Below are positions 1 to 64,000 of a stretch of DNA of 64,000 bases, piece by piece. Position numbers and translations under genes: made by a program. Where the stretch lies: the NCBI GenBank assembly GCA_015056365.1, contig SVGM01000005.1, positions 96,469-160,468 on the forward strand, read 5' to 3'. Below the pieces are notes generated by a model. The model was not told the DNA's origin. It did no database searches and was given only the letters and a program-made list of their open reading frames with translations. This stretch comes from Clostridiales bacterium. Its GTDB lineage: Bacteria > Bacillota > Clostridia > Christensenellales > Aristaeellaceae. Position 1 is the stretch's first letter; each line of letters begins with the position of its first letter.

Positions 1-98
1 CCGCCATTCAGGGCTGCATCCATATCGTCCCCCACGAAACGGCTCCCTGCAAACTGATCCACGCCTTTGTGGACAGCGAGCAGGTTCAGCGTCTGTAA
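1..98 (+). CDS. C-terminal end of an unidentified protein (partial)
   Basis: An open frame enters from the left edge (codons in phase with position 3) and ends at a TAA at 96-98, giving about 31 residues that finish SEQVQRL. It contains two Cys and two His but no motif I recognise. The next gene starts only 37 bases later with its own ribosome binding site and no terminator lies between, so this gene is probably the upstream member of the DUF5058 operon. The family cannot be decided from this fragment. Confidence 0.5.
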   Translation, partial: AIQGCIHIVPHETAPCKLIHAFVDSEQVQRL

Positions 99-134
99 GT
101 TAGACAATCCAAAGAAAAAGATGGAGGTTGCATC

Positions 135-857
135 ATGTCCTTTTCCGTCAATGACTCGTTCATCTATCTGGTCGCCGCTGCGGTAATCGCCGTCGTGGTG
201 GCGCAGTCGGTGTTCTTCCTCATCAAGAGCATCCAGCGCGCCAAAAAGGTCGGCATTCCTATGGCCACGGTACGCAAAACCATTCTCTCCAGCTCTCTGT
301 TTACCATTGCTCCTGCGGTCAGCATCCTCATCGGCGTCATTACGCTGAGCAAATTCTTGGGGTTGCCGTTCCCCTGGCTGCGTCTGAGCATTCTCGGCGC
401 CGTCACCTATGAGCTGCCTGCCGCCACCATCGCTGCCGGCGCCATGGGTACTTCCGTCACCGAAACCATTACCGATCCCAAGGTGTTTGCCACCATCGCC
501 TGGACCATGACGCTGGGCATCGTGGCTGGTATTCTGCTGGTGCTATTCGGGCTGAAAAAAATCCAGAAGGGCATGAACAGCCTGGGCGGACAGGATACCC
601 GCTGGCGCGACATCCTCATGGACGCGCTGTTTCTGGGCATGATCTCCGCCTTTGTAGGCATGCTTTTTGCCGATATACGCAAGGGCCTGCCGGGCTTCAT
701 CCCGCTGGCTGTGGCGTTGGCCTCCGCGCTGCTCATGGCCATTTGCGGTCTCCTGATGAAGAAATGCAAGATGTCCTGGCTGGAACAGTACGCGCTGCCT
801 CTGAGCATGCTGGGCGCCATGGCGCTGAGCATCCCCATCACGGCGCTGATGCAGTAA
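135..857 (+). CDS. DUF5058 family integral membrane protein
   Basis: A 240-residue, very hydrophobic protein with about six membrane segments, the first at residues 10-32. The stretch around residues 85-105 (ELPAATIAAGAMGTS) and the overall pattern match my recollection of the DUF5058 family, whose function is not established. The start is well placed: GGAGG lies 7 bases before the ATG. The next gene, another membrane protein, starts 13 bases after the stop, and a membrane-tethered M20 peptidase follows with a 4-base overlap. Inference: the two membrane proteins form one transporter whose substrate is hydrolysed by the peptidase. Family call fairly sure, role speculative. Confidence 0.7.
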   Translation: MSFSVNDSFIYLVAAAVIAVVVAQSVFFLIKSIQRAKKVGIPMATVRKTILSSSLFTIAPAVSILIGVITLSKFLGLPFPWLRLSILGAVTYELPAATIAAGAMGTSVTETITDPKVFATIAWTMTLGIVAGILLVLFGLKKIQKGMNSLGGQDTRWRDILMDALFLGMISAFVGMLFADIRKGLPGFIPLAVALASALLMAICGLLMKKCKMSWLEQYALPLSMLGAMALSIPITALMQ

Positions 858-870
858 GGAGGTACCAACG

Positions 871-1584
871 ATGAAGAATAATCAGAAAACAGCCGTCCCT
901 TATGAAGAACAGCTGCACGTATACGGACGGATCTGGGTGGGTATCGCACTTACCATGATGATCCTCGCCCCCATTGCCATCTGCGTCTACTACAACGCCT
1001 GGCCGCCGCTGACTGCTGTGTTCAAGGCCCTTCTGGGCGTTGCGCCCATGTACTGGACGGTGGGGATCATTGAAGTGTTCACCTATGTGCCCATGCTGGG
1101 CACCGGTGGCTCCTATCTGGGCTTTGTCACAGGCAACCTGACCAGCCTGAAGGTACCCTGCGCCCTCAACGCCATGGAAGCCGCCAAGGTCAAAGCCGGC
1201 ACCGAGGAAGGCGAAATCATCTCCACCATCGCCATCGCTACCAGCTCCATTGTGACGGTCATCGTGATTGCTATCGGCGTGTTTGCACTGGGTCTTCTGG
1301 AGCCTGTGCTTAACTCCCCCACCCTCAAACCCGCCTTTGACAACATTCTGCCCGCCCTTTTCGGCGGTCTGGGCGTGGTGTTCATCTCCAAAAACCCCAA
1401 AATCGCCGCCGCTCCCTTGCTGTTCATGGTGGCCCTGTTCCTCATCGCGCCTGGTCTCAGCGGCAGCGTCAGCGTGCTGGTTCCTGTTGGCGTGATCATC
1501 GCCATTGTGGTTGCCCGCCTCCTCTATCGAAAGGGTCTGCTGGACAAGCCCAGTCAGGACGCTGCGGAGGTGAAGCCTGAATGA
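871..1584 (+). CDS. Multi-pass membrane protein paired with DUF5058
   Basis: A 237-residue protein with about six hydrophobic segments (roughly residues 25-47, 52-75, 115-137, 155-170, 175-195, 198-216), a short charged cytoplasmic-looking N-terminus and a charged C-terminal tail. Small-residue-rich segments such as GTGGSYLGF resemble a transporter core, but I cannot assign a named family. GGAGG lies 8 bases before the ATG. The stop overlaps the start of the M20 peptidase (ATGA), which implies translational coupling. Its constant neighbourhood here with DUF5058 suggests a two-subunit permease; this is inference. Confidence 0.65.
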   Translation: MKNNQKTAVPYEEQLHVYGRIWVGIALTMMILAPIAICVYYNAWPPLTAVFKALLGVAPMYWTVGIIEVFTYVPMLGTGGSYLGFVTGNLTSLKVPCALNAMEAAKVKAGTEEGEIISTIAIATSSIVTVIVIAIGVFALGLLEPVLNSPTLKPAFDNILPALFGGLGVVFISKNPKIAAAPLLFMVALFLIAPGLSGSVSVLVPVGVIIAIVVARLLYRKGLLDKPSQDAAEVKPE

Positions 1585-3017
1585 TCGCTTTGTGGCTGAT
1601 TCTGCTCCTGCTGGTGCTGCTGGTTGCCGTGCTGGTCGTGCGTGCTCTCGCCTTCAAGCCCGCCCGGAAAGCCCCGGTGGAGCCCACTGAATACCCTGTG
1701 GACGTAGAAGGTGCGACGGAGCGTTTTCAGCAACTGATCCGTTTCCGTACGGTGTCCAATCTGGATCCTGCGCTGGAGGATGCACAGGAATTCACCAAGC
1801 TGCAGGACTATCTGCCGGAGGCCTACCCCACTGTGGCGGCAACCTGCACCCGCGAGATCATCGGACGGCGCGGGCTGCTCTACCACTGGAAGGGTAAGAG
1901 AGCAGAGAAGCCCTCTGTGCTGATGGCGCATTACGACGTAGTGCCCGTGGAGGAATCGGAATGGGAAGAACCGCCCTTCTCCGGCGTCATTAAGGACGGC
2001 GAACTCTGGGGCCGCGGCACCCTGGACACCAAGGGTACCATGCACGGCATTCTGGAAGCCGCAGAGATGCTGATGAAGCAGGGCTACGTGCCTGAAAACG
2101 ACGTCTACTTCTCCTTTGGCGGCGATGAAGAAATCTTCGGCAACGATACCCCTGCCATTGTGGACGAGCTAGTCCGGCGTGGGATTGAGCCCGCCTTTGT
2201 ACTGGACGAAGGCGGCGCCATCGTGGAAAATGTATTCCCTGGAGTGAAAAAGCCCGCTGCGGTGATTGGCATTGCGGAAAAGGGCGCGATCTGTGTGGAC
2301 GTGGTCGCAAAGGGCAAAGGCGGTCACGCTTCCGCACCGCCTGCCAGCCAGGCCATGGGACGGCTGGGCAGGGCTCTTCACCGACTGGAGACCCATCCCA
2401 TGCCCTTTACGCTCACCAAGCCCGCGCTGGAAATGTTCGATGTCATGGGCCGGGAAAGCACGTTCCTGTTCCGCCTGATCTTTGCCAACCTCTGGTGCTT
2501 TGCACCGTTGCTGAATCTGATCTGCAAAAAGAGCGGCGGCGAACTGAACGCTCTGGTGCGTACCACCTGCGCCCTGACTCGTGCTCAGGGCTCCAAGGCC
2601 TACAATGTGCTGCCCACCCAGGTCAGCGCCGGTATCAACCTGCGCCTCATCTGCGGCGATACCATCGAAACCGCCATGGAACGCATGCTCAAGATCATCG
2701 ATGATGACAGCGTTTCCCTGCACTTTGTTTCCGGCGAGAACGCCTCCAAGATCTCCCAAACCAATGACGAGGCCTGGAACCGCCTGGACAAAGCAATTCA
2801 AGCTGCCTATCCCGGCGTGATTGTTTCCCCCTATCTGATGCTGGCAGGCAGCGACAGCCGACATTATGCCAAGGTATGCCCTCACGTATTCCGTTTCAGC
2901 GGAATGCCCCTGAGCAAGGAACAGCGCGGCCTGATTCACAACGCCAACGAACGTATCCCCCTCAGCCTGATCAAGGATACCGTTTCCTTCTTCGCCGCAG
3001 TGCTGGAACGCTGCTAA
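1581..3017 (+). CDS. Membrane-tethered M20 family metallopeptidase (carboxypeptidase S/PM20D1-like)
   Basis: A 478-residue protein. An N-terminal membrane helix (residues 2-25) is followed by Arg/Lys residues (RALAFKPARK), so by the positive-inside rule the catalytic domain should be cytoplasmic. The M20 motifs are intact: MAHYDVVPV (His and Asp ligands), GRGTLDTKG (bridging Asp), GGDEEIFG (Glu-Glu ligands) and a C-terminal His in SDSRHYAK. Family knowledge: these two-zinc enzymes remove C-terminal residues from peptides or hydrolyse N-acyl amino acids. The start overlaps the upstream stop by 4 bases, with GGAGG ten bases upstream. It probably processes what the two upstream membrane proteins import. 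Confidence 0.85.
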   Translation: MIALWLILLLLVLLVAVLVVRALAFKPARKAPVEPTEYPVDVEGATERFQQLIRFRTVSNLDPALEDAQEFTKLQDYLPEAYPTVAATCTREIIGRRGLLYHWKGKRAEKPSVLMAHYDVVPVEESEWEEPPFSGVIKDGELWGRGTLDTKGTMHGILEAAEMLMKQGYVPENDVYFSFGGDEEIFGNDTPAIVDELVRRGIEPAFVLDEGGAIVENVFPGVKKPAAVIGIAEKGAICVDVVAKGKGGHASAPPASQAMGRLGRALHRLETHPMPFTLTKPALEMFDVMGRESTFLFRLIFANLWCFAPLLNLICKKSGGELNALVRTTCALTRAQGSKAYNVLPTQVSAGINLRLICGDTIETAMERMLKIIDDDSVSLHFVSGENASKISQTNDEAWNRLDKAIQAAYPGVIVSPYLMLAGSDSRHYAKVCPHVFRFSGMPLSKEQRGLIHNANERIPLSLIKDTVSFFAAVLERC

Positions 3018-3293
3018 AGGAGCGAATGTGCTAAGCCTCCAAGGCTTGTGGCAACGGTTTCTTCTTGCAAGCGGAAAGACTGTGCGGTCGAGTGCCTGGA
3101 AACCTATCAGCGCACCTATGCCCTCTTCTTTACCACGAGGGTAGGGAACTGGTCAATTCTTTCTCGGAACACGCGCCAGTCCTTTTCGAAGATTTCCGTA
3201 TGATTTATCAGGAATAACAATCCCCCGGGGTTCGCAATTAGCGGAAGCCCGGGGGATTGCTATTGGCTGAGTTATGAAGCGGTGCAACCATTG
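3018..3293. other. Intergenic stretch with a strong hairpin and possible gene remnant
   Basis: No intact gene is seen. A GC-rich inverted repeat (arms at 3218-3229 and 3248-3259, 12 bp) could end the M20 operon, but no T-run follows it. At about 3048-3217 two plus-strand frames joined by a one-base shift near 3127 read as protein-like sequence ending in a TAA at 3215. This may be a decayed gene (see findings). Otherwise nothing recognised. Confidence 0.35.
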
Positions 3294-3322
3294 AAAAAGG
3301 GAACGCCTTTCGGCGTTCCCTT
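3294..3322 (-). terminator. Rho-independent terminator of the SH3/Ig protein gene
   Basis: The arms AAGGGAACGCC and GGCGTTCCCTT pair around a TTTC loop. Read on the minus strand the hairpin is followed by a T-run (plus-strand AAAAA at 3294-3298). It lies 14 bases beyond the stop of the gene at 3336-7211. Confidence 0.8.
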
Positions 3323-3335
3323 TGTGATTTGTTCA

Positions 3336-6300
3336 TTACGGAAGCTGGAGCTTCAGGTCACGGGTAATGGTCTCAGTGCCATTGGTGGCAGTGATGGTGA
3401 TGACCTGACCAGCCAGGAGCTGTGCGTCAGCCAGGTTCGTTACGGAGACCACCAGGGTGTCCGTGCCGGAACCGGAGATGCTCAGACCGCTCATGCTGGC
3501 GGGGCTGGCGGTAAGGGTGAACGCCGCCTCAGTGGTTTTCACCTTGAAGGACTTGCTGTTGCCTTCTTCCAGCGCGAAGGTGGAGGAACCGGTCATACGG
3601 GAACCAACCACCTGCACCGTCTTGCTGGCGCTTACGCTACTGTCCACAGAGGAAGTAGCAGTAACGGTAATGGTATCACCAGGTTCTGCGCCAGTAGGCG
3701 TTAGGAGACCATCAGCAGAGATGCGGTTGCTGTTAGAAGACGACCAAGTGACGCCGCCTTCGCTGGCGCTGGCAGAGAACTGCGCCTTAGCGCCGCCGTA
3801 GGTGACGCTGTCCGGGCCACTGAGGGAAACCGTGATCTCACCGGGAGCAGCCGCTTCCACCACGGTGACGTTCACCTTGGCGCTGACCGAAGTATCTTCC
3901 TTCGCCACGGCAACAACGGTGATCACGTCGCCCACCTTAACGCTGCCGGCGTTCAGCAGGCCGTTGGAGTCGATGGTGGCTTCGTTCGTGGAAACGCTCC
4001 ACATGACGCCGCCCTTGGAGACCTGCACAGCGAACTGAGCAGTGCCGCCGACCTTCACGGTAGAGGGCATCTTGGTGAACTCCAGAGTCACAGCATCGCT
4101 GGAGGCGGAGCCGCTGTTCTCGGTGCCGCCGTTTTCGGTGCCACCGGTCTCGCCATCCACCACGGGTTCGTCCTCGCCGTTGAGGAGCTGGATGTTCAGT
4201 GTACGGGTTGCCACAACGTCACTGCCCTTGTAGGCGGTTGCGGTGACCTTCAGCTGCTTGTTGGTGGAAACTGCCTCGGTGGCGTCGATGAGCAGCATGG
4301 TCGCATCCTGATCGGTCACAGTCAGCTTAGTGCCGCTGGCAACAGCGTTGCCCAGCTTCCACTCCCAGGTGATGACGCCCAGGTCGCCGGCCCAGTTGCG
4401 CAGGACAGCCTGCAGGCTGACTTCCATCTCGGTCTTGCCATCCATGACAACGCTGGTTCTGCCGGCGCTGATCTTGACGCGGGGGCTGTTGTCCTCGCTG
4501 AACTTGACCTTCAGGACAGCCTTATCGTCCGTTGTGTTGACGGTATCGATGGAAGTGATCGCAGCGGTATCAGCGCCTTCCACGGTGAAGAACTGCGTGG
4601 GCAGACCGGTGAAGGCGTATCCAGCCTTGGCACGGAGCACCACAGTAGCAGTTTCGGGGTTGTTGAACTTATAGCGGACGGTGTACTGAGCAGTTTCATC
4701 GCCATAGACGTAGCTGCTGAACGCCTCATCCTCAGCATCGGGCACATACACTCCCATGATGTGGTTCAGCGTGACCATCTGCGTCGGGGCGGTGTCGAAG
4801 ATGATCTCCCACTGATTATCAGTGATCTTGCTCATGACTGCGCCGTCATAGGAGAAGATCGCGTCGGTCAGACGGTAGCCGGAACCGGGCGTAATGGTAA
4901 GGGTTGCAACATAGCTGGCGTTGGGCTTGAAGCAGCCGTACTGATCCAGCGTATCTCCAGACCATTCAACCGTAGCGGAGTACAGGGTCTTGTCGCCATC
5001 CTTGGCAGTCCAGCCGCCGGTGGGCTTCTGACCGGCAACCGCCTTGGGCAGATAAGCCTTCACATCCTGCTTCAGGGTTGCCAGGTTGGCAATGGGCAGG
5101 GACACCATCTCGCGCACCACATCCACATCGGTGTTGTTGTACGCAGTGTGAGCGGGGATCGTTACCTTCAGACCGACCTGCTTACCAATGTTGGCGTCGC
5201 TGGTCAGCGTCAAGGTAGGCGTATTGGCGACGCCAATGCCGTCGATGATCCACAGGTACTGGGCCACGGAAGCGGCGCTGGCGGGGGTCAGAACAGCTTC
5301 CAGCGTCTGGCCGACCATGGGCGCAACGCCAGCAGCGTTCTTGCCATTCTCGGTAATAATGATGGCAGCAGCATCAAGCTTGCCAAACTCGCGAACCGCA
5401 CTGGTCTCAGCGCTGGTAGCGGTACCGATATAGCCGTTGCCGGCATTGGCCTGAACGGTAATGGTCTTGCCAACGTCGGTGGCAGCTACCTTATAGGTAT
5501 TGCCGCCCATATTACCGTTAGCAGCCTGGACAATCAGGCCATCCACGCGCCAGATGTAGGTCAGAGACTGCTGGTCCTGAACGGCATCCAGATTGACCGG
5601 AGAGAGAGTAACGGACAGAACGTCATCCACCACGGGAGCGGTGTTGTTGATCTCCACCATGGTGAGCTTGTTGGGGTTGGTATAGGAAACCTTGGTTTCC
5701 GCTTCAACCGTTCCGCCATAGATGCCGGTACCGGTAGCCTTGACCTTGATGGTCTTGCCATTGTCGGTTTCGGACATGACGTAGATGGAATTGGTGTAGG
5801 CGGGCTGCTCCACGCCGTTAACCAGCCAGACATAGTCGGCGGTGGCATTGACAGGAACGATATCGGCAAAGACAAATTCGCCGGAAACGGTCAGCGCGAC
5901 AGACTCAAGGTTGTCCGCAGTGATGCGCTCAGTCTTGCCGGTGGTTTTGGTGCCCGTATAAGGAGCCTGGGCTTCCACCGTCAGCTGAATGCTCTTGCCC
6001 AGATCCTTGGAGGTAACGGTGTAGCTTGCGCCAGTGCCCAAAACCTTGCCGTCGTCAGCCTTCCAAGTGTACTTGGCGTTGATGGCAACGGGGTTGGTGG
6101 TAGCGGTCAGCACGGTACCCACCTTGGGGGTGGTGGTGTTGAGCTTAACGGAGATCAACTGCTTGTCGCTGATGACAGCATTGGTCATATCGCTGACGGC
6201 AGTACCGTTGGTGTCACCGGTACCCTTCACCTTCACCTGGATCTGCTTGCCCAGGTCCTCAGCCATGACCGTGTAGGTGGCGTTGTTGCCCTTTTCCACG

Positions 6301-7211
6301 CCGGCGACCAGCCAGGTATAGCTGACCATAGCAGAAGAAGGCACCACAACAGCGCTGAGCGTATCGCCCACAACGGGGTTGGTCTTGCTCAGAGAAACGG
6401 CGGTCACATTTTCAGCCTTGACCACAGGGGTCTTGGTCTTATAGCTGGCGCTGCCGCTATAGCTGCCGGTACCCTTGACGGTCAGCTTCAGGTAGCATCC
6501 CACGTCCTTATCGGTAACGGTATAGGTAGCACCGTTGCCTACTTCTTCCTGGGTGGTACCGTCAGCGGAATAACGCACCCACTGATAGGTCACCGTAGCG
6601 CCTTCGGGGGTAACGATGGCAGTCAGCACATCGCCCACAGCCGGGTTGGCATAGTTCAGCGCCACGCCGGTGATCTTGGTTGTCACAGGAGTGCTGGGGC
6701 TGGTAACGGTGCCGTCCTCGCCCAGCTGCAGGTAGCGGGTCATCATATAGCCGACGCTGTTGCCGATGCGAATCTTGCACCAGTCGCTGCCGTACTCCAG
6801 AATATCCACAACCGTACCCGCGGCATAGAGATCCAGACGGGTTCCGTTGGGCTTGGAGCGCAGCCAAACGCGCAGGCCGTTGTCGCTGATGACAATGGTC
6901 TGGCCGATGGCGCTGCCACTGCTACTGGCGCTGCCGCCCATAACCAGGTACTGGTTCATCATCCAGCCCACGGTGGTGCCGATCTGCAGCTGAGACCAGG
7001 CAGCGCTCTGCTGCAGCACGGTAACCACCGTGCCCGCAGGATAGGTACGAATAGAGCTATAGCCAGTGCTGGGGCCTTCGCGAAGTCGAACCCCGTATTG
7101 GTTGGGGCTGACAACGGTCGCGTACTGCTCCGCAACCGCGGTGCTGGCCGTCAGCGTAACCATGCTGAACAGCATTGCCGCAGTCAGAAGAATGGCAATC
7201 AAGCGTTTCAT
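3336..7211 (-). CDS. Secreted SH3b / Ig-like repeat surface protein
   Basis: The start is taken at ATG 7211, because GGAGGG lies just upstream and the protein then opens with a normal signal peptide (MKRLIAILL..., cleavage near AVA-EQ at about residue 28). That gives 1291 residues. Order of domains: two bacterial SH3 domains (about 30-92 and 105-164, each with VRLREGPS- or GLRVWLRS-type cores); about six degenerate Ig-like repeats of 80-90 residues (about 178-680) with a YTWxVxG...YTVTxxDxGK pattern; a middle region; and three C-terminal Big2-like segments (about 1030-1291) with GGVTWSSSN-type cores. No sortase motif or transmembrane anchor is visible, so SH3b binding to the wall may hold it. 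Likely cell-envelope adhesin or wall-binding protein; no enzyme domain seen. Confidence 0.75.
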   Translation of the reverse strand: MKRLIAILLTAAMLFSMVTLTASTAVAEQYATVVSPNQYGVRLREGPSTGYSSIRTYPAGTVVTVLQQSAAWSQLQIGTTVGWMMNQYLVMGGSASSSGSAIGQTIVISDNGLRVWLRSKPNGTRLDLYAAGTVVDILEYGSDWCKIRIGNSVGYMMTRYLQLGEDGTVTSPSTPVTTKITGVALNYANPAVGDVLTAIVTPEGATVTYQWVRYSADGTTQEEVGNGATYTVTDKDVGCYLKLTVKGTGSYSGSASYKTKTPVVKAENVTAVSLSKTNPVVGDTLSAVVVPSSAMVSYTWLVAGVEKGNNATYTVMAEDLGKQIQVKVKGTGDTNGTAVSDMTNAVISDKQLISVKLNTTTPKVGTVLTATTNPVAINAKYTWKADDGKVLGTGASYTVTSKDLGKSIQLTVEAQAPYTGTKTTGKTERITADNLESVALTVSGEFVFADIVPVNATADYVWLVNGVEQPAYTNSIYVMSETDNGKTIKVKATGTGIYGGTVEAETKVSYTNPNKLTMVEINNTAPVVDDVLSVTLSPVNLDAVQDQQSLTYIWRVDGLIVQAANGNMGGNTYKVAATDVGKTITVQANAGNGYIGTATSAETSAVREFGKLDAAAIIITENGKNAAGVAPMVGQTLEAVLTPASAASVAQYLWIIDGIGVANTPTLTLTSDANIGKQVGLKVTIPAHTAYNNTDVDVVREMVSLPIANLATLKQDVKAYLPKAVAGQKPTGGWTAKDGDKTLYSATVEWSGDTLDQYGCFKPNASYVATLTITPGSGYRLTDAIFSYDGAVMSKITDNQWEIIFDTAPTQMVTLNHIMGVYVPDAEDEAFSSYVYGDETAQYTVRYKFNNPETATVVLRAKAGYAFTGLPTQFFTVEGADTAAITSIDTVNTTDDKAVLKVKFSEDNSPRVKISAGRTSVVMDGKTEMEVSLQAVLRNWAGDLGVITWEWKLGNAVASGTKLTVTDQDATMLLIDATEAVSTNKQLKVTATAYKGSDVVATRTLNIQLLNGEDEPVVDGETGGTENGGTENSGSASSDAVTLEFTKMPSTVKVGGTAQFAVQVSKGGVMWSVSTNEATIDSNGLLNAGSVKVGDVITVVAVAKEDTSVSAKVNVTVVEAAAPGEITVSLSGPDSVTYGGAKAQFSASASEGGVTWSSSNSNRISADGLLTPTGAEPGDTITVTATSSVDSSVSASKTVQVVGSRMTGSSTFALEEGNSKSFKVKTTEAAFTLTASPASMSGLSISGSGTDTLVVSVTNLADAQLLAGQVITITATNGTETITRDLKLQLP

Positions 7212-7297
7212 GCAAAAATCCCTCCGTTGCACCAAGTATTACTGCATACTGCTTAGAGAACAGACAGTATGGAGTCGTACAGTGTTATCCATTCCGC

Positions 7298-7326
7298 ATT
7301 ATACCGAAGATAAGAAAATTTGTAAA
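7298..7326 (-). promoter_or_regulatory. Sigma-A promoter of the SH3/Ig protein gene
   Basis: On the minus strand TTTACA (7321-7326) and TATAAT (7298-7303) are separated by exactly 17 bases. The predicted leader to the ATG at 7211 is about 80 bases. Confidence 0.8.
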
Positions 7327-7557
7327 GTGTTTTGACTGAATTTGTTCAAAAAAATGATACATTTTTGTAACGATTTGTCGCGAAGTGTTATCATTCTTGG
7401 ACTTTACAGCCTCTTTTACCAAAAATTCTAATACTCGGCTTTCATAAAACGAATCATCTTTCCTGTTTCTTCCCCCATTTGGGAAAGAAAACATTCACGA
7501 TCGCTTCCTTATTGACCGAACCTTCTGCACAAACTGCAGATTCATCAGCCGCCTTTG
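7327..7557. other. AT-rich intergenic region
   Basis: Noticeably more AT-rich than its surroundings. It lies between the 3' end of the MATE gene and the promoter of the SH3/Ig gene. Only weak short inverted repeats (for example TCTGCA/TGCAGA near 7526-7543) are seen. No gene is recognised. Confidence 0.4.
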
Positions 7558-8952
7558 TTATTCCGCCTGCATTTCCTTCTCTTCCTCCAGCCTGCGGAAC
7601 TCACGCAGGACGCCCAGCGCAATCGGCAGTGCAAGGAAGAAACTAAGCAGATCCGCCACGGCCTGACTCATCTGCACCCCTAACAGGCCCAAAAGCCAGC
7701 TCAGCAACAGCACCGTAGGAATGAAAAACAATCCCTGACGGGCGGCAGCCAGCAGCGTTGCCTTGCCCGCCATGCCGATGGTTTGCAGCATCATATTGGA
7801 AATGATGACAAAAGAGAACAGCGGCCAGAAGATGCACTGCAAGCGCAAAGACAGCGCACCGATCTCGTTGACCTCGGGGTTGCCCTTGATCAGCAAGCCG
7901 ATGATCTGTGGCGCAAAAATCATGCCGATGATGGCAACCACCAGCAATACGACAAAGCACAGTTTGACACAGAACCAGAAGGCTTCCCGGACGCGGCCGT
8001 AGCGCTTTGCACCGTAATTGAAGCCACAGATGGGCTGGAAGCCCTGTCCGAAGCCGATCACAGCGGAACCGCCGGTCATCATCACGCGTCCCACGATGCT
8101 CATGGCGGCAATCGCAGGATCTCCATACGCACCGGCTGCTGTGTTCAGGCAAATGGTAGCCACGCTGGCCAAAGCCTGCCGCGCAAGCGACGGGACGCCA
8201 CCCCGGAAAATCTCCTTGAAATTCTGAAAGGACGGGCTGTAATTGCGAAGACGGATGGGGATATTCCCCTTGCGGCGGGTCATGGCAAGCAAGATGGCAA
8301 AACCCACTGCTTGGCTGATGGAGGTAGCCAGCGCAGCGCCGCTGACCCCCATGCCAAGGCCGAAAATGAAGATGGGATCCAATACCACATTCAGCAACGC
8401 GCCGGAGGTAACGCCCACCATGCCGTAGAAGGCGCTGCCCTGGAAACGCAGCTGGTTATTGACCACCAGCTGTGAGATCAGGAAAGGTGCGCCGGGCATC
8501 AGGTACAGCAGGTATTCCCGGGCATAAGGCGCGATGGTTTCCGTGGCGCCCAGGAGACCGCACAGCTGCGACGGAAGCAGCAGGCCCACCATCATAATCA
8601 GCACGCCCACCAGGAACGCCGAGAAAAAGCCTGTTGCGGCCAGTTTTTCCGCATCGTCCACCTTGCCGGCGCCCAATGCACGGGACATGAAGTTGCCCGT
8701 GCCGTGCCCAAACATAAAGCCAACGGCCTGCATCAAAGACATCACTGGAAAAATGACGCCCACAGCGCCAGAAGCGCTGGCAGAGCCAATCTGTCCTACA
8801 AAGTAGGTATCGGCCATATTATAAAACGAGCTGATCAGCATGCTGATGATGGCAGGAGTCGCAAGCGTCAGCACCAGCTTGGGCAGCGGCGTTTCTGTCA
8901 TGTAGCGAAGTTTTTCTTCGTGATTCATGGCCTTTGCCACGGTAACCGTCAT
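7558..8952 (-). CDS. MATE family multidrug/cation exporter
   Basis: Up to 464 residues with about twelve hydrophobic helices in two halves. MATE hallmarks are visible: PLPKLVLTLATPAI near the N-terminus, SSFYNMADTYFVGQIG in helix 1, and the second-half copy beginning GGVPSLARQAL, with QPICGFNYGAKRYGRV. Family knowledge: MATE proteins export drugs or organic cations using a Na+ or H+ gradient. The start is uncertain: the ATG at 8952 touches a GAGAGG site, a GTG four codons on has a 12-base spacing, and ATG 8928 is also possible. The gene stands alone. Substrate unknown. Confidence 0.85.
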   Translation of the reverse strand: MTVTVAKAMNHEEKLRYMTETPLPKLVLTLATPAIISMLISSFYNMADTYFVGQIGSASASGAVGVIFPVMSLMQAVGFMFGHGTGNFMSRALGAGKVDDAEKLAATGFFSAFLVGVLIMMVGLLLPSQLCGLLGATETIAPYAREYLLYLMPGAPFLISQLVVNNQLRFQGSAFYGMVGVTSGALLNVVLDPIFIFGLGMGVSGAALATSISQAVGFAILLAMTRRKGNIPIRLRNYSPSFQNFKEIFRGGVPSLARQALASVATICLNTAAGAYGDPAIAAMSIVGRVMMTGGSAVIGFGQGFQPICGFNYGAKRYGRVREAFWFCVKLCFVVLLVVAIIGMIFAPQIIGLLIKGNPEVNEIGALSLRLQCIFWPLFSFVIISNMMLQTIGMAGKATLLAAARQGLFFIPTVLLLSWLLGLLGVQMSQAVADLLSFFLALPIALGVLREFRRLEEEKEMQAE

Positions 8953-9336
8953 CCTCTCTATCCTTTTGATCTATCCTGTATCGTCACGCCGGTTTCCCCC
9001 GGCTCTTTTTTCCGTTGTTTTTTCAATCAAAGCATGATACATTTCGATTTTTGGTGTTCCTTTTCCTGCCCGTACCACAGGAAAAGAACAAAAGGCTTTC
9101 TCCATCAACAGCGCAAAAATGACAAAGTTGTGAACTCTGTCAAAAAGTCCTTCGGCTTTGCAGGAAAACACGCCCCGGCGTCGAAATGTATGAATACAAA
9201 GACAGAAGGAAACAATTTGACTGACTCTCTTCCCCAGCCTGCCCCATTGTATTTGAAAGGAGCGTGGTTCCGTTGGCGAAGTCTGTTTCGTGTTCCTCCA
9301 AAAACGAAAACCACCAGCAAAGGAGTTGCCATCAGT
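8953..9336. other. Divergent intergenic region between MATE and hpf
   Basis: This should hold both promoters, but no convincing consensus pair was found for either gene. A hairpin at about 9056-9090 (TTTTCCTG/CAGGAAAA arms extended by GTTC/GAAC) and a small palindrome TGTATGAATACA near 9199 are visible. No gene recognised. Confidence 0.35.
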
Positions 9337-9876
9337 ATGAAGACAACCATTACCGCTAAAAACATGACCGTCAGCAATGGTGTAAACGATCGTATTATGA
9401 AGAAAACCGGTAAGATGGAGCGTTATTTTTCGCCTGACACCGAGATGATCGTTCGCCTGACCAAGGAAAAGAACAACCGCCGCAAGTGCGAAATCACCGT
9501 TCCCTTTGAAGGCGTGGTACTTCGCGCCGAAGCCGCCACCGAAGACAACCTCTACGTCAGCATCGATCAGGCGCTGGCCAAGCTGGAACGCCAGCTGCAC
9601 AAACATCGCACCAAGCTGGGCAAGCGCCTCCGCGAGGACGCTTTCAAGGCTGCCGATATGGAATATTTCGAGGAACCCGCCCACGCCGAGCCCACCCTGA
9701 AGGTGGTCAAACACAAGACGTTCCCGGTTCGCCCCATGAGCGTGGAAGACGCCATTATGCAGATGGAACTGCTGGGCCACGACTTCTTCGCCTTTGTGAA
9801 TGTGGATACCGACCGCACCAACATCCTCTATCTGCGCAAGGATGGCGACCTGGGCCTGCTGGAGCCCGAGGCATAA
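9337..9876 (+). CDS. hpf: Ribosome hibernation promoting factor, long form
   Basis: A 179-residue protein with the two-domain layout of long HPF. Residues about 1-100 (ITAKNMTVSNGVNDRI..., KLERQLHKHR) form the RNA-binding beta-alpha domain that sits in the 30S decoding region. Residues about 118-175 (KTFPVRPMSVEDAIMQMEL...) form the C-terminal dimerisation domain that lets one protein pair two 70S ribosomes into 100S particles. The ATG at 9337 has AAAGGAG about 11 bases upstream. The gene is monocistronic, closed by a strong terminator, and usually induced in stationary phase or stress in relatives. Confidence 0.93.
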   Translation: MKTTITAKNMTVSNGVNDRIMKKTGKMERYFSPDTEMIVRLTKEKNNRRKCEITVPFEGVVLRAEAATEDNLYVSIDQALAKLERQLHKHRTKLGKRLREDAFKAADMEYFEEPAHAEPTLKVVKHKTFPVRPMSVEDAIMQMELLGHDFFAFVNVDTDRTNILYLRKDGDLGLLEPEA

Positions 9877-9899
9877 AGCGGCTAAAATAGAATGAATTT

Positions 9900-9930
9900 G
9901 GGGTCGCCGCTTTTGCGGCGACCCCGTTTT
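9900..9930 (+). terminator. Terminator of hpf
   Basis: An 11-bp perfect stem (GGGGTCGCCGC / GCGGCGACCCC) with a TTTT loop and a GTTTT tail. Confidence 0.9.
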
Positions 9931-9937
9931 GACGTGT

Positions 9938-9973
9938 GAAAAAGGCACCGTCCATTACGACGGTACCTTTTTT
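9938..9973. terminator. Bidirectional terminator between hpf and the lipoprotein locus
   Basis: The arms AAAAGGCACCGTC and GACGGTACCTTTT pair with one mismatch. T-runs lie on both strands. It is the first terminator after the minus-strand lipoprotein and its separated last domain, which supports a single transcript for both. Confidence 0.8.
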
Positions 9974-9982
9974 CGTTTTTTC

Positions 9983-10312
9983 TTACGCTTTCATAAAACA
10001 AAGCACTATGCTCTCGTCGTTCACTTTGTACCAGGATTCCAGCACAGCATCCGCGCTCAGGCAGTACTTGCGCCCGCTGGTTCCGTTGCCCAAGGTGAAG
10101 ATATAGGTAAAGCCGTAGGCAGCGTCGTAATTATGCAGAGACCAAGTTTCTATAGAAACCGGGAGGAGGTGACTCAAGGCATTGTTGACCGTGTATGTTC
10201 CATCCTCCAGAACTGCTATGCTGTACTCGGCAGTTTCCACCCGATTGTCTCCCTTTCCCATATGGTTCGAAGTCCAGGTGCCAACCAGCTTTTCCTTCCA
10301 CATTGGAAACAT
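9983..10312 (-). CDS. Lipocalin-like domain cut off from the upstream lipoprotein by an in-frame stop
   Basis: A 109-residue frame opening MFPMWKEKLVGTWTS. It is in the same reading frame as the lipoprotein gene to its right and begins three codons after that gene's TAA (10322-10324). Its LVGTWTS...VLEDGTYTVNNAL pattern matches the two last domains of the lipoprotein (VVGTWNA...LLEDGTFVINDAY and LIGTWTS...LAEDRTFTLNDSF). It has no signal peptide and no properly spaced ribosome binding site (AAGGAA abuts the ATG). The best reading is the original third domain of the same protein, separated by a nonsense change. If expressed alone it would be a cytoplasmic fragment. Confidence 0.6.
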   Translation of the reverse strand: MFPMWKEKLVGTWTSNHMGKGDNRVETAEYSIAVLEDGTYTVNNALSHLLPVSIETWSLHNYDAAYGFTYIFTLGNGTSGRKYCLSADAVLESWYKVNDESIVLCFMKA

Positions 10313-10321
10313 TTCCTTGTC

Positions 10322-12775
10322 TTACTGCGTCAATTGAGCAAATTCGTAGGTGATTAAAACATTGAAGAAGTTCAAAGTATCATATAACAATAAAGCATCA
10401 AAAGTTGTTCCGCATTCAAAGGTCAGGTTCAATCTAATTTCAATCTCGCCATACGTATTGGGCGACACAGCCACTATGTTCCAAGTGCCTGTCGTACCCA
10501 CAGCCAACATTTTAGCAAACGAATCGTTCAGCGTAAAAGTTCTATCCTCAGCCAGGGTAATGACATACTCAAATACGGATTGTCTATTGGCTACCTCGCC
10601 AGAATAATCAGTAACGTTAAGAGAAGTCCATGTGCCGATCAGCTGCCGATCCGCTTCATCGCTGGCCGCCTTAATCGCATCCAATTCTTCCTGCGTCATA
10701 ATAACAAAGGTCACTGAAACGTCTGAATCAAAGATAGTCAGCTCGTCGCCGACCAAATCCGCATATACGATATGGCTCGAATCATCAAACACCAAATCCA
10801 TTCCCAGGTCGATGCCACTTCGATAGCCAACCATCGCCGAGGTGATTTTCCATGTCCCTTTGGTATTGCTTTCCATCAGCGCCGCGTATGCATCATTGAT
10901 CACAAAGGTGCCGTCTTCCAGCAGCGTGATGGTATGGTCTGTATTATTGGTGGTTATGGGAGAGCCGCTGGAACGATCGCTCACCTTTACAGCATTCCAC
11001 GTGCCAACGACCATTTGATATGCTTGTGGAATCGCCTCCTGAATGGAAGCAATACTCATGTCCGTCTTACTCATATAAAAAAGGACGTCGCTGGCATAAT
11101 CAAAAGTATAAATGCTGCCGACCGATTTAAGTGCGTCTTCAACATCCTCACCGGTACTCCCGTAGTATATGCAAAGGGGCCAGACATGAGGACGACCAGC
11201 TTTCTGATAAGCAATGACAATGTCACATTCCCAGCCACTGTATCCTTCCACATAAACATCTCTCACAAACCAATTACCAGCGATCTCCTCACCGTCCAGA
11301 TAGCCGGTAAAGGTATAGTCTTGGGCAAAATCGAGCTTCATCAGCTGGTTGGTGATTGCATACCACTGATTCTGTGAAAGGGATTGAGCAACTCTCTCGT
11401 CGAACAGTCTGGTCATAATACAGTTGGAAAACGGTTTATCTTGCGGCATCACGCTCATTTGGGAGGTTCCGTTATCGCCATATTTAAATGTCAAGGAACC
11501 AAATCCCGACGTCATATGAATAACATAATCCAAGTTCTCGTCGGAAAGAGAAGTTTCGTCCACTTCCCAAGTGCAGTCCCAATAGGTGGGTTCTGGATAA
11601 TCGCAGTAGTACTGTACTTTTTTGCCCTCCTGAAAGTTCAAGTAGATACCGACATATTTCTGTTCGAGACCAGCTCGTATAGGATACGTTTCTCCCTCAT
11701 CAAGGACGTGCGTGATGAGCCACTCGCCGCTCAAGGCATCTTCCAGATAAGCGTCGTAGTCAATGGCTGTGGCTTCCTCGGTTTGGCAGTCGGTGCAAGT
11801 GTGAACCATCTGTTCCCCTCTGATCGCCCATTTTCCATAAGTATGCGGCAGCGCATCATCCTCGGTCGCAGCGCACACGATGCAGGTTTTGGGTGTTGTA
11901 CAGGTAGCTTCCGCCCAAGTATGGCCGAGGGCTTCCCCTTCCGTCGCAGCGCACACGGTGCAGGTTTTGGGTGTTGTACAGGTGGCTTCCGCCCAAGTAT
12001 GGCCGAGGGCTTCCCCTTCCGTCGCAGCGCACACGATGCAGGTTTTGGGCGTTGTACAGGTAGTTTCCGCCCAAGTATGGCCGAGGGCTTCCCCTTCCGT
12101 GGCAGTGCACACGATGCAGGTTTTGGGCGTTGTACAGGTAGCTTCCGCCCAAGTATGGTCGAGGGCTTCCCCTTCCGTCGCAGCGCACACGATGCAGGTT
12201 TTGGGTGTTGTACAGGTAGCTTCCGCCCAAGTATGGCCGAGGGCTTCCCCCTCCGTGGCAGTGCACACGATGCAGGTTTTGGGCGTTGTACAGGTAGCTT
12301 CCGCCCAAGTATGGCCGAGGGCTTCCCCTTCCGTCGCAGCGCACACGATGCAGGTTTTGGGCGTTGTACAAGTAGCTTCCGCCCAAGTATGGTCGAGGGC
12401 TTCCCCTTCCGTCGCAGCGCACACGATGCAGGTTTTGGGCGTTGTACAGGTAGCTTCCGCCCAAGTATGGCCGAGGGCTTCCCCCTCCGTGGCAGTGCAC
12501 ACGATGCAGGTTTTGGGCGTTGTACAGGTAGCTTCCGCCCAAGTATGGCCGAGGGCTTCCCCGACGGTTTCCTCGCAACGGGAGCAGTGTTCAGGCAGTA
12601 CGCAGTCTGCCGACAGCCAGTTATGATCCAGTGGTTCGCCTTCCGTTTCTTCGCACAGAGAACAGCTTTTGGGCGTTACACAATCCGCTTCTTTCCATTC
12701 ATGTTCGCATACGCAACTTGAGAGAGCAAACAGCATTAGTATTGCCATAATTGCCAGAAAAACTTTTCGTTTCAT
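10322..12775 (-). CDS. Lipoprotein with nine tandem Cys-rich repeats and lipocalin-like domains
   Basis: The start is ATG 12775 (GGGAGGG seven bases upstream), giving 817 residues. A lipobox ALSSC places the lipidated Cys at residue 21. Two diverged repeats (about 23-71) are followed by nine near-identical 26-residue repeats (72-305; core HTWAEATCTTPKTCIVC), each with a C-x5-C-x2-C pattern and one His. A variant HTYGKW...HTCTDC segment follows. The rest (about 330-817) holds several lipocalin-like beta domains, the last two starting GTWNAV and GTWTSL. Related Cys/His repeats occur in clostridial surface proteins; metal binding is possible but not shown. A third GTW domain lies beyond the TAA at 10322-10324, in frame. 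Function unknown; probably an exposed surface protein. Confidence 0.75.
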   Translation of the reverse strand: MKRKVFLAIMAILMLFALSSCVCEHEWKEADCVTPKSCSLCEETEGEPLDHNWLSADCVLPEHCSRCEETVGEALGHTWAEATCTTPKTCIVCTATEGEALGHTWAEATCTTPKTCIVCAATEGEALDHTWAEATCTTPKTCIVCAATEGEALGHTWAEATCTTPKTCIVCTATEGEALGHTWAEATCTTPKTCIVCAATEGEALDHTWAEATCTTPKTCIVCTATEGEALGHTWAETTCTTPKTCIVCAATEGEALGHTWAEATCTTPKTCTVCAATEGEALGHTWAEATCTTPKTCIVCAATEDDALPHTYGKWAIRGEQMVHTCTDCQTEEATAIDYDAYLEDALSGEWLITHVLDEGETYPIRAGLEQKYVGIYLNFQEGKKVQYYCDYPEPTYWDCTWEVDETSLSDENLDYVIHMTSGFGSLTFKYGDNGTSQMSVMPQDKPFSNCIMTRLFDERVAQSLSQNQWYAITNQLMKLDFAQDYTFTGYLDGEEIAGNWFVRDVYVEGYSGWECDIVIAYQKAGRPHVWPLCIYYGSTGEDVEDALKSVGSIYTFDYASDVLFYMSKTDMSIASIQEAIPQAYQMVVGTWNAVKVSDRSSGSPITTNNTDHTITLLEDGTFVINDAYAALMESNTKGTWKITSAMVGYRSGIDLGMDLVFDDSSHIVYADLVGDELTIFDSDVSVTFVIMTQEELDAIKAASDEADRQLIGTWTSLNVTDYSGEVANRQSVFEYVITLAEDRTFTLNDSFAKMLAVGTTGTWNIVAVSPNTYGEIEIRLNLTFECGTTFDALLLYDTLNFFNVLITYEFAQLTQ
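11861..12562 (-). repeat. Nine tandem 78-bp coding repeats
   Basis: Exactly 702 bp, nine copies of a 78-bp unit, encoding residues 72-305 of the lipoprotein. Copies differ at only a few bases (Gly/Asp, Ala/Thr and Ile/Thr changes). Because 78 is divisible by 3 the repeat stays open in other frames on both strands, creating long false ORFs. Confidence 0.97.
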
Positions 12776-12818
12776 TGAGCTTCCCTCCCAATTCAATTGT
12801 ACGGAAAAACATGATTTT

Positions 12819-12847
12819 ATTATATTCTGGTTTTTACTGGATGTCAA
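12819..12847 (-). promoter_or_regulatory. Consensus sigma-A promoter of the repeat lipoprotein
   Basis: On the minus strand a perfect TTGACA (12842-12847) and a perfect TATAAT (12819-12824) are 17 bases apart. The leader is about 35-40 bases. Expression should be strong unless repressed. Confidence 0.9.
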
Positions 12848-12910
12848 CGAAACACGGACGTGGCATTGCTGCCAGCCTATGTAAAGCATCCCCTTGCTCA
12901 ACGCATAAGC

Positions 12911-12941
12911 AAAAGACCCCACCGCGCAGGTGAGGTCTTTT
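12911..12941. terminator. Bidirectional terminator after the P-loop ATPase gene
   Basis: The arms AAAAGACCCCACC and GGTGAGGTCTTTT pair with one mismatch around a GCGCA-type loop, giving a T-run on either strand. It lies just beyond the stop of the gene at 12954-13364. Confidence 0.8.
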
Positions 12942-12953
12942 GACTCAAATCGT

Positions 12954-13364
12954 TCAGATCACATACTTGGCGATAAACTCGGGCAGTTCAGCCGGATCCT
13001 CGCTGATACAGAGGATAAAGTCGATGCCGCTCTTTTCGCTGATCTTCTCAAAGCGCTGGAACATCCACTCGGTGGTGTTCAAATCAGCCTTAACCAGCTT
13101 TTTGAACGCGTCGATAAAAATCTGGCCGATGTCAAAGTTCTGACTGGTAGCGCCGCTGATGAAACCCATGAACATCTGATCGTTTTCGATGTCATATTCG
13201 CCCGCATTCACAAAACGAACGTTACGAGTAAGATCGAACATATAGCGGTTATCATCATCGATGAACACGATATCGTGCTTGGTGTCTTTGGCAGCAGTGT
13301 TGGCCATTTCAATGATCCGCTTGGTCTTCCCGGAGCCTTTTTTACCGGCAATTACCTGAATCAA
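12954..13364 (-). CDS. Small P-loop ATPase-like protein
   Basis: A 136-residue protein opening MIQVIAGKKGSGKTKRI, with a clear Walker A (GKKGSGKT, residues 7-14). IVFIDDDNRYMFD may serve as a Walker B-like strand. It is shorter than most ATPases and carries no further domain. Proteins of this kind are conserved in Clostridia and often carry the unsupported label twitching motility protein PilT; I see nothing PilT-specific. It stands alone between a promoter and a terminator. Role unknown; nucleotide binding is likely. Confidence 0.7.
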   Translation of the reverse strand: MIQVIAGKKGSGKTKRIIEMANTAAKDTKHDIVFIDDDNRYMFDLTRNVRFVNAGEYDIENDQMFMGFISGATSQNFDIGQIFIDAFKKLVKADLNTTEWMFQRFEKISEKSGIDFILCISEDPAELPEFIAKYVI

Positions 13365-13458
13365 TGGGAACGCCTCCTTAACATAGTTTTTTGTTTTCGA
13401 TGTCCTACGCAGTGATGCACCTTACGGCCGACCATCCCCTGCGTCATTCTTCATTGCC

Positions 13459-13488
13459 ATTATACCATGAACCCAAGGCGCAAGGCAA
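13459..13488 (-). promoter_or_regulatory. Extended -10 promoter of the P-loop ATPase gene
   Basis: On the minus strand TGG-TATAAT (TATAAT at 13459-13464, with the TG extension) and a TTGCCT -35 (13483-13488) are 18 bases apart. Confidence 0.65.
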
Positions 13489-13533
13489 CGGCTTTCCTGT
13501 TTTTCTTCGGTGCAGAGTGTAAAAGTCCTGTGT

Positions 13534-16500
13534 TTATTGGCTTAGCGAGTCATCCAGTGCAGCGCGCAGCTGGTCCATATCCATCTTAGGCACCTCCCGC
13601 ATCGACGCATCCACACGATCCGGATCAAAATGACATACCGCCCGATAGTCGCACATAGCGCAGGCAGGCATGCCATCGTGTAGCGGGAGGATCTCTGTCA
13701 CGCCGCTGAACAGCTCTCCGGCAAGCCGGGTAGCTTCCTGCCGGGCATGCTGGATCAGCGCCGTCATCTGCTGCATGCTGAGGGCTTTGGCGTTCTTACG
13801 CAGCTCGCCGCCCTTCTGTACTACTGGCGGAATGACGCACGCCGTCTCCCCGCCATCCATGGCTTCAAGCACTTCCACATCATACAGTGTGATACCCTTA
13901 AGGCGGAAGGTGTCCCTGAGAAGCTCTTCCACGGCCTCCGTCATGTCGCTGCTGCTTTCCATCAGCGGGTCATCCACATAGAAGTAGAAGGCGCCGGCGG
14001 GTTTGCTGCCGGAGATATGAGCGGTACACACGTCCAGATACAGCAACAGCTGTAGTTGCAGACCCCACCAGGTCTGGGCCGCCTCCAGGCTTTGCTTGGA
14101 AGACTTGTAGTCGATTACCCGCAGATATACGCTTTCCGGGGAATCGTATCGGTCGATGCGGTCAATACGCCCGCGAAGAGTTACTTGCCTGCCGTCCTGC
14201 AGGCTAAGCACAATAGGCGGCAGACCATTCTCGTAGCCAAAGGATGCCTCAGTTCTGTACAGTTGGAAGCTGCCGGCTGCCAGCTGATCGGTGATCACCT
14301 GTGCCGCGCGGTGTACCGCATCCTGTGCCAGCTGGAAGCGCCACTGATTGCGTTCTCCGTCACCCAGGGGACCGCTCATCGCTTCCTCGATCACCGGCTC
14401 CATCGCCTCATCTGCCAGCTGACGCACCCGCTGGGCAGAAACCTCCGGATAGGCAGACTCCCGGCGGGCAAGCTGGGAGAAGCGATGCAGCGCATCGTGG
14501 TAGAAATTGCCGGTTTCGATGGGATCGATCCGCCACTCCCGAAGCACATGGGGACGCAGGCCATAGTGCAGATAATGTTTGAACGGACAGCGGCCAAACT
14601 CCTCCAGGCGGCTGATGGAGAGCGTTTCCTCGCCAAACAGCGACCGTGCCTGCTCCGGCGTAATGGGCTGAGCGTTGCCATCGTAGCGTACAGCCCGCAA
14701 AAGGCGCATGGCCGCAGGGGCGGTGTGCTTGTTTTCCAGCAACTTACGCATCCATTCCTGATGCTGAGGCAGAAGGCTGGTGACGCCCATGCCGTCCCGG
14801 TGCGCCCTGAGAGCGAGGCTGAGTTCCGCAAGGGCCTGTGTTGCCGAAAGCGGCAGTTTGTCTTCGTCCACAGGTGACGCGCTCACATAGGCAATGAGCT
14901 GTTCTTGCAAATTGTGCACCATGGCCAGCGGGCGCAGCGCCGTGCCATCGGGAGCCGTCTTGGCGCAGCTCAGGAAGAGATACCCCTCCGGCAAGGTCAT
15001 GGCACGTTTCAGGTCCAGCTTGGCAAAGCGAATGCGGTTATCGTCGGTTAGACCAAGGAAACAGCCGGTTTCCTCCTGTGCCTGCTGACGTTCCTCCGGA
15101 GTAAGCAGGCTTTGGGTATCCTTGTCCAGTACGCCGTCGTTCAGTCCCATCAGGAACAGAGCATCCACGTTTTCCGCCAGCGAATGTCCCAGTGTACCCA
15201 CGTGAAGCATCTGCCCGGCAGGGGGCAGCGCCGCCAGCGACAGCGCCGAGAAGCCGCACTCCATCCGCGTGGCGATATGCTTAAGGGGGATGCGGGCCGT
15301 ATCGCTCAGGCGCACCATTTGATCCAACAGCGTCAGCACGGCCTGCCACACCTGACTGTTCTGGTTCTGACGAACCACCAGACCGGCTTCCAGCAGCAGC
15401 CCTTCCTCCTGCTGAAGGGTCTGGTAAGCCCCCACGTCCTCGAGAAGCGAAAAAACCGCCTCAATGGACTGGCTGGCATTTCGTGCTGCCACCAGCGCTG
15501 CCCGGGCGCGCACCAGCGGATCGATCAACCGCTGCCGGAGGGCTTCGCAGCGGGCGCACTCCTCCTGACCACCCCGGGTAAAGGGCTTGAGCCAGCGCGC
15601 CCGGTCAATGCCATAGGTATAGGCATAGTTTTCCAAGTCGCAGCATTCTTCATACGTCAGCGGTGCATAGCCGCTCTTCATCAGCCCCAGCACATCCCGG
15701 TTGCGGTAACCGTCGGATATAGCGCGTATGGCGCACAGCAAATAGCGCACCAGACCATGGGACAACGCCGGCAGTTTTTGATCCGCGTAGAAGGGAATAC
15801 CGCTGTCGCGCAGTGCCGCGCTGACGGCAAAGGCATAGCCATTGCTGTCGGGGTACAGTACCGCGATCCTCTCCACGTCCATACCCTCTGCCAAAAGGCG
15901 CAGCACCTGACGGGTCATCAACGTGGCTTCTTCATGAGGACTGAGCGCGTCAAAACGAAACACCTGCTGCTGTGGTTCCTCATAGCGCTTCGGGGAAAGA
16001 GTAAACAGATACTTGTCCAAATGTGCGAATACTGGCGCCGTTTTCAGGGGTTCCGAAGGGGCAGCTACCTGCTTCACTTCCAGCCCCTTTTCCTCCAGCA
16101 TCTCCGTAAAGCGCCCAATGCCCTGACGCACCGGCAGGAACAGTTCACCGTCGGCTGCAGACACACCGTCGCACAAAAGCGCCACCGTGAGACTGTCGCA
16201 GATGGACGCAGCTGCGCACAAAAGCCGCATCAGCTGATCCGGCAGGGTGTCAAATCCATAGACATACAGATGTTTTCCCTGCAGATAGCCGCTTTGGCCA
16301 AGGCGCTGCGCCACATAGGCCAGCTGATCCTCACTGTCGCTGAATCGCTGACCGAGCACGGCTTCATATTGCGCATAAATCATGCTCAGATCCAGCAGTT
16401 TTTCCCGGGTGATCCCCTCGGGCAGCCGCCGGGCGTATTCTCCCAGCACCTCTGGTGACAACCCGCCGCGCTTGAGATCGGTGATCAGCGCTGCTGTCTT

Positions 16501-16854
16501 TTCCACAAAACCTTTTCGGGAAGAGAGCGCACCGTAGTATTCCAGTTTTTCTTCCAGGCGTTCCAGTGCAAGGCTTACCGCCATGCGCCGTCCGGAGGAG
16601 GACAGCGGCTCCCGCTGATCCCGTCCGCCACTTTCCAGAATGCGCTCATACAGCCGTGAAGGGCTGAGCACGTCGATCAAAAACAATCCGTCCAGCTTCA
16701 GCAGGTCCATCAGGTCACGCTCTGCCTGCAGCGTCAACTGTTCCGGCACCAGCAAGATGGATTCCTGCCCATGACGCAGTTTCTCCCCTATCTCCCGTGC
16801 CACAGGAGCAAACAAGCGGTGCGGACGCGCCGTCAGGATACGAACATTGGCCAT
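13534..16854 (-). CDS. addB: ATP-dependent helicase/nuclease subunit B (AddB-like)
   Basis: A 1106-residue protein, the usual AddB length. C-terminal nuclease motifs are intact: GRIDRID and VIDYKSS of the PD-(D/E)XK (RecB-type) fold. The four iron-sulfur cysteines are visible as GRCPFKHYL before the nuclease domain and CAMCDYRAVC after it. Family knowledge: AddB works with AddA to process double-strand breaks and load RecA. Oddity: the N-terminus, where AddB proteins usually carry a Walker A P-loop, reads LTARPHRLFAPV and has no GxxGxGKT. No addA gene lies next to it in this window. GGAGG sits 7 bases before the ATG. The gene is divergent from mnmE. Confidence 0.88.
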   Translation of the reverse strand: MANVRILTARPHRLFAPVAREIGEKLRHGQESILLVPEQLTLQAERDLMDLLKLDGLFLIDVLSPSRLYERILESGGRDQREPLSSSGRRMAVSLALERLEEKLEYYGALSSRKGFVEKTAALITDLKRGGLSPEVLGEYARRLPEGITREKLLDLSMIYAQYEAVLGQRFSDSEDQLAYVAQRLGQSGYLQGKHLYVYGFDTLPDQLMRLLCAAASICDSLTVALLCDGVSAADGELFLPVRQGIGRFTEMLEEKGLEVKQVAAPSEPLKTAPVFAHLDKYLFTLSPKRYEEPQQQVFRFDALSPHEEATLMTRQVLRLLAEGMDVERIAVLYPDSNGYAFAVSAALRDSGIPFYADQKLPALSHGLVRYLLCAIRAISDGYRNRDVLGLMKSGYAPLTYEECCDLENYAYTYGIDRARWLKPFTRGGQEECARCEALRQRLIDPLVRARAALVAARNASQSIEAVFSLLEDVGAYQTLQQEEGLLLEAGLVVRQNQNSQVWQAVLTLLDQMVRLSDTARIPLKHIATRMECGFSALSLAALPPAGQMLHVGTLGHSLAENVDALFLMGLNDGVLDKDTQSLLTPEERQQAQEETGCFLGLTDDNRIRFAKLDLKRAMTLPEGYLFLSCAKTAPDGTALRPLAMVHNLQEQLIAYVSASPVDEDKLPLSATQALAELSLALRAHRDGMGVTSLLPQHQEWMRKLLENKHTAPAAMRLLRAVRYDGNAQPITPEQARSLFGEETLSISRLEEFGRCPFKHYLHYGLRPHVLREWRIDPIETGNFYHDALHRFSQLARRESAYPEVSAQRVRQLADEAMEPVIEEAMSGPLGDGERNQWRFQLAQDAVHRAAQVITDQLAAGSFQLYRTEASFGYENGLPPIVLSLQDGRQVTLRGRIDRIDRYDSPESVYLRVIDYKSSKQSLEAAQTWWGLQLQLLLYLDVCTAHISGSKPAGAFYFYVDDPLMESSSDMTEAVEELLRDTFRLKGITLYDVEVLEAMDGGETACVIPPVVQKGGELRKNAKALSMQQMTALIQHARQEATRLAGELFSGVTEILPLHDGMPACAMCDYRAVCHFDPDRVDASMREVPKMDMDQLRAALDDSLSQ

Positions 16855-16877
16855 GACATAACCTCCAGACAGGACTC

Positions 16878-16906
16878 TTGGAAAATCAGCAAAAGCATGC
16901 TATGAT
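16878..16906 (+). promoter_or_regulatory. Promoter of mnmE
   Basis: TTGGAA (16878-16883) and TATGAT (16901-16906) with a 17-base spacer, 30 bases before the mnmE ATG in the 81-base divergent gap with addB. Confidence 0.7.
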
Positions 16907-16935
16907 AACGCAGGTATACAAGGGAGGATGAACGT

Positions 16936-18285
16936 ATGAACGACACCATCGTGGGCATTGCCACCGCCGCAGGCGAAGGCGGCATCGCCATCGTACGCAT
17001 CAGCGGCGAGGATGCGGCAGCGCTGCTGGAAAAGACATTTCGTCCCGGCAGGCGCAAGCCGCCGTTTGAAAGTCACCGGCTGATGCATGGGCACGTGGTG
17101 GATGGGGATGAGATCGTCGACGAAGCCATGGCTGTCTACATGGCCGCACCCCATACCTACACCCGCGAGGATGTGTGCGAGATCCATACCCATGGCGGCA
17201 GCACCGCCGCAGCGTTGACCATGAAGCTGCTCATTCGTATGGGTGCGCGTCCTGCGGAAGCCGGCGAGTTTACCCGGCGTGCCTTTATGAACGGCCGCAT
17301 CGACCTCTCCCAGGCAGAGGCTGTAATGGGGGTCATCTCCGCCCAGTCCCAGGCAGCGCTCCGGGCACAGCAGCAGCAGCTTTCCGGCGGACAGAGCCGA
17401 TTTATCCGTCAGGCACAGGAGGAACTGACCTCCCTGCTGGCAGGCCTGGAAGCCCATATCGACTATCCGGATGAGATCGAGGAAGAGGAAGCGCTCAGCG
17501 GACTGTATCTCGGGCTTACCCGCCTGATCGAAACGCTTACCTCCGCCATCGACGAGCGCAGCGCCCGGATCGTGCGCGAGGGGCTGCGAGTGGCGTTGTG
17601 CGGTCGCCCCAACGCCGGCAAAAGTACGCTGTTCAACGCCTTGCTTGGCGAGGAACGGGCCATCGTTACCGCCATCCCCGGCACCACCCGCGACGTACTG
17701 GAAGGCAGCTTCACTTTGGACGGTTGCCGGGTATTGCTCAGCGATACCGCCGGCCTCAGAGATACCGGCGACGAAGTGGAACGTATCGGTGTAGAACGTG
17801 CCCGCAGGACGCTGCAGGAAGCAGACGTAGCGCTAATGGTGGTAGACGCCTCCCAGCCGCTGACTGCTGAGGACAAAGAGCTGCTCACCACAAGGCTGGA
17901 CTGTCCCTGTGCCACGCTGCTCAACAAGCAGGATCTGGCCCAGTCCATCACCCCAGAGGAGGTTTCCTCAATGGGAGCACCTGCTCCTGTGATCTCCCTC
18001 ACCGCCAAAGATGGCGAAGGGCTGGATGCGGTTCGGGCCTATCTGCGTACCCACTTAAAGGCGCCGCAGCAGCTTATGCTTACCCACGAAAGACACATGA
18101 CCGTTGCCAGAGAAGCGCTGGAACGCCTCAAGCAGGCGCAGCGTTCCCTTACGGGCGACGCGCCACTGGACTTTGCCGCCGTGGATCTGCACGAGGCGCT
18201 CTACCTGCTGGGACGCATCACCGGCGAAAGTGTGGACGAAAAGCTGCTGGACGACATCTTCTCCCGCTTCTGTGTAGGAAAATAA
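16936..18285 (+). CDS. mnmE: tRNA uridine-5-carboxymethylaminomethyl modification GTPase MnmE
   Basis: A 449-residue protein with all MnmE landmarks: the N-terminal tetrahydrofolate-binding domain opening DTIVGIATAAGEGGIAIVR; the inserted G domain with GRPNAGKST (G1, about residue 224), IPGTTRD (G2/G3 region) and DTAGLR; the NKQD-type G4 at LLNKQDL; and the C-terminal FCVGK motif whose Cys is essential in the family. Family knowledge: with MnmG it installs the cmnm5 group on wobble U34 of several tRNAs. No mnmG, rnpA or rpmH is adjacent, so it lies outside the usual origin-proximal cluster. GGAGG precedes the ATG by 8 bases. Confidence 0.96.
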   Translation: MNDTIVGIATAAGEGGIAIVRISGEDAAALLEKTFRPGRRKPPFESHRLMHGHVVDGDEIVDEAMAVYMAAPHTYTREDVCEIHTHGGSTAAALTMKLLIRMGARPAEAGEFTRRAFMNGRIDLSQAEAVMGVISAQSQAALRAQQQQLSGGQSRFIRQAQEELTSLLAGLEAHIDYPDEIEEEEALSGLYLGLTRLIETLTSAIDERSARIVREGLRVALCGRPNAGKSTLFNALLGEERAIVTAIPGTTRDVLEGSFTLDGCRVLLSDTAGLRDTGDEVERIGVERARRTLQEADVALMVVDASQPLTAEDKELLTTRLDCPCATLLNKQDLAQSITPEEVSSMGAPAPVISLTAKDGEGLDAVRAYLRTHLKAPQQLMLTHERHMTVAREALERLKQAQRSLTGDAPLDFAAVDLHEALYLLGRITGESVDEKLLDDIFSRFCVGK

Positions 18286-18292
18286 AGGACAA

Positions 18293-18326
18293 ACGGGGCT
18301 GTTGCAACACGCAACAACCCCGTTTT
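18293..18326 (+). terminator. Terminator of mnmE
   Basis: The arms ACGGGGCTGTTGC and GCAACAACCCCGT pair with one mismatch and are followed by TTTT. It lies between convergent mnmE and the barstar gene. Confidence 0.85.
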
Positions 18327-18336
18327 CATCTGCCGG

Positions 18337-18615
18337 TTACTGCTCCTGGCAGAACTGAACCTTCAGGTGATAGTTTTCCCGGGCTGCATCTTCGAAGACG
18401 ATGCACAGGCGGGGCAGATACTCCGCCATCATGCCCTGAGGTTCCCGGGGCAACGTTACCGTTACGCTCAGATCGTTGGTCTCGCTGGTGAGCTCATCGT
18501 AGAGAGCGTCCAGGTTGCCGCCGTAGTAGAAAGGAAAGCCAAGGGTTTCCTTGAGATAGCTGTGCAGGGAAATCCGGTTGTCAAACGTAGTCAAATCAAG
18601 CGCAATCTCACGCAT
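18337..18615 (-). CDS. Barstar-family ribonuclease inhibitor
   Basis: A 92-residue protein. The barstar signature FPFYYGGNLDALYDEL (about residues 27-42) lines up with barstar 26-41: Tyr29, Asp35 and Asp39 of barstar are kept and Trp38 is Tyr. The second binding helix reads VFEDAARE, giving Asp for barstar Glu76 and keeping Glu80. Family knowledge: barstar plugs the barnase active site in the cytoplasm and protects the producer. It lies 18 bases downstream of the tandem barnase gene with AAGGAGGA before its ATG, so toxin and inhibitor share a transcript. It has no signal peptide, as expected for a cytoplasmic inhibitor. Confidence 0.92.
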   Translation of the reverse strand: MREIALDLTTFDNRISLHSYLKETLGFPFYYGGNLDALYDELTSETNDLSVTVTLPREPQGMMAEYLPRLCIVFEDAARENYHLKVQFCQEQ

Positions 18616-18633
18616 CAGAGAGTTCCTCCTTGA

Positions 18634-19566
18634 TCAATACAGTTGGATAAAGCTCTTGAAATTATCGTTGGTGTAGTAGATCAGGCCGTCGTTGGAATAG
18701 ACCAGGCGTTCGTTGCCGCGCTTGCCGTCATCGGTATTCACGTCGCACTGGAACCACTCGCGGCCGTCCGCATCGGGCAGGAGACCCTCCCGGTTGCCGA
18801 AGCTGTCGCCGCCGATGGCGCAGCCAGGCATCACTTCGCCCATGTTGTCTTTTTTGGCGGAGTAGCCATACTCCTCAGCTTCCTTCTTGGTCATGTAGTT
18901 GACAGGCAGTTCGCCAAAGAGGTAGAGGTAAGCGGCCACTTCATCAGCGGTGAGGTAGTCCATGCCTTCCTCCACCCATACTTCCTGATAATCCTCGCCA
19001 ACGCCTTGGATGATCTCTTCATCCTTCTTGTTTTCTTTCTTATTCTCTTTCTTGTTTTCCTTCTTTTCTTCCTTGGCGGGGGATTCGTCCACGATAACTT
19101 CCACCTGAGAGAAGCTCTCATAGTGATCGTCGGTGTAATAAATCAAACCGTCGTTGGAGAAAACGATACGCTTTGCGCCGCGGTAGCCGCCGTCAAAGTC
19201 GATGTCGCACTCAGTCCATTTGCGATTTTTCGCATCAGGCAGCTGGCCTTCGTAGTTGCCAAAGCGGTCGCCGCCGATGGAGCAGCCGGGGGCTACTTCG
19301 TCCAGATTGCCTTCACGATTGTTCCAGCCCAGATCTTCTGCCGCATTCTTGCGGATGAAGTTGGTGGGCAGCTTGCCATAGAGGGTCAGATACACCGCCA
19401 CTTCCTCCTTGGTGGAGTAGTAGCCGTTCTTTTCCACAGGATAATCGGACGCATACACAGTGATCACTTTTGCGGCCAGCGCGGGTGTCAGCAGAGACAG
19501 TGCCAGCACCACCATCAGCGCCAGGGCAACAAAACGGGTCAGAAAGTTGCGTTTCATCGTTTTCAT
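18634..19566 (-). CDS. Secreted tandem barnase-family ribonuclease (one intact, one catalytically altered domain)
   Basis: A 310-residue protein: signal peptide (cleavage near ALA-AK, residue 31), barnase domain 1 (about 50-156), a Lys/Glu/Asn linker of KKEN repeats (about 163-186), barnase domain 2 (about 203-310). Both align to barnase without gaps from K27 to H102 (offsets 46 and 200). Domain 1 keeps K73, E119, R129, R133 and H148 (barnase K27, E73, R83, R87, H102) but has Y105 for R59. Domain 2 keeps K227, R259, R283 and R287 but has Q273 for the general base E73 and N302 for the general acid H102. Each domain has a Cys pair (95/120, 249/274) that could form a disulfide. Domain 1 is probably an active RNase; domain 2 should be inactive but able to bind RNA or barstar. 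Either ATG 19566 (GGAG 2 bases away) or ATG 19557 could start it. Barstar follows. Confidence 0.93.
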   Translation of the reverse strand: MKTMKRNFLTRFVALALMVVLALSLLTPALAAKVITVYASDYPVEKNGYYSTKEEVAVYLTLYGKLPTNFIRKNAAEDLGWNNREGNLDEVAPGCSIGGDRFGNYEGQLPDAKNRKWTECDIDFDGGYRGAKRIVFSNDGLIYYTDDHYESFSQVEVIVDESPAKEEKKENKKENKKENKKDEEIIQGVGEDYQEVWVEEGMDYLTADEVAAYLYLFGELPVNYMTKKEAEEYGYSAKKDNMGEVMPGCAIGGDSFGNREGLLPDADGREWFQCDVNTDDGKRGNERLVYSNDGLIYYTNDNFKSFIQLY

Positions 19567-19896
19567 AGCTCCTTACTGTACAAATCTACTGCCGGCAGCA
19601 GGCAGCAGCCCGCCAAATTGCCGACAGTCCATTATAGCCCCTTCAAATGGGAAATGCAAGGCATGAAAACAGGCGGGACAAAAATGCCCCGCCCGGATAT
19701 GATCCCCTGTCCCACCCTCGTCTGTGGTCAATGCATGGTTGTAAAAAATGCACGGTTTGGGTGCATTTGTGCAGTGTCGGGGCCTAACAATCAACAGGGA
19801 GTTGCACCCCGCACCCGCCCCGGGCGCACTTGCAGTGTGGACTCATTCATTCTCAGCCACAGAGATCGCATTCACCCCGCAAACTACCAAATCATA
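19567..19896. other. Upstream region of the barnase operon
   Basis: No gene recognised. It holds the barnase promoter (19631-19659). A hairpin GGCGGG/CCCGCC with loop GCATTTTTGT on the minus strand (about 19671-19690), followed by TGTTTTC, could terminate the upstream DIP1984 gene. Short GTGCAT/ATGCAC repeats (19733-19777) were noted without explanation. Confidence 0.45.
19631..19659 (-). promoter_or_regulatory. Promoter of the barnase-barstar operon
   Basis: On the minus strand TTGCAT (19654-19659) and TATAAT (19631-19636) are separated by 17 bases, about 65 bases before the barnase start. Confidence 0.75.
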
Positions 19897-20346
19897 TCAA
19901 AGCTCCGTCATCCAGTTGGTTTCCTGGATCCGGTCATCCACCCGGCGCATCTCGGCGCAGGCGTCATCCAGCTGCTTTTGCAGCTGGGGCACGTCCACCG
20001 CGCTGAGGATCTTGATCTCCGTGCGGGCAGCACGGCGCGCCAGCTGGCTGGCAGCATTGACCAGGGAACGCCATGCCTCGATGCGTACTTTCAGCGCGTC
20101 CCTGCGGGCGATCCACTCCGTCAGTGTCAGCCCGTCCACAACGGTCTTGCTGTTAGTCAGGTTGATCTGGCCAATCAGCGTCTCCAGGCGGGCAATGCAG
20201 CCGTCCAGTTCCGCCATCAGCTGTGCAGGATCCTCGGCCGTCTTTTCGCCTTCCTGTACGGTAGCGTTATTGATAAGGCGGGTATTCAGCTGCTCAATAC
20301 GGCGGTTCAGATCTGCGCGCTCCTGCAGCGCCTGTGCAAGTTTCAT
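19897..20346 (-). CDS. DIP1984 family protein
   Basis: About 149 residues, mostly alpha-helical and charged (coiled-coil-like), with the family pattern MKLAQALQERADLNRRIEQL, then LINNATVQEGE, TNSKTVVDGLTLTEWIARRD and a closing RIQETNW-TEL. These match my memory of the DIP1984 family (sometimes labelled septicolysin), whose function is unknown. ATG 20346 is preferred over ATG 20352 because GGAG then has a 9-base spacing and family members begin MKLA. It lies 18 bases downstream of the GNAT gene and is probably co-transcribed with it. Confidence 0.8.
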   Translation of the reverse strand: MKLAQALQERADLNRRIEQLNTRLINNATVQEGEKTAEDPAQLMAELDGCIARLETLIGQINLTNSKTVVDGLTLTEWIARRDALKVRIEAWRSLVNAASQLARRAARTEIKILSAVDVPQLQKQLDDACAEMRRVDDRIQETNWMTEL

Positions 20347-20364
20347 TTTCATTCGCTCCTTTGC

Positions 20365-20832
20365 TTACATCACAATCAGATTGCTATATACGGTGTTTTC
20401 AGGTTCTCCGCCCGGAATGAACTCCGCGCCCACAGTTTTGCGGTAGAAGACTTCAGCGTCATCCACCCAGCCAATAATGGCGTAGCCGTAGCCATCCTCC
20501 CGCATGCATTCCAGCGTACGGATCAAAAGTGCGCTGCCAACCCCTTTACCCCGGGTCTCCTCCAGTACGCCGATGGGGCCGAAATACCCCTTGGCCGTGG
20601 AGTCATAGCAGGCAAAACCAAGCAGTCTGCCTTCCTCGGTCGCAATAAAGCACTTATGGCTAAGCAGGGCACATTCCGCCTCGGCCACCCAGCCAGCGGA
20701 AAAATGCTGCCGGACAAAGGCCAGAACCGCCTCCTTATCACCCACGAACGCGCGCTTGATCTTCACGCCTTGCGGTGCATTTCCCTGTGGCAAACGGGTC
20801 AGGTTGGCGATCATATCGCATCCTTCAAACAT
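20365..20832 (-). CDS. GNAT family N-acetyltransferase
   Basis: Start at ATG 20832 (GGAGGG six bases upstream), giving 155 residues. The acetyl-CoA binding motif A is visible as IGVLEETRGKGVGSALL (R-x-x-G-x-G type). It is followed by the C-terminal VFYRKTVGAEF strand-helix typical of GNAT enzymes. An in-frame extension up to 20937 is rejected as untranslated. The substrate cannot be told from sequence. First gene of a likely two-gene operon with DIP1984; divergent from the SDR gene. Confidence 0.85.
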   Translation of the reverse strand: MFEGCDMIANLTRLPQGNAPQGVKIKRAFVGDKEAVLAFVRQHFSAGWVAEAECALLSHKCFIATEEGRLLGFACYDSTAKGYFGPIGVLEETRGKGVGSALLIRTLECMREDGYGYAIIGWVDDAEVFYRKTVGAEFIPGGEPENTVYSNLIVM

Positions 20833-20925
20833 GGATTTCCCTCCAGATGATCTTTGACTGCAGTATACGACAGTTTCCCTCGAAAAACAAGAAGTCCGGC
20901 TGCCACGGAAACGATTTTTTCCATC

Positions 20926-20954
20926 TTGCAACCGCATTGTGCTTGTGGTAATCT
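20926..20954 (+). promoter_or_regulatory. Promoter of the SDR gene
   Basis: TTGCAA (20926-20931) and TAATCT (20949-20954) with a 17-base spacer, 57 bases before the ATG at 21011. Confidence 0.65.
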
Positions 20955-21010
20955 ACAGATAACCTTTTCGTACGCACTACACCTACAACCTTATTTGGAG
21001 GCGTTATCTC

Positions 21011-22030
21011 ATGAAAGCATTGTTGATCGGCGGAACCGGTACCATTTCCACTGAGATTTCCAAACGCTGCGTCGCGCTGGGCTGGGATCTGACCCTGCTC
21101 AACCGCGGCAACAGCACCGAATTCGTGCCCGAAGGCGCCCGCGTCCTTCAGGTGGATGTAAACGATGAAGCGGCAGTAAATCAGCTGCTGGGCGATGAGC
21201 AGTTTGACGTGGTTGCGGACTTTATCGTCTTCACCCCCGAACAGGCCCAGCGCGACATTCGCCTCTTCAAGGGCCGCACGGCACAGTATATTTTCATCAG
21301 CTCTGCATCTGCCTATCAGAAGCCCCTTTCTTCTCCTGTCATCACGGAAAGCACCCCCCTGTACAACCCCTACTGGGGCTACAGCCGCAACAAGATCGCC
21401 ATTGAAGACCTGCTGATGGACGCCTACCGCAAGGATGGTTTCCCTGTGACCATCGTCCGCCCCAGCCACACCTACTGCGAGCGCAGCATGCCCGTAGGTC
21501 TGCATGGCAACAAAGGCAGCTTCGCGGTGATGGAGCGCATCCGTACCGGCAAAAAAATCATCGTGCCCGGCGATGGCCTCACCCTGTGGACGGTGACCCA
21601 CAGCAGTGATTTTGCTGTCGGTTTCTGCGGCCTGATGGGCAACATCCACGCCATCGGCGAAGCGGTGCACATCACCAGCGACGAACGTCTGACCTGGAAC
21701 CAGATCCACGAATGCATCGGCCGTGCCGTGGGACGCGCTCCCCAGATGGTTCACATTGCCAGCGACGTGTTGGCCAAGCTGGGTCCGGATTGGGAAGGTG
21801 CGCTGATCGGCGACAAGAGCAATTCCGTCCAGTTTGACAACACCAAGATCAAGCGTCTGGTGCCGGAATTCTGCGCCACCGTCCGCTTCGATCAGGGCGC
21901 CTACGACGTGGCCGAGTACGTATACACCCATGCGGAATGCCAGGTTCCCGATCCGGAGTTCGACGCCTGGTGCGACGAAGTGATCGAGCGCTATGAAAAG
22001 ATGATCTCCGAGCTGCCCAAGCTTAGCTGA
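21011..22030 (+). CDS. Extended SDR family NAD(P)-dependent epimerase/reductase
   Basis: A 339-residue protein. The Rossmann dinucleotide motif is GGTGTISTE (residues 7-15), the catalytic motif YSRNK supplies Tyr and Lys, and a Ser-rich FISSASAYQ precedes it as in extended SDRs. ITSDERLTWNQI resembles the sugar-nucleotide epimerase-like branch. It has no partner sugar genes nearby, so the substrate is unknown. GGAGG lies 9 bases before the ATG. Monocistronic. Confidence 0.88.
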   Translation: MKALLIGGTGTISTEISKRCVALGWDLTLLNRGNSTEFVPEGARVLQVDVNDEAAVNQLLGDEQFDVVADFIVFTPEQAQRDIRLFKGRTAQYIFISSASAYQKPLSSPVITESTPLYNPYWGYSRNKIAIEDLLMDAYRKDGFPVTIVRPSHTYCERSMPVGLHGNKGSFAVMERIRTGKKIIVPGDGLTLWTVTHSSDFAVGFCGLMGNIHAIGEAVHITSDERLTWNQIHECIGRAVGRAPQMVHIASDVLAKLGPDWEGALIGDKSNSVQFDNTKIKRLVPEFCATVRFDQGAYDVAEYVYTHAECQVPDPEFDAWCDEVIERYEKMISELPKLS

Positions 22031-22043
22031 TTTTTAGGACATT

Positions 22044-22090
22044 TGACAAATGCCCGGCTGTTCCGCCTTGGAACAGCCGGGCATTTGTCA
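22044..22090 (+). terminator. Long perfect hairpin after the SDR gene
   Basis: A 21-bp perfect stem (arms 22044-22064 and 22070-22090) with a five-base GCCTT loop, starting 14 bases after the SDR stop. No T-run follows on either strand, so it may terminate poorly or act as an mRNA 3'-end stabiliser. Confidence 0.5.
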
Positions 22091-22169
22091 TGCTGTAACT
22101 TGACAGCGTACCGCTGATTGGTGATAATGAAACAAAACCGCTCGCTGCGGAGTCCGGGAGGTTATGCTC

Positions 22170-22730
22170 ATGAAACTGGTGATCATCTTCGGGCCCCATG
22201 CCGTCGGCAAAATGACGGTGGGGCAGTCGCTGGCTGCCCAAACAGGCCTCAAGCTGTTCCACAACCACATGACCATCGACGTGGTATCTGACCTGTTTGA
22301 AAACATGCCCGGCGAACGCAATCGTCTGACCCGGCTGTTCCGGGAGGAGATCTTTAACGCCTTTGCGCCCAGCGACGAATACGGCATGATCTTCACCTAC
22401 ATGTGGGCGTTTGACTGGCAAGACGACTGGAACTACATCGACCATGTCGAGGGACTCTTCCGTCAGCATGGCGCAGAGGTGTACTATGTAGAGCTTTGCG
22501 CGGATTACGACCTGCGCATTGAGCGTAACAAGACCGAGAACCGCCTGCTGAACAAGTCCACCAAACGGGATATCGTAAAATCCGAGGCCCTGTTCAGGAG
22601 GCTGGAGGCGCAATACCGCCTCAATTCTCTGCCCGGCGAGTTGCAAAAGGAGCATTATCTGCGGCTGGATAACAGCAACCTTTCGCCTGAAGACGCCGCC
22701 GCCATCATCCGGGAAACCTTTTCCCTGTGA
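22170..22730 (+). CDS. Small P-loop kinase-like protein (shikimate/gluconate kinase fold)
   Basis: 186 residues from ATG 22170 (GGAGG 8 bases upstream; the ATG six bases earlier is too close). Walker A is GPHAVGKMT (residues 8-16), followed by a nucleotide-kinase-like HNHMTIDVV. Arg residues in IERNKTENR could form a lid. Such proteins are often annotated simply as AAA family ATPase or shikimate kinase-like; the substrate is unknown. It ends 22 bases before the leader region of the radical SAM gene. Confidence 0.75.
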   Translation: MKLVIIFGPHAVGKMTVGQSLAAQTGLKLFHNHMTIDVVSDLFENMPGERNRLTRLFREEIFNAFAPSDEYGMIFTYMWAFDWQDDWNYIDHVEGLFRQHGAEVYYVELCADYDLRIERNKTENRLLNKSTKRDIVKSEALFRRLEAQYRLNSLPGELQKEHYLRLDNSNLSPEDAAAIIRETFSL

Positions 22731-22752
22731 GCGGACAATTAGCAAGAAGGAA

Positions 22753-22830
22753 ATGAAATACATGAGAAACCATATGCGAGGTAGCGCCCCGGTGCAGTTC
22801 AGGCAACAGATTGCACCGGGAAGAAAATGA
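22753..22830 (+). CDS. Possible 25-codon leader peptide before the radical SAM gene
   Basis: An ATG at 22753 opens a 25-codon frame ending TGA at 22828; AAGAAGG lies just upstream with a tight spacing, and a second in-frame ATG sits at 22762. It encodes MKYMRNHMRGSAPVQF... ending APGRK. The frame runs through the first arms of the competing hairpins and stops inside the loop of the terminator. That is the layout expected of a leader peptide; it could also be chance, or a precursor peptide for the radical SAM enzyme. Low confidence. Confidence 0.3.
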   Translation: MKYMRNHMRGSAPVQFRQQIAPGRK

Positions 22831-22864
22831 AACTGTTGTCCTGTAACTGCACCTTTTTCCCGGT
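22788..22864 (+). promoter_or_regulatory. Candidate transcription attenuator with mutually exclusive hairpins
   Basis: Hairpin A pairs CCCGGTGCA (22788-22796) with TGCACCGGG (22812-22820). Hairpin B pairs 22791-22809 with 22833-22853 (9+4+6 bp with two one-base bulges) and is followed directly by TTTTT, so it is a terminator. A third pairing joins ACCGGGAA (from 22816) to TTCCCGGT (ending 22864) and would absorb the T-run. A and B share bases and cannot coexist. It sits between the P-loop kinase and the radical SAM gene. Confidence 0.6.
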
Positions 22865-22897
22865 CAATTCTGATATTGCATTGAAAGAGGTCATGTT

Positions 22898-23833
22898 ATG
22901 AAAAAGTCCCCCTATTTGAACCTATCCCGTATTGAATTCATTGTGACATATCACTGTTCCGGACGGTGCATCCATTGCTCCGTGGACAATCAGGCGCAGC
23001 ACCAAGCGCATCATGTGCCAACGGAGCAGGTAACAGCCGCCATTCGCTGGCTGGCGGAGCAGTATCCCGTGTCCTCCGTCATGACTTTCGGCGGAGAGCC
23101 GCTGCTGTACCCGGACGTGGTCTGTGCCATCCATGACACAGCCCGGCAAAGCGGTGTTGCCGCCCGACAGCTGATCACCAACGGCTATTTTTCCAAGGAT
23201 GATCGGCGCATTGGCCAGGTTGCCCGGCAGCTTCAGGAGGCAGGTATAAACGACCTGCTGCTTTCCGTAGACGCCTTCCATCAGCAAACCATTCCGCTGA
23301 GCGTGGTGCGCAGCTTCGCCATCCATGCCAGGCATGCAGGCCTTCCCATTCGGGTGCAGCCCGCATGGCTGGTCAACCGCAGCTATGAACACCCTTACAA
23401 CGCTGAAACAGCCAGCATTCTTGCTGAGTTTGATGCCATGGGCATATCGGCAAGCAGCGGAAACGACATCTTCCTGGCAGGGCGTGCCAAGACCCATTTG
23501 GCGTCCCACTATCCCCCGCCCCAACTGGATCTGTCCCAATACTGCGGTGCCATGCCTTACAGCGAACCGCTGACGGAGGTCTCATCGCTGTCCATTGTAC
23601 CCAACGGCGATGTAATGGTCTGCTCCTTTGTCATCGGCAACCTGCTCACCGAAAGCATCGCCGAAATCGTGGCGCGGTATGATCCGTACCAAAACGACTG
23701 TATGCGCGCCATCGTTACTGGCGGCGCACCCGCTCTGTTGCAGCTGGCGGAGGAACGCGGCCTTGCGATCAGCGCAGACCAGTGCTATTCCGTGTGCGAT
23801 CTGTGCCGTCAGGTCTGTGAACAGCTGAACTAA
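22898..23833 (+). CDS. Radical SAM protein with SPASM-like C-terminal cysteines
   Basis: A 311-residue protein. The radical SAM cluster motif is CSGRCIHC (C-x3-C-x2-C, about residues 20-27), followed by a GGEPLL motif for SAM binding. The C-terminal part has YCGAMPY, then IVPNGDVMVCSF...GNLLTESI and a final CYSVCDLCRQVC. That order resembles the Twitch/SPASM auxiliary-cluster region of peptide- and protein-modifying enzymes. No clear precursor or partner gene is adjacent except a possible 25-codon leader frame. GAGG lies 7-8 bases before the ATG. Substrate unknown. Confidence 0.85.
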   Translation: MKKSPYLNLSRIEFIVTYHCSGRCIHCSVDNQAQHQAHHVPTEQVTAAIRWLAEQYPVSSVMTFGGEPLLYPDVVCAIHDTARQSGVAARQLITNGYFSKDDRRIGQVARQLQEAGINDLLLSVDAFHQQTIPLSVVRSFAIHARHAGLPIRVQPAWLVNRSYEHPYNAETASILAEFDAMGISASSGNDIFLAGRAKTHLASHYPPPQLDLSQYCGAMPYSEPLTEVSSLSIVPNGDVMVCSFVIGNLLTESIAEIVARYDPYQNDCMRAIVTGGAPALLQLAEERGLAISADQCYSVCDLCRQVCEQLN

Positions 23834-23848
23834 AAGAACTCTTTATCA

Positions 23849-23882
23849 ACGCGGACTGCATCCCCCATGCAGCCCGCGTTTT
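23849..23882 (+). terminator. Terminator of the radical SAM gene
   Basis: The arms ACGCGGACTGCA and TGCAGCCCGCGT pair with one mismatch, followed by TTTT; 16 bases after the stop. Confidence 0.85.
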
Positions 23883-24165
23883 CATGTATAGCAAAACTGC
23901 CGATTGTCCACCCTATTCATCGGGCTGTCTGGTACAAAAACAGCAAAAACACAATGCTGCCATGCTTACAAAGACAGTATTTTTCCTGCTTTTGTCCCGA
24001 TCGCTGCCAGATACGCCATTCTGTCAATTGCCAGGTTTTTGGATTTGTGTTAAACTGGCTGCGTTTGGGAAAGACGCGCCGTTTCCTGTGTTCCTGGTGA
24101 TGGCTGGCGTTTTTCACTTCCTGAGATACTCCAAATCCTGAAATGAATTGTGAGGGGATACGAAC
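23883..24165. other. Intergenic region upstream of ddh
   Basis: More AT-rich than its neighbours, with open but unconvincing frames. Only the ddh promoter is supported. No RNA motif was recognised in the roughly 110-base leader after it. Confidence 0.4.
24028..24056 (+). promoter_or_regulatory. Promoter of ddh
   Basis: TTGCCA (24028-24033) and TAAACT (24051-24056) with a 17-base spacer. Confidence 0.55.
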
Positions 24166-25158
24166 ATGAGCAATCCGATCAGAGTGGCGATCCTGGGCTA
24201 CGGCAATCTGGGCAGGGGCGTCGAACTGGCTATCCGCCAAAATCCCGATCTTCAGCTGGTTGCCTTTTTCACCCGCAGGGATCCTGCTACGCTGCGCACC
24301 CTGACGCCCCAGGTGCCTGTGTACAGCATCGATCAGGTGCTTGCGATGAAGGACGACGTGGACGTGATGATCCTCTGCGGCGGCAGCGCTACCGATCTCC
24401 CCCTGCAGAGCCCCGAATACGCCAAATATTTTAACATCGTCGACAGCTTCGATACTCACGCCAAAATCCCCGAGCATTTCAAGGCTTGCGACCAAAGCGC
24501 GCAGCAGGGCGGTAAGGTCGCGCTGATTTCCGCCGGCTGGGATCCCGGTATGTTCAGCCTGCAGCGTCTGCTGGGCAACTGCATCCTTCCCCAGGGCAGC
24601 GACTATACCTTCTGGGGCAAAGGCGTCAGCCAGGGCCACTCCGACGCCATCCGCCGGCTGGAAGGCGTTCAGGACGCCAAGCAGTACACCGTTCCCGTCC
24701 CTGAAGCCCTTGCCAGGGTGCGCAGCGGCGAGAATCCTGTCCTGACCACCCGGGAAAAGCACACCCGCGAGTGCTACGTGGTCGCCAAGCCCGGCGCAGA
24801 TCTGGCCCGGATCGAAAACGAGATCAAGACCATGCCCAACTATTTTGCCGACTACGACACCTCTGTCACCTTCATCTCTCAGGAGGAAATGCAGCGGGAT
24901 CACAGCGGCATTCCCCACGGCGGCTTCGTGATGCGCAGCGGCGTCACGGGCGTAGATGGCGAGACCAAGCAGATGATCGAATACTCTCTGAAGCTGGGCT
25001 CCAATCCCGAATTCACCGCCAGCGTGCTGGTCTGCTGTGCCCGTGCTGTCTACCGGATGAATCAGAGCGGCATGACCGGCGCCAAGACCATCTTTGACGT
25101 TGCTCCTGCGTATTTCTCCCCCAAGAGCGGCGAAGAACTGCGTAAGGAACTGCTGTAA
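24166..25158 (+). CDS. ddh: meso-Diaminopimelate D-dehydrogenase
   Basis: A 330-residue protein, the normal length for this enzyme. The Rossmann motif is GYGNLGRG (about residues 11-18). Family-specific blocks include SAGWDPGMFS, WGKGVSQGHSDAIRR and IPHGGFVMRSG, which line the diaminopimelate pocket. Family knowledge: it makes meso-DAP in one NADPH-dependent step from tetrahydrodipicolinate, bypassing the succinyl/acetyl branches of lysine and peptidoglycan synthesis. It is monocistronic, with its own promoter and terminator; no other lysine gene is in the window. Confidence 0.95.
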   Translation: MSNPIRVAILGYGNLGRGVELAIRQNPDLQLVAFFTRRDPATLRTLTPQVPVYSIDQVLAMKDDVDVMILCGGSATDLPLQSPEYAKYFNIVDSFDTHAKIPEHFKACDQSAQQGGKVALISAGWDPGMFSLQRLLGNCILPQGSDYTFWGKGVSQGHSDAIRRLEGVQDAKQYTVPVPEALARVRSGENPVLTTREKHTRECYVVAKPGADLARIENEIKTMPNYFADYDTSVTFISQEEMQRDHSGIPHGGFVMRSGVTGVDGETKQMIEYSLKLGSNPEFTASVLVCCARAVYRMNQSGMTGAKTIFDVAPAYFSPKSGEELRKELL

Positions 25159-25209
25159 AAAAGCATAGCGAAAAGGGATGCTGAAAAGGGCGAACATCAT
25201 AAAACCATT

Positions 25210-25246
25210 ACAGGCGCAGGAGCTCCGCTACTGCGCCTGTTCTTGT
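25210..25246 (+). terminator. Terminator of ddh
   Basis: A 10-bp perfect stem ACAGGCGCAG / CTGCGCCTGT, then TTCTTGT. Its tail overlaps the -35 of the next promoter. Confidence 0.75.
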
Positions 25247-25271
25247 ATACTCGTATTGTTTGTGATAGTAT
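25243..25271 (+). promoter_or_regulatory. Promoter of the alpha/beta hydrolase gene
   Basis: TTGTAT (25243-25248) and TAGTAT (25266-25271) with a 17-base spacer, 56 bases before the ATG. Confidence 0.55.
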
Positions 25272-25326
25272 GCAAGTAAGCAAGAGAACGATTTTGCCTT
25301 AAACGGAAGATTGGGAGGAAAGAAAA

Positions 25327-26313
25327 ATGCTTAAAGACAAGACGCTGAAGATGGCACTGGAAAACCCGTTGATCACCGATATTTCACCGGATGCAATAAG
25401 CAAGCGGGATTTGTCCAAGGAAGCGTTTTATCATTGGACATTGCAGGATATTGCCGACAAAATGGGATGGCGTAATCTGGAAAGAGGCTTTACCAGTCTA
25501 TATCAAACGGCTGCTCGAGGAGAATGGTATTTTAAGCTGTATTCTGCTGACGAGTGCATAGATGCTCCTGCAAAAGAAAGCGCAAACATTGTGTATTTTC
25601 CGTCTGATGACATATCCGCGGATCACAGACCATTTCTCTTTATCGTGCCCGGAGGAGGCTTTGTCAATGTATGGAATATGACGGAAGGCTGGCCGGTAGC
25701 GCAGCTCTTTAATGAACTTGGCTATCATGTGTTTATTCTTACCTACCAGGTCGAAATTGAGGGTGCAGCCGTAAAGGCTATGGATGATATGGCGCGGGCT
25801 ATGGAAATCATTCGTTTGCGTAAAGATGAATTCCATGTGGATCCCGAGAACTACATCACATGTGGATTTTCCGCCGGCGGATATATCGTATGTCTCTGGA
25901 ACACAGAGATGGGTTACCGTGCATTTCATCTTCAAAAACCAAAGGCCTGTTTCCCGATTTATCCTGTCACCTCCTATCGTCTTATGGATGCTGATGAGTG
26001 GGAGGAAGGAGAAGACAAAGATGCATTTGCGCGTGCCGGCGTCGGTTGTACGATGAACGAGGCGTGTAACAGTTGTTTTGAGATCCCGCTGCATGCAGAC
26101 GGATTTCCGCCCACGGCGATCTTTGCTACAGCAGAAGATGAACTGGTTGATCCGGAACATTCCAGAAGCCTTGCCCAAGCCCTCACCAACGCCGGAATTC
26201 CGTGCAATTTAGAGATAGGGCCAACTGGTGGACATGGATTTGCCGATGGCATGGGAATGTGCATGGAGGGTTGGCCCAAAAGAGCAATCGACTGGTACGA
26301 ACACCTGAAATAA
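25327..26313 (+). CDS. Alpha/beta hydrolase (esterase/lipase-like)
   Basis: A 328-residue protein. The oxyanion-hole motif VPGGGFVNV, nucleophile elbow GFSAGG (Ser), an acidic residue in ATAEDELVDP and the catalytic His in GGHGFADG give a complete triad in the right order, as in BD-FAE/acetyl-esterase-like enzymes. GGGAGG lies 8 bases before the ATG. Base use is visibly more AT-rich than in adjacent genes, which may reflect a later acquisition. Substrate unknown; no signal peptide, so cytoplasmic. Confidence 0.85.
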   Translation: MLKDKTLKMALENPLITDISPDAISKRDLSKEAFYHWTLQDIADKMGWRNLERGFTSLYQTAARGEWYFKLYSADECIDAPAKESANIVYFPSDDISADHRPFLFIVPGGGFVNVWNMTEGWPVAQLFNELGYHVFILTYQVEIEGAAVKAMDDMARAMEIIRLRKDEFHVDPENYITCGFSAGGYIVCLWNTEMGYRAFHLQKPKACFPIYPVTSYRLMDADEWEEGEDKDAFARAGVGCTMNEACNSCFEIPLHADGFPPTAIFATAEDELVDPEHSRSLAQALTNAGIPCNLEIGPTGGHGFADGMGMCMEGWPKRAIDWYEHLK

Positions 26314-26433
26314 TCAATAGACAAATTCCAATTTGTTGAGTAGATACGGGCGCAGTTCTATAGGCCTCCCTTTGTAAGTAGAGACGCCCAGCAGGTACGA
26401 TAAGACAGCCTTTCAAAAGCCGGACATATGACA

Positions 26434-26467
26434 AAACCGACCTATGAGCGTAATCGTAGGTCGGTTT
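26434..26467. terminator. Bidirectional terminator between hydrolase and HAD genes
   Basis: The 14-bp arms AAACCGACCTATGA and TCGTAGGTCGGTTT (one G-T pair) lie between convergent genes; T-rich tails occur on both strands. Confidence 0.8.
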
Positions 26468-26536
26468 ACCTGTTTTACGGACACCCGCCAAAAGCGTCCC
26501 GTTTTGTTTGGCGAAGTACCGCTTCGGCCGGAGCGG

Positions 26537-27226
26537 TCAACGCTTGTTATTCTGTCCTTCTATCACACCCAGGACATCCATCGGAGATTCCAGCAGCTGA
26601 AACCCCGCCTGTTCCTGAATCGGGAACGGCATTGGACGGATATACCACATAGCACGGAACGGCTGCATTCCGGCTTCCGCAGCACCGTACAGTTCGCGGC
26701 TTCCACCATCGCCAATGAACACGCATTCTTCGCAGGCCACATCCAGCTTCTGCGCGATGAACCGATAAATACGGGGATCCGGTTTGCACATACCTGTCTC
26801 ATTGGAGAGCACCAGACAGTCCACCATGGATGATAGTGGGCTGCTCCGCAGAACCTCCACTTCTTCCTCAGAGCAATTGCTCAGTATACCCAGCCTGTAC
26901 CCTTTCTCCCTAAGCGTTTTCAGCATGGGATCGATCTGCGGATGGGCAAAATCGAAGCAAGCTGCTTTCGTTTCCTTTCGGCGACTGGTGATGCGCTCAA
27001 TCAGCTGCTCATCCACGTCGACCTGCAATTGCTTACATACGTACCGGAGGCTTTCCGAAAAAGTGATTTTACCGCAGTATTGTTTTTCATGCAGAGCTTC
27101 CCAATGCGCAACAAACGCCTCATAGGGACATCGAAGATCCTGACTCATCTGCTTTTTGGTGTACTTCTCATGTCCCCATTCCGTGATCAAGGTCTCAAAA
27201 AGATCAAAGATGACAGCTTTTTTCAT
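26537..27226 (-). CDS. HAD superfamily hydrolase
   Basis: A 229-residue protein with all four HAD motifs: FDLFETLI (nucleophile Asp, residue 8), ILSNCS (motif II Ser), CKPDP (motif III Lys) and FIGDGGSRELYGA (motif IV). The helical cap after motif I places it in the haloacid dehalogenase/phosphoglycolate phosphatase-like branch. Motif I has Glu rather than the usual Asp as general acid (DLFET), which is common in dehalogenase-type members. AAGGAGG precedes the ATG. It lies 107 bases downstream of glnA, beyond a terminator, with no clear promoter of its own. Confidence 0.85.
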   Translation of the reverse strand: MKKAVIFDLFETLITEWGHEKYTKKQMSQDLRCPYEAFVAHWEALHEKQYCGKITFSESLRYVCKQLQVDVDEQLIERITSRRKETKAACFDFAHPQIDPMLKTLREKGYRLGILSNCSEEEVEVLRSSPLSSMVDCLVLSNETGMCKPDPRIYRFIAQKLDVACEECVFIGDGGSRELYGAAEAGMQPFRAMWYIRPMPFPIQEQAGFQLLESPMDVLGVIEGQNNKR

Positions 27227-27245
27227 CCTGTTCCTCCTTCATGAT

Positions 27246-27284
27246 GCAAAACGGAGAAAGCGATTTTCATCGCTTTCTCCGTTT
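27246..27284 (-). terminator. Terminator of glnA
   Basis: A 16-bp perfect stem (27249-27264 with 27269-27284) with a TTTC loop; a TTTTG tail follows on the minus strand. Confidence 0.9.
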
Positions 27285-27332
27285 CCGTCCTGCTGGCCGT
27301 CACGCGTCATCGACACGGGAAACCTTACAGGA

Positions 27333-28757
27333 TCAGCGGTTATAATACTTTTCAAACTCGGCGGGATGGGGAATCTCGGCAATCTGACGGCATTCGGCGC
27401 GCTTAGTCTTGATAAAGTTCTTGAGCAGTTCCTCGGGGAACACGCCGCCGGCGGTCAGGTAATCGTGGTCGGCCTCCAGAGCGTCCAGCGCATCCTCCAG
27501 GCATACGGGCAGACCCTGCAGCTTGGCCTTCTCTTCCTCGGGGAGGTTGTACAGGTTCATATCGTAGGGGCCCCAGCCGTTGGCGTGAGGATCGATCTTG
27601 TTCTTGATGCCGTCCAGACCAGCCATCAGAATGGCAGCATAGCAGAAGTAGGGGTTGCAGGTGGCATCGGGGTTACGCAGCTCGAAGCGACGCTTGTCCG
27701 GGCTCTTGGCATAGGCAGGGATGCGGATGACAGCGCTGCGGTTGGAGGTGGCATAGCCGACGGTGACAGGCGCTTCAAAGCCGGGCACCAGACGCTTGAA
27801 GGAGTTGGTGCTGGGATTGGTCAGCGCGCACAGGGAGCTGATGTGCTTGAGCAGGCCGCCGATGAAGTAATGGGCGGTTTCGCTCAGGTGAGAATAGCCG
27901 TTGTCATCGGAGAACACAGGCTGGCCATCCTTGAGCAGGAGCATATGCACGTGCATACCGCTGCCGGCTTCGCCGTAGATGGGCTTGGGCATGAAGGTGG
28001 CGGTCTTGCCGTACTTCATGGCGGTGTTGTGGATGATGTACTTGATCATCATGGTAGCGTCAGCCATGGTGGACATCTTGCCCAGCTGGGGCTCGATTTC
28101 GAACTGGCCGGAGGCGGCTACTTCGGGATGATGATAATTGATTTCAATGCCGGCATCCTTCATGTGCATGCACATTTCGCTGCGGCACTCGTAAGCCACA
28201 TCAAAGGGCTTGGCGATGTGATAGGCCTTCTGCTTGGGCACGATGCAGCCCTTGCCTTCCACGGCGCTGTTCCAGTAGGACTGCTGGGCATCCACGCTCA
28301 CGCCGACGCTGTTGGGAGCGATTTCCCAGCCAACCTGATCGAACAGATAGAACTCGAACTCAGGCAGAATCAGCATCGTATCGGCAATGCCGCTGTCCTT
28401 CATGTACTGCTCGGCAGCCAGCACGATATTGCGGGGATACTGAGCCAGAGGACGGTTTTCGGGGTTGTCGATGATCATGGCGTTGCCGGTCATGGACAGG
28501 GTAGGAATGCTGCAGAAGGGATCCACCACAGCGGTATCCGGATCGGGAATGAAGACCATGTCGCTCTTTTCCACCACGGCGTAGCCGTAGTTGGAAGCGT
28601 CAAAGCCGATGCCGTTCTTCATCGTATCCTCGGAGAAGTTCTCGGCGGGAATCGTCACGTGCCGATACTGACCGTTGATATCGACCATCTTAAAATCAAC
28701 CATTTTTATGTCGTTCTCTTTGATGAGAGCCAGTACGTCCTGTACAGTCTTTGCCAT
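27333..28757 (-). CDS. glnA: Glutamine synthetase type I
   Basis: Start at ATG 28757 (AAGGAGC upstream), giving 474 residues. Class motifs: DASNYGYAVVEKSDM, LPEFEFYLFD (metal ligands), GSGMHVHMLL, NPSTNSFKRLVPG and RNPDATCNPYF. The length and the C-terminal MNLYNLPEEE match the GSI-beta form, in which this Tyr is adenylylated in enterobacteria; the shorter GSI-alpha common in Firmicutes lacks it. No glnE, glnR or glnK gene is in the window, so whether the Tyr is used is unknown. It makes glutamine from glutamate and ammonia. Strong promoter upstream, terminator downstream. Confidence 0.96.
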   Translation of the reverse strand: MAKTVQDVLALIKENDIKMVDFKMVDINGQYRHVTIPAENFSEDTMKNGIGFDASNYGYAVVEKSDMVFIPDPDTAVVDPFCSIPTLSMTGNAMIIDNPENRPLAQYPRNIVLAAEQYMKDSGIADTMLILPEFEFYLFDQVGWEIAPNSVGVSVDAQQSYWNSAVEGKGCIVPKQKAYHIAKPFDVAYECRSEMCMHMKDAGIEINYHHPEVAASGQFEIEPQLGKMSTMADATMMIKYIIHNTAMKYGKTATFMPKPIYGEAGSGMHVHMLLLKDGQPVFSDDNGYSHLSETAHYFIGGLLKHISSLCALTNPSTNSFKRLVPGFEAPVTVGYATSNRSAVIRIPAYAKSPDKRRFELRNPDATCNPYFCYAAILMAGLDGIKNKIDPHANGWGPYDMNLYNLPEEEKAKLQGLPVCLEDALDALEADHDYLTAGGVFPEELLKNFIKTKRAECRQIAEIPHPAEFEKYYNR

Positions 28758-28799
28758 GAAAAACGCTCCTTCCAAATATGGGGTTTCAAGTCGAAATGT

Positions 28800-28828
28800 A
28801 GTATAACAACTTTTAGAAAGCAAGTCAA
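28800..28828 (-). promoter_or_regulatory. Promoter of glnA
   Basis: On the minus strand TTGACT (28823-28828) and TATACT (28800-28805) with a 17-base spacer; about 35-40 bases of leader. Confidence 0.85.
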
Positions 28829-28956
28829 CCGCAGGGTTACCGGGATATTCGGGATATCCGTACCGATACACAAGAAGAACAAAACAAATGAAAAATCACC
28901 TTGGCCACCTTGTCCTCAAAAGACAGCGAATTGCCAGAACAAGGATCTTTCTACGT

Positions 28957-28989
28957 AAAAAAGAACCAGCCCCCATCGGGAGCCGGTTC
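28957..28989 (-). terminator. Terminator of the reverse rubrerythrin gene
   Basis: A GAACC/GGTTC-based stem continuing through GC and CCC/GGG pairs with two mismatches; six Ts follow on the minus strand. Confidence 0.75.
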
Positions 28990-29026
28990 CTGCAAAGCTT
29001 TGATTTTTCAACCGCACGCGCGGGTA

Positions 29027-29048
29027 TTATGCAGGCATGCCTGCATAA
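29027..29048. repeat. Perfect 22-bp palindrome
   Basis: TTATGCAGGCATGCCTGCATAA is its own reverse complement, flanked by GCGCGGGTA and GCGCGCTG. It lies 15 bases beyond the rubrerythrin stop. Could be an operator-like or processing site; function unknown. Confidence 0.7.
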
Positions 29049-29063
29049 GCGCGCTGCCATCGC

Positions 29064-29606
29064 TTAGCCGAAGTACCGCTTCAGGAGGCCTTCGAAAGCC
29101 TTGCCGTGGCGCGCCTCGTCGCGGGCCATCTCATGCACGGTGTCGTGGATGGCGTCCAGATTCAATTCCTTGGCCTGCTTGGCCAGATCGAACTTGCCCT
29201 GGGTAGCGCCATTCTCGGCATCCACACGCATCTCGAGATTCTTCTTGGTGGAATCGGTGACCACTTCGCCCAGAAGCTCGGCGAACTTGGCGGCGTGCTC
29301 GGCTTCTTCAAAGGCAGCCTTTTCCCAGTAGAGACCGATCTCGGGATAGCCCTCGCGATGTGCCACGCGGGCCATCGCCAGATACATGCCTACCTCGGTG
29401 CACTCTCCCATAAAGTTCTCACGGAGCATCTGCTTGATATCTTCAGGAGCATCGGCAGCTACGCCAACCACATGCTCGGCAGCCCAGGTGCGGCCGCCAC
29501 CCATGGGAGAGAAACGGCTGGCAGGAGCCTTGCACTGGGGGCACTTTTCGGGAGCCTCGGGACCTTCGTGAACATAACCGCAAACTTTGCAAACCCACTT
29601 CATCAT
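29064..29606 (-). CDS. Reverse rubrerythrin (NADH peroxidase-type)
   Basis: A 180-residue protein. The N-terminal rubredoxin-like domain has CKVCGY and CPQC (about residues 6-25), and the ferritin-like diiron domain follows with ExxH motifs ([31 protein letters not shown]). This N-terminal rubredoxin order defines reverse rubrerythrins. Family knowledge: these reduce hydrogen peroxide, and often oxygen, in anaerobic Clostridia. AGGAGG lies 5 bases before the ATG. Single-gene unit. It marks an obligate anaerobe lifestyle. Confidence 0.93.
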
Positions 29607-29679
29607 GATTTCCTCCTAAAATATGTTTTCATTTTGATTCTTGCTTTGGTCGGAGGCTTTCTTCCTGCCTCCTGATTCA

Positions 29680-29707
29680 ATGATACCCGCGCCCCACAGA
29701 AGTGAAA
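29680..29707 (-). promoter_or_regulatory. Possible promoter of reverse rubrerythrin
   Basis: On the minus strand TTTCAC (29702-29707) and TATCAT (29680-29685) with a 16-base spacer. Weak match; peroxide control (PerR) cannot be judged. Confidence 0.35.
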
Positions 29708-29768
29708 CCACTTTTTCAGAAAAAAATCAAAATTTCTTTATTTGTGTCGAAAAGTGTTGATCTGCATA

Positions 29769-29811
29769 TAAAAAACAGGTAACGGTGCGTGGTGAAAGCA
29801 TCGTTACCTGT
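29769..29811 (-). terminator. Terminator of thrC
   Basis: The stem ACAGGTAACG / CGTTACCTGT extends by TGC/GCA across one mismatch; the minus-strand tail is TTTTTTATA. Confidence 0.85.
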
Positions 29812-29820
29812 GCGGCATCA

Positions 29821-31317
29821 TTACTTGTTCAGTTCACTGAGAACCGCCTCTTCCATGCCGTCCACTTCGCAAACCGTGTCGTGACGGATGGGCAGCTGAC
29901 CCAGTTCAGCCACCTGTTTAGGCATTGGCACGCCGGAGATCTCCTGCAGCTTTTCGGCGCAGGCGAAGGCGTCCATACCAGCGACGGCTTCCTCGCCCAG
30001 CAAGCTGCGCAGCACATCCTCGCTGAACTTGTAGGGGCTGGCGGTTGCCAGAATAACAGCGGGCGTACGGTCGCCGGTCTGTTTGCGGTAGTTCTTCAGC
30101 ACATAGCTGGCAACAGCAGTATGGGGATCCATCACATAGTTGTGCAGATCAAACACGCGGCGGATCTCGTCACTGGTCATGTTGTCGTCTGCATAATCAG
30201 CCCAGAACACCTTGCGCATCTCCTCCAGGCGCTGCGCGCCGATGGAGAAGCTGCCGCTGGAGGCCAGCTGCTGCATCCAGCTGCGTACCAGTTCCGGATC
30301 ACGGCCAGCGTATTCATACAGCAGGCGCTCCAAATTGGAAGAGATCAGAATGTCCATGCTGGGGGACATGGTCTTGAAGAAAGTGCGGTGGGTGTAATAG
30401 GTGCCGTCACGGAAGAAATCCGCGAGCACATTATTGCGGTTGCTGGCGCAGATCAGCTTGCGGATCGGCAGACCCATGCGCATAGCGTAGTAACCGGCCA
30501 GAATATCACCAAAGTTACCGGTAGGCACTACAAAGTTGAGGCCCTGGCCCATGCGGATCACACCGCGGGACACCAGATCCGTGTAGGTGGTGAAGTAATA
30601 CACGATCTGGGGAGCGAGACGGCCAAAGTTAATGGAATTTGCAGAGGAAGGCAGCTTGCCGATGGCGTTCATCTTCTCATGGAACGCCTCGCTGCCAAAG
30701 AGCTTCTTCACGCCGGTCTGGGCGTTGTCGAAATTGCCCTTGACGCCGATGACATGGGTATTTTCGCCGCCGGTGGTGACCATCTGCAGCTCCTGCACAC
30801 GGCTGACGCCGCCATAGGGGTAGAACACGGTGCAACTGGTGCCGGGCACATCCTTGAAGCCTTCCAGCGCAGCCTTGCCGGTATCGCCGCTGGTAGCCAC
30901 CAGAATGCTGACTTCCCGCTTTTCGTCGTTCTTCTCCGCCGCCAGACGGATCAGATGAGGAAGCAGCTTGAGGGCGATGTCCTTAAAGGCCAGCGTGGGG
31001 CCGTGGAACAATTCCAGCACATGTACGTCATCCGCAATCGAGCGCACCGGAGTGATCTCAGGCGCGTCGAAGGCATCGGCGGTATAGGCAGCGTCAACAG
31101 CTTCGTTGATCTCAGCGATGCTGTAATCCTCCATAAAGTCACGCAGAATACGGGCAGCCTGCTCCTGATAGCTTTTTCCGCACAGCAGCGACAGGCGTTC
31201 AAGAGACAGTTTCGGGAACATACTGGGCACAAACAGGCCGCCATCCTTGGCCAGGCCCCACAGGATGCTCTGGGAAGTGGTGGCACACGCGCCGCCACGG
31301 GTAGAAAAGAAGGACAT
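29821..31317 (-). CDS. thrC: Threonine synthase
   Basis: A 498-residue protein of the long threonine synthase type. The N-terminus MSFFSTRGGA is typical. LFHGPTLAFKDIALK carries the PLP-binding Lys, ATSGDTGKAA the phosphate-binding loop, and VPTGNFGDILAGYYA a second conserved block. It converts O-phosphohomoserine to threonine. AGGAGGGGG lies upstream of the ATG. It is a single-gene unit with its own promoter; homoserine dehydrogenase lies about 5 kb away in another operon and no thrB is in the window. Confidence 0.95.
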   Translation of the reverse strand: MSFFSTRGGACATTSQSILWGLAKDGGLFVPSMFPKLSLERLSLLCGKSYQEQAARILRDFMEDYSIAEINEAVDAAYTADAFDAPEITPVRSIADDVHVLELFHGPTLAFKDIALKLLPHLIRLAAEKNDEKREVSILVATSGDTGKAALEGFKDVPGTSCTVFYPYGGVSRVQELQMVTTGGENTHVIGVKGNFDNAQTGVKKLFGSEAFHEKMNAIGKLPSSANSINFGRLAPQIVYYFTTYTDLVSRGVIRMGQGLNFVVPTGNFGDILAGYYAMRMGLPIRKLICASNRNNVLADFFRDGTYYTHRTFFKTMSPSMDILISSNLERLLYEYAGRDPELVRSWMQQLASSGSFSIGAQRLEEMRKVFWADYADDNMTSDEIRRVFDLHNYVMDPHTAVASYVLKNYRKQTGDRTPAVILATASPYKFSEDVLRSLLGEEAVAGMDAFACAEKLQEISGVPMPKQVAELGQLPIRHDTVCEVDGMEEAVLSELNK

Positions 31318-31355
31318 GATAAAGCCCCCTCCTTGTAATGTGAAATCCGTATTTC

Positions 31356-31384
31356 ATCATACACGCTTTCCCAAAGGGTGTAAA
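31356..31384 (-). promoter_or_regulatory. Promoter of thrC
   Basis: On the minus strand TTTACA (31379-31384) and TATGAT (31356-31361) with a 17-base spacer. Confidence 0.75.
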
Positions 31385-31546
31385 GTCCTGCCCTGTACTT
31401 TTTCGGAGCGTTCTCAGCAAATTCTCAGAAAATCCTCAGGCAGGTTTCACTGTTTTTTGGACGTGCGTTTCTTTCTTTTTGCCTTTTGAGATGATAAGAT
31501 AACCATGGTCGATGAAGGAACCCAATCCACGAAGGAGGACTTTTCC

Positions 31547-31897
31547 GTGACGAATTATGACAACGACGGTCTGGGCCCCGAGGGCAGCTACTTTGAAGCA
31601 AAGGCGCGCCAGGAAGAACAGGCCAAGCGCAGAAAGAGCAATGCGACCTTCCCGATTAAGATCACCATTCTGTATCTGGTGCTTGGCGCCGTCTTTAACC
31701 TGTGGCACCCCGGCTGGCTGCTTTTCCTGACCATTCCGCTTCACTATATGCACCCCAAAAGTCTCACGGACCTGCTGACCAACCCTGTGATGATTACGCT
31801 GATCTATCTGGTGCTCGGTTTTTTCTTCCATCTATGGCATCCTGGCTGGCTGATATTCCTCATTATCCCTCTGTGGCCCATCCTGCGCAGTAAATAA
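31547..31897 (+). CDS. Small membrane protein with a duplicated hydrophobic hairpin
   Basis: The start is taken at GTG 31547, because a strong AAGGAGG lies 8 bases before it; an in-frame ATG at 31505 has none. 116 residues. A charged cytoplasmic-looking N-terminus (about 1-40) is followed by two copies of one unit: ILYLVLGAVFNLWHPGWLLF...IPL and LIYLVLGFFFHLWHPGWLIF...IPL (about 41-42 residues apart). The LWHPGWLIF motif recurs in small membrane proteins of gut bacteria that I cannot name to a family. Two or four membrane passes. Function unknown. Confidence 0.7.
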   Translation: MTNYDNDGLGPEGSYFEAKARQEEQAKRRKSNATFPIKITILYLVLGAVFNLWHPGWLLFLTIPLHYMHPKSLTDLLTNPVMITLIYLVLGFFFHLWHPGWLIFLIIPLWPILRSK

Positions 31898-31903
31898 ACG
31901 ATA

Positions 31904-31944
31904 AAAAAATACCGCCGACGGTCAAGCGACCGCGGCGGTGTTTT
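31904..31944. terminator. Bidirectional terminator between the small membrane protein and glgB
   Basis: The arms ACCGCCG and CGGCGGT plus inner GGTC/GACC pairs; T-runs on both strands (AAAAAAA at left, GTTTT at right). Confidence 0.85.
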
Positions 31945-31951
31945 GGTATGC

Positions 31952-33955
31952 TCATTCTTCGGCCTTGCCGACTGCCTTAAGGCAAATGCCGGTACGGGCG
32001 GGCAGGTACATCTGGAAGCCGATGCGTCCGTCATGGGCGCGGCGGGCAACGTAGGTAACATCCTTTGCCACCCGTTCCCAGCCGCCGAAGGATTCATCGT
32101 CAGTGGACAGGAACGCCTGATATTTTCTGCCTTCTTCCGGTGCGCAGACAAAGAAGGGGTCGTGCGAACGGGCCGGGCTGAAATTGAACGCAAAGAGCAC
32201 GCCGTTCCGTTCGTATACCAGCACCTGTCCCTCCTCATCGATCCACAGGCTCTGGGGAAGTTCTTCAAAGAGACGGTACTCCTTGGCAACTTCCAGCATC
32301 GCCGTGTCGAAATCCTTGAGATAATGATATTTTAGCAGGTGGTCATCCGCCAGATGCCACTGGCGGCGGCAGTAATAGCTGCTCCAGTTGTTGCCCTCTC
32401 TGGGGAAGTCGATCCACTCGGGGTGGCCGAACTCATTCCCCATGAAATTCAAATATCCCTCGCCTGCCAGCGACAGGGTCAAAAGGCGGATTATCTTATG
32501 CAGGGCAAGGCCGCGGTCAATGGCTGTGCTGCTTTCGCTCAGCTTGGACATATGAGTGTACATAGCGCTGTCGCACAGCCAGAACATAATGGTCTTATCC
32601 CCCACTAGCGCCTGATCGTGGGATTCTGCATAGCCGATGTATTTTTCGCCGGGGCGGCGTCCTGTCAGCTCATACCAGAGATAGCGCATATTCCACTGCT
32701 CATCGGGCTGGGTCTTCAGCAGCTTGATCCACATATCCGGCACACCCATGGACAGACGGTAGTCAAAGCCTACGCCGCCGTCCGCAATGGGCAGGCACAT
32801 GCCGGGCATTGCAGACATATCCTCCGCGATGGTGATGGCATTGGGATTTACCTCACGGATCAGCTCATTGGCCAGCTGCAGATACGTGACGGCCTCGGTA
32901 TCGGTGTTCATGGAGAAATATTTGCTGTAATCAGTGAACGCCGTGCCCAGACCATGATCATGGTAGAGCATGGAGGTTACGCCGTCAAAGCGGAAACCGT
33001 CGAAGTGATACTCCGTCTGCCAGTATTTCAGATTGGACAGAAGGAAATGAATGACCTCATTCTTTCCGTAATTGAACAGCTTGGTATCCCATGCGGGGTG
33101 ATGACCACGGGAGCCGGTATGGAAGAACTGATAATCGGTACCGTCAAATTCGTTGATGCCCTCGGAGGTATTTTTGACTGCATGGGAATGCACCACATCC
33201 AGCAGCACGGCGATACCCATGCTGTGCGCCGTATCAATGAGGCTCTTCAAATCAGCAGGCATGCCGAAGCGGGAGGACGCGGCGAAGAAGTTGGACACCT
33301 GATAGCCAAAGGAACCGTAATAAGGGTGCTCCATAATGGCCATAATCTGCAGCGTGTTATAGCCCAATTCTTTGATACGGGGAAGCACCTTGTCCCGAAA
33401 CTCGGCATAAGTACCGATCCGCTCTTCCTCCTGCGCCATGCCGATGTGGCATTCGTAGATAAACAATTGCTTTGCAGGAACAAAGTCCTGATCATTCCAC
33501 TGGTAAGCAGGTTCGTCCACGATCTCAGCGCACCACACATAGGTCACCGGATCCTGCACGACCCGGTGCGCATACAGCGGAATGCGCTCCAGAAGCTGGT
33601 TGTTGTGCTGCACCACGGTCTTTACCTTGCAGCCGCCCCACAGTGCGTTTTCGCCAGGAAGGAACAGCTCAAAATTGCCGTTGCCCACAGGCTGAAGGGG
33701 CAGGGAGGTCTTGTTCCAGCTATTCATATCGCCCATCAGATAAACGGCCTCCGCGGCAGGCGCCCATTCCCGGTACACCCAGCCTCCTTCCACGCGATGG
33801 AAGCCATAGTACAGATGACCGTTGGCAAACTCCAAAAGGGTGCCGTCATCTGGAAGCAGTTCCTTTTTCTTGGTTTGATAGTTTGCCATGCGCAACTCAA
33901 TATCCGCTGCAAACGGCTTCAAATATGGGTCATAATCAAAAATCCTGTAGCTCAT
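31952..33955 (-). CDS. glgB: 1,4-alpha-glucan branching enzyme (GH13, eukaryote-like subfamily)
   Basis: Start at ATG 33955 (GAGG about 9 bases upstream; an upstream GTG is too close), 667 residues. An N-terminal CBM48-like domain (GWVYREWAPAAEAVYLMGDM) precedes the GH13 barrel: VLLDVVHSHAVKN (region I), GFRFDGVTSM (region II, nucleophile Asp), TIAEDMSAMPG (general acid region) and YAESHDQAL (region IV). The DFNxW-type spacing and the phrasing resemble the GH13_8 (eukaryotic) branching enzymes more than the common bacterial GH13_9. It makes alpha-1,6 branches in glycogen. No other glycogen gene is adjacent. Confidence 0.9.
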   Translation of the reverse strand: MSYRIFDYDPYLKPFAADIELRMANYQTKKKELLPDDGTLLEFANGHLYYGFHRVEGGWVYREWAPAAEAVYLMGDMNSWNKTSLPLQPVGNGNFELFLPGENALWGGCKVKTVVQHNNQLLERIPLYAHRVVQDPVTYVWCAEIVDEPAYQWNDQDFVPAKQLFIYECHIGMAQEEERIGTYAEFRDKVLPRIKELGYNTLQIMAIMEHPYYGSFGYQVSNFFAASSRFGMPADLKSLIDTAHSMGIAVLLDVVHSHAVKNTSEGINEFDGTDYQFFHTGSRGHHPAWDTKLFNYGKNEVIHFLLSNLKYWQTEYHFDGFRFDGVTSMLYHDHGLGTAFTDYSKYFSMNTDTEAVTYLQLANELIREVNPNAITIAEDMSAMPGMCLPIADGGVGFDYRLSMGVPDMWIKLLKTQPDEQWNMRYLWYELTGRRPGEKYIGYAESHDQALVGDKTIMFWLCDSAMYTHMSKLSESSTAIDRGLALHKIIRLLTLSLAGEGYLNFMGNEFGHPEWIDFPREGNNWSSYYCRRQWHLADDHLLKYHYLKDFDTAMLEVAKEYRLFEELPQSLWIDEEGQVLVYERNGVLFAFNFSPARSHDPFFVCAPEEGRKYQAFLSTDDESFGGWERVAKDVTYVARRAHDGRIGFQMYLPARTGICLKAVGKAEE

Positions 33956-34112
33956 ACAGGCCACCCTCTTTCAATTGTTTCAATAAGACATTCGTCTTTC
34001 TCCACATCAGGAGTTTCTGTGTCTATTGTATCCTTTTTTTTGCGATCCGTCAAATAGATTCAGGCGCAACCGGCAGTTTACATTTTGTCGAAAAAACGCG
34101 ACATCCGCTTGA

Positions 34113-34141
34113 TAGACATTCTTTTGCGCCGCTGCTATACT
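34113..34141 (+). promoter_or_regulatory. Promoter of the XRE regulator
   Basis: TAGACA (34113-34118) and TATACT (34136-34141) with a 17-base spacer, 70 bases before the ATG. Confidence 0.65.
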
Positions 34142-34211
34142 GACTCAGCAAGGCAACGCAGCGCTGGAGATATGCCTTTCTCGCAATCCGCATGACAAAG
34201 GAGCTTTGGAT

Positions 34212-34949
34212 ATGTCTTTGGGTAAAAATCTGCAGTATCTTCGCAAAAAAACAAATATCACGCAGGAAAAACTTGCGGAACGCATGGGAATCAGCCGCCA
34301 GACCATCTCCAAGTGGGAGGCCGACGAGGCCTATCCGGAGATGGATAAGCTCATCGCCCTGTGCGAGTTGTTCTCCTGCAAGCTGGACAGTCTCATCCGC
34401 GAGGACATGACCTGCGGCGCAGACTACTATTCCCCTGTCCGGATCGAAACCGTGAAGGGATTTCGCCTGGCTCGCTATGTGATGATCACGCCCAACCCAG
34501 AGGACGACGTGCAGGCATACATGAAGCGCTGGGCAGAGCGCAGCGGGCTGACGAACACAGGTACGGAATTGAAAATGATCGGCTGGGATTTCCCCTTTGT
34601 TTCCTATGAACAGCAGCAGCGGTTCAATCTCAGAGGCTATGTGGCGGGCTACGTTCTGCCAGAGGGGTTTGAACCGGCCTGCGAGGGGGCGGAGCTCTTC
34701 TCTCAGGGAGATGAAACCTATGCCATTGTCACCATCAGAGAACCCTTTATTGCGCCCTTTGAACGCATTCCCGGCGCATACAAACTAATCATTGCTCATC
34801 TGAATGCAAATGGCTTCAAAGAAAACACCAAGTCCAATGCGATCGCCTGCTACGAATGGGAATACGAGAAGGACGGCATCAGCTACATGGACGTACACAT
34901 TCTGGTGGATGCGGTCAGCAAGGGCAATCTCCATGCATTCATGGGCTAA
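34212..34949 (+). CDS. XRE family regulator with GyrI-like effector domain
   Basis: Start at ATG 34212 (GGAG 8 bases upstream), 245 residues. An N-terminal XRE helix-turn-helix (GKNLQYLRKKTNITQEKLAE, then GISRQTISKWE) spans about 3-60. The rest (about 75-245) resembles the AraC-effector/GyrI-like small-molecule domain, with paired beta-alpha units such as GFRLARYVMIT and PEGFEPACEG. Such fusions sense a small molecule and change transcription. The target may be its own gene or nearby glgB (divergent); this is inference. Confidence 0.8.
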   Translation: MSLGKNLQYLRKKTNITQEKLAERMGISRQTISKWEADEAYPEMDKLIALCELFSCKLDSLIREDMTCGADYYSPVRIETVKGFRLARYVMITPNPEDDVQAYMKRWAERSGLTNTGTELKMIGWDFPFVSYEQQQRFNLRGYVAGYVLPEGFEPACEGAELFSQGDETYAIVTIREPFIAPFERIPGAYKLIIAHLNANGFKENTKSNAIACYEWEYEKDGISYMDVHILVDAVSKGNLHAFMG

Positions 34950-34995
34950 GTTCCCCGATCCCACACACGGCCAGCATCTTCTGGTTCAATCAGCA

Positions 34996-35043
34996 AACCC
35001 CTGCTTCCCGCCGATTAACGGCCCGAAAGCAGGGGTTCCTTTT
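34996..35043 (+). terminator. Terminator of the XRE regulator
   Basis: The 11-bp arms AACCCCTGCTT / AAGCAGGGGTT with a 20-base loop, then CCTTTT. Confidence 0.7.
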
Positions 35044-35071
35044 CGGATATTCAATTATTTGAGGCTTCAGG

Positions 35072-35908
35072 TCACAGGTTCAGCAGCACCAGCGCAGCCA
35101 GAATGATCGCCATGGCCGCCCATTTGCGCCTGCTCAGCTTCTCACCAAAGAAGACCATGCCGGCAATCGTCACCAGCACGATGGTTCCTACGCTGAAGCT
35201 GGGATAAGCCACCACTGCTGGAACCGAGTTCAGCGACAGGAGCAAAAAACGGGCGGAGCAATAATTTGGTACGCCGATCAGCAGACCAAAAATCGCATCC
35301 TGCCAGCAAAGGGTCTGCTTGCGGACAATGCACAGCGCCACGCACAGGATCAGGGCCACCAGAAAGGTATACAGCAGATAATGATCGCTCAGCGAAGCGG
35401 AGCCCAACTCCTCATACACCTTGGACATGGAATCGGATAGGCCACCTGCCAGCAGCAGAATGACCAGGCCAGCCGTGCTGCCGCCCTCTTCTTTTTGTCC
35501 TCTGCCCTGGATCAGCAGAATGGCCGCAACTGCTGCCGCGATGCCGATGAGCTGCAGTTCTCCCGGCTTTTCGCCAAAAATAAGGATGGACAGCACCGTA
35601 GGCACCAGCACGCCCAGCTTCATAAAGGTCGCAGGCAGCACCACGCCGTTTCGGGAGACGTTCCATTGCAGCAGAAGAAAGCTGCCCAGGAACAAAGCGC
35701 CACAGACTGAACCCAGCAGCAGGGTAGTGCCCAAGCCTTCCGCCTTAGGAAACAACTGAAACTCGCCGGTAAACAGAATGCCCAGAATGCTGCACATCAG
35801 GTAGTTCATGGCAAGCATACTGGTGGGATTCTTGCGATATCTCTCACTCAACCGCATGAAAACAGTGATCAGCATACTGCTGAGGATGGCAAGGAGGAGA
35901 TAGAGCAT
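35072..35908 (-). CDS. EamA/DMT family transporter
   Basis: A 278-residue protein with about ten hydrophobic helices in two halves. Each half ends in an EamA-like VLSILIFGEKPGELQ or TIAGMVFFGEKLSRRKW motif, the second being the typical E-K-x-S pair of drug/metabolite transporters. Substrates in the family include amino acids, nucleosides and drugs; none can be assigned. The ribosome binding site (GAAAGAAG) is weak. No partner gene. Confidence 0.83.
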   Translation of the reverse strand: MLYLLLAILSSMLITVFMRLSERYRKNPTSMLAMNYLMCSILGILFTGEFQLFPKAEGLGTTLLLGSVCGALFLGSFLLLQWNVSRNGVVLPATFMKLGVLVPTVLSILIFGEKPGELQLIGIAAAVAAILLIQGRGQKEEGGSTAGLVILLLAGGLSDSMSKVYEELGSASLSDHYLLYTFLVALILCVALCIVRKQTLCWQDAIFGLLIGVPNYCSARFLLLSLNSVPAVVAYPSFSVGTIVLVTIAGMVFFGEKLSRRKWAAMAIILAALVLLNL

Positions 35909-35980
35909 CTTCTTTCACACTTCTTTCGGATCAAATACCCGCAGCATTCACGGCCTTCTGCCGTCAGCGCCGCACAGGCG

Positions 35981-36012
35981 AAAAAGAAGCGAGGATGATC
36001 GAAATCCTCGCT
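35981..36012 (-). terminator. Terminator of the panT-coaX-hom operon
   Basis: A 9-bp stem AGCGAGGAT / ATCCTCGCT with a seven-base loop; minus-strand tail CTTTTT. Confidence 0.8.
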
Positions 36013-36032
36013 CAGGATAGAACCGATTGGGG

Positions 36033-37316
36033 TCAATCTTCTTCCACACGCAAAAGGCTCTTCACTTCCGCCACATCCTGGGGAATGGCTTTGACTGCGG
36101 CCTGCATTTCCTTTTCGTAGGCAATGTGGGTGATAAACACCAGAGTGACCTTGCCGTCCCGCACTTCGCCCTTTTGCTGCATGGCCGCGATGCTTACGTT
36201 ATGATCGGCGAAGGTCTGGGCCACAGTACTCAGGACGCCTGGCTGATCCTTGGCCAACATGCGCACATAGAAGGCGCTGCGCCAGTCGGTGTTGTTTTCC
36301 AGCGCAACCGTGGGATACAGCTCGTTTTCAAAGGTGGGATAGCAATGCTTCTGAGCAGCGCCTGCGCGCACCAGATCGCTGACAATGGCGCTGGCGGTGG
36401 GCATATCTCCGGCGCCGCGACCCATAAACATCATCTCGCCGCAGGCATGGCCGTTGAGGTACACGGCGTTGAACGCGCCGTTGATATTGGCCATGGGGTG
36501 ATCGTCCCGGATAAAGGTGGGATGGACGCGGGTTTCCACCTTCAGGCCTTCCCGCTTGGCAATAGCCAGCAACTTGAGGGTATAGCCCAGCTCCTGACCG
36601 CAGCGGATATCCTCCGCCTGTACGCAGGTGATGCCTTCCACGTACACGTTTTCAAAGGGAACGCGGCCATGGAACGCCAGGCTGGCCAGAATGCTCAGCT
36701 TGTAGGCGGCATCCAGACCCTCCACGTCGGAAGCGGGGTCGGGTTCCGCAAGGCCAAGGCGCTGCGCATCCTTGAGCACAGCAGCGTATTCCTCGCCCTC
36801 CTTGCTCATCCGGGTGAGGATGTAATTGGTGGTGCCGTTCACAATGCCGTACAACCGGTCGATCCGGTTGGCCTGCAGGCTGTCCTCAATGGTGTGGATA
36901 ATGGGAATGGCGCCGCAAACAGCCGCTTCGTAGTACAGGCCGGCGCCGTTTTCCTTGGCAGCCTTCTGCAGCTCATGCCAGTGCAGGGCAAAGGCCACCT
37001 TGTTGGCGGTAACCACGGTCTTGCCGTGCTGAAGTGCGGAGAGCAGATAGCTGTAAGCAGGCTCTTCTCCGCCCAGGAACTCCAGAATGATGGAGATCTC
37101 CTCGTCCTCTACCAGGTCGTTCACATTGCTGGTGAGCACTTCCCGGGGAATCTCCACATTGCGCTGTTTCATCACATCGCGCACCAGCACGCGCTTAACT
37201 TCAAAACGCAGCCCAGTACGATGGGCAATCTCCTTGGCAAAGCTGTTCATCAGCCGGTATACGCCGCCGCCCACATTGCCGCAGCCAAAAAATCCTACCT
37301 TAATTACGTCACTCAT
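36033..37316 (-). CDS. hom: Homoserine dehydrogenase
   Basis: A 427-residue protein. N-terminal NAD(P) motif GFFGCGNVGGGV; central conserved blocks TANKVAFALHW, YYEAAVCGAIPII, GIVNGTTNYIL and AEPDPASDVEGLDAAYKL; C-terminal ACT domain (about 350-425, opening AFYVRMLAKDQPGVLS) for threonine feedback. It reduces aspartate semialdehyde to homoserine. The start lies 13 bases after coaX, with AAGGAGG. The pairing with CoaX and an ECF transporter is unusual but fits aspartate/pantothenate metabolism. Confidence 0.96.
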   Translation of the reverse strand: MSDVIKVGFFGCGNVGGGVYRLMNSFAKEIAHRTGLRFEVKRVLVRDVMKQRNVEIPREVLTSNVNDLVEDEEISIILEFLGGEEPAYSYLLSALQHGKTVVTANKVAFALHWHELQKAAKENGAGLYYEAAVCGAIPIIHTIEDSLQANRIDRLYGIVNGTTNYILTRMSKEGEEYAAVLKDAQRLGLAEPDPASDVEGLDAAYKLSILASLAFHGRVPFENVYVEGITCVQAEDIRCGQELGYTLKLLAIAKREGLKVETRVHPTFIRDDHPMANINGAFNAVYLNGHACGEMMFMGRGAGDMPTASAIVSDLVRAGAAQKHCYPTFENELYPTVALENNTDWRSAFYVRMLAKDQPGVLSTVAQTFADHNVSIAAMQQKGEVRDGKVTLVFITHIAYEKEMQAAVKAIPQDVAEVKSLLRVEED

Positions 37317-37329
37317 CGCACGTGCCTCC

Positions 37330-38097
37330 TTATCGGTTGCGCTCGTACAGGAGCCTGAGCCCCTTCAGCGTCAGAATACCATCCAGTTTATCGATGATCC
37401 CTTCCTGCTCAGCCACCAGCAGCGCCATGCCGCCCGTAGCTACCACCAGCGCATCCGGCGCATTCAGTTCCTTGCGGAAGCGGCGCACCAGATACTCCAC
37501 CTGACCGATATAGCCATAGATCACGCCTGCCTGCAGGTTGCTTACTGTGGTGCGCCCGATGACGCTTTCCGGCTTCACTAGCTCAAAGCGGGGCAGCTTG
37601 GCTGTTCCGCTGACCAATGCCTCGCTGGTCAGCTTCAGGCCGGGACAGATGCATCCGCCCAGGAAGGCCCCCTGGTCATCAATCGCACCAAACGTGGTAG
37701 CAGTACCGAAGTCAATAAAGATACAGGGACCGCCGTATTCCGCCTGAGCCGCCACAGCGTTTGCGATACGGTCGCTACCCAGCTCTCGCGGATTTTCATA
37801 CTTGAGGTTGATGCCGGTCTTGATGCCCGGCGCCACCATCATGGGCGTTTTGCCGAAATAGTTCTTGCACATATGCTCCAGCGTGTAGTTGATCGTCGGC
37901 ACAACACTGGACATTACGATGCCTTCCACGTCCGCAGGGCTGTAACCCTCATGGGTGAACAGGCCGGTAAGAATAAAGCCGATCTCGTCGGAGGTATAGG
38001 TCTTGCTGGTGGACATACGCCAATACTTTTTCATCTCCGGACCGTCAAACAGCGCGATCTTGATATTGGTATTGCCCACATCCATGGTCAAAATCAT
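37330..38097 (-). CDS. coaX: Type III pantothenate kinase
   Basis: 255 residues from ATG 38097 (GGAGG 10 bases upstream; an in-frame TTG three codons earlier is too close). ASKHA motifs: TMDVGNTNIK (phosphate 1), ELGSDRIANAVAA (substrate binding), IDFGTATTF (phosphate 2) and GGCICPGLKL. It phosphorylates pantothenate in the first step of coenzyme A synthesis; type III enzymes resist feedback by CoA. It sits between an ECF S component and hom in one operon. Confidence 0.95.
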   Translation of the reverse strand: MILTMDVGNTNIKIALFDGPEMKKYWRMSTSKTYTSDEIGFILTGLFTHEGYSPADVEGIVMSSVVPTINYTLEHMCKNYFGKTPMMVAPGIKTGINLKYENPRELGSDRIANAVAAQAEYGGPCIFIDFGTATTFGAIDDQGAFLGGCICPGLKLTSEALVSGTAKLPRFELVKPESVIGRTTVSNLQAGVIYGYIGQVEYLVRRFRKELNAPDALVVATGGMALLVAEQEGIIDKLDGILTLKGLRLLYERNR

Positions 38098-38115
38098 CGG
38101 GTACAAACCTCCAGT

Positions 38116-38685
38116 TTATTTGCGCACACGGCGCAGCGCAGCCAGAATAGGCGTGCAGAGGATCGCTGCTGCGACTGCCTCGCAGGAACCGGCGATCAGC
38201 GCCGTACCGCCGATCAGGCCCAGCACCGGCGCCGCATCGATGCCACAGAGCACATAGAACAGCAGCATCAGTCCCAGATACAGCACTGTATTGGTCAGAC
38301 TGCCGGCCACTGCTGCCACGCTGACGGCGATATTCTCATGCTTGCCGCGCATCAGACTGTATACCCCCCACGCCACCAGCGGCACGCACAGACGGGGCAG
38401 AATGCTCATTACCGCCACGCACAGCGGCGAAGCGCCCATCAGCGTAGCCACCAGGGCAGAAGGCTTGATCAGCGCAGAGATAAAGCTGGTCAGACCAAAA
38501 GCAAGACCAAGGATCAGGCCGCTTTTCCAGCCCATGAACAGCGTGCCAACGATCACTGGCACGCACAGAATGGTCACATTAATGAAGCCCAGCGGGATCA
38601 GGCCCAGGGGCGTAAAGCCCAGCAAGACGATCAGCGCCACAAACAATGCGAGCAGTACAAAATTCTTCAATTGCTTCTTTTCCAT
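38116..38685 (-). CDS. panT: ECF transporter S component, probably for pantothenate
   Basis: Start at ATG 38685 (GGAGGAGG upstream), 189 residues with about six helices. An N-terminal KNFVLLALFVALIVLLGFTPL is typical of S components, as are the small-residue packing segments GLAFGLTSFI and GGTALIAGSCEAVAAA. S components bind a vitamin and use shared EcfA/EcfT units encoded elsewhere. It lies 18 bases before coaX, which suggests pantothenate as the ligand (inference from operon). An in-frame extension to 38793 is rejected. Confidence 0.75.
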   Translation of the reverse strand: MEKKQLKNFVLLALFVALIVLLGFTPLGLIPLGFINVTILCVPVIVGTLFMGWKSGLILGLAFGLTSFISALIKPSALVATLMGASPLCVAVMSILPRLCVPLVAWGVYSLMRGKHENIAVSVAAVAGSLTNTVLYLGLMLLFYVLCGIDAAPVLGLIGGTALIAGSCEAVAAAILCTPILAALRRVRK

Positions 38686-38798
38686 AGAGATCCTCCTCCA
38701 TTCAGGCTCACAAGGGATGCCCGATGTTTTTTGGGGTAGCCGGGGTGGTTGTCCATGGCGGCGTCCGCCTCCATTGGATAGCGGCGCCGTCACCTTTC

Positions 38799-38827
38799 AT
38801 TATACCGTCAAACGGCTCGTTTGTAAA
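38799..38827 (-). promoter_or_regulatory. Promoter of the panT-coaX-hom operon
   Basis: On the minus strand TTTACA (38822-38827) and TATAAT (38799-38804) with a 17-base spacer. The leader is about 105 bases and GC-rich with short hairpins; no known riboswitch recognised. Confidence 0.8.
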
Positions 38828-38878
38828 GAAAAGGGCTGCACCGGCGAAGAAAGGTGGCTTTCTTCCGTCAGTGCAGCC
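38824..38878 (-). terminator. Terminator of the pepP-efp-CD1247 operon
   Basis: Outer arms GGCTGCAC/GTGCAGCC and inner arms GAAGAAAG/CTTTCTTC; minus-strand tail TTTTCTTTAC, which overlaps the next promoter's -35. Confidence 0.75.
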
Positions 38879-38902
38879 TCTTTAACAATCGGATCAAAAC
38901 GA

Positions 38903-39355
38903 TTACTCGTCTTCGTCCTCATCTTCCACATCCACAAAGAAAGGCTCGCCGCATGCGCTGCATACGGGGCTTTCGTCAAAGTCGATGTCGGAAGCCTTCA
39001 GCAATACGGTTTCACCGCAGCTGGGGCATTCAAAGGAGAGTTCCTCCTCGCCGCAGCAGCAGTCGCAGTCTTCGTCGTCACAGTCGCAGTCACAATCACA
39101 GTCATGGCCGCAGCCACATTCGTCGTCTTCTTCTCCGAACATGACTTCTTCCACATCGGACAGATCAGCGTCCAGATCGTCGACGTAATCCTGCAGTTCG
39201 TCCATATCGTTTTCAACTTCGCTCAGTTCCTTGGCCATTTCGTCCAGAACGCTGAGCATTTCCAGCAGGAGCTTGTTTTCTTTCTTTTCCTTGTCCAGCT
39301 CCATGCCATCCGCCAGGCCGCGCAGGTAGGCGGTGCGATCAGTCAGTTTCGACAT
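38903..39355 (-). CDS. CD1247-family protein with zinc-ribbon and Cys/Asp-rich segment
   Basis: A 150-residue protein. The N-terminal part (RTAYLRGLADGMELD...EMLSVLDEMAKEL) matches the Clostridia-specific CD1247 N-terminal domain and is followed by an acidic coiled coil. The middle (about 78-100) is a dense Cys/Asp/His run (CGCGHDCDCDCDCDDEDC). The C-terminal part has a CPSCG...CSACG zinc ribbon and an acidic tail. Metal binding is very likely; function unknown. It lies 21 bases downstream of efp. Confidence 0.8.
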   Translation of the reverse strand: MSKLTDRTAYLRGLADGMELDKEKKENKLLLEMLSVLDEMAKELSEVENDMDELQDYVDDLDADLSDVEEVMFGEEDDECGCGHDCDCDCDCDDEDCDCCCGEEELSFECPSCGETVLLKASDIDFDESPVCSACGEPFFVDVEDEDEDE

Positions 39356-39376
39356 TGTTATCTCCTTATTGCTGGC

Positions 39377-39934
39377 TTAGCAGCGTTCCATATATTCACC
39401 GGTACGGGTATCCACGCGGATACGGTCGCCAGTGTTGATGAACAGAGGCACCTGCAGGGTGAAGCCGGTTTCCAGGGTGGCGGGCTTGTAGGTGTTGCTG
39501 GCGGTATCGCCCTTGAAGCCGGGCTCGGTGTCGGTGATCTCCAGCTCAACAAAGTTGGGAGCGGAGACGCTGAAGGGGCTGCCCTTGAAGAAGCGCATGG
39601 TCACATTGGTGCCTTCCTTGACAAAGGGGATGGCGTCTTCCACCTGATCAGAGCCCAGGGGCAGCTGCTCGTAGGTTTCGATGTCCATGAAGTAGTAGAA
39701 CTCGCCATCGTTGTACACATACTGCATTTCCTTGGTTTCAACGATCGCGCGGGGCATCTTGTCGGTGGGGTTGAAGGAGCGCTCGATGACGGCGCCGGTC
39801 ATGATGTTCTTGAGCTTGGTGCGCACAAAGGCAGCGCCCTTGCCGGGCTTTACGTGCTGGAAGTCGACGATGTTCCACACGCCGCCGTCCCACTCAATGG
39901 TGATACCCTTACGAAAATCGCCTGCTGTAATCAT
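39377..39934 (-). CDS. efp: Translation elongation factor P
   Basis: A 185-residue protein with the three-domain EF-P layout. The tip loop reads [12 protein letters not shown], with Lys32 as the residue modified in many bacteria. C-terminal motifs include [17 protein letters not shown]. It relieves ribosome stalling at polyproline. The gene follows the M24 peptidase gene, the common Firmicute pepP/Q-efp arrangement, with GGAGG upstream. No modification enzyme is in the window. Confidence 0.97.
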
Positions 39935-39997
39935 GTCTTGTTTCCTCCGTTCGATTGATTTGTTTTATCTGATGGTATGGGTTAATGAGGTTGATCC

Positions 39998-41068
39998 TCA
40001 GAGGATGATAAGCTCTCTGCTGGGCAGGGTAAGCGCCTCGCAGCCATCCTTGCGGACGATCACGGTATTTTCGATGCGAACGCCGCCTACGCCGGGCAGA
40101 TAGATACCGGGCTCCACGGTGACCAGCTGGTTTTCCTCCAGCACAGCGCTACAGGACTGGTTGAGGCTGGGCATCTCGTGCACATCGATACCCAGGCTGT
40201 GGCCCAGGCCGTGACCGAATCGACCGGCATAGCCGTTCTGATCGATGTAATCCCGGGCAATGGCGTCTACCTCGCGGCAGATCCTGCCGGCCCTGACCGC
40301 ATCCTGCGAACGCTTCTGGGCTTCCAGAACCGTCTCATACACGCGGATCATCTCGTCGCTGGGCTGACCCAACGCGATGGTGCGGGTCATGTCTGCACAG
40401 TAGCCGCCGCACTTGGCGCCAAAGTCCATGGTGATCATATCGCCCTTACGAACCTGATAGTCGCTGGGGATGGCGTGAGGCAAAGAGCCGTTTGCGCCAG
40501 CTGCCACGATGGTGGAAAACGCAATGCCGTCCGCGCCATTTTGCAGCATATCGTACTCCAGCCGAAGCGCGATCTCTTTCTCCGTCATGCCTTCCTTGAT
40601 GACGCCCAGCATCCGCTCAAAGGCTTCGCCGGTGATCTTGCAAGCCTTGCGGATCAGATCCAGCTCCACGTCGTCCTTGACTTCGCGAAGGCGCTGCGGT
40701 TCGCCGGCAACGCTCTTCCATTCCATGCCGGGCACCGTCTTCTTCAGCGACTCGAAGCCGCGAACCGTGACATAGTTGTCCTCGTAATAGAGTTTGTCCA
40801 GATGGAACTCGTGACATAGCTCTGCCACGACCGTTTCCGCCCGACGATCCTTGCTGGTAGCCTCCACGCTAAACACAGGCGCCTGCTTCTGGGCCTGTTC
40901 GGTGTAACGGAAGTCCGTGATAATTGCCCAGACCTTTTGCGCAATCAGCACCATGCCCTCGCCCGTGTAACCGGAGAGGTAGAACATATTGCTGGGGTCG
41001 TGGATCAGCACAGCTTCATGCGCATCCAGCTTCATCGCTTCGATGAGCCTTGTGGCTCTTTGAGTCAT
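39998..41068 (-). CDS. pepP: M24 family Xaa-Pro aminopeptidase
   Basis: A 356-residue protein. An N-terminal creatinase-like domain (DAHEAVLIHDPSNMFYLSGY) precedes the pita-bread catalytic domain with metal ligands in MDFGAKCGGYCADMTRT (two Asp), GHGLGHSLGIDVHE (His), TVEPGIYLPG (Glu) and VRIENTV (Glu). It removes an N-terminal residue before proline, or acts as a prolidase. It lies 63 bases upstream of efp in the same orientation. PepP versus PepQ cannot be separated by eye. Confidence 0.9.
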   Translation of the reverse strand: MTQRATRLIEAMKLDAHEAVLIHDPSNMFYLSGYTGEGMVLIAQKVWAIITDFRYTEQAQKQAPVFSVEATSKDRRAETVVAELCHEFHLDKLYYEDNYVTVRGFESLKKTVPGMEWKSVAGEPQRLREVKDDVELDLIRKACKITGEAFERMLGVIKEGMTEKEIALRLEYDMLQNGADGIAFSTIVAAGANGSLPHAIPSDYQVRKGDMITMDFGAKCGGYCADMTRTIALGQPSDEMIRVYETVLEAQKRSQDAVRAGRICREVDAIARDYIDQNGYAGRFGHGLGHSLGIDVHEMPSLNQSCSAVLEENQLVTVEPGIYLPGVGGVRIENTVIVRKDGCEALTLPSRELIIL

Positions 41069-41139
41069 GATGATTCACCCACCAATGCATTGATGTTATC
41101 CATGACATAGCATAGACCATTATTCATTTTACCATAAAC

Positions 41140-41185
41140 AAAAAGACCGCGCCACCATTTTTTTGAACCTGGCGCGGTTTTTTTG
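41140..41185. terminator. Bidirectional terminator between LUD and pepP genes
   Basis: The arms AAAAAGACCGCGCCA and TGGCGCGGTTTTTTT pair with one mismatch; A/T runs on both sides. It lies 25 bases after the LUD stop. Confidence 0.9.
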
Positions 41186-41210
41186 AAAAAAAGATTGTTT
41201 TGGTGCAAAA

Positions 41211-41822
41211 TCAATAGCCAAGCGGCTCCTCTACCCATACCACCGTCAGTTCCCGGCCCCGCGGCACGCGATCCACCACCAGCGTCAAGCGGCACATGCT
41301 GTTGGGACATTCCGCGCTGCAGCCTTCTCCATGCGCGCAGGCAGTATCCAGACCCAGTCTTGAGGCGTTGGGCGGGCAGGCTTCCCGTTTGATCCGGCTG
41401 ATGGCGGCGTCGAGGCCTCCGTTCACCAGCTTGTTCTGACTGATGATGAAATACAGCTTCCGGGGTCCGTCGCACACAGCGCCCACCCGGTTACCGGTAC
41501 CGTCGATCAGCACCAGCTTGCCATTCTGGGTCACAGCGTTGGCGGAAGTCAGGTACACATCGGCAGTACGGGCGCCGCGCATCATTTGCGCTGCTTCTTC
41601 CGGTTTGGCGCCCCAATGGGTGAAAATGGTGCAGCCTTTCTCCTGAAGGGCATCCAGGATCCCGATCTGCCGCACGGTCATGGAACCACCTGTGCCCACG
41701 GACTGCTCCGCGGCGATCTGACCAGCCAGATACTCCCTGGCCTGAGCCGCCGTCTCTGTCCGTACCACGTGAAAACCGTTCTTTTCCATGCATTCCAGTG
41801 TTTTCTGTGCCGCTGCGCTCAT
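41211..41822 (-). CDS. LUD domain (LutC-like) protein
   Basis: 203 residues from ATG 41822 (GGAGG 7 bases upstream). The LUD/DUF162 fold is shown by VGTGGSMTVRQIGILDAL and the FTHWG...AKPEEA region. The C-terminal CPPNASRLGLDTACAHGEGC and CPNSMCRL segments hold five or six Cys, typical of the clostridial branch. Relatives take part in lactate utilisation, but here no lutA/lutB gene is adjacent. Own promoter and terminator. Confidence 0.83.
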   Translation of the reverse strand: MSAAAQKTLECMEKNGFHVVRTETAAQAREYLAGQIAAEQSVGTGGSMTVRQIGILDALQEKGCTIFTHWGAKPEEAAQMMRGARTADVYLTSANAVTQNGKLVLIDGTGNRVGAVCDGPRKLYFIISQNKLVNGGLDAAISRIKREACPPNASRLGLDTACAHGEGCSAECPNSMCRLTLVVDRVPRGRELTVVWVEEPLGY

Positions 41823-41880
41823 GGGCATTCCTCCTGTCTTTGGTATCGCATCTTAGACTATGCTGCGTTTGATTGGGGCA

Positions 41881-41909
41881 AGTATAACACACCCAATCGC
41901 GTGATGCAA
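41881..41909 (-). promoter_or_regulatory. Promoter of the LUD gene
   Basis: On the minus strand TTGCAT (41904-41909) and TATACT (41881-41886) with a 17-base spacer, starting just after the stop of the Noc-like gene. Confidence 0.8.
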
Positions 41910-41912
41910 TTC

Positions 41913-42674
41913 CTATGAACGACGGTTGGTAAACAGCGGCATGGTAATGCGGACGTCCGCTGCCTTTTGGCCGATGTTCACCTGTATATCCGCTTCCACG
42001 CCGGCGTCCTGCATCTGCTCCACGATGCCCCGTACCGCATTGAGGTACAGGCGATAATCCCGCATCATGGGCCTGAGCCGCCGCATCCCGTTCATGGGAA
42101 TGGGCATCCGGCTGAGCACATCCTCCACCAGCGCTTCGGTCTGCTTGAAATCCAGCCGTTTTTCTGCCACGCGCTCCAATACTTTAAGCCGGCCCTGCTG
42201 CCCTGGGATCCGCAGCAGCGTCTCCGCCGTCCGTTCGCATATGCCGCTGCGACGTACAGCCTGCTGCACCTCATCGCCCAACGTGCTCAGACGCAGTTTG
42301 CGGCGAATGGTAGCCACGGATCGGCCTGTTCGCTGAGAAATCTCCTTTGCGCTCAACCCGTCCTCCTGCATCAGGCCGCGATAGGCTTCCGCTTCATCCA
42401 GAAAATGCAGCTTTCCGCGAACCAGTTGATCCAGCAGGTCTGAAATGCGGTTGTCCAGCTGATCCTGAGGACAAATCACCGCATCCACGCAGCACCTTCC
42501 CTCCATGCGCAGCCGGCTTAGCTTCTCGCCACCTGCCAACAGCCGATACCTGCCGTCGCTCATGATATGCAGAAGCACGGAGCCATCCAGCGTCTCCCTG
42601 CTGCATTCAAAGCCTTCCGGCTCAACAATTTCCTCGATGGGCACCCAACACACCTGATTCACCGGCGCCTGCAT
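41913..42674 (-). CDS. ParB/Noc-like protein with degenerate CTP-binding motifs
   Basis: Start at ATG 42674 (GGGGG 7 bases upstream), 253 residues. The central helix-turn-helix (GLSAKEISQRTGRSVATIRRKL, then GICERTAETLLRI) and following helices (LDFKQTEALVEDVLSR) match the ParB/Noc DNA-binding core. The N-terminal domain is short and altered: the usual GERRxRA box reads SDGRYRLLAGGEK, the ENLQR box reads DQLVRGK, and the QPR box is not seen. It sits after rsmG, as noc does in Bacillus, but no parA/parB pair follows. Likely a nucleoid-occlusion-type DNA-binding protein that may not use CTP. Confidence 0.75.
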   Translation of the reverse strand: MQAPVNQVCWVPIEEIVEPEGFECSRETLDGSVLLHIMSDGRYRLLAGGEKLSRLRMEGRCCVDAVICPQDQLDNRISDLLDQLVRGKLHFLDEAEAYRGLMQEDGLSAKEISQRTGRSVATIRRKLRLSTLGDEVQQAVRRSGICERTAETLLRIPGQQGRLKVLERVAEKRLDFKQTEALVEDVLSRMPIPMNGMRRLRPMMRDYRLYLNAVRGIVEQMQDAGVEADIQVNIGQKAADVRITMPLFTNRRS

Positions 42675-42861
42675 GCCAACGCCCCCTTGATGGTATTGAA
42701 CGCGTCCGCAGGCTGTGCATGCCCTCCCCCTTGACACGCACAGCCCGGCGGGCGCGTTCTGGGAGAGGATTTCCATGCGGAGCACGGGTTTTCCTTCAAG
42801 CGGTGCAAGGGTTTCGTTCCCCACAAAGCGACAGACGCGCCTGTCGCACCGGCGCGTCTGC

Positions 42862-43623
42862 TTAGGATTTTGATTTGTTTTTGTCGAATCCGCCCAGTGG
42901 CTCCCTGCCGGGAGTGCCAGCTTTGCGGGGATACTGTCGAACGGTTTTTTGCTCCTTGGCACAGCGTACCACGCAATGGGCCCAGTCAGGCTGGGTCGGC
43001 AGAAGGACTGGAATATGCTCCAGCTTCCCTCCGCCAAGGAGTTTGGCTGCCTTCTCCCCGGCCTGCCATTCGTCCGAGGCGGCAGGGCCCTTGTAGCACA
43101 GCATTTCACCGCCCACGCGAACCATAGGCAGCAACAATTCGCAAAGCACCGGAAGGGGTGCTACCGCCCTGGCCAGCGCACGGTCATACTGCTCCCTCAA
43201 TTGGGGATTCCGTCCCGCATCCTCTGCTCTGGCATGATGCAGCTTCACGTTCTCAAGCCCAAGTTCCTCCACCACCGCAGCCAAAAAGGTCAGTCGTTTC
43301 TGGAGGGAATCCAGCAGCATCACCTGCAGATCGGGACGAGCGATGGCCAGCGGCAGACCAGGAAACCCGGCGCCTGTGCCTACGTCGATCACGGAGGCGC
43401 CTTGAGGAAACATTTCCTCATTCACAAGCGGCGCCAGCGAATCCAGATACAGCCGGTCGATGGCGCTATCGAAATCCGTATCTCCAGTCAGATTCATGTG
43501 TTCGTTCCACTGGCTCAGCAGCGTATGATACCGTGCCAGCCTTGCAGGCGCGGCGGCGTCATACGTAAACCCCAGCCTATCCATTTCCGTCTTCAGGCGC
43601 TGTGCCCATTCTCTTTCGTTCAC
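42862..43623 (-). CDS. rsmG: 16S rRNA (guanine527-N7)-methyltransferase RsmG
   Basis: Start taken at GTG 43623, which overlaps the ydcF stop (GTGA); 253 residues. SAM motif VIDVGTGAGFPGLPLAI, then LLDSLQKRLTFL and DRALARAVAPLPVL, all characteristic of RsmG/GidB. It methylates G527 of 16S rRNA. In the operon radC-ydcF-rsmG-noc-like. A 10-bp hairpin (42832-42860) abuts its stop codon but lacks a T-run. An ATG at 43665 would give a 14-residue extension overlapping ydcF. Confidence 0.93.
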   Translation of the reverse strand: MNEREWAQRLKTEMDRLGFTYDAAAPARLARYHTLLSQWNEHMNLTGDTDFDSAIDRLYLDSLAPLVNEEMFPQGASVIDVGTGAGFPGLPLAIARPDLQVMLLDSLQKRLTFLAAVVEELGLENVKLHHARAEDAGRNPQLREQYDRALARAVAPLPVLCELLLPMVRVGGEMLCYKGPAASDEWQAGEKAAKLLGGGKLEHIPVLLPTQPDWAHCVVRCAKEQKTVRQYPRKAGTPGREPLGGFDKNKSKS

Positions 43624-44255
43624 AGCGGCAACCCCAGGTACTTCACGCCCCAATATTTCACCCATGCCAATGCCTCTCGCATATGATTTTTCAGCCAGAA
43701 GTTAATGCCCGGCTTGCAAAGACTGCCTGCACCCTGGGGTTCCATCCCCATGTCCCGCATCAGCTGCATGGCGCGGGGCAGATGATAGTCGCTGGTCACC
43801 ACCACCGGGCTCTTACAGCCCAACTGCTCCAGAATCGTCCAGGCGTTGCGCAGATTCTCCCGTGTGTCCATGCTCTCCGGATCGCTGATGACGTGCTGCG
43901 CAGGAACGCCCTCGCTGATGAGCACCTGGCGCATGATATCGCCCTCCGGCGCAGGCTCGTCGCTGCCTTGTCCGCCAGTAACCACAATATAGCAGGGAGC
44001 CTGGTCGTATACCTCCCTGGCACGATCCAGCCGCCAACGTAGCTGCACCGATGGCTCTCCGCTAGGCTGCACCTGCGCCCCCAACACGATGATGCTGTCA
44101 TACGCAGCAGGCTCCGGAACGCTGATCTCCTGCACATACACCCATGCAATCAGTCCAGCATACACCACAACTCCGATTACCAAAAGCCACAGCATGATTC
44201 GAAAACCCTTTCTCAGTGCGCTCTGATGAACGCTCCGTCCATTTCGCTGTTTCAT
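43620..44255 (-). CDS. YdcF/DUF218 family membrane protein
   Basis: 211 residues from ATG 44255 (GGAGG 4 bases upstream); ATG 44276, overlapping the radC stop, is the alternative. One N-terminal membrane helix (about 20-42) is followed by the DUF218 domain: YDSIIVLGAQV, VVTGGQGSDEPAPEG, ESMDTRENLRNAW and VTSDYHLPRAM. Relatives include SanA and YdcF, linked to envelope integrity or binding of SAM-like ligands; exact function unknown. Middle gene of the radC-rsmG operon. Confidence 0.87.
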   Translation of the reverse strand: MKQRNGRSVHQSALRKGFRIMLWLLVIGVVVYAGLIAWVYVQEISVPEPAAYDSIIVLGAQVQPSGEPSVQLRWRLDRAREVYDQAPCYIVVTGGQGSDEPAPEGDIMRQVLISEGVPAQHVISDPESMDTRENLRNAWTILEQLGCKSPVVVTSDYHLPRAMQLMRDMGMEPQGAGSLCKPGINFWLKNHMREALAWVKYWGVKYLGLPL

Positions 44256-44272
44256 AGTTCCTCCGGTTCTGC

Positions 44273-45055
44273 TCATTTCTTGCCTGCCAGCTTCCGGCTG
44301 ATGAGAATCTCCCCGGCAGAGTTGGCGGCTCTGTTTCTCTCAATGGCATATCCGCTGGTTTGCGTCTGGATCAATCCCTCGTCATTCATGCTCATTGCTG
44401 CGCCGCCTGCTACGATGATATGATCAATCAGGCGGATCTCCAGCATATTCAGCATACTGATCAGGTTAGCGGTGGTTTCCATATCCGCAGCGGAAGGAAT
44501 CACCGTTCCGCCGGGATGATTGTGGCACAGGATGACTGAATGGGCATTGTAGCGCAGCGCTGTCTCCGCCACGATGCGCGGATAGGTCTTCACCTCGCCG
44601 ATCGATCCACGAGCGATCAATGCATCTGCCAGCACTTCCATCTGTCCATTGAGGCAAACCACATAGAAATGCTCTTCCCTGCACCCTTTCAAAAGCCGTA
44701 TACAGTGCCGTTCCATGTCCCCGCGATTGCGAAGCACCGGCATTTCCATCTCGCGGCTCTCCTCATACTTGGCCGCCACCGCTGCAAAGAGCGAAATCAG
44801 CACCGCAGCATATTCACCAATGCCCTCCACCTGCTGCAGCTCTTCCACGGAAGCGTCCAACGTATTGTGCAGCGAGCCGAAGCGCTTGAGCAGCTGATGC
44901 GCCAGCGGATTCACATTGCATCTGGGAATGGCGTAGCTGAGGATCAGCTCCAGGGTTTCGTGGGGAGCAAAGCCATCCAGACCATTGGCGCAGAATCTGT
45001 CCCGCAAGCGTTTGCGGTGTCCCGCATGGTCATGCTGAACCTTGTGTTCGCTCAT
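44273..45055 (-). CDS. radC: RadC family protein (JAB/MPN domain)
   Basis: A 260-residue protein. The N-terminal helix-hairpin-helix part (LHNTLDASVEELQQVEGIGE) precedes the JAB domain. The metal motif reads ILCHNHPGG...SAAD, with Gly for the usual Ser (HNHPSG). Despite its name the family has no proven DNA repair role. GGAGGGGAG precedes the ATG. First gene of the radC-ydcF-rsmG-noc-like operon. Confidence 0.92.
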   Translation of the reverse strand: MSEHKVQHDHAGHRKRLRDRFCANGLDGFAPHETLELILSYAIPRCNVNPLAHQLLKRFGSLHNTLDASVEELQQVEGIGEYAAVLISLFAAVAAKYEESREMEMPVLRNRGDMERHCIRLLKGCREEHFYVVCLNGQMEVLADALIARGSIGEVKTYPRIVAETALRYNAHSVILCHNHPGGTVIPSAADMETTANLISMLNMLEIRLIDHIIVAGGAAMSMNDEGLIQTQTSGYAIERNRAANSAGEILISRKLAGKK

Positions 45056-45084
45056 GGCTCTCCCCTCCCGCCTGATGATGCCTT

Positions 45085-45113
45085 AGTATACCATAAAGCG
45101 TGCTTTTCGACAA
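45085..45113 (-). promoter_or_regulatory. Promoter of the radC operon
   Basis: On the minus strand TTGTCG (45108-45113) and TG-extended TATACT (45085-45090) with a 17-base spacer. Confidence 0.75.
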
Positions 45114-45147
45114 ATCCCGGCTGCTGCCACGCCTGCTGGTTTTTCCC

Positions 45148-45176
45148 TTGTGCTTCCCTGACAAATGGTGTATGAT
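45148..45176 (+). promoter_or_regulatory. Promoter of the pyridoxamine kinase gene
   Basis: TTGTGC (45148-45153) and TATGAT (45171-45176) with a 17-base spacer, 40 bases before the ATG. Confidence 0.65.
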
Positions 45177-45215
45177 GAGACACGTTGAGATCATTGCCTG
45201 AAGGAGGGAAGCCCC

Positions 45216-46058
45216 ATGCAAAAGAGGGCCATTGCGGTTCACGACATTTCCTGTGTGGGACGCTGTTCCCTGACGGTGGCGCTGCCGGTGCTTTCTGCTG
45301 CGGGGGTGGAGACCTCCATTGTGCCTACGGCGCTTCTGAGTACCCACACCGGTGAATTCACCGGATATACCCATCTGGATCTGAGCGACCAGCTTCTGCC
45401 CATTGCCGACCATCTGTCCACGCTGAACCGCCCCTTTGATGCGTTCTACAGTGGTTATCTGGCTTCCGGCGCGCAGGTGGAACTGGTGCTGGGGATGATG
45501 GATCGGCTGTGCACTCAGGAAACGCTAGTCTTTGTTGATCCCGCCTTTGGCGATCACGGACGGATGTATTCGCTGATGGACGACAGCATCCCTGCGCAAA
45601 TGCGCAGGCTGTGCAGCCGTGCCAATACCATTGTGCCCAATTTGACCGAAGCATGCTACCTGCTTCAAGAGCCCTATCCTGCAGACGGCTACACCGAAGC
45701 ATTCGTTGCCGACCTGTGCAACCGGCTGCTGGCGCTGGGGCCGCAAAACGTAGTGATTACCGATATTGCTTTTTCTCCCCGGCAGACCGGCGTAGCCATT
45801 CAAAGCCGGACGATAACAGAGCCTGTATTCCAGTTCCGTCCCCGCTTTGAGGGCGTATTCCACGGCACGGGTGACGTATTTGCTTCCTTTCTGCTGGCTG
45901 GGCTGATGAACGGCTCCGCCATCGAAAATGCAACTGCGCTTGCTCTTGACCTGACCCACGAAGCCATCGCTATCACTCTGGAAGGCGGCCAGCCACTGCG
46001 CTACGGCGTACAGTTTGAGCGGGTTCTGCCACAGCTGTGGCAGCGGCTGCAAAATTGA
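45216..46058 (+). CDS. pdxY: Pyridoxamine/pyridoxal kinase (PfkB/ribokinase fold)
   Basis: A 280-residue protein. N-terminal AVHDISCVGRCSLTVALPVL and PTALLSTHTGEF are the substrate-binding motifs of pyridoxal kinases. The catalytic motif FHGTGDVFASFLLAG carries the base Asp, and VPNLTEACYLL contributes to ATP binding. It phosphorylates B6 vitamers to pyridoxal or pyridoxamine 5'-phosphate. GGAGGG lies upstream of the ATG. Single gene, divergent from the radC operon. PdxY versus PdxK cannot be separated by eye. Confidence 0.92.
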   Translation: MQKRAIAVHDISCVGRCSLTVALPVLSAAGVETSIVPTALLSTHTGEFTGYTHLDLSDQLLPIADHLSTLNRPFDAFYSGYLASGAQVELVLGMMDRLCTQETLVFVDPAFGDHGRMYSLMDDSIPAQMRRLCSRANTIVPNLTEACYLLQEPYPADGYTEAFVADLCNRLLALGPQNVVITDIAFSPRQTGVAIQSRTITEPVFQFRPRFEGVFHGTGDVFASFLLAGLMNGSAIENATALALDLTHEAIAITLEGGQPLRYGVQFERVLPQLWQRLQN

Positions 46059-46089
46059 GCGACGGTTCCCATACCAGTCATCCAACATA

Positions 46090-46128
46090 CAAAATGCCAA
46101 GGTACTTACGAAGTATCTTGGCATTTTG
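46090..46128 (+). terminator. Terminator of the pyridoxamine kinase gene
   Basis: An 18-bp stem CAAAATGCCAAGGTACTT with a complementary arm (one G-T pair) and three-base ACG loop, ending in ATTTTGCTTT; A/T symmetry could make it bidirectional. Confidence 0.85.
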
Positions 46129-46268
46129 CTTTGGGCAGACTGATTCGTTCATCGTCTCTGATGTTGTTTTGATGATCGATTCCTGGTATTTCTCCTCTTA
46201 TTTTTTTGAAGCATAGTTTGCCGTCCACCCCGAAAAACTATGCGCAAATCCGTATGGGAGGTTTCAAA

Positions 46269-47408
46269 ATGCTTTTGATTCAAAACGGGCTTTTATTCAC
46301 GATGGAAACAAACGAACCACTCCTGGGCGATCTGCTGTGTGACAACGGCAAGATCCTTCAGATATCAAACAGCATCACGCCCACGCAGGAGATGCAAGTA
46401 ATCGACGCTTCCGGCATGCGCGTATATCCGGGTTTTATTGACGCTCACAGCCACATCGGCATATCGGAGGAAAAGAAAAGCGGCCAGGGAGCCGCAACCA
46501 ATGAGGGAACCAATCCCATCACACCGTGCATGCGTGCCATAGATGCCGTCAATCCCATGGACAGCGCCTTACACAACGCTCTGGCCACAGGCATCACCAG
46601 TGTAATGGTCGGCCCCGGCAGTGCAAATCCCATCGGAGGTCAGTTTGCCTTCATCAAGACCTATGGCCGCCGTATCGACGACATGGTCGTATTGGCGCCG
46701 TCGGCCATTAAACTGGCCTTCGGTGAAAACCCTATGACCAACTATGGCCCCAACGGAAACATGCCTTCCACCCGTATGGGCATCGCCTCGCTGATCCGGG
46801 AGGCGTTGACTGAGGCACAGCAGTACTTCGAATCTGGCAGTTCGGGACAGTTCGGCATGGAATGCTACCGGGATCTTTTTGACAGGAAGATCCCCCTCAA
46901 GGCCCATGTTCATCGCACTGACGATATCTTCACCGCCATGCGCATTGCTAAAGAATTCCAGTTGGATCTGACCCTGGATCATTGCACGGAGGGACACCTC
47001 ATTGCGGACGCTATTGCCCAAAGCGGCTATCCCGCCATTGTCGGTCCTTCTCTGGCGTCCCGGAGCAAAGACGAAGTGAGCCAGTCGGACTTCAAGACTC
47101 CCGGCATACTTCAGAAGGCCGGGGTAACGGTGGCGCTGACCACGGATCATCCCGTTTCCCGCATTCAATATCTGCCTCTCTGCGCCGGGCTGGCTGTCAA
47201 GGAAGGCATGGACGAATGGGGGGCATTGCGGGCGATCACCATCGACGCTGCACGCATATGCCGCGTGGATCATCGCGTAGGCAGCCTGAAAGAGGGAAAG
47301 GACGCAGATATCGTTCTCTACAGAGGAAATCCGCTGGAGATCGCCTCCTCGGTGTGGCTGACTATCATCAACGGCGAGGTTGTCTGGCGTTCGGAGGAAA
47401 ATCAATGA
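46269..47408 (+). CDS. Amidohydrolase family protein (imidazolonepropionase-related)
   Basis: Start at ATG 46269 (GGGAGG 7 bases upstream), 379 residues. The amidohydrolase metal motif is PGFIDAHSHIGI (HxH). Later ligands are LKAHVHRTDD, LDHCTEG and TTDHP, and the closing KEGKDADIVLYRGNP is typical of the superfamily beta-sandwich. Family knowledge: hydrolysis of cyclic amide or imine bonds. It overlaps the next gene (ATGA), a FAD/Rieske oxidoreductase. Substrate unknown. Confidence 0.87.
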   Translation: MLLIQNGLLFTMETNEPLLGDLLCDNGKILQISNSITPTQEMQVIDASGMRVYPGFIDAHSHIGISEEKKSGQGAATNEGTNPITPCMRAIDAVNPMDSALHNALATGITSVMVGPGSANPIGGQFAFIKTYGRRIDDMVVLAPSAIKLAFGENPMTNYGPNGNMPSTRMGIASLIREALTEAQQYFESGSSGQFGMECYRDLFDRKIPLKAHVHRTDDIFTAMRIAKEFQLDLTLDHCTEGHLIADAIAQSGYPAIVGPSLASRSKDEVSQSDFKTPGILQKAGVTVALTTDHPVSRIQYLPLCAGLAVKEGMDEWGALRAITIDAARICRVDHRVGSLKEGKDADIVLYRGNPLEIASSVWLTIINGEVVWRSEENQ

Positions 47409-48715
47409 TTCCAGTACATTCCCTATGGCCTGATACTGTACAGCTACCGTCTTTCGAGCCGCTCCGCTCTGATATCAAGACAGACATTCTGATTATCGGC
47501 GGTGGCCTTGCGGGTATCCTGTGTGCTTTTATGCTGCAAAATGCCGGTGTAGCGTATGCACTGGTGGAAGAACGCAAGATATGCAGCGGCGTCACCAAAA
47601 ACACCACAGCCAAAATCACCGTACAGCACGGCTTGTTCTGTGACCAAATGCTGAGGACCTTGGGTGCTGAAAAAACACAGATGTATCTCAAGGCTAATCA
47701 GCAGGCGCTGGATACCTATCGGCAACTCTGTGCCGGAATCGACTGCGATTTTGAAGCAGCCGGCAATGCCGTCTATTCACTGAACAGCTATAGCCGGCTT
47801 GATCGTGAGCTTTCTGCGCTTCATCGTCTGGGCGTCCCTGCCGTAATGATGGAACTCCTGCCGCTGCCGATGCGCACCTTTGGCGCTGTCTCTGTACCCA
47901 ACCAGGCGCAGTTCAACCCTCTCAAATTCATCGCCGCCATTGCAAAGGAGCTGCACATCTACGAGCACACCCCTGTGCTGGAGCTTGCACCCGGCCGTGC
48001 CCGTACTGCCCATGGTGTGATCCATGCGGATTGCATCATCGTCGCCACGCACTTCCCCATGCTGAATAAGCACGGCAGTTATTTCCTGAAGCTGTACCAG
48101 CACCGCTCCTATGTACTGGCACTCAAAAACGCATCAAACGTACAGGATATGTATGTGGACGAAGCAGATAAGGGGCTTTCCTTTCGCAGCTACGGTGATC
48201 TGCTTCTGTTGGGCGGCGGCAGTCACCGTACTGGAAAAAAAGGCGGCGGCTGGAAGGAACTTCATGATTTTGCACGGCTTCACTATTCGGAAGCGCAGGT
48301 TGTCTGCCAATGGGCAACGCAGGACTGTATGACATTGGACAGTGTTCCCTATATCGGCCAGTATGCCAAGCACACACCAGGGTTGTATGTGTTCACCGGT
48401 TTTAACAAATGGGGAATGACCAATGCCATGGCAGGCGCCATCCTGCTGCGGGATTTGCTTCTAGGAAAGCAGCCGGACTGGGCCTCCGTATTCTCACCCT
48501 CCCGGTCCATGCTGCATCCACAGCTGGCAATCAATGCTGCAGAATCCTCGCTTGGGCTGCTGACACCCACCGTTCCTCGCTGTCCGCACATGGGCTGCGC
48601 GCTCAAGTACAATCCGCAGGAACACTCGTGGGATTGCCCCTGCCACGGCTCCCGATTTACAAATGCAGGCAAGCGAATCAACAACCCCGCCACAGGCGAT
48701 ATGAAGGAGAAATGA
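47405..48715 (+). CDS. FAD-dependent oxidoreductase with C-terminal Rieske domain
   Basis: 436 residues from ATG 47405, which overlaps the amidohydrolase stop and has GGAGG 7 bases upstream. An N-terminal FAD motif [19 protein letters not shown], a DAO-type body ([18 protein letters not shown], then [15 protein letters not shown]) and a complete Rieske [2Fe-2S] motif at the end: CPHMGC...CPCHGSRF. The four ligands (two Cys, two His) are all present. Such DAO-Rieske fusions occur widely in bacteria; the substrate is unknown. Central gene of a three-gene operon. Confidence 0.9.
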
Positions 48716-48716
48716 T

Positions 48717-50705
48717 ATGAGCAACCGGCTTCAGCACGAATCCAGCCCCTACCTTCGCCAGCATGCTGAAAACCCCGTGGATTGGTATCCGTGGGGCGAG
48801 GAGGCCTTCACACGTGCCCGTGAAGAAGACAAGCCCGTCTTTCTCAGCATTGGCTACAGTACCTGCCACTGGTGCCATGTCATGGCACATGAGAGTTTTG
48901 AGGACCTGGAAGTTGCGCGCATTCTGAATCAATACTTCATTTCCATCAAACTCGATAAAGAGGAACGCCCTGACGTGGACAGCGTTTATATGCGCGTCTG
49001 TCAGGCCTTTACCGGCAGCGGCGGCTGGCCAACCTCTATTTTCATGACGCCGGAGAAAATGCCCTTCTTCGCCGGCACTTATCTCCCAAAGAAGCGAAAG
49101 CACGGCATGATCGGCTTTATCGAACTGCTGACCACCATCCATGATCTGTGGTACAACGACCGCGAATCGCTTCTTGAACAGGCTGACAGAATCATCGCCC
49201 ATCTGTCTGAAACTGCGTTGCCTTCGACGGCAGACAAAACTGATTTGATCAAAAAAGCGGTGTCTCAGTATGAACAAACCTATGATCCTGTGCACGGCGG
49301 CTTCGGTTCTGCGCCCAAGTTTCCCACACCGCATAACCTGATGTTTCTCCTGGAGCATTACAAACGCACCGGCAATGCCAACTGTCTCGACATGACCCGG
49401 CACACGCTTATGCAAATGTACCGGGGCGGGCTGTTCGACCACGTAGGCGGCGGCTTCAGTCGCTATTCCACAGACCCGCGATTTCTCGTCCCCCACTTTG
49501 AAAAGATGCTGTACGACAACGCGCTGTTGATCATGACCTACAGCCGGGCACACACCATCGTCGACGACCCGGCGCAAGCCGCGCTCTTTCTGCAGATAGC
49601 AGAACAAACGGCAGCGTACATTCTGCGAGAAATGGCCTCCCCCGAAGGTGGCTTTTACAGCGCACAGGATGCGGACAGCGAAAATGAAGAGGGCAAGTTC
49701 TATGTCTTTACACCAAAAGAGATCGAAGAAATCCTGCCACCGAAGGACTTTGCTGCTTTCTGCCAACACTACAACGTCAATCAAAAAGGAAATTTCGAAG
49801 GAAAGAACATCCTCAATCTGTTGAACAGCGATCCTTATGATGGCCGCTTTGCTAAACTTTTAAATTTGCTGTACGCCTACCGCCAGAAACGGTATTCACT
49901 CCATCTGGACGACAAGATTCTCACATCATGGAACGCCCTGATGATTGCGGCGATGTGCGAACTGTACTTGGCAAGCGGCAAGCAGCAATACCTCGATGCA
50001 GCAAGAGAGGCAAACCGCTGTATCAATCAGAAGCTCCGCCAAGGCGACGTCCTGTATACCAGCTATGCTTCGGGCAAACGCGGCGCGATGGCCTTCCTGG
50101 ATGATTATGCAGCCTGCTGTTTCGCGCAGCTGGCATTGTATCGTGCAACGCTGGAGCAACCTTTTTTGGACGATGCCCAGATGTATTGCCGCATTGCCAA
50201 CCAGCGCTTTACTACCGCCGAAAGCGCTGGTTATTTCTTCTCAGGTCATGGAAACGAACCGCTGATTCTCAAGATCAAAGAAACCTATGACGGTGCAATA
50301 CCCAGCGGCAATTCCCTTATGGCCTGGAATCTTGTCAGGCTCTGGCAGCTGATAGGTGATGATGCGTATCATACACAAGTACAGCGGCAGCTTGCGTTTA
50401 TGGCGTCCGAAGCAGCCGCCCATCCCATGGGATATGGGATGTTTTTGCTGGCCCTTCAGGAGTTTCAGGATCCCCCTGCGAAGGTGATCATTGTTAGCGA
50501 AGAACCTGCGCAGGCCATGGATCTGATCAGGCAATTTCCACCGGATACGCTGCTCCGCTGTCAGGCTCCTTCGGGGCAATACGCACTTAAGAATGGTAAG
50601 ACGACCTATTACATGTGTTCCGGCCATCAATGTCAGCCGCCTGTGAATGACTTACAGGCGATTCTTGCTCCGGCCTCCAGCCCATTACTCTTCCCCCATC
50701 CTTAA
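48717..50705 (+). CDS. DUF255 thioredoxin-fold protein (YyaL/spermatogenesis-associated 20-like)
   Basis: A 662-residue protein. The N-terminal DUF255 thioredoxin-like domain is shown by [21 protein letters not shown] and the [16 protein letters not shown] motif (CHWC, about residues 50-53). The C-terminal part is an (alpha/alpha)6 glycosidase-like barrel ([27 protein letters not shown]). Family role is unproven. The start lies one base after the FAD/Rieske stop, with AAGGAG 7 bases upstream, so it is co-transcribed. Confidence 0.92.
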
Positions 50706-50805
50706 ACAGAACAAAACAAGCCGTTCGCCAGTTTTACACTAGCGAAGGTCTTCACGATGGAATGCATTAGATATAAAGCAAGCCAAAAACAGAAGCATTG
50801 CATCA

Positions 50806-50842
50806 GAAAACCCAAGGCTCATCAAGGTGCCTTGGGTTTTCT
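50806..50842. terminator. Bidirectional terminator between DUF255 and pepV operons
   Basis: A 13-bp perfect stem AGAAAACCCAAGG / CCTTGGGTTTTCT with a 12-base loop, between convergent operons. Confidence 0.85.
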
Positions 50843-50866
50843 GCTATACAAATACTACAGGGGCAT

Positions 50867-52237
50867 TTATTCGCCTGCCAGCAGCACGATGGCTCTTGCG
50901 AAAATCGCAATGTTCTGCATCAGTCCTTCAATGCTGGCATACTCGCCCGCCTGATGGGCCAATTCCTCATCCTCAGGGAATGCGCTGCCAAAGGCAACGC
51001 CTTCCTCCAGGCAACGGGCGTAGGTACCGCCGCCGGTGGCCACACACTCCCGGGGACGGCCGGTGACCTCATGGTACGCGTCCAGAAGGGCTGTCACCAG
51101 CTCGCTGCTGGGCGCGACATGATGAGGATCCTTCTGCTCATCCACGGTAACAGAGATCCCCTTGCCCAGCGCCGCAGTAGCGGCAGCCAAAAGCGCTTCC
51201 CACTTGCACAGGATGGGATAGCGAATGTCCAGCGTAGCATAGAGGCCGTCCTTGGCATTGTAGCGCAGAATACCCAGGTTGCAGGTAAGGCCGCCGCTGG
51301 TCTCGTCGCTGCAGCGGATGCCCAGACCGCAGCCGTCGGACTCCATGCCCACTGTGTCAGCCAGGGTCTTCAACTCGCCGCTGGCGCCCAGCGCCCGCAG
51401 CATGATCAGCAGCTGCCCCAGCGCGTTCTTTGCAGCCTCGGGATAAGCGGCATGACCAGGAATACCGGTGGAGATCAGCCGGACGGTGTGCTCGCCCAGA
51501 TACTCTGCTTCCACCTGCACCATCATATCATCCGCAAGGCGATTGATCCGGTCGCAGTCATCCTCACTGCCGGCGATCAATGCCGTGGCATTGCCGGGGA
51601 TCACGTTGCAACGTTCGCCCACGTTGATCTCCTTCACTTCCAGCCCGTCGACGCAATAGGGCGCACGAAGGCTCAGGTGCAGCATACCCTTTTCCGTATT
51701 GATCACAGGGTAGCTGGCGTCAGGGCTGAAGCCGGTCTTGGGCATGTCGCAATGGGTGCAATAGTATTGCATATCCTCCCAGCCGCTTTCCTCATCGCAG
51801 CCCAGGATCAAGCGAACCTCTCGCCGGAGCGGAATACCTGCATCCTTGACGGCCTTCATGGCCAGCAGGGCAGCGATGGCGGGGCCTTTATCGTCAGAGG
51901 TGCCGCGACCGAAAATGCGGTCGTCAGCCTGTACGGGCTCAAAAGGCGGCGTCTGCCAGCCGTCGCCGGCGGGCACCACGTCCAAATGGGCCAGAATGCC
52001 CAGCGGCTCTACGCCCAGTTTGCCCATGCGCAGGTCGCCTGCGTACTCGTCGATATTGCGGGTCGTAAAGCCCATCTTCTCGCCGTCTTCCAGCGCCATA
52101 TGCAGCATACGTCTGACTTCTTCACCAAAGGGCGCGCCCGGCAGTGCGTCAGCTTTCACGCTGGGTACGGCGATCCAGCGCGTCAGCAGATCCACCAGTT
52201 CTTCCCGCATACCTTCAATGATCCTGTTCAGTTCCAT
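50867..52237 (-). CDS. pepV: Dipeptidase PepV (M20 family)
   Basis: 456 residues from ATG 52237 (AAGGAG 9 bases upstream); an ATG at 52255 overlapping the previous stop has no such site. Metal motifs: LAHLDVVPAGDGW, FGRGTSDDKGP, GCDEESGWED and a C-terminal His in ELAHQAGE. A conserved lid-domain segment PGHAAYPEAAKNA is present. It cleaves dipeptides with broad specificity in the cytoplasm. Last gene of a five-gene operon. Confidence 0.93.
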   Translation of the reverse strand: MELNRIIEGMREELVDLLTRWIAVPSVKADALPGAPFGEEVRRMLHMALEDGEKMGFTTRNIDEYAGDLRMGKLGVEPLGILAHLDVVPAGDGWQTPPFEPVQADDRIFGRGTSDDKGPAIAALLAMKAVKDAGIPLRREVRLILGCDEESGWEDMQYYCTHCDMPKTGFSPDASYPVINTEKGMLHLSLRAPYCVDGLEVKEINVGERCNVIPGNATALIAGSEDDCDRINRLADDMMVQVEAEYLGEHTVRLISTGIPGHAAYPEAAKNALGQLLIMLRALGASGELKTLADTVGMESDGCGLGIRCSDETSGGLTCNLGILRYNAKDGLYATLDIRYPILCKWEALLAAATAALGKGISVTVDEQKDPHHVAPSSELVTALLDAYHEVTGRPRECVATGGGTYARCLEEGVAFGSAFPEDEELAHQAGEYASIEGLMQNIAIFARAIVLLAGE

Positions 52238-52254
52238 CCTGTTTTTCTCCTTCA

Positions 52255-53433
52255 TTATGCTTTGATTGCCATCTCCAAACGCTTGATGGCTTCAATGGTA
52301 TGGGCATGAGGACAGGCCAGATTGATCCGCAGGTAGCCCTCGCCCGCTTCCTTGCCAAAGAATGTTCCTTCCGTGAACGCTACGCCGTGCTCTCTGGTTC
52401 GCCGGGTCATCTCGTCCGTGGTCAGGCCATAGGCGCGCAGGTCGATCCAGCCAAGATAGGTGGCCTCCAACGGTGTGAGCACCGCCTTGGTCAGCCTTTC
52501 GGCCAGTTCCTTGCGGGCGATCGCCTCCGCCTCACGGAGATACGCGAGCAGCCCATCCAGCCAAGCGTCGCCGTACAGATGCGCCGCTTCACAGGCAGCC
52601 ATACCAAAAATGTTGCCCTGAACCACGCCGGCGTTTTGCATCTGAGCCTTCATCTTGTCCAGCATATCCTGATTACGGCTCAGCATAGCCGCCTGCTGCA
52701 GACCTGCCAGATTGAAGGTCTTGCTGGCGCTGGTCAACGCAGCCACCCGGTCGCTTTCTTCCTGTGCAACGGACAAAATCGGCACAAAGGGCTTGTCCCC
52801 CAGGGCGAAATCCATATGGATTTCGTCAGACACCAGCGCTGCGCCATAACGGGAAAGAAGCTGCCACAGGGCGGTCAGTTCTTCCCGGGTCCATGCCCTG
52901 CCCACCGGGTTGTGGGGATTGCACAGCAGCATCAGCTTGGCGCCACCCTTGAGCGCTTCCTCCACGCTGGCCAGATTCATGGTGTAATACCCCTGCTCGT
53001 CCCGATTCAAGGGGCATTCGCAAAGCTTGCGGCCATTGTCTCTCACGCTGGCATAAAACGGGCCGTAGACCGGCGGCTGCACGATCACGCCATCACCCGG
53101 CTCGGTCAGCGTCAGCACTGCGGTTTTGAGACCGGTGATCACGCAGGGCATCATCGTCTGCTGATCCAGAGTAAGCTTTACTCCGTGACGGCGCTCCAGA
53201 AATCCCAGCAGCGCGCGTCCGCATTCCTGCGCATAGTCCGTATAGCCGAAGACCGGATGCTCCGCACGCTTACGCACTGCGTGCAGGATCTCCTCGGCGC
53301 AGGGAAAATCCATGTCCGCTACCCACATAGGCAGGATCTCATGACCTTCACGGGCAGACATACCATCCCATTTTTCACAGGCTGTCCCCCGGCGATCCAC
53401 ACCCTGATCGAAAAACGCCTTGTCATACTTCAT
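52255..53433 (-). CDS. PatB/MalY-type PLP-dependent C-S lyase/aminotransferase
   Basis: A 392-residue protein with the MalY/PatB opening (FDQGVDRRGTACEKWD, LPMWVADMDFP). PLP residues: NPHNPVGR, VSDEIHMDF and SASKTFNLAGLQ (the Schiff-base Lys). Relatives cleave cystathionine or cysteine S-conjugates. It overlaps the 3' end of the methyltransferase gene by 11 bases and ends one base into the 18-base gap before pepV. Cystathionine beta-lyase activity is likely but unproven. Confidence 0.9.
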   Translation of the reverse strand: MKYDKAFFDQGVDRRGTACEKWDGMSAREGHEILPMWVADMDFPCAEEILHAVRKRAEHPVFGYTDYAQECGRALLGFLERRHGVKLTLDQQTMMPCVITGLKTAVLTLTEPGDGVIVQPPVYGPFYASVRDNGRKLCECPLNRDEQGYYTMNLASVEEALKGGAKLMLLCNPHNPVGRAWTREELTALWQLLSRYGAALVSDEIHMDFALGDKPFVPILSVAQEESDRVAALTSASKTFNLAGLQQAAMLSRNQDMLDKMKAQMQNAGVVQGNIFGMAACEAAHLYGDAWLDGLLAYLREAEAIARKELAERLTKAVLTPLEATYLGWIDLRAYGLTTDEMTRRTREHGVAFTEGTFFGKEAGEGYLRINLACPHAHTIEAIKRLEMAIKA

Positions 53434-54049
53434 CGTTCGTATCCTCCTGCTTCATCGGTTGCAAACAACGAAAAATCCAGAAACCAGCTTCTTTTTCGAC
53501 GATCTGCACATCTTGATACAGCGTGCGCAGATAATTCAGCGCCGAGGGAGCCCCCTGTTGCTTGCGGATAACCAGCCACAGCTGGCCCTCCTCTCTCAGG
53601 CAGCCTGCAGCGTCCGCAAACATTTGGTAAATCACCGCTTTACCGGCTCGGATCGGCGGATTTTGCAAAATCACATCATAGCGCTGCCCCAGCACCTTGA
53701 CATAGCCGTCGGAAACCAGTACCTGCGCCGCCACGCCGTTGCTTTTTGCATTGCGCTGGGACAGTCCGCAGGCACGCTCGTTGATATCCGCCATGGTGAC
53801 GCGCGTTCCGGGCCAGTGGCGGCCAACCGTCACGCCAATGACGCCGTAGCCACAACCCATGTCCAGCACATCTCCCTCGAGTTCCTGAGGCAGACTGCAC
53901 AGGAGGATATCCGTTCCCCTGTCGATCTCCGTGCGCGAAAACACTCCGCTGTCCGTTTCAAAGCGGAGCGTTTCGCCGCGATAGCGATATTCTACCAGCC
54001 CTGGCTTGTGCTTACTCTCGGGCTGGGCTGTATAGTAATGGTCAGCCAT
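53423..54049 (-). CDS. RsmC-like class I SAM methyltransferase
   Basis: A 208-residue protein. SAM motif VLDMGCGYGVIGVTV and the catalytic VILQNPPIRAGK (NPPI motif for N2-guanine or N6-adenine methylation), followed by LWLVIRKQQGA. Such single-domain RsmC-like proteins in Firmicutes are thought to methylate rRNA; the target is not certain. It overlaps rsuA by 8 bases upstream and the PatB gene by 11 bases downstream, so translation is coupled. Confidence 0.88.
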   Translation of the reverse strand: MADHYYTAQPESKHKPGLVEYRYRGETLRFETDSGVFSRTEIDRGTDILLCSLPQELEGDVLDMGCGYGVIGVTVGRHWPGTRVTMADINERACGLSQRNAKSNGVAAQVLVSDGYVKVLGQRYDVILQNPPIRAGKAVIYQMFADAAGCLREEGQLWLVIRKQQGAPSALNYLRTLYQDVQIVEKEAGFWIFRCLQPMKQEDTNDEV

Positions 54050-54812
54050 TTGTTGTTCCTCTCCCGTCAGACGGGCCTTTGTCCTTTGATTCGTTCTTCA
54101 GCGCTGTGCATTCTCTGAGCGCCTGCACTTCTTCATCGGTGAGGGGACGACATGCGCCCACAGGCAGATCCTGGGGCAGCGCCAGCGTCCCGAAGGAATG
54201 GCGGTGAAGCGCAGTTACCTCGTGCCCGACGGCGGCAAACATGCGCTTGACCTGATGAAACTTGCCTTCGTGAACCTCGACCAGCGCCACACTGCGAGCG
54301 TCATCCGCTTCCACGATACTGAGCCGGGCAGGCTTGGCAGTAAAATCCGAAAGCTGCAACCCGGCAGCGAACGCATCCACGTCCGCCTGGGTGAGGCGAC
54401 CCTCCACCGTAGCCCGGTATTGCTTCCACACATGCCGTGCCGGGCTGAGCAGCCGATGAGCCAGCTCCCCGTCGTTGGTCAGCAGCAAAAGACCGGTGGT
54501 GTCCTTGTCCAGCCTGCCAACAGGCAATACCTTGCGCCGCTTCAGCGCTTCAGGTACCAGATCCATCACCGTCTGTGCCCGGCTGTCCCGGACCGCGGTC
54601 AATACTCCGGCAGGCTTGTGCAGCATGACGTACTGCATGCTGCTGTCCTCTACCGTTTCCCCGGCAAGGGTGACCACTGACTGCGCAGACAGCTGCGTCT
54701 CCGGGCGAAGCACCACCTGGCCGTCCACGCGGACCGCGCCGCTTCGGATCAGTTTTCCCGCCTCGCTGCGGGAGCGTTCGCCGCTTTGTGACAAATACTT
54801 ATCCAGTCTCAT
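54042..54812 (-). CDS. rsuA: RsuA family rRNA pseudouridine synthase
   Basis: A 256-residue protein. The N-terminal S4 RNA-binding domain (MRLDKYLSQSGERSRSEAG) is followed by the catalytic motif VGRLDKDTTGLLLLTNDG (Asp) and KQYRATVEGRL. The VHEGKFHQVKRMFAAVGHEV block is typical of the RsuA/RluB/E/F branch. It makes pseudouridine in 16S (probably position 516) or 23S rRNA. It lies 3 bases after the membrane protein gene. Its charged tail overlaps the next gene. Confidence 0.93.
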   Translation of the reverse strand: MRLDKYLSQSGERSRSEAGKLIRSGAVRVDGQVVLRPETQLSAQSVVTLAGETVEDSSMQYVMLHKPAGVLTAVRDSRAQTVMDLVPEALKRRKVLPVGRLDKDTTGLLLLTNDGELAHRLLSPARHVWKQYRATVEGRLTQADVDAFAAGLQLSDFTAKPARLSIVEADDARSVALVEVHEGKFHQVKRMFAAVGHEVTALHRHSFGTLALPQDLPVGACRPLTDEEVQALRECTALKNESKDKGPSDGRGTTNG

Positions 54813-54815
54813 AAA

Positions 54816-55964
54816 TTAGGCTTTGGGTGCCTCCACGGACTGACTGCCAGCAGGATAATAAACGATGGTCTCAGGCTGTACAGGCTCAGCGGCTTCGGTT
54901 GCAGGCTGCACAAACTGCACGGGTGCCTGCTGCACCACAGGGATCGTCATCGGCTGCACAAACTGCACAGGCGCGGGCTGCGCGTAGGCATTGGAATCCT
55001 GCTGCGCAGGCTGGAGCAACTCAGCGGTATGACGGCGGCGATAGGTAGCAAAGGTAGCCGTCAGGATGCGGCGTACCGGCAGAAGGGGCATATACAGAAG
55101 CACAAACGCCAGCACCAGCGGCAGCACCACCGAGGTCAGCTCCAGCGCCTTCATATCGCCGGTGGCCATCAGCCCCAGCAGCACGTTGGGCATCGTCACC
55201 AGCGAATCCTTCAGCTGCAGATACACCACCGCCAGGAAGGGAACCCACAGCACCAGATTAACCAGCGCCACCAGCACCTGACGGAAACGGCGGCCGCGCA
55301 TCTGGCGGCGAATCTCCGTCCGGGGATTGCGTTCTTCACGGGTAGCCAGAACCCAGATATAGCGGGTGCTGCTGTTACGCACCACACCCAGAAGCAGGAT
55401 CAGCAGGCCGAGGGCCAGCGCGATGCCGACCACGTACAGACCTTCCACGTGAGAGCCAGCCATGTGGGTTGCCGGCGTCTGACCAAAGAGCTTCACAACA
55501 AAGTCATAGATTGTGTAAAACAGATTGGCGCCCCACTCACCAAGGCTCTTGAGGGTCTCCATCACGCCCGCCAGGCTCTCCTCCAGGGGATACAGATAGT
55601 ACCAGGCGATGAAGCCAACCATGGCCACCAGCGGGATCGCCCACTTGGCGACGCTCAGCACATGCAGCAGGCTTTCACCCAGCTTTTCACCGTAATGCTC
55701 CATGCTCAGCGCCCGGTCAAAGGAGAAGAAACGCTGACGGCTCTTCTGCACTACGGCGTCGGCAAAGGAAAAGCGAAGCGGCAGCACGACAAAAATCAGC
55801 AGCACCGGGCAAAGCAGCGCGCCATAGCGCCAGGGCGAGCCCGCAGGCGCATAGACAAGCAGCAGCAAGGGCGCCAGCATCACCAGACGAAGCATCAGTG
55901 CAATAAACATATACAAGAAAGTGCGCAGATAAAAAGAAACCGGATTCTGCTTGAGAGTATTCAT
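54816..55964 (-). CDS. Multi-pass membrane protein with QPAPVQFVQP-type tail
   Basis: A 382-residue protein. At least seven hydrophobic segments (about 10-38, 45-63, 105-125, 170-192, 225-245, 265-300) are separated by basic loops (RQMRGRRFRQ). A Pro/Gln/Val-rich tail (about 310-382) holds two copies of APVQFVQP. No family recognised. It leads the operon with rsuA, the RsmC-like gene, patB and pepV, preceded by a good promoter. The soluble tail is probably cytoplasmic by the positive-inside rule. Function unknown. Confidence 0.65.
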   Translation of the reverse strand: MNTLKQNPVSFYLRTFLYMFIALMLRLVMLAPLLLLVYAPAGSPWRYGALLCPVLLIFVVLPLRFSFADAVVQKSRQRFFSFDRALSMEHYGEKLGESLLHVLSVAKWAIPLVAMVGFIAWYYLYPLEESLAGVMETLKSLGEWGANLFYTIYDFVVKLFGQTPATHMAGSHVEGLYVVGIALALGLLILLLGVVRNSSTRYIWVLATREERNPRTEIRRQMRGRRFRQVLVALVNLVLWVPFLAVVYLQLKDSLVTMPNVLLGLMATGDMKALELTSVVLPLVLAFVLLYMPLLPVRRILTATFATYRRRHTAELLQPAQQDSNAYAQPAPVQFVQPMTIPVVQQAPVQFVQPATEAAEPVQPETIVYYPAGSQSVEAPKA

Positions 55965-56011
55965 GGCGAGCCATCCTTCCTTCTGTCGTTACGGGCAGAA
56001 ATGATACTCCT

Positions 56012-56040
56012 ATTATAGTGCATAACCCATGCAGTTGCAA
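56012..56040 (-). promoter_or_regulatory. Promoter of the five-gene rsuA operon
   Basis: On the minus strand TTGCAA (56035-56040) and TATAAT (56012-56017) with a 17-base spacer, about 45 bases before the first ATG. Confidence 0.8.
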
Positions 56041-56074
56041 CCGGAAATCCCGTTGTCCCATACAGGATATGCGC

Positions 56075-56110
56075 ACAAAAACAGCCGCATCCCCATAGCG
56101 AAGATGCGGC
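56075..56110 (-). terminator. Terminator of the DUF3048 gene
   Basis: An 8-bp stem GCCGCATC / GATGCGGC; minus-strand tail TGTTTTTGTG. Confidence 0.75.
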
Positions 56111-56125
56111 CTGGTCAAAATGGAG

Positions 56126-57337
56126 TTAGTTGGCGCCGCCGTAGGTCAGCAGACGCTCGGGGGGCAGATGGGCGATGTAGGTCTTGCCGCGGGTGAGCTG
56201 GATCTCGTTGCCCTGATCGTCAAAGAAAACGGTGGGGCTTTCGGTGCTCTCACGTACCCAGTAGCCAGGGATATAGCGGCCACCGATGAAGATGTCGGCA
56301 TTGCCCTGACCCACGGACAGCATCTTAGGCATGGTTTTGTCGTTATTGACAAACTCGTAAGGCACGCGCTGGATGATCACGTTAGAGAAGCTCATCTGCT
56401 CGGCGTTTTCCTCGCTGCGGTCTTCAGCGGAGTAGGAGGTCATGTAGGGAGCCTCGTCGCTGTAACGCAGGTAGAGGTTGTTGCTCTCGTCATAGTAGAA
56501 GTGAGAGATATAGCGCTTGTGACCCCAGTCCAGGTTGATGGAATACGCCATCTCATAACCATCGGTATAGGGGCTGAAATCAACAAAGAGGAAGGGATGA
56601 GGGGTGGGATTGCGATAGGGTTCCGGCACCGTCTCGCGGATGGCCATGGGATCGACGGTGACGTTCTCGGGGTTCTTCAGGCCCTTGACGCGATACCAGT
56701 AATCGTTGTAGTCGTTGCTGTCCAGGTTAAACACAACGCCCTTTTCAGTAGCGCCCAGTTCCTTGAAGGTTTCCACGATGTTGTTGCCCTTGACGCGGGG
56801 GCCGCCCATGAACACGATGCCGCCCTGCCACTCTTCGCGAAGCAAAGCATGACCGATACGGGCAGAACGCACGGGGCCGGCGCTGGTGGGCATGCCTTCG
56901 TTGATCAGGCTGTCGCTGAACAGGAAGGTGATACGGGTCTGGCCTTCACGATACAGAATGCCTTCATAAACGATATCGGCATACTGACCGCTCCAGGGAG
57001 CACGCACGCCAATACCAGCGGCGGTGATCTTCTTGCCGTCAATCTTGACAGTATCCTCGGGATTGCTGATCTGAACCAGCACGGGGAAGTACCAGCCCTC
57101 GTCCAGAGAGAGACCGGTAGTGGGGCTTTCGCCCTCGATCAAGGGGTTATCCGCCAGAGCGGCCTTGTCGTAGGCGATATTACGATCTTCTACGTTCTGC
57201 AGCACCACGGTGCCTTCGGTTTCCATGGTGTACTTGGCGCCCTTGTCGGGATCGGGAGCTTCTTTCTCGGCAGCATAGGCTGCGCCAAAGGAAAGAACCA
57301 TCGTCAGTACCAGCAGAATGGAAATGAACTTCTTCAC
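56126..57337 (-). CDS. Secreted DUF3048 (YerB-like) protein
   Basis: A 403-residue protein starting at GTG 57337 (GGAGG 7 bases upstream), with a signal peptide (KKFISILLVLTMVLSFGAAYA-AE). DUF3048 motifs: PVLVQISN, APWSGQYADIVYEGILYREGQTR, FLFSDSLI and GPVRSARIGHALL, followed by the C-terminal beta domain (SFSNVIIQRVPYEF, GGRYIPGYWVRES). No lipobox, so secreted or wall-associated. The family function is unknown. Driven by a consensus promoter and closed by a terminator. Confidence 0.88.
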   Translation of the reverse strand: MKKFISILLVLTMVLSFGAAYAAEKEAPDPDKGAKYTMETEGTVVLQNVEDRNIAYDKAALADNPLIEGESPTTGLSLDEGWYFPVLVQISNPEDTVKIDGKKITAAGIGVRAPWSGQYADIVYEGILYREGQTRITFLFSDSLINEGMPTSAGPVRSARIGHALLREEWQGGIVFMGGPRVKGNNIVETFKELGATEKGVVFNLDSNDYNDYWYRVKGLKNPENVTVDPMAIRETVPEPYRNPTPHPFLFVDFSPYTDGYEMAYSINLDWGHKRYISHFYYDESNNLYLRYSDEAPYMTSYSAEDRSEENAEQMSFSNVIIQRVPYEFVNNDKTMPKMLSVGQGNADIFIGGRYIPGYWVRESTESPTVFFDDQGNEIQLTRGKTYIAHLPPERLLTYGGAN

Positions 57338-57407
57338 AGTTCCGCCTCCTCAATTGTTGCACTCATTGGTATCCCGCGGTCTGTTCTATATGACCGCATA
57401 CACATGC

Positions 57408-57436
57408 ATTATATCGTACCCGATTTGCCCTGTCAA
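57408..57436 (-). promoter_or_regulatory. Consensus promoter of the DUF3048 gene
   Basis: On the minus strand perfect TTGACA (57431-57436) and TATAAT (57408-57413) with a 17-base spacer. Confidence 0.9.
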
Positions 57437-57500
57437 TGTAATCCCTCCGTCACATTCGTCACTTTTTTCCGGGTGCGGCTGTGGATATTTCAGGCGTTGC

Positions 57501-57530
57501 TTGACTTTCTCCAAGATAATAAGGTATGAT
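57501..57530 (+). promoter_or_regulatory. Promoter of the DUF512-der operon
   Basis: TTGACT (57501-57506) and TATGAT (57525-57530) with an 18-base spacer, 56 bases before the ATG. Confidence 0.8.
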
Positions 57531-57586
57531 AATTAGGTTTGTACGATCCACGACGCCATTGATCAAGGCGCGAAAGAGGTGAAGGC

Positions 57587-58903
57587 ATGCAGCATTTGAT
57601 CACCGCCGTAGAACCCGGCAGCCCTGCCCAGCGGCATGGTATCGAACCTGGCGATATTCTTTGCGCCATTGATGGACAAACCATCCTGGACGAGATCGAC
57701 TATCAGGCACTGATTGCCTCCCCCCGGCTCCAGTTGAAACTGATTGGCAAAGACGGCAAGGAGCGGCTTCTCAGCCTTCGCAAGGACGAAATTGAACCGC
57801 TGGGGCTGCATTTCGGCGAAAGCATGACCCTCTCCCCCAGAACCTGCCACAACCGCTGCATGTTCTGCTTCATTGATCAGATGCCCAAAGGGCTGCGGGA
57901 TACCCTTTATGTCAAGGACGACGACTGGCGCTACTCCCTGATGATGGGTAACTTCGTTACCCTGACCAATGTAGACGATCAGGAGCTGGACCGCATCATC
58001 CTTCGCCGGGCGTCGCCGCTGTACATCAGTGTTCATGCTACCGATCCTACACTGCGCTGCCGAATGATGAACAACCGCTTTGCGGGCAACATTATGGAGC
58101 GGCTACAAAAGCTCAAAAACGCCGGTATTCGCTTCCACTGCCAGATCGTTGTCTGCCCCGGCTTCAACGATGGCGAAGTCCTGCTGCGTACCCTTCGCGA
58201 CCTGCGCACCCTTGCGCCTGCCGCTATGACGGTGGCCATGGTGCCCGTCGGTCTGACCAAATGCCGCGAGGGTCTTGCTCCCCTGACCCCCTTTACGCCG
58301 GAAGCCGCCGCTGCCCTGCTGGACAGCATTGCGCCTTTTCAGGAGGAATGCCGCAAGACGCTTGGCACCACCTTCGCCTTCCCCAGCGACGAGTTCTTCT
58401 GTCTCAGCGGCCGACCCATCCCCGATGAAGACTGGTACGAGGGTTTTCCGCAGATCGAAAACGGCGTCGGCCTTCTGCGCAGACTGGAAATGGAAACGGA
58501 GGACGCCTCCTTCTTCGACGATGAACCTGCGCCTCCGGTGGCCAAACGCACCTTCCTGATCCCCACCGGCGTCAGCGCCGCACCCCACATCGAGCGGATC
58601 TGCAAGCGCTTTGCTCCCGAGGGAGTCGCGGTACGGGTACTGCCCGTAGTCAACAGGTTCTTTGGCGAGACGGTGACTGTCACCGGTCTGCTGACAGGCG
58701 GTGATATACTGGCTGCTTTAACCCCGGATGTCTGTCAAGGATGCGATACGCTGCTCCTGTGTGCCGTCATGCTTCGGCATGAACGGGACCTGTTCCTAGA
58801 CGATATGCATATTGACGAGTTTACCAAACGCTCGCCCCTGCCGGTTCAGCTGGTGGAAAACGACGGCGAGGCACTGTATGACGTATTGAGAGGTAGAGAG
58901 TAA
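57587..58903 (+). CDS. DUF512 PDZ/radical SAM protein
   Basis: A 438-residue protein. A PDZ-like N-terminus (AVEPGSPAQRHGIEPGDIL) is followed by a radical SAM-like motif CHNRCMFCFIDQMP (C-x3-C-x2-C, about residues 87-94) and the DUF512 domain (LLRRLE, VLPVVNRFFG, VTGLLTGGDI). It is conserved next to der in Clostridia; a link to ribosome assembly is inferred from that context only. It overlaps der by one base (TAATG). Confidence 0.93.
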   Translation: MQHLITAVEPGSPAQRHGIEPGDILCAIDGQTILDEIDYQALIASPRLQLKLIGKDGKERLLSLRKDEIEPLGLHFGESMTLSPRTCHNRCMFCFIDQMPKGLRDTLYVKDDDWRYSLMMGNFVTLTNVDDQELDRIILRRASPLYISVHATDPTLRCRMMNNRFAGNIMERLQKLKNAGIRFHCQIVVCPGFNDGEVLLRTLRDLRTLAPAAMTVAMVPVGLTKCREGLAPLTPFTPEAAAALLDSIAPFQEECRKTLGTTFAFPSDEFFCLSGRPIPDEDWYEGFPQIENGVGLLRRLEMETEDASFFDDEPAPPVAKRTFLIPTGVSAAPHIERICKRFAPEGVAVRVLPVVNRFFGETVTVTGLLTGGDILAALTPDVCQGCDTLLLCAVMLRHERDLFLDDMHIDEFTKRSPLPVQLVENDGEALYDVLRGRE

Positions 58904-60237
58904 TGGCAAAACCCCTTGTGGCCATCGTTGGCCGCCCCAACGTGGGCAAATCCACTTTCTTTAACAAAATTGCCGGTCGCCGCATCTCCATCGTGGAGGA
59001 TATCCCAGGCGTGACCCGTGACCGCGTCTATGCTGACGTGGAATGGATGGGCCGCCGCTTCAGCATGGTGGATACCGGCGGACTGGACATGCGCAGCGAA
59101 GACGTGCTGCTCAGCCAGATGCGCCGTCAGGCGGAGATCGCCATGGACACTGCCGACGTGATCTGCTTCTTTTGCGACGGACGCACCGGCATGACCCCCG
59201 ATGACGAGGACATCGCCAACTACCTGCGCAAGACTCACAAACCCCTGCTGCTGGTGGTCAACAAAATGGACCACATGGGCCTGAATGACCAGTTGTATGA
59301 ATATTACAACCTGGGTCTGGGAGATCCCATCGCCATCAGCGCCACCAATATGCTGGGCCTGGGCGATCTGCTGGAGGCCATCGTCAAGGAACTGCCCCCG
59401 GCAGAAGAGGACGAGATGGAAGACGAGGAGCACGTGATCCAGCTGGCACTGGTGGGCCGCCCCAATGTGGGCAAAAGCAGCCTGACCAACAAGCTGCTGG
59501 GCCAGGAGCGCACCATGGTCAGCGATATCCCCGGCACCACCCGCGACGCCATCGACACCCTGTTTACCGATACGGACGGCACCCGTTTCAACATCATCGA
59601 CACCGCCGGCATGCGCAAGAAGAAGGCTGTGGAGGACGAATCCCTGGAGCGTTACAGCGTGCTTCGTTCCATTGCCGCTATCGACCGCTGCGACGTGGCG
59701 CTGCTGCTCATTGATGCGCAGACCGGCGTAACCGAGCAGGACACCAAAATCGCTGGCCTGATCCTCAACGCCGGCAAAGCGGTCATCGTGGTGGTCAACA
59801 AGTGGGACGTCATCGAAAAGGACACCAACACCATGGAGCAGATGCGCAAGCAGATCATTTCCGATCTCAAATTCATGAGCTACGCTCCCGTGCTGTTCCT
59901 CTCCGCCCTGACGGGGCAGCGTGTCAACACCGTGCTTTCCGCCGTGAAGAGCGCCTTCGAGCAGTACCGCAAGCGCATCCCCACCGGCGTGCTGAATGAG
60001 GCTCTGGCAGACGCTCAGGCCAGCCTCCAGCCCCCGATGAGCGGCGGCCGCCGACTGAAAATCTACTACGCTACTCAGCAAAGCGTTTGCCCGCCCACGT
60101 TCGTGCTTTTTATCAACGATGAAGAACTGATGCACTTTGCCTACGAACGCTATCTGGAAAACCAGTTCCGCAAGAGCTTCAGCTTTGCCGGTACGCCTAT
60201 TCGCTTTGTTCTTCGTGAAAAACAGAAGGAAAAATAA
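58903..60237 (+). CDS. der: Ribosome-biogenesis GTPase Der (EngA)
   Basis: A 444-residue protein with two tandem G domains: GRPNVGKST (about residue 10) with DTGGLD and NKMD, and GRPNVGKSS (about residue 186) with DTAGMRKK and NKWD. A C-terminal KH-like domain ends the protein (GGRRLKIYYATQQ, PPTFVLFINDEEL). The short acidic linker (PAEEDEMEDEEH) between the G domains is typical. Essential for 50S assembly. Translationally coupled to DUF512. No plsY/gpsA follows in this window, unlike some relatives. Confidence 0.97.
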   Translation: MAKPLVAIVGRPNVGKSTFFNKIAGRRISIVEDIPGVTRDRVYADVEWMGRRFSMVDTGGLDMRSEDVLLSQMRRQAEIAMDTADVICFFCDGRTGMTPDDEDIANYLRKTHKPLLLVVNKMDHMGLNDQLYEYYNLGLGDPIAISATNMLGLGDLLEAIVKELPPAEEDEMEDEEHVIQLALVGRPNVGKSSLTNKLLGQERTMVSDIPGTTRDAIDTLFTDTDGTRFNIIDTAGMRKKKAVEDESLERYSVLRSIAAIDRCDVALLLIDAQTGVTEQDTKIAGLILNAGKAVIVVVNKWDVIEKDTNTMEQMRKQIISDLKFMSYAPVLFLSALTGQRVNTVLSAVKSAFEQYRKRIPTGVLNEALADAQASLQPPMSGGRRLKIYYATQQSVCPPTFVLFINDEELMHFAYERYLENQFRKSFSFAGTPIRFVLREKQKEK

Positions 60238-60242
60238 ATGTC

Positions 60243-60275
60243 AAAAGAGGCTCCTGTGGGAGCCTCTTTTCGTTA
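60243..60275 (+). terminator. Terminator of the DUF512-der operon
   Basis: A 12-bp perfect stem AAAAGAGGCTCC / GGAGCCTCTTTT with TGTG loop, then CGTT. Confidence 0.9.
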
Positions 60276-60388
60276 AAAATCCGCAAAGGCATTGCTTTTG
60301 TCCCTACCGGACTTCGCCAGCCCAGATGTATCAATATTCCCTGTGATCCTGTATTTCTCCGATCCGTATACCATCAATCATCATGGGC

Positions 60389-61171
60389 TCACGACCCTGT
60401 GGACTGATACTTGGACAGCCCCAGCCGGAAAAAAGCATAGCAGGGGATCAGGAACAGAAAGCCCACCAAGGGCAGCACCATCATCCAACGATTGTCTGTC
60501 CGTCCGATCAGATACAGGAAGGGATAATACTGAAACACCGCGATGGGGATGACGTAGGTCAGCAGTTTCAATACACCCTCACCGTAGATGGACAGGGGAT
60601 ACTTGCCGAATTCCCGGCTGCCATCCGTGAAGATGTTCATGAATTCCAGCCCATCGATGGTAAAGAAGCTGAACCCTGCATACAGGATGAACAGGCCGCT
60701 GAACACCGCCGTACCGCCGATGAACATCGTCAACAGCGTAAGCAGCCGATCCCAGGTCCAGACAACGCCGCTGGCCGGAATTGCATAGCCCAGCACCAGC
60801 ACCGCCTGAAAGAAGCGGCCAAAGCGTGAAAACTCCATGGTGGAGGTTAGCACCTGAAAAACCACGCTACGGGGACGTACCAGAATTCTGTCCAGTTCAC
60901 CTGTGCGGATCAGACGCGGAAACACGTCGAACCCTCTGACAAAACATTCCGTAAAAGAAAACGCCATCAGCACCACGGAAAAGCACAGAAGCACTTCTGC
61001 AAATGTATAGCCATCCACCGCATTGAACCGCATGAACATAAAGTACATACTGAGGAAAGTGGTGAACGATACCAAAAACTGTCCGATGGTCGTCATGACA
61101 AAGGAGGCCTTGTATTGCAGCTGTGATTTGAGCAACATGCTCAGATAACGTTTATACAGCACTGTCATCAC
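60389..61171 (-). CDS. ABC-2 type transporter permease (second subunit)
   Basis: A 260-residue protein with six predicted helices. The conserved segment FPRLIRTGELDRILVRPRSVVFQV is characteristic of the COG3694-type permeases that pair with COG4587 partners. It overlaps the upstream permease by 4 bases (ATGA), making a three-gene exporter. No obvious terminator was pinned down between its stop and the der terminator, about 110 bases away. Substrate unknown. Confidence 0.85.
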   Translation of the reverse strand: MMTVLYKRYLSMLLKSQLQYKASFVMTTIGQFLVSFTTFLSMYFMFMRFNAVDGYTFAEVLLCFSVVLMAFSFTECFVRGFDVFPRLIRTGELDRILVRPRSVVFQVLTSTMEFSRFGRFFQAVLVLGYAIPASGVVWTWDRLLTLLTMFIGGTAVFSGLFILYAGFSFFTIDGLEFMNIFTDGSREFGKYPLSIYGEGVLKLLTYVIPIAVFQYYPFLYLIGRTDNRWMMVLPLVGFLFLIPCYAFFRLGLSKYQSTGS

Positions 61172-61971
61172 CCTCCCTGCACCACAACTTTTTTCAGCGC
61201 CCTATGCATCAGCATTCTCCCTGCGCACACCAACAAAAACAGCCACAACAGCTGCAATCCCATCGCCTGTACGCCTTCCCCTGCGGACAAATGCCCGACG
61301 TAGATCAGGAAGGGCGTATTTTGCATGGATCCAAAGGGCAAGGCATACATCACAGGCTGCAGCCATTCCGGGAAAAATGGGATCGGGATCACCGCGCCGC
61401 ACAGAAATTCCAGTACCGATGTGACCAGTATACGAATTCCCATTGGCGAGACGGTAAAAAACGCGCTGATATACACCAACATATTGAAGGCAATCAGTAC
61501 CAGAAAACCGAGGATCATGGACATAAGAAACATCAGCCCAGCCGTCGGGCTGGTAGGCAGTGAAATGCCATATGGCTTAGGCAGGAAAACTGTTACGAGC
61601 AAGATGGGGACACACCGCAGTACCACTCTCGACAGACGAATCGCCATGTTTTTGATGTACCACATCAGGTATAGATCGCAAGGCCTGCACAGCTCGTAGG
61701 CAATGGAGCCGCTGGTGATATGGCCGAAAATCTCGTTATCATAGAACCACACCATAAACATGGCCAAAAATGCCTGCTGCAGCCAGATGTAACTGGTCAG
61801 CTGACCAAACTCCATAGGGAACGCATTCTGTCCGCTTCGATAAAACGCACGATACATCAGGATATTCATGATCCCCCAGAAAAACTGGGTGCTGATGCCT
61901 GCCCAGGCTGCCGTGCGGTATTGCAGGCCAGCCGCAAAACGAATCTTGAAAAATGAAAGATACTGTTTCAT
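61168..61971 (-). CDS. ABC-2 type transporter permease (first subunit)
   Basis: A 267-residue protein with about six helices. ITSGSIAYELCRPCDLYLMWY parallels the RTGELDRILVRP block of its partner, as in COG4587/COG3694 pairs. Overlaps with the ATPase (4 bases) and the second permease (4 bases) imply a translationally coupled operon and fixed subunit ratio. Related three-gene exporters move antibiotics, lipids or unknown hydrophobic compounds. Confidence 0.85.
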   Translation of the reverse strand: MKQYLSFFKIRFAAGLQYRTAAWAGISTQFFWGIMNILMYRAFYRSGQNAFPMEFGQLTSYIWLQQAFLAMFMVWFYDNEIFGHITSGSIAYELCRPCDLYLMWYIKNMAIRLSRVVLRCVPILLVTVFLPKPYGISLPTSPTAGLMFLMSMILGFLVLIAFNMLVYISAFFTVSPMGIRILVTSVLEFLCGAVIPIPFFPEWLQPVMYALPFGSMQNTPFLIYVGHLSAGEGVQAMGLQLLWLFLLVCAGRMLMHRALKKVVVQGG

Positions 61972-62942
61972 ATGGCAAATTCCTTATATAGTGAAACCAC
62001 CAGATCATCAATGCTTTCGCCTTCCACGGAGATGTCTTTTACGTCCACCTGCGCCGAAATCCGGCTGATTGCCTGCGCAACAGAAATGTCATCCGTATTC
62101 AGCCGGATCTGTGCGTGCCCGTCCAGATCCTTCACAATCTCCATCCGCTCCAGCGCCGGCAGCGCGCTGCCTGAATAATCCACCGTCAGCGTCCGATGGG
62201 TGCTCTTCCGGCTTTTCAACTCCTCCAGCGAACCATCCAGCAGGATTTTCCCCTTGCCGATGAGCAAGATGCGCTCTGTCAGCGCTTCAATATCCTGCAT
62301 ATCATGTGTTGTCAGGATGACCGTTGTCCCGTTTTCACGATTGATGGTTTTCACAAAGTCCCGTACGGCAATCTTTGACACTGCGTCCAGCCCGATGGTA
62401 GGTTCATCCAGAAACAGGATCTTCGGATTGTGCAGCAGCGAAGCGGCGATCTCGCAGCGCATTCTCTGTCCCAAAGACAGCTGACGCGCCGGCGTTTTCA
62501 CGATCTCTCCAATATCCAGCAGCTCCGTCAGCGCACGCAAATTCTTCTGATAGTCCGCATCGGCCACACGATAAATATCCCTGATCAACTCAAAGCTGTC
62601 GATCACCGGCACATCCCACCACAATTGCGAACGCTGGCCGAACACAACGCCGATTTCCTGCACATGCGCAGTACGGTTCCTCCACGGCGTTCTTCCGTTA
62701 ATGATGCACTCGCCGCTGTCCGGCGTCAATACACCACTCATGATCTTGATGGTGCTGCTCTTGCCTGCGCCATTCGGACCGATATAGCCCACCATTTCGC
62801 CATCGCCAATCGTGAAAGACACATCCTGCAAAGCGTGAACTTCTGTATATTCACGCTTAAAAAATGTCTTCACTGCAGCTTTCAAACCAGCATCACGTTT
62901 GACCACCTTAAAAGTTTTTGAGATATTTTTCAGTTCAATCAT
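61968..62942 (-). CDS. ABC transporter ATP-binding protein (COG4586-like)
   Basis: 324 residues from ATG 62942 (GGAGG 7 bases upstream; an upstream in-frame ATG is rejected). Walker A GPNGAGKS (about 55-62), Q-loop VVFGQRSQLWWDVP, signature LSLGQRM, Walker B ILFLDEPTIGLD and H-loop TTHDM are complete. The FGQRSQLWWDVP block is typical of the COG4586 branch. A C-terminal ligand-like domain (about 235-324) follows. It powers the two permeases encoded downstream. Confidence 0.93.
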   Translation of the reverse strand: MIELKNISKTFKVVKRDAGLKAAVKTFFKREYTEVHALQDVSFTIGDGEMVGYIGPNGAGKSSTIKIMSGVLTPDSGECIINGRTPWRNRTAHVQEIGVVFGQRSQLWWDVPVIDSFELIRDIYRVADADYQKNLRALTELLDIGEIVKTPARQLSLGQRMRCEIAASLLHNPKILFLDEPTIGLDAVSKIAVRDFVKTINRENGTTVILTTHDMQDIEALTERILLIGKGKILLDGSLEELKSRKSTHRTLTVDYSGSALPALERMEIVKDLDGHAQIRLNTDDISVAQAISRISAQVDVKDISVEGESIDDLVVSLYKEFAI

Positions 62943-62987
62943 GGTTTCACCTCCATATAGTTCTTTGTATGGCAAGCCTTTTTGGGG

Positions 62988-63023
62988 AAAATGAAAAGCG
63001 GCCCAGACAAAGGCCTGTGCCGC
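62988..63023 (-). terminator. Possible leader terminator upstream of the ABC exporter operon
   Basis: On the minus strand GCGGC-A-CAG pairs with CTG-G-GCCGC around an 8-base loop and is followed by TTTTCATTTT. It lies between a 20-codon leader ORF and the ATPase gene. The stem is modest (5+3 bp), so termination may be partial or regulated. Confidence 0.5.
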
Positions 63024-63044
63024 CGGTAGGTCTGCATGACAGAA

Positions 63045-63107
63045 TCATCGCAGTGGCAGGTAAGCGGAAACAGGCATATTCAATGCATTCAGATTCCAAT
63101 TCAACAT
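63045..63107 (-). CDS. 20-codon leader ORF upstream of the ABC exporter
   Basis: ATG at 63107 with AAAGGAG nine bases upstream, about 25 bases after the predicted transcription start. It encodes MLNWNLNALNMPVSAYLPLR and stops (TGA) 21 bases before the hairpin at 62998-63023. Position, ribosome binding site and length fit a ribosome-sensing leader peptide like those before antibiotic-resistance ABC genes; not proven. Confidence 0.5.
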   Translation of the reverse strand: MLNWNLNALNMPVSAYLPLR

Positions 63108-63138
63108 CCCGATCCGCTCCTTTCTGCAAAGTGTGGTA

Positions 63139-63167
63139 ACTATAGCATTGTTTTTTTCGGCTGTCAA
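63139..63167 (-). promoter_or_regulatory. Promoter of the ABC exporter operon
   Basis: On the minus strand a perfect TTGACA (63162-63167) and TATAGT (63139-63144) with a 17-base spacer. The leader to the ATPase gene is about 190 bases, long for a plain promoter. Confidence 0.88.
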
Positions 63168-63214
63168 GGAATTTTCTCCCTGCACTGCTGCGATAAGTGA
63201 GCAACATGTGCTTC

Positions 63215-63802
63215 TTACCGAAGATTGTTGGCGAATACCCAGGAATAAAATTGCTGTTTATTGGTGCGCTGATACTCGTATTCAACAAGCGGCTCTTTTG
63301 TGGAGAGAATCTCCAGCGCCTTTGCCAGTACCTCTTGTTCACCAAGACCTGCCACATCGATGGTATGTTCGTTCACCAATGCCTGACGATCAAGATTTTT
63401 CGCGTTGCATTTTTCCTGCAGCTCGTAATCGATAAGGCCGTTGTTTGGCCGGTCACGCATCTGTTTGCGCAATTGCTCAAGGTCGCTGCACACAAGTTTT
63501 ATGGTAAGAAAACGATAGCCTTTGAAATCAATGGGGATATCTGCCGTACGCAAATCATCAATATCAGACAGGATCACATTGCGGTAGCCCAGGCGGTGGA
63601 AGCAGAACGCCATCGATTTGATAGTTTCCCAGCACGTGAGTTCCTCCAGTATATCGGTCATTTCCTCTCTGCCATCTCTGGAGATAAACTCTGGCACCAT
63701 ATGTTCCTCAATGACCACCGTACGCAGCTCTCTCAACAGGTTTTGGCACAGGGTAGACTTCCCTACACCGCTGGTGCCTGTGATGAAAATAAAATCGAGC
63801 AT
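63215..63802 (-). CDS. P-loop kinase-like NTPase
   Basis: 195 residues from ATG 63802 (GGAGG upstream). Walker A is TGTSGVGKST (about residues 7-16). An Arg-rich lid-like MRDRPNNGLID and the nucleotide-kinase-like order suggest a small-molecule kinase fold; no specific substrate motif is seen. It lies between the rRNA operon terminator and the ABC exporter promoter. Function unknown. Confidence 0.72.
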   Translation of the reverse strand: MLDFIFITGTSGVGKSTLCQNLLRELRTVVIEEHMVPEFISRDGREEMTDILEELTCWETIKSMAFCFHRLGYRNVILSDIDDLRTADIPIDFKGYRFLTIKLVCSDLEQLRKQMRDRPNNGLIDYELQEKCNAKNLDRQALVNEHTIDVAGLGEQEVLAKALEILSTKEPLVEYEYQRTNKQQFYSWVFANNLR

Positions 63803-63850
63803 AATTCCTCCTGTATACGTGATGCCTATGTATGATACCACGAAATGTAC

Positions 63851-63884
63851 AAAACAAAAAGCACGATGAGGTTATCATCGTGCT
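63851..63884 (-). terminator. Terminator of the rRNA-tRNA operon
   Basis: A 10-bp stem AGCACGATGA / TCATCGTGCT with a five-base loop, 3 bases past the tRNA; minus-strand tail TTTTTGTTTT. Confidence 0.9.
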
Positions 63885-63887
63885 GAT

Positions 63888-63962
<75 letters not shown>

Positions 63963-63970
63963 ATATGAAA

Positions 63971-64000
63971 ATGCGGCAGCGACCTACTCTCCCGGGCCGT
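63971..64000 (-). rRNA. 5S rRNA, 3' end (partial)
   Basis: On the minus strand the last 30 bases include CCCGGGAGAGTAGGTCGCTG, the typical Firmicute 5S 3' end. The rest, and presumably 23S and 16S, lies beyond the window. Confidence 0.9.

What the first reader, a model, noticed from the sequence alone, without database searches (positions are those of the whole stretch)
18634..19566. Two-domain barnase with complementary active-site changes
The secreted protein holds two barnase folds joined by a Lys/Glu/Asn linker, each aligning to barnase without gaps from K27 to H102. Domain 1 keeps the catalytic E119 and H148 but has Tyr105 in place of Arg59, a key barstar-contact and RNA-guiding residue. 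Domain 2 keeps Arg259 (R59) and the other Arg/Lys residues but has Gln273 for the general base and Asn302 for the general acid: both isosteric, single-base changes that should abolish catalysis yet keep the fold. Inference: domain 1 cuts RNA, while domain 2 binds RNA or acts as a decoy or sponge for barstar. I know of no described barnase with a dedicated dead second domain.
Basis: partly seen in the sequence, partly recalled or inferred. Interest (0 to 1): 0.82.

Follow-up and report, generated by a model that had tools for sequence, protein, structure and literature searches.

The report
Barnase with a built-in dead twin
A predicted secreted RNA-cutting enzyme of gut bacteria carries a second barnase-like domain that lacks the key cutting histidine, as does one of the two domains in every paired relative examined, and this dead domain likely holds RNA rather than cutting it.

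Summary

Corrections: Y59 is usual in intact single-domain relatives, so it is not a complementary loss. E73Q is a minority trait (5 of 33); loss of H102 is the constant.

Best reading: a live RNase joined to a pseudo-RNase that likely holds RNA. That function is inferred; the acidic charge of dead domains speaks against it, and structural or decoy roles are not excluded. A barstar gene adjoins 33 of 33 loci. My paper searches listed no natural live/dead barnase pair.

The parts
19471..19566 (-). Signal-peptide-like N-terminus, residues 1-32 (ends TPALA-A)
   Evidence: Read from the translation; AlphaFold helix 3-25. No signal-peptide program run. Many homologs begin at the second Met, residue 4 (alignment).
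19102..19413 (-). Domain 1, live barnase domain, residues 52-155 (barnase 6-109)
19252..19254 (-). Tyr105 codon (barnase R59 position)
   Evidence: Tyr in 120 of 121 live domains, Phe in one.
19210..19212 (-). Glu119 codon (barnase E73, general base)
   Evidence: Glu in 121 of 121 live domains.
19123..19125 (-). His148 codon (barnase H102, general acid)
   Evidence: His in 121 of 121 live domains.
18958..19098 (-). Linker, residues 157-203, Lys/Glu/Asn-rich and likely flexible
   Evidence: Residues 162-187 have pLDDT below 50; spacing between the two aligned domains 22-58 residues across 33 loci.
18637..18951 (-). Domain 2, dead barnase domain, residues 206-310 (barnase 6-110)
18790..18792 (-). 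Arg259 codon (barnase R59), guanine loop of dead domain
   Evidence: Arg 109, Lys 10, His 1, Ala 1 of 121 dead domains.
18748..18750 (-). Gln273 codon (barnase E73)
   Evidence: Glu 105, Gln 16 of 121 dead domains.
18661..18663 (-). Asn302 codon (barnase H102)
   Evidence: His in 0 of 121 dead domains (A 71, N 33, K 5, G 4, S 2, Q 2, R 2, D 1, gap 1).
18337..18615 (-). Barstar gene (92 aa), likely in one operon with the RNase gene
   Evidence: PF01337; 18-base gap holding an AAGGAGG site; aligns to barstar with D35 and D39 kept; barstar next to 33 of 33 tandem loci.

Best explanation
This is a predicted secreted ribonuclease of two barnase-family domains, the first with the barnase catalytic residues K27, E73, R83, R87 and H102 and the second without the catalytic histidine (and here without the catalytic glutamate), so domain 1 likely cuts RNA and domain 2 likely holds it without cutting. 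Shown: the domain structure, the residues, their conservation across the relatives examined, purifying selection on the dead domain, and the adjacent barstar gene. Predicted: barnase fold of both domains, secretion. Inferred: the dead domain works as an RNA-binding module. Its guanine loop and phosphate-binding arginines would catch RNA at G residues and, through the flexible linker, raise the RNA concentration at the live site, as binding modules do for other depolymerases. Barstar would guard the cytosol against the live domain before export.
Against: No binding or activity was measured. Dead domains are more acidic than live ones (median net charge -5 against -1; window -9 against -6), unfavourable for RNA binding. 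K27 is Leu in 8 of 33 dead domains and G57 is changed in 15 of 33. R83, R87 and N58 may be kept for the fold. Domain arrangement is unresolved (pTM 0.49). Single-domain members of the same genus (L041, L050, L053) manage without it, and three genomes of the genus list no PF00545 match at all (G003, G006, G007).
Confidence: 0.45

Rival explanations
1. Structural partner: the dead domain acts as a permanent second subunit, a one-chain version of the binase or barnase dimer, that stabilises, shields or partly covers the live site. RNA binding by it would be incidental.
For: Binase and barnase are found as dimers, and in binase crystals one active site is blocked (PMC4281067, passages; PMC8837141, passages). 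Fold and core are conserved in dead domains.
Against: Would not require the guanine loop (N58, R/K59, E60) to stay, yet it does. The linker is low-confidence and of varying length, so no fixed contact is predicted. Order of domains is reversed in 5 loci. The binase authors propose that both sites of the dimer work in solution.
Confidence: 0.22
2. Barstar decoy: domain 2 binds barstar (own or a neighbour's) and leaves the live domain free.
For: Retained K227, R259, R283, R287 match the barnase residues that contact barstar, and binase and balifase needed barstar at 1:2 and 1:4 for complete inhibition, which the authors ascribe to their dimers (PMC8837141, passages). In all 28 live-dead loci barstar divergence tracks the dead domain as well as the live one (partial r 0.38 and 0.36, p 0.0005 each).
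Against: H102A raises the barstar off-rate by about 4 orders of magnitude (PMC11408511, passages). In 14 hand-picked nearest loci barstar divergence follows the live domain (partial r 0.55, p 0.001) and not clearly the dead one (0.17, p 0.11). A secreted decoy for the cell's own cytosolic inhibitor would endanger the producer (inference).
Confidence: 0.13
3. Binding module for a target other than RNA (cell wall, polyanion, receptor), using the barnase fold only as a scaffold.
For: Some single-domain relatives carry PG_binding_1 (L120), TPM (L049) or a sub-threshold SH3_3 (L111). Dead domains are acidic.
Against: The conserved patch is the nucleotide site itself.
Confidence: 0.1
4. Decaying leftover of a tandem gene with no function of its own.
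For: Some members of the genus have a single domain, one of them (L041) inside the live-domain group.
Against: Dead-domain dN/dS median 0.26, range 0.03-0.64 over 148 pairs that are not independent; kept across five genera.
Confidence: 0.04
5. Domain 2 still cleaves RNA through other residues, for example His at 103 or the retained Glu73.
For: E73 is kept in 105 of 121 and His103 occurs in 52 of 121 dead domains.
Against: In the window both E73 and H102 are gone and 103 is Phe; in genome loci 103 is F 18, Y 9, H 6. H102A alone gave no significant activity in a barnase construct (PMC10018487, passages).
Confidence: 0.06

Closest known systems
Barnase (Bacillus amyloliquefaciens), PF00545 / RNase N1-T1 family, with barstar PF01337
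   Different: Two domains in one chain, the second dead by its residues; Tyr at position 59 of the live domain.
Laboratory dead mutants: binase His101Asn (PDB 2rbi), barnase H102A (PDB 2c4b)
   Same: Same position lost as in the natural dead domain; Asn in the window, Ala in 71 of 121; same fold.
   Different: Those are engineered single domains; here the loss is natural, inherited and paired with a live domain.
Binase natural dimer with one site blocked in crystals (PMC4281067, passages)
   Same: Two barnase folds, one accessible site in the crystal.
   Different: Non-covalent homodimer of two intact enzymes, both proposed to work in solution; here a covalent pair with one site lost by mutation.
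Engineered tandem RNase A and dibarnase immuno-derivatives (PMC6901985, passages)
   Same: Two RNase units in one construct.
   Different: Artificial, and the passages do not describe a deliberately dead unit.

Membership tests
PF00545 Ribonuclease (barnase / RNase N1) | Profile match above curated cut-off | tested here: met
   (124.4 bits, cut-off 24); both domains separately (75 and 54.1 bits).
PF00545 Ribonuclease (barnase / RNase N1) | Barnase fold | tested here: met
PF00545 Ribonuclease (barnase / RNase N1) | Catalytic Glu73 and His102 in domain 1 | tested here: met
PF00545 Ribonuclease (barnase / RNase N1) | Catalytic Glu73 and His102 in domain 2 | tested here: not met
   Gln273 and Asn302. 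Domain 2 is a homolog by fold and sequence, not an active member by residues.
PF00545 Ribonuclease (barnase / RNase N1) | RNase activity | not testable with these tools
   No assay possible.
Pseudoenzyme | Loss of catalytic residues shared by homologs, with fold and purifying selection kept | tested here: met
   Position 102: His in 0 of 33 dead domains against 78 of 78 genome singles; dN/dS; predicted fold.
Pseudoenzyme | Measured lack of activity | not testable with these tools
   No assay possible.
Barnase-barstar pair | Barstar gene beside the RNase gene | tested here: met
   (33 of 33 tandem loci).
Barnase-barstar pair | Barstar binding by domain 1 and by domain 2 | not testable with these tools
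   No complex prediction was run.
Polymorphic toxin system (PMC3482391, passages) | Trafficking, repeat or processing modules before a C-terminal toxin domain | tested here: inconclusive
   Pfam finds only PF00545 in the 310-aa protein, but a plain signal peptide is among the trafficking modes listed in the passages.
RNA-binding module | Binds RNA or nucleotide | not testable with these tools
   Only retained residues are shown.

The most novel reading that the evidence does not exclude
Gut Clostridia have turned a barnase into a dedicated RNA-holding pseudo-RNase and fixed it to a live barnase, perhaps twice and in opposite orders. It would be nature's own H102A mutant, doing for RNA what carbohydrate-binding modules do for polysaccharides.
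Probability: 0.4. Interest if true: 0.72.

Novelty: new variant of a known kind. Interest (0 to 1): 0.6.

Why it matters
Barnase is among the best-measured enzymes, and H102 mutants are its standard dead forms (recalled; H102A and the binase equivalent His101Asn appear). A natural family in which that very position is lost in one domain of every pair examined, under selection, gives a clean way to ask what a dead copy of an enzyme is for. The residues, measured mutants, inhibitor and assays already exist, so the question is directly testable.

Tried and rejected
Rejected: the 'complementary change' reading, since Y59 is usual in intact single-domain relatives and Tyr45 contacts guanine in RNase T1 (PMC9266746, one passage); that Tyr45 is the structural equivalent of R59 is recalled. 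Rejected: E73Q and H102N as a linked pair. Rejected: strain noise.

Led nowhere or inconclusive: whether the dead domains arose once or twice. The free trees need two losses of H102 and place the two dead groups apart, but a single clade is not rejected (p-AU 0.397; 0.373). Whether the live first domains are one clade: not rejected either (p-AU 0.104). Whether domain 2 is a copy of domain 1 or a fused R59-type barnase: the second tree puts it beside an R59-type single with H102 (P0274, 96/81), but holding it with the live group is not rejected (p-AU 0.515, the held tree scoring slightly higher). Trees rest on 100 columns. Barstar position 76 does not tell tandem from single loci: acidic in 26 of 26 and in 46 of 51. 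PADLOC: no match. NCBIfam: no match for RNase or barstar. Paper searches for a natural tandem or dead barnase listed none, judged by titles and abstract starts. In the fold look-ups the 50 rows shown are barnase or binase (some as fusions) and RNase Sa types.

Dropped rows and limits: 31 duplicate loci were left out before the first tree and the barstar count. The 64 single loci still hold one repeat (L011 and L057), dropped in the tree (63 singles). The second tree left out L054, near-duplicates, 3 of 118 gappy single proteins and 3 of 43 that remained. The 78 singles exclude identical and gappy domains. 230 of 378 live-dead-order pairs and 4 of 10 reversed pairs were unusable for dN/dS. One search scored only 8000 candidates and listed 120, chosen for likeness to a query with a dead domain 2, so paired proteins with two live domains could be missed there. 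The family survey offsets this in part: 35 listed genomes, the window's own included, have two PF00545 matches. Five of these have them in separate genes. The other 30 and three more of one genus (two seen with my own profile; one in the repeat of the Pfam search) are the 33 tandem loci. The other single-match genomes were not all checked for a weak second domain, nor were the long single-match frames.

Full report
What is there. The reading frame 18634-19566 lies on the minus strand and encodes 310 aa. It has a signal-peptide-like start, a PF00545 domain, a Lys/Glu/Asn linker and a second PF00545 domain. Barstar (PF01337) follows 18 bases downstream on the same strand. Domain 1 aligns with barnase residues 6-109 without a gap; domain 2 does so at a constant offset of 200. 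The window's genome, a 2.6-Mb assembly in 30 contigs (88% complete), shows no other PF00545 match.

It is a family trait. A protein search listed 120 paired relatives at 54-79% identity. In these plus the window, domain 1 has K27, E73, R83, R87 and H102 in 121 of 121 and Y59 in 120 (F in one). Domain 2 has His at 102 in 0 of 121 (A 71, N 33, K 5, G 4, S 2, Q 2, R 2, D 1, one gap), E73 in 105 and Q in 16, R59 in 109, K in 10, H and A once each. The listing is biased towards relatives of the query, so genomes were surveyed with the Pfam model. In the window's own family 227 of 300 genomes have a match, and 35 listed genomes have two. Five of those 35 have the two in separate genes. The other 30, and three more genomes of one genus, give 33 distinct tandem loci in five genera. 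In a sample of 391 genomes of the class, 57 have a match, and in none but the window's own do two listed matches share a frame; weak second domains were not sought there.

All 33 loci obey the rule: one domain is Y59/E73/H102, the other lacks H102 and has R (30) or K (3) at 59. In 28 the live domain comes first; in 5, all in one genus, the dead one does. The dead residue at 102 is G 11, N 7, K 7, A 4, and Q, E, R and a gap once each. E73 stays in 28 and is Q in 5, the window among them. So the constant is loss of the general acid; loss of the general base looks like a later, local step.

Single-domain relatives. Of 78 distinct single domains from genome loci, 78 have H102 and 68 have Y59. Of the 117 single-domain proteins nearest to domain 1, all have Y59 and H102; of the 118 nearest to domain 2, 101 have R59 and 115 have H102. 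The three exceptions (P0245, P0246, P0338) come from contigs of 578-817 bases, and P0245 and P0246 fall among the dead domains in the tree. Y59 is therefore a usual residue of enzymes with the catalytic set intact, and nothing marks domain 1 as impaired by it.

Selection. Dead domains do not look like decaying sequence. Median dN/dS is 0.26 in dead and 0.18 in live domains over the 148 of 378 pairs with usable dS; in the reversed group 0.19 and 0.13 over 6 of 10 pairs. The pairs are not independent and the counting method is simple. Of 105 columns, 102 shows the largest loss of constraint relative to live and single domains, then 57, 103 and 27. By contrast F56, N58, R/K59, E60, R83 and R87 stay nearly fixed; their mean entropy is 0.14 bits against 1.13 for random column sets (0.05% of 10,000 sets as low). 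That test does not separate ligand binding from fold constraints, which may account for R83, R87 and N58.

How it may work. A barnase construct with H102A showed no significant RNA hydrolysis (PMC10018487, passages), while H102A barnase was studied in complex with d(CGAC) (PMC6306431, passages). Domain 2, which keeps the guanine loop, is therefore likely to bind RNA without cutting it. Linked to a live domain it would act as an RNA-holding module. Against this stands its charge: dead domains have a median of -5 (window -9), live ones -1 (window -6). K27 is Leu in 8 of 33.

Rivals. A structural partner: binase and barnase form dimers, and one site is blocked in binase crystals, though the authors propose that both sites work in solution (PMC4281067; PMC8837141; passages). 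A barstar decoy: the retained basic residues are the barstar contacts (PMC8837141), but H102A alone raises the barstar off-rate by about four orders (PMC11408511, passages). Barstar sits beside 33 of 33 tandem loci and 51 of 64 single-domain loci, one of them a repeat; for a 26-locus tandem subset the difference gives Fisher p 0.017, with no correction for kinship. Barstar divergence follows the live domain but not clearly the dead one in 14 hand-picked nearest loci, and both about equally in all 28. This leans against the decoy without excluding it.

Origin. Trees place the dead domains of the two orders apart and need two losses of H102. A single origin is not rejected, nor is a plain duplication. 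Two origins are therefore suggested, mainly by the reversed order, and not shown.

Novelty. The fold, the enzyme and the inhibitor are known. A natural pairing of live and dead barnase is not in the papers that my searches listed (titles and abstract starts), which cover only an open-licence library. I rate it a new variant of a known kind.

Noticed in passing
L094-L097 (genus g10) and L039: Barstars of four reversed-order tandem loci, and of the single-domain locus nearest to their dead domain in the tree, have a C-terminal extension absent from the window's barstar.
   Followed up: no
L120, L049, L111, L098, L065: Of five long single-domain RNases scanned, L120 has PG_binding_1, L049 a TPM domain, L111 a sub-threshold SH3_3; L098 and L065 have long N-terminal parts with no Pfam match.
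   Followed up: partly
L034, L046, L054, L056, L061, L067, L068, L072, L074, L079, L086, L087, L088: Single-domain RNase loci with no barstar detected in the stretch held; a divergent inhibitor may be there, and some stretches end early.
   Followed up: no
window 19555-19566: Two in-frame ATG codons; many homologs begin at the second (residue 4), so the true start may be 19557 rather than 19566.
   Followed up: no
window 18643-20850, + strand: A 735-codon open frame runs antisense across the RNase gene and beyond; probably a by-product of base composition.
   Followed up: no
G254:C41:747-1043: A relative's RNase match is listed with one TAA inside.
   Followed up: no
L138 and L054: L138 has an unusual dead domain (Asn at 60, gap at 102); L054 is a divergent single domain with T59 and A60 that keeps H102.
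   Followed up: no
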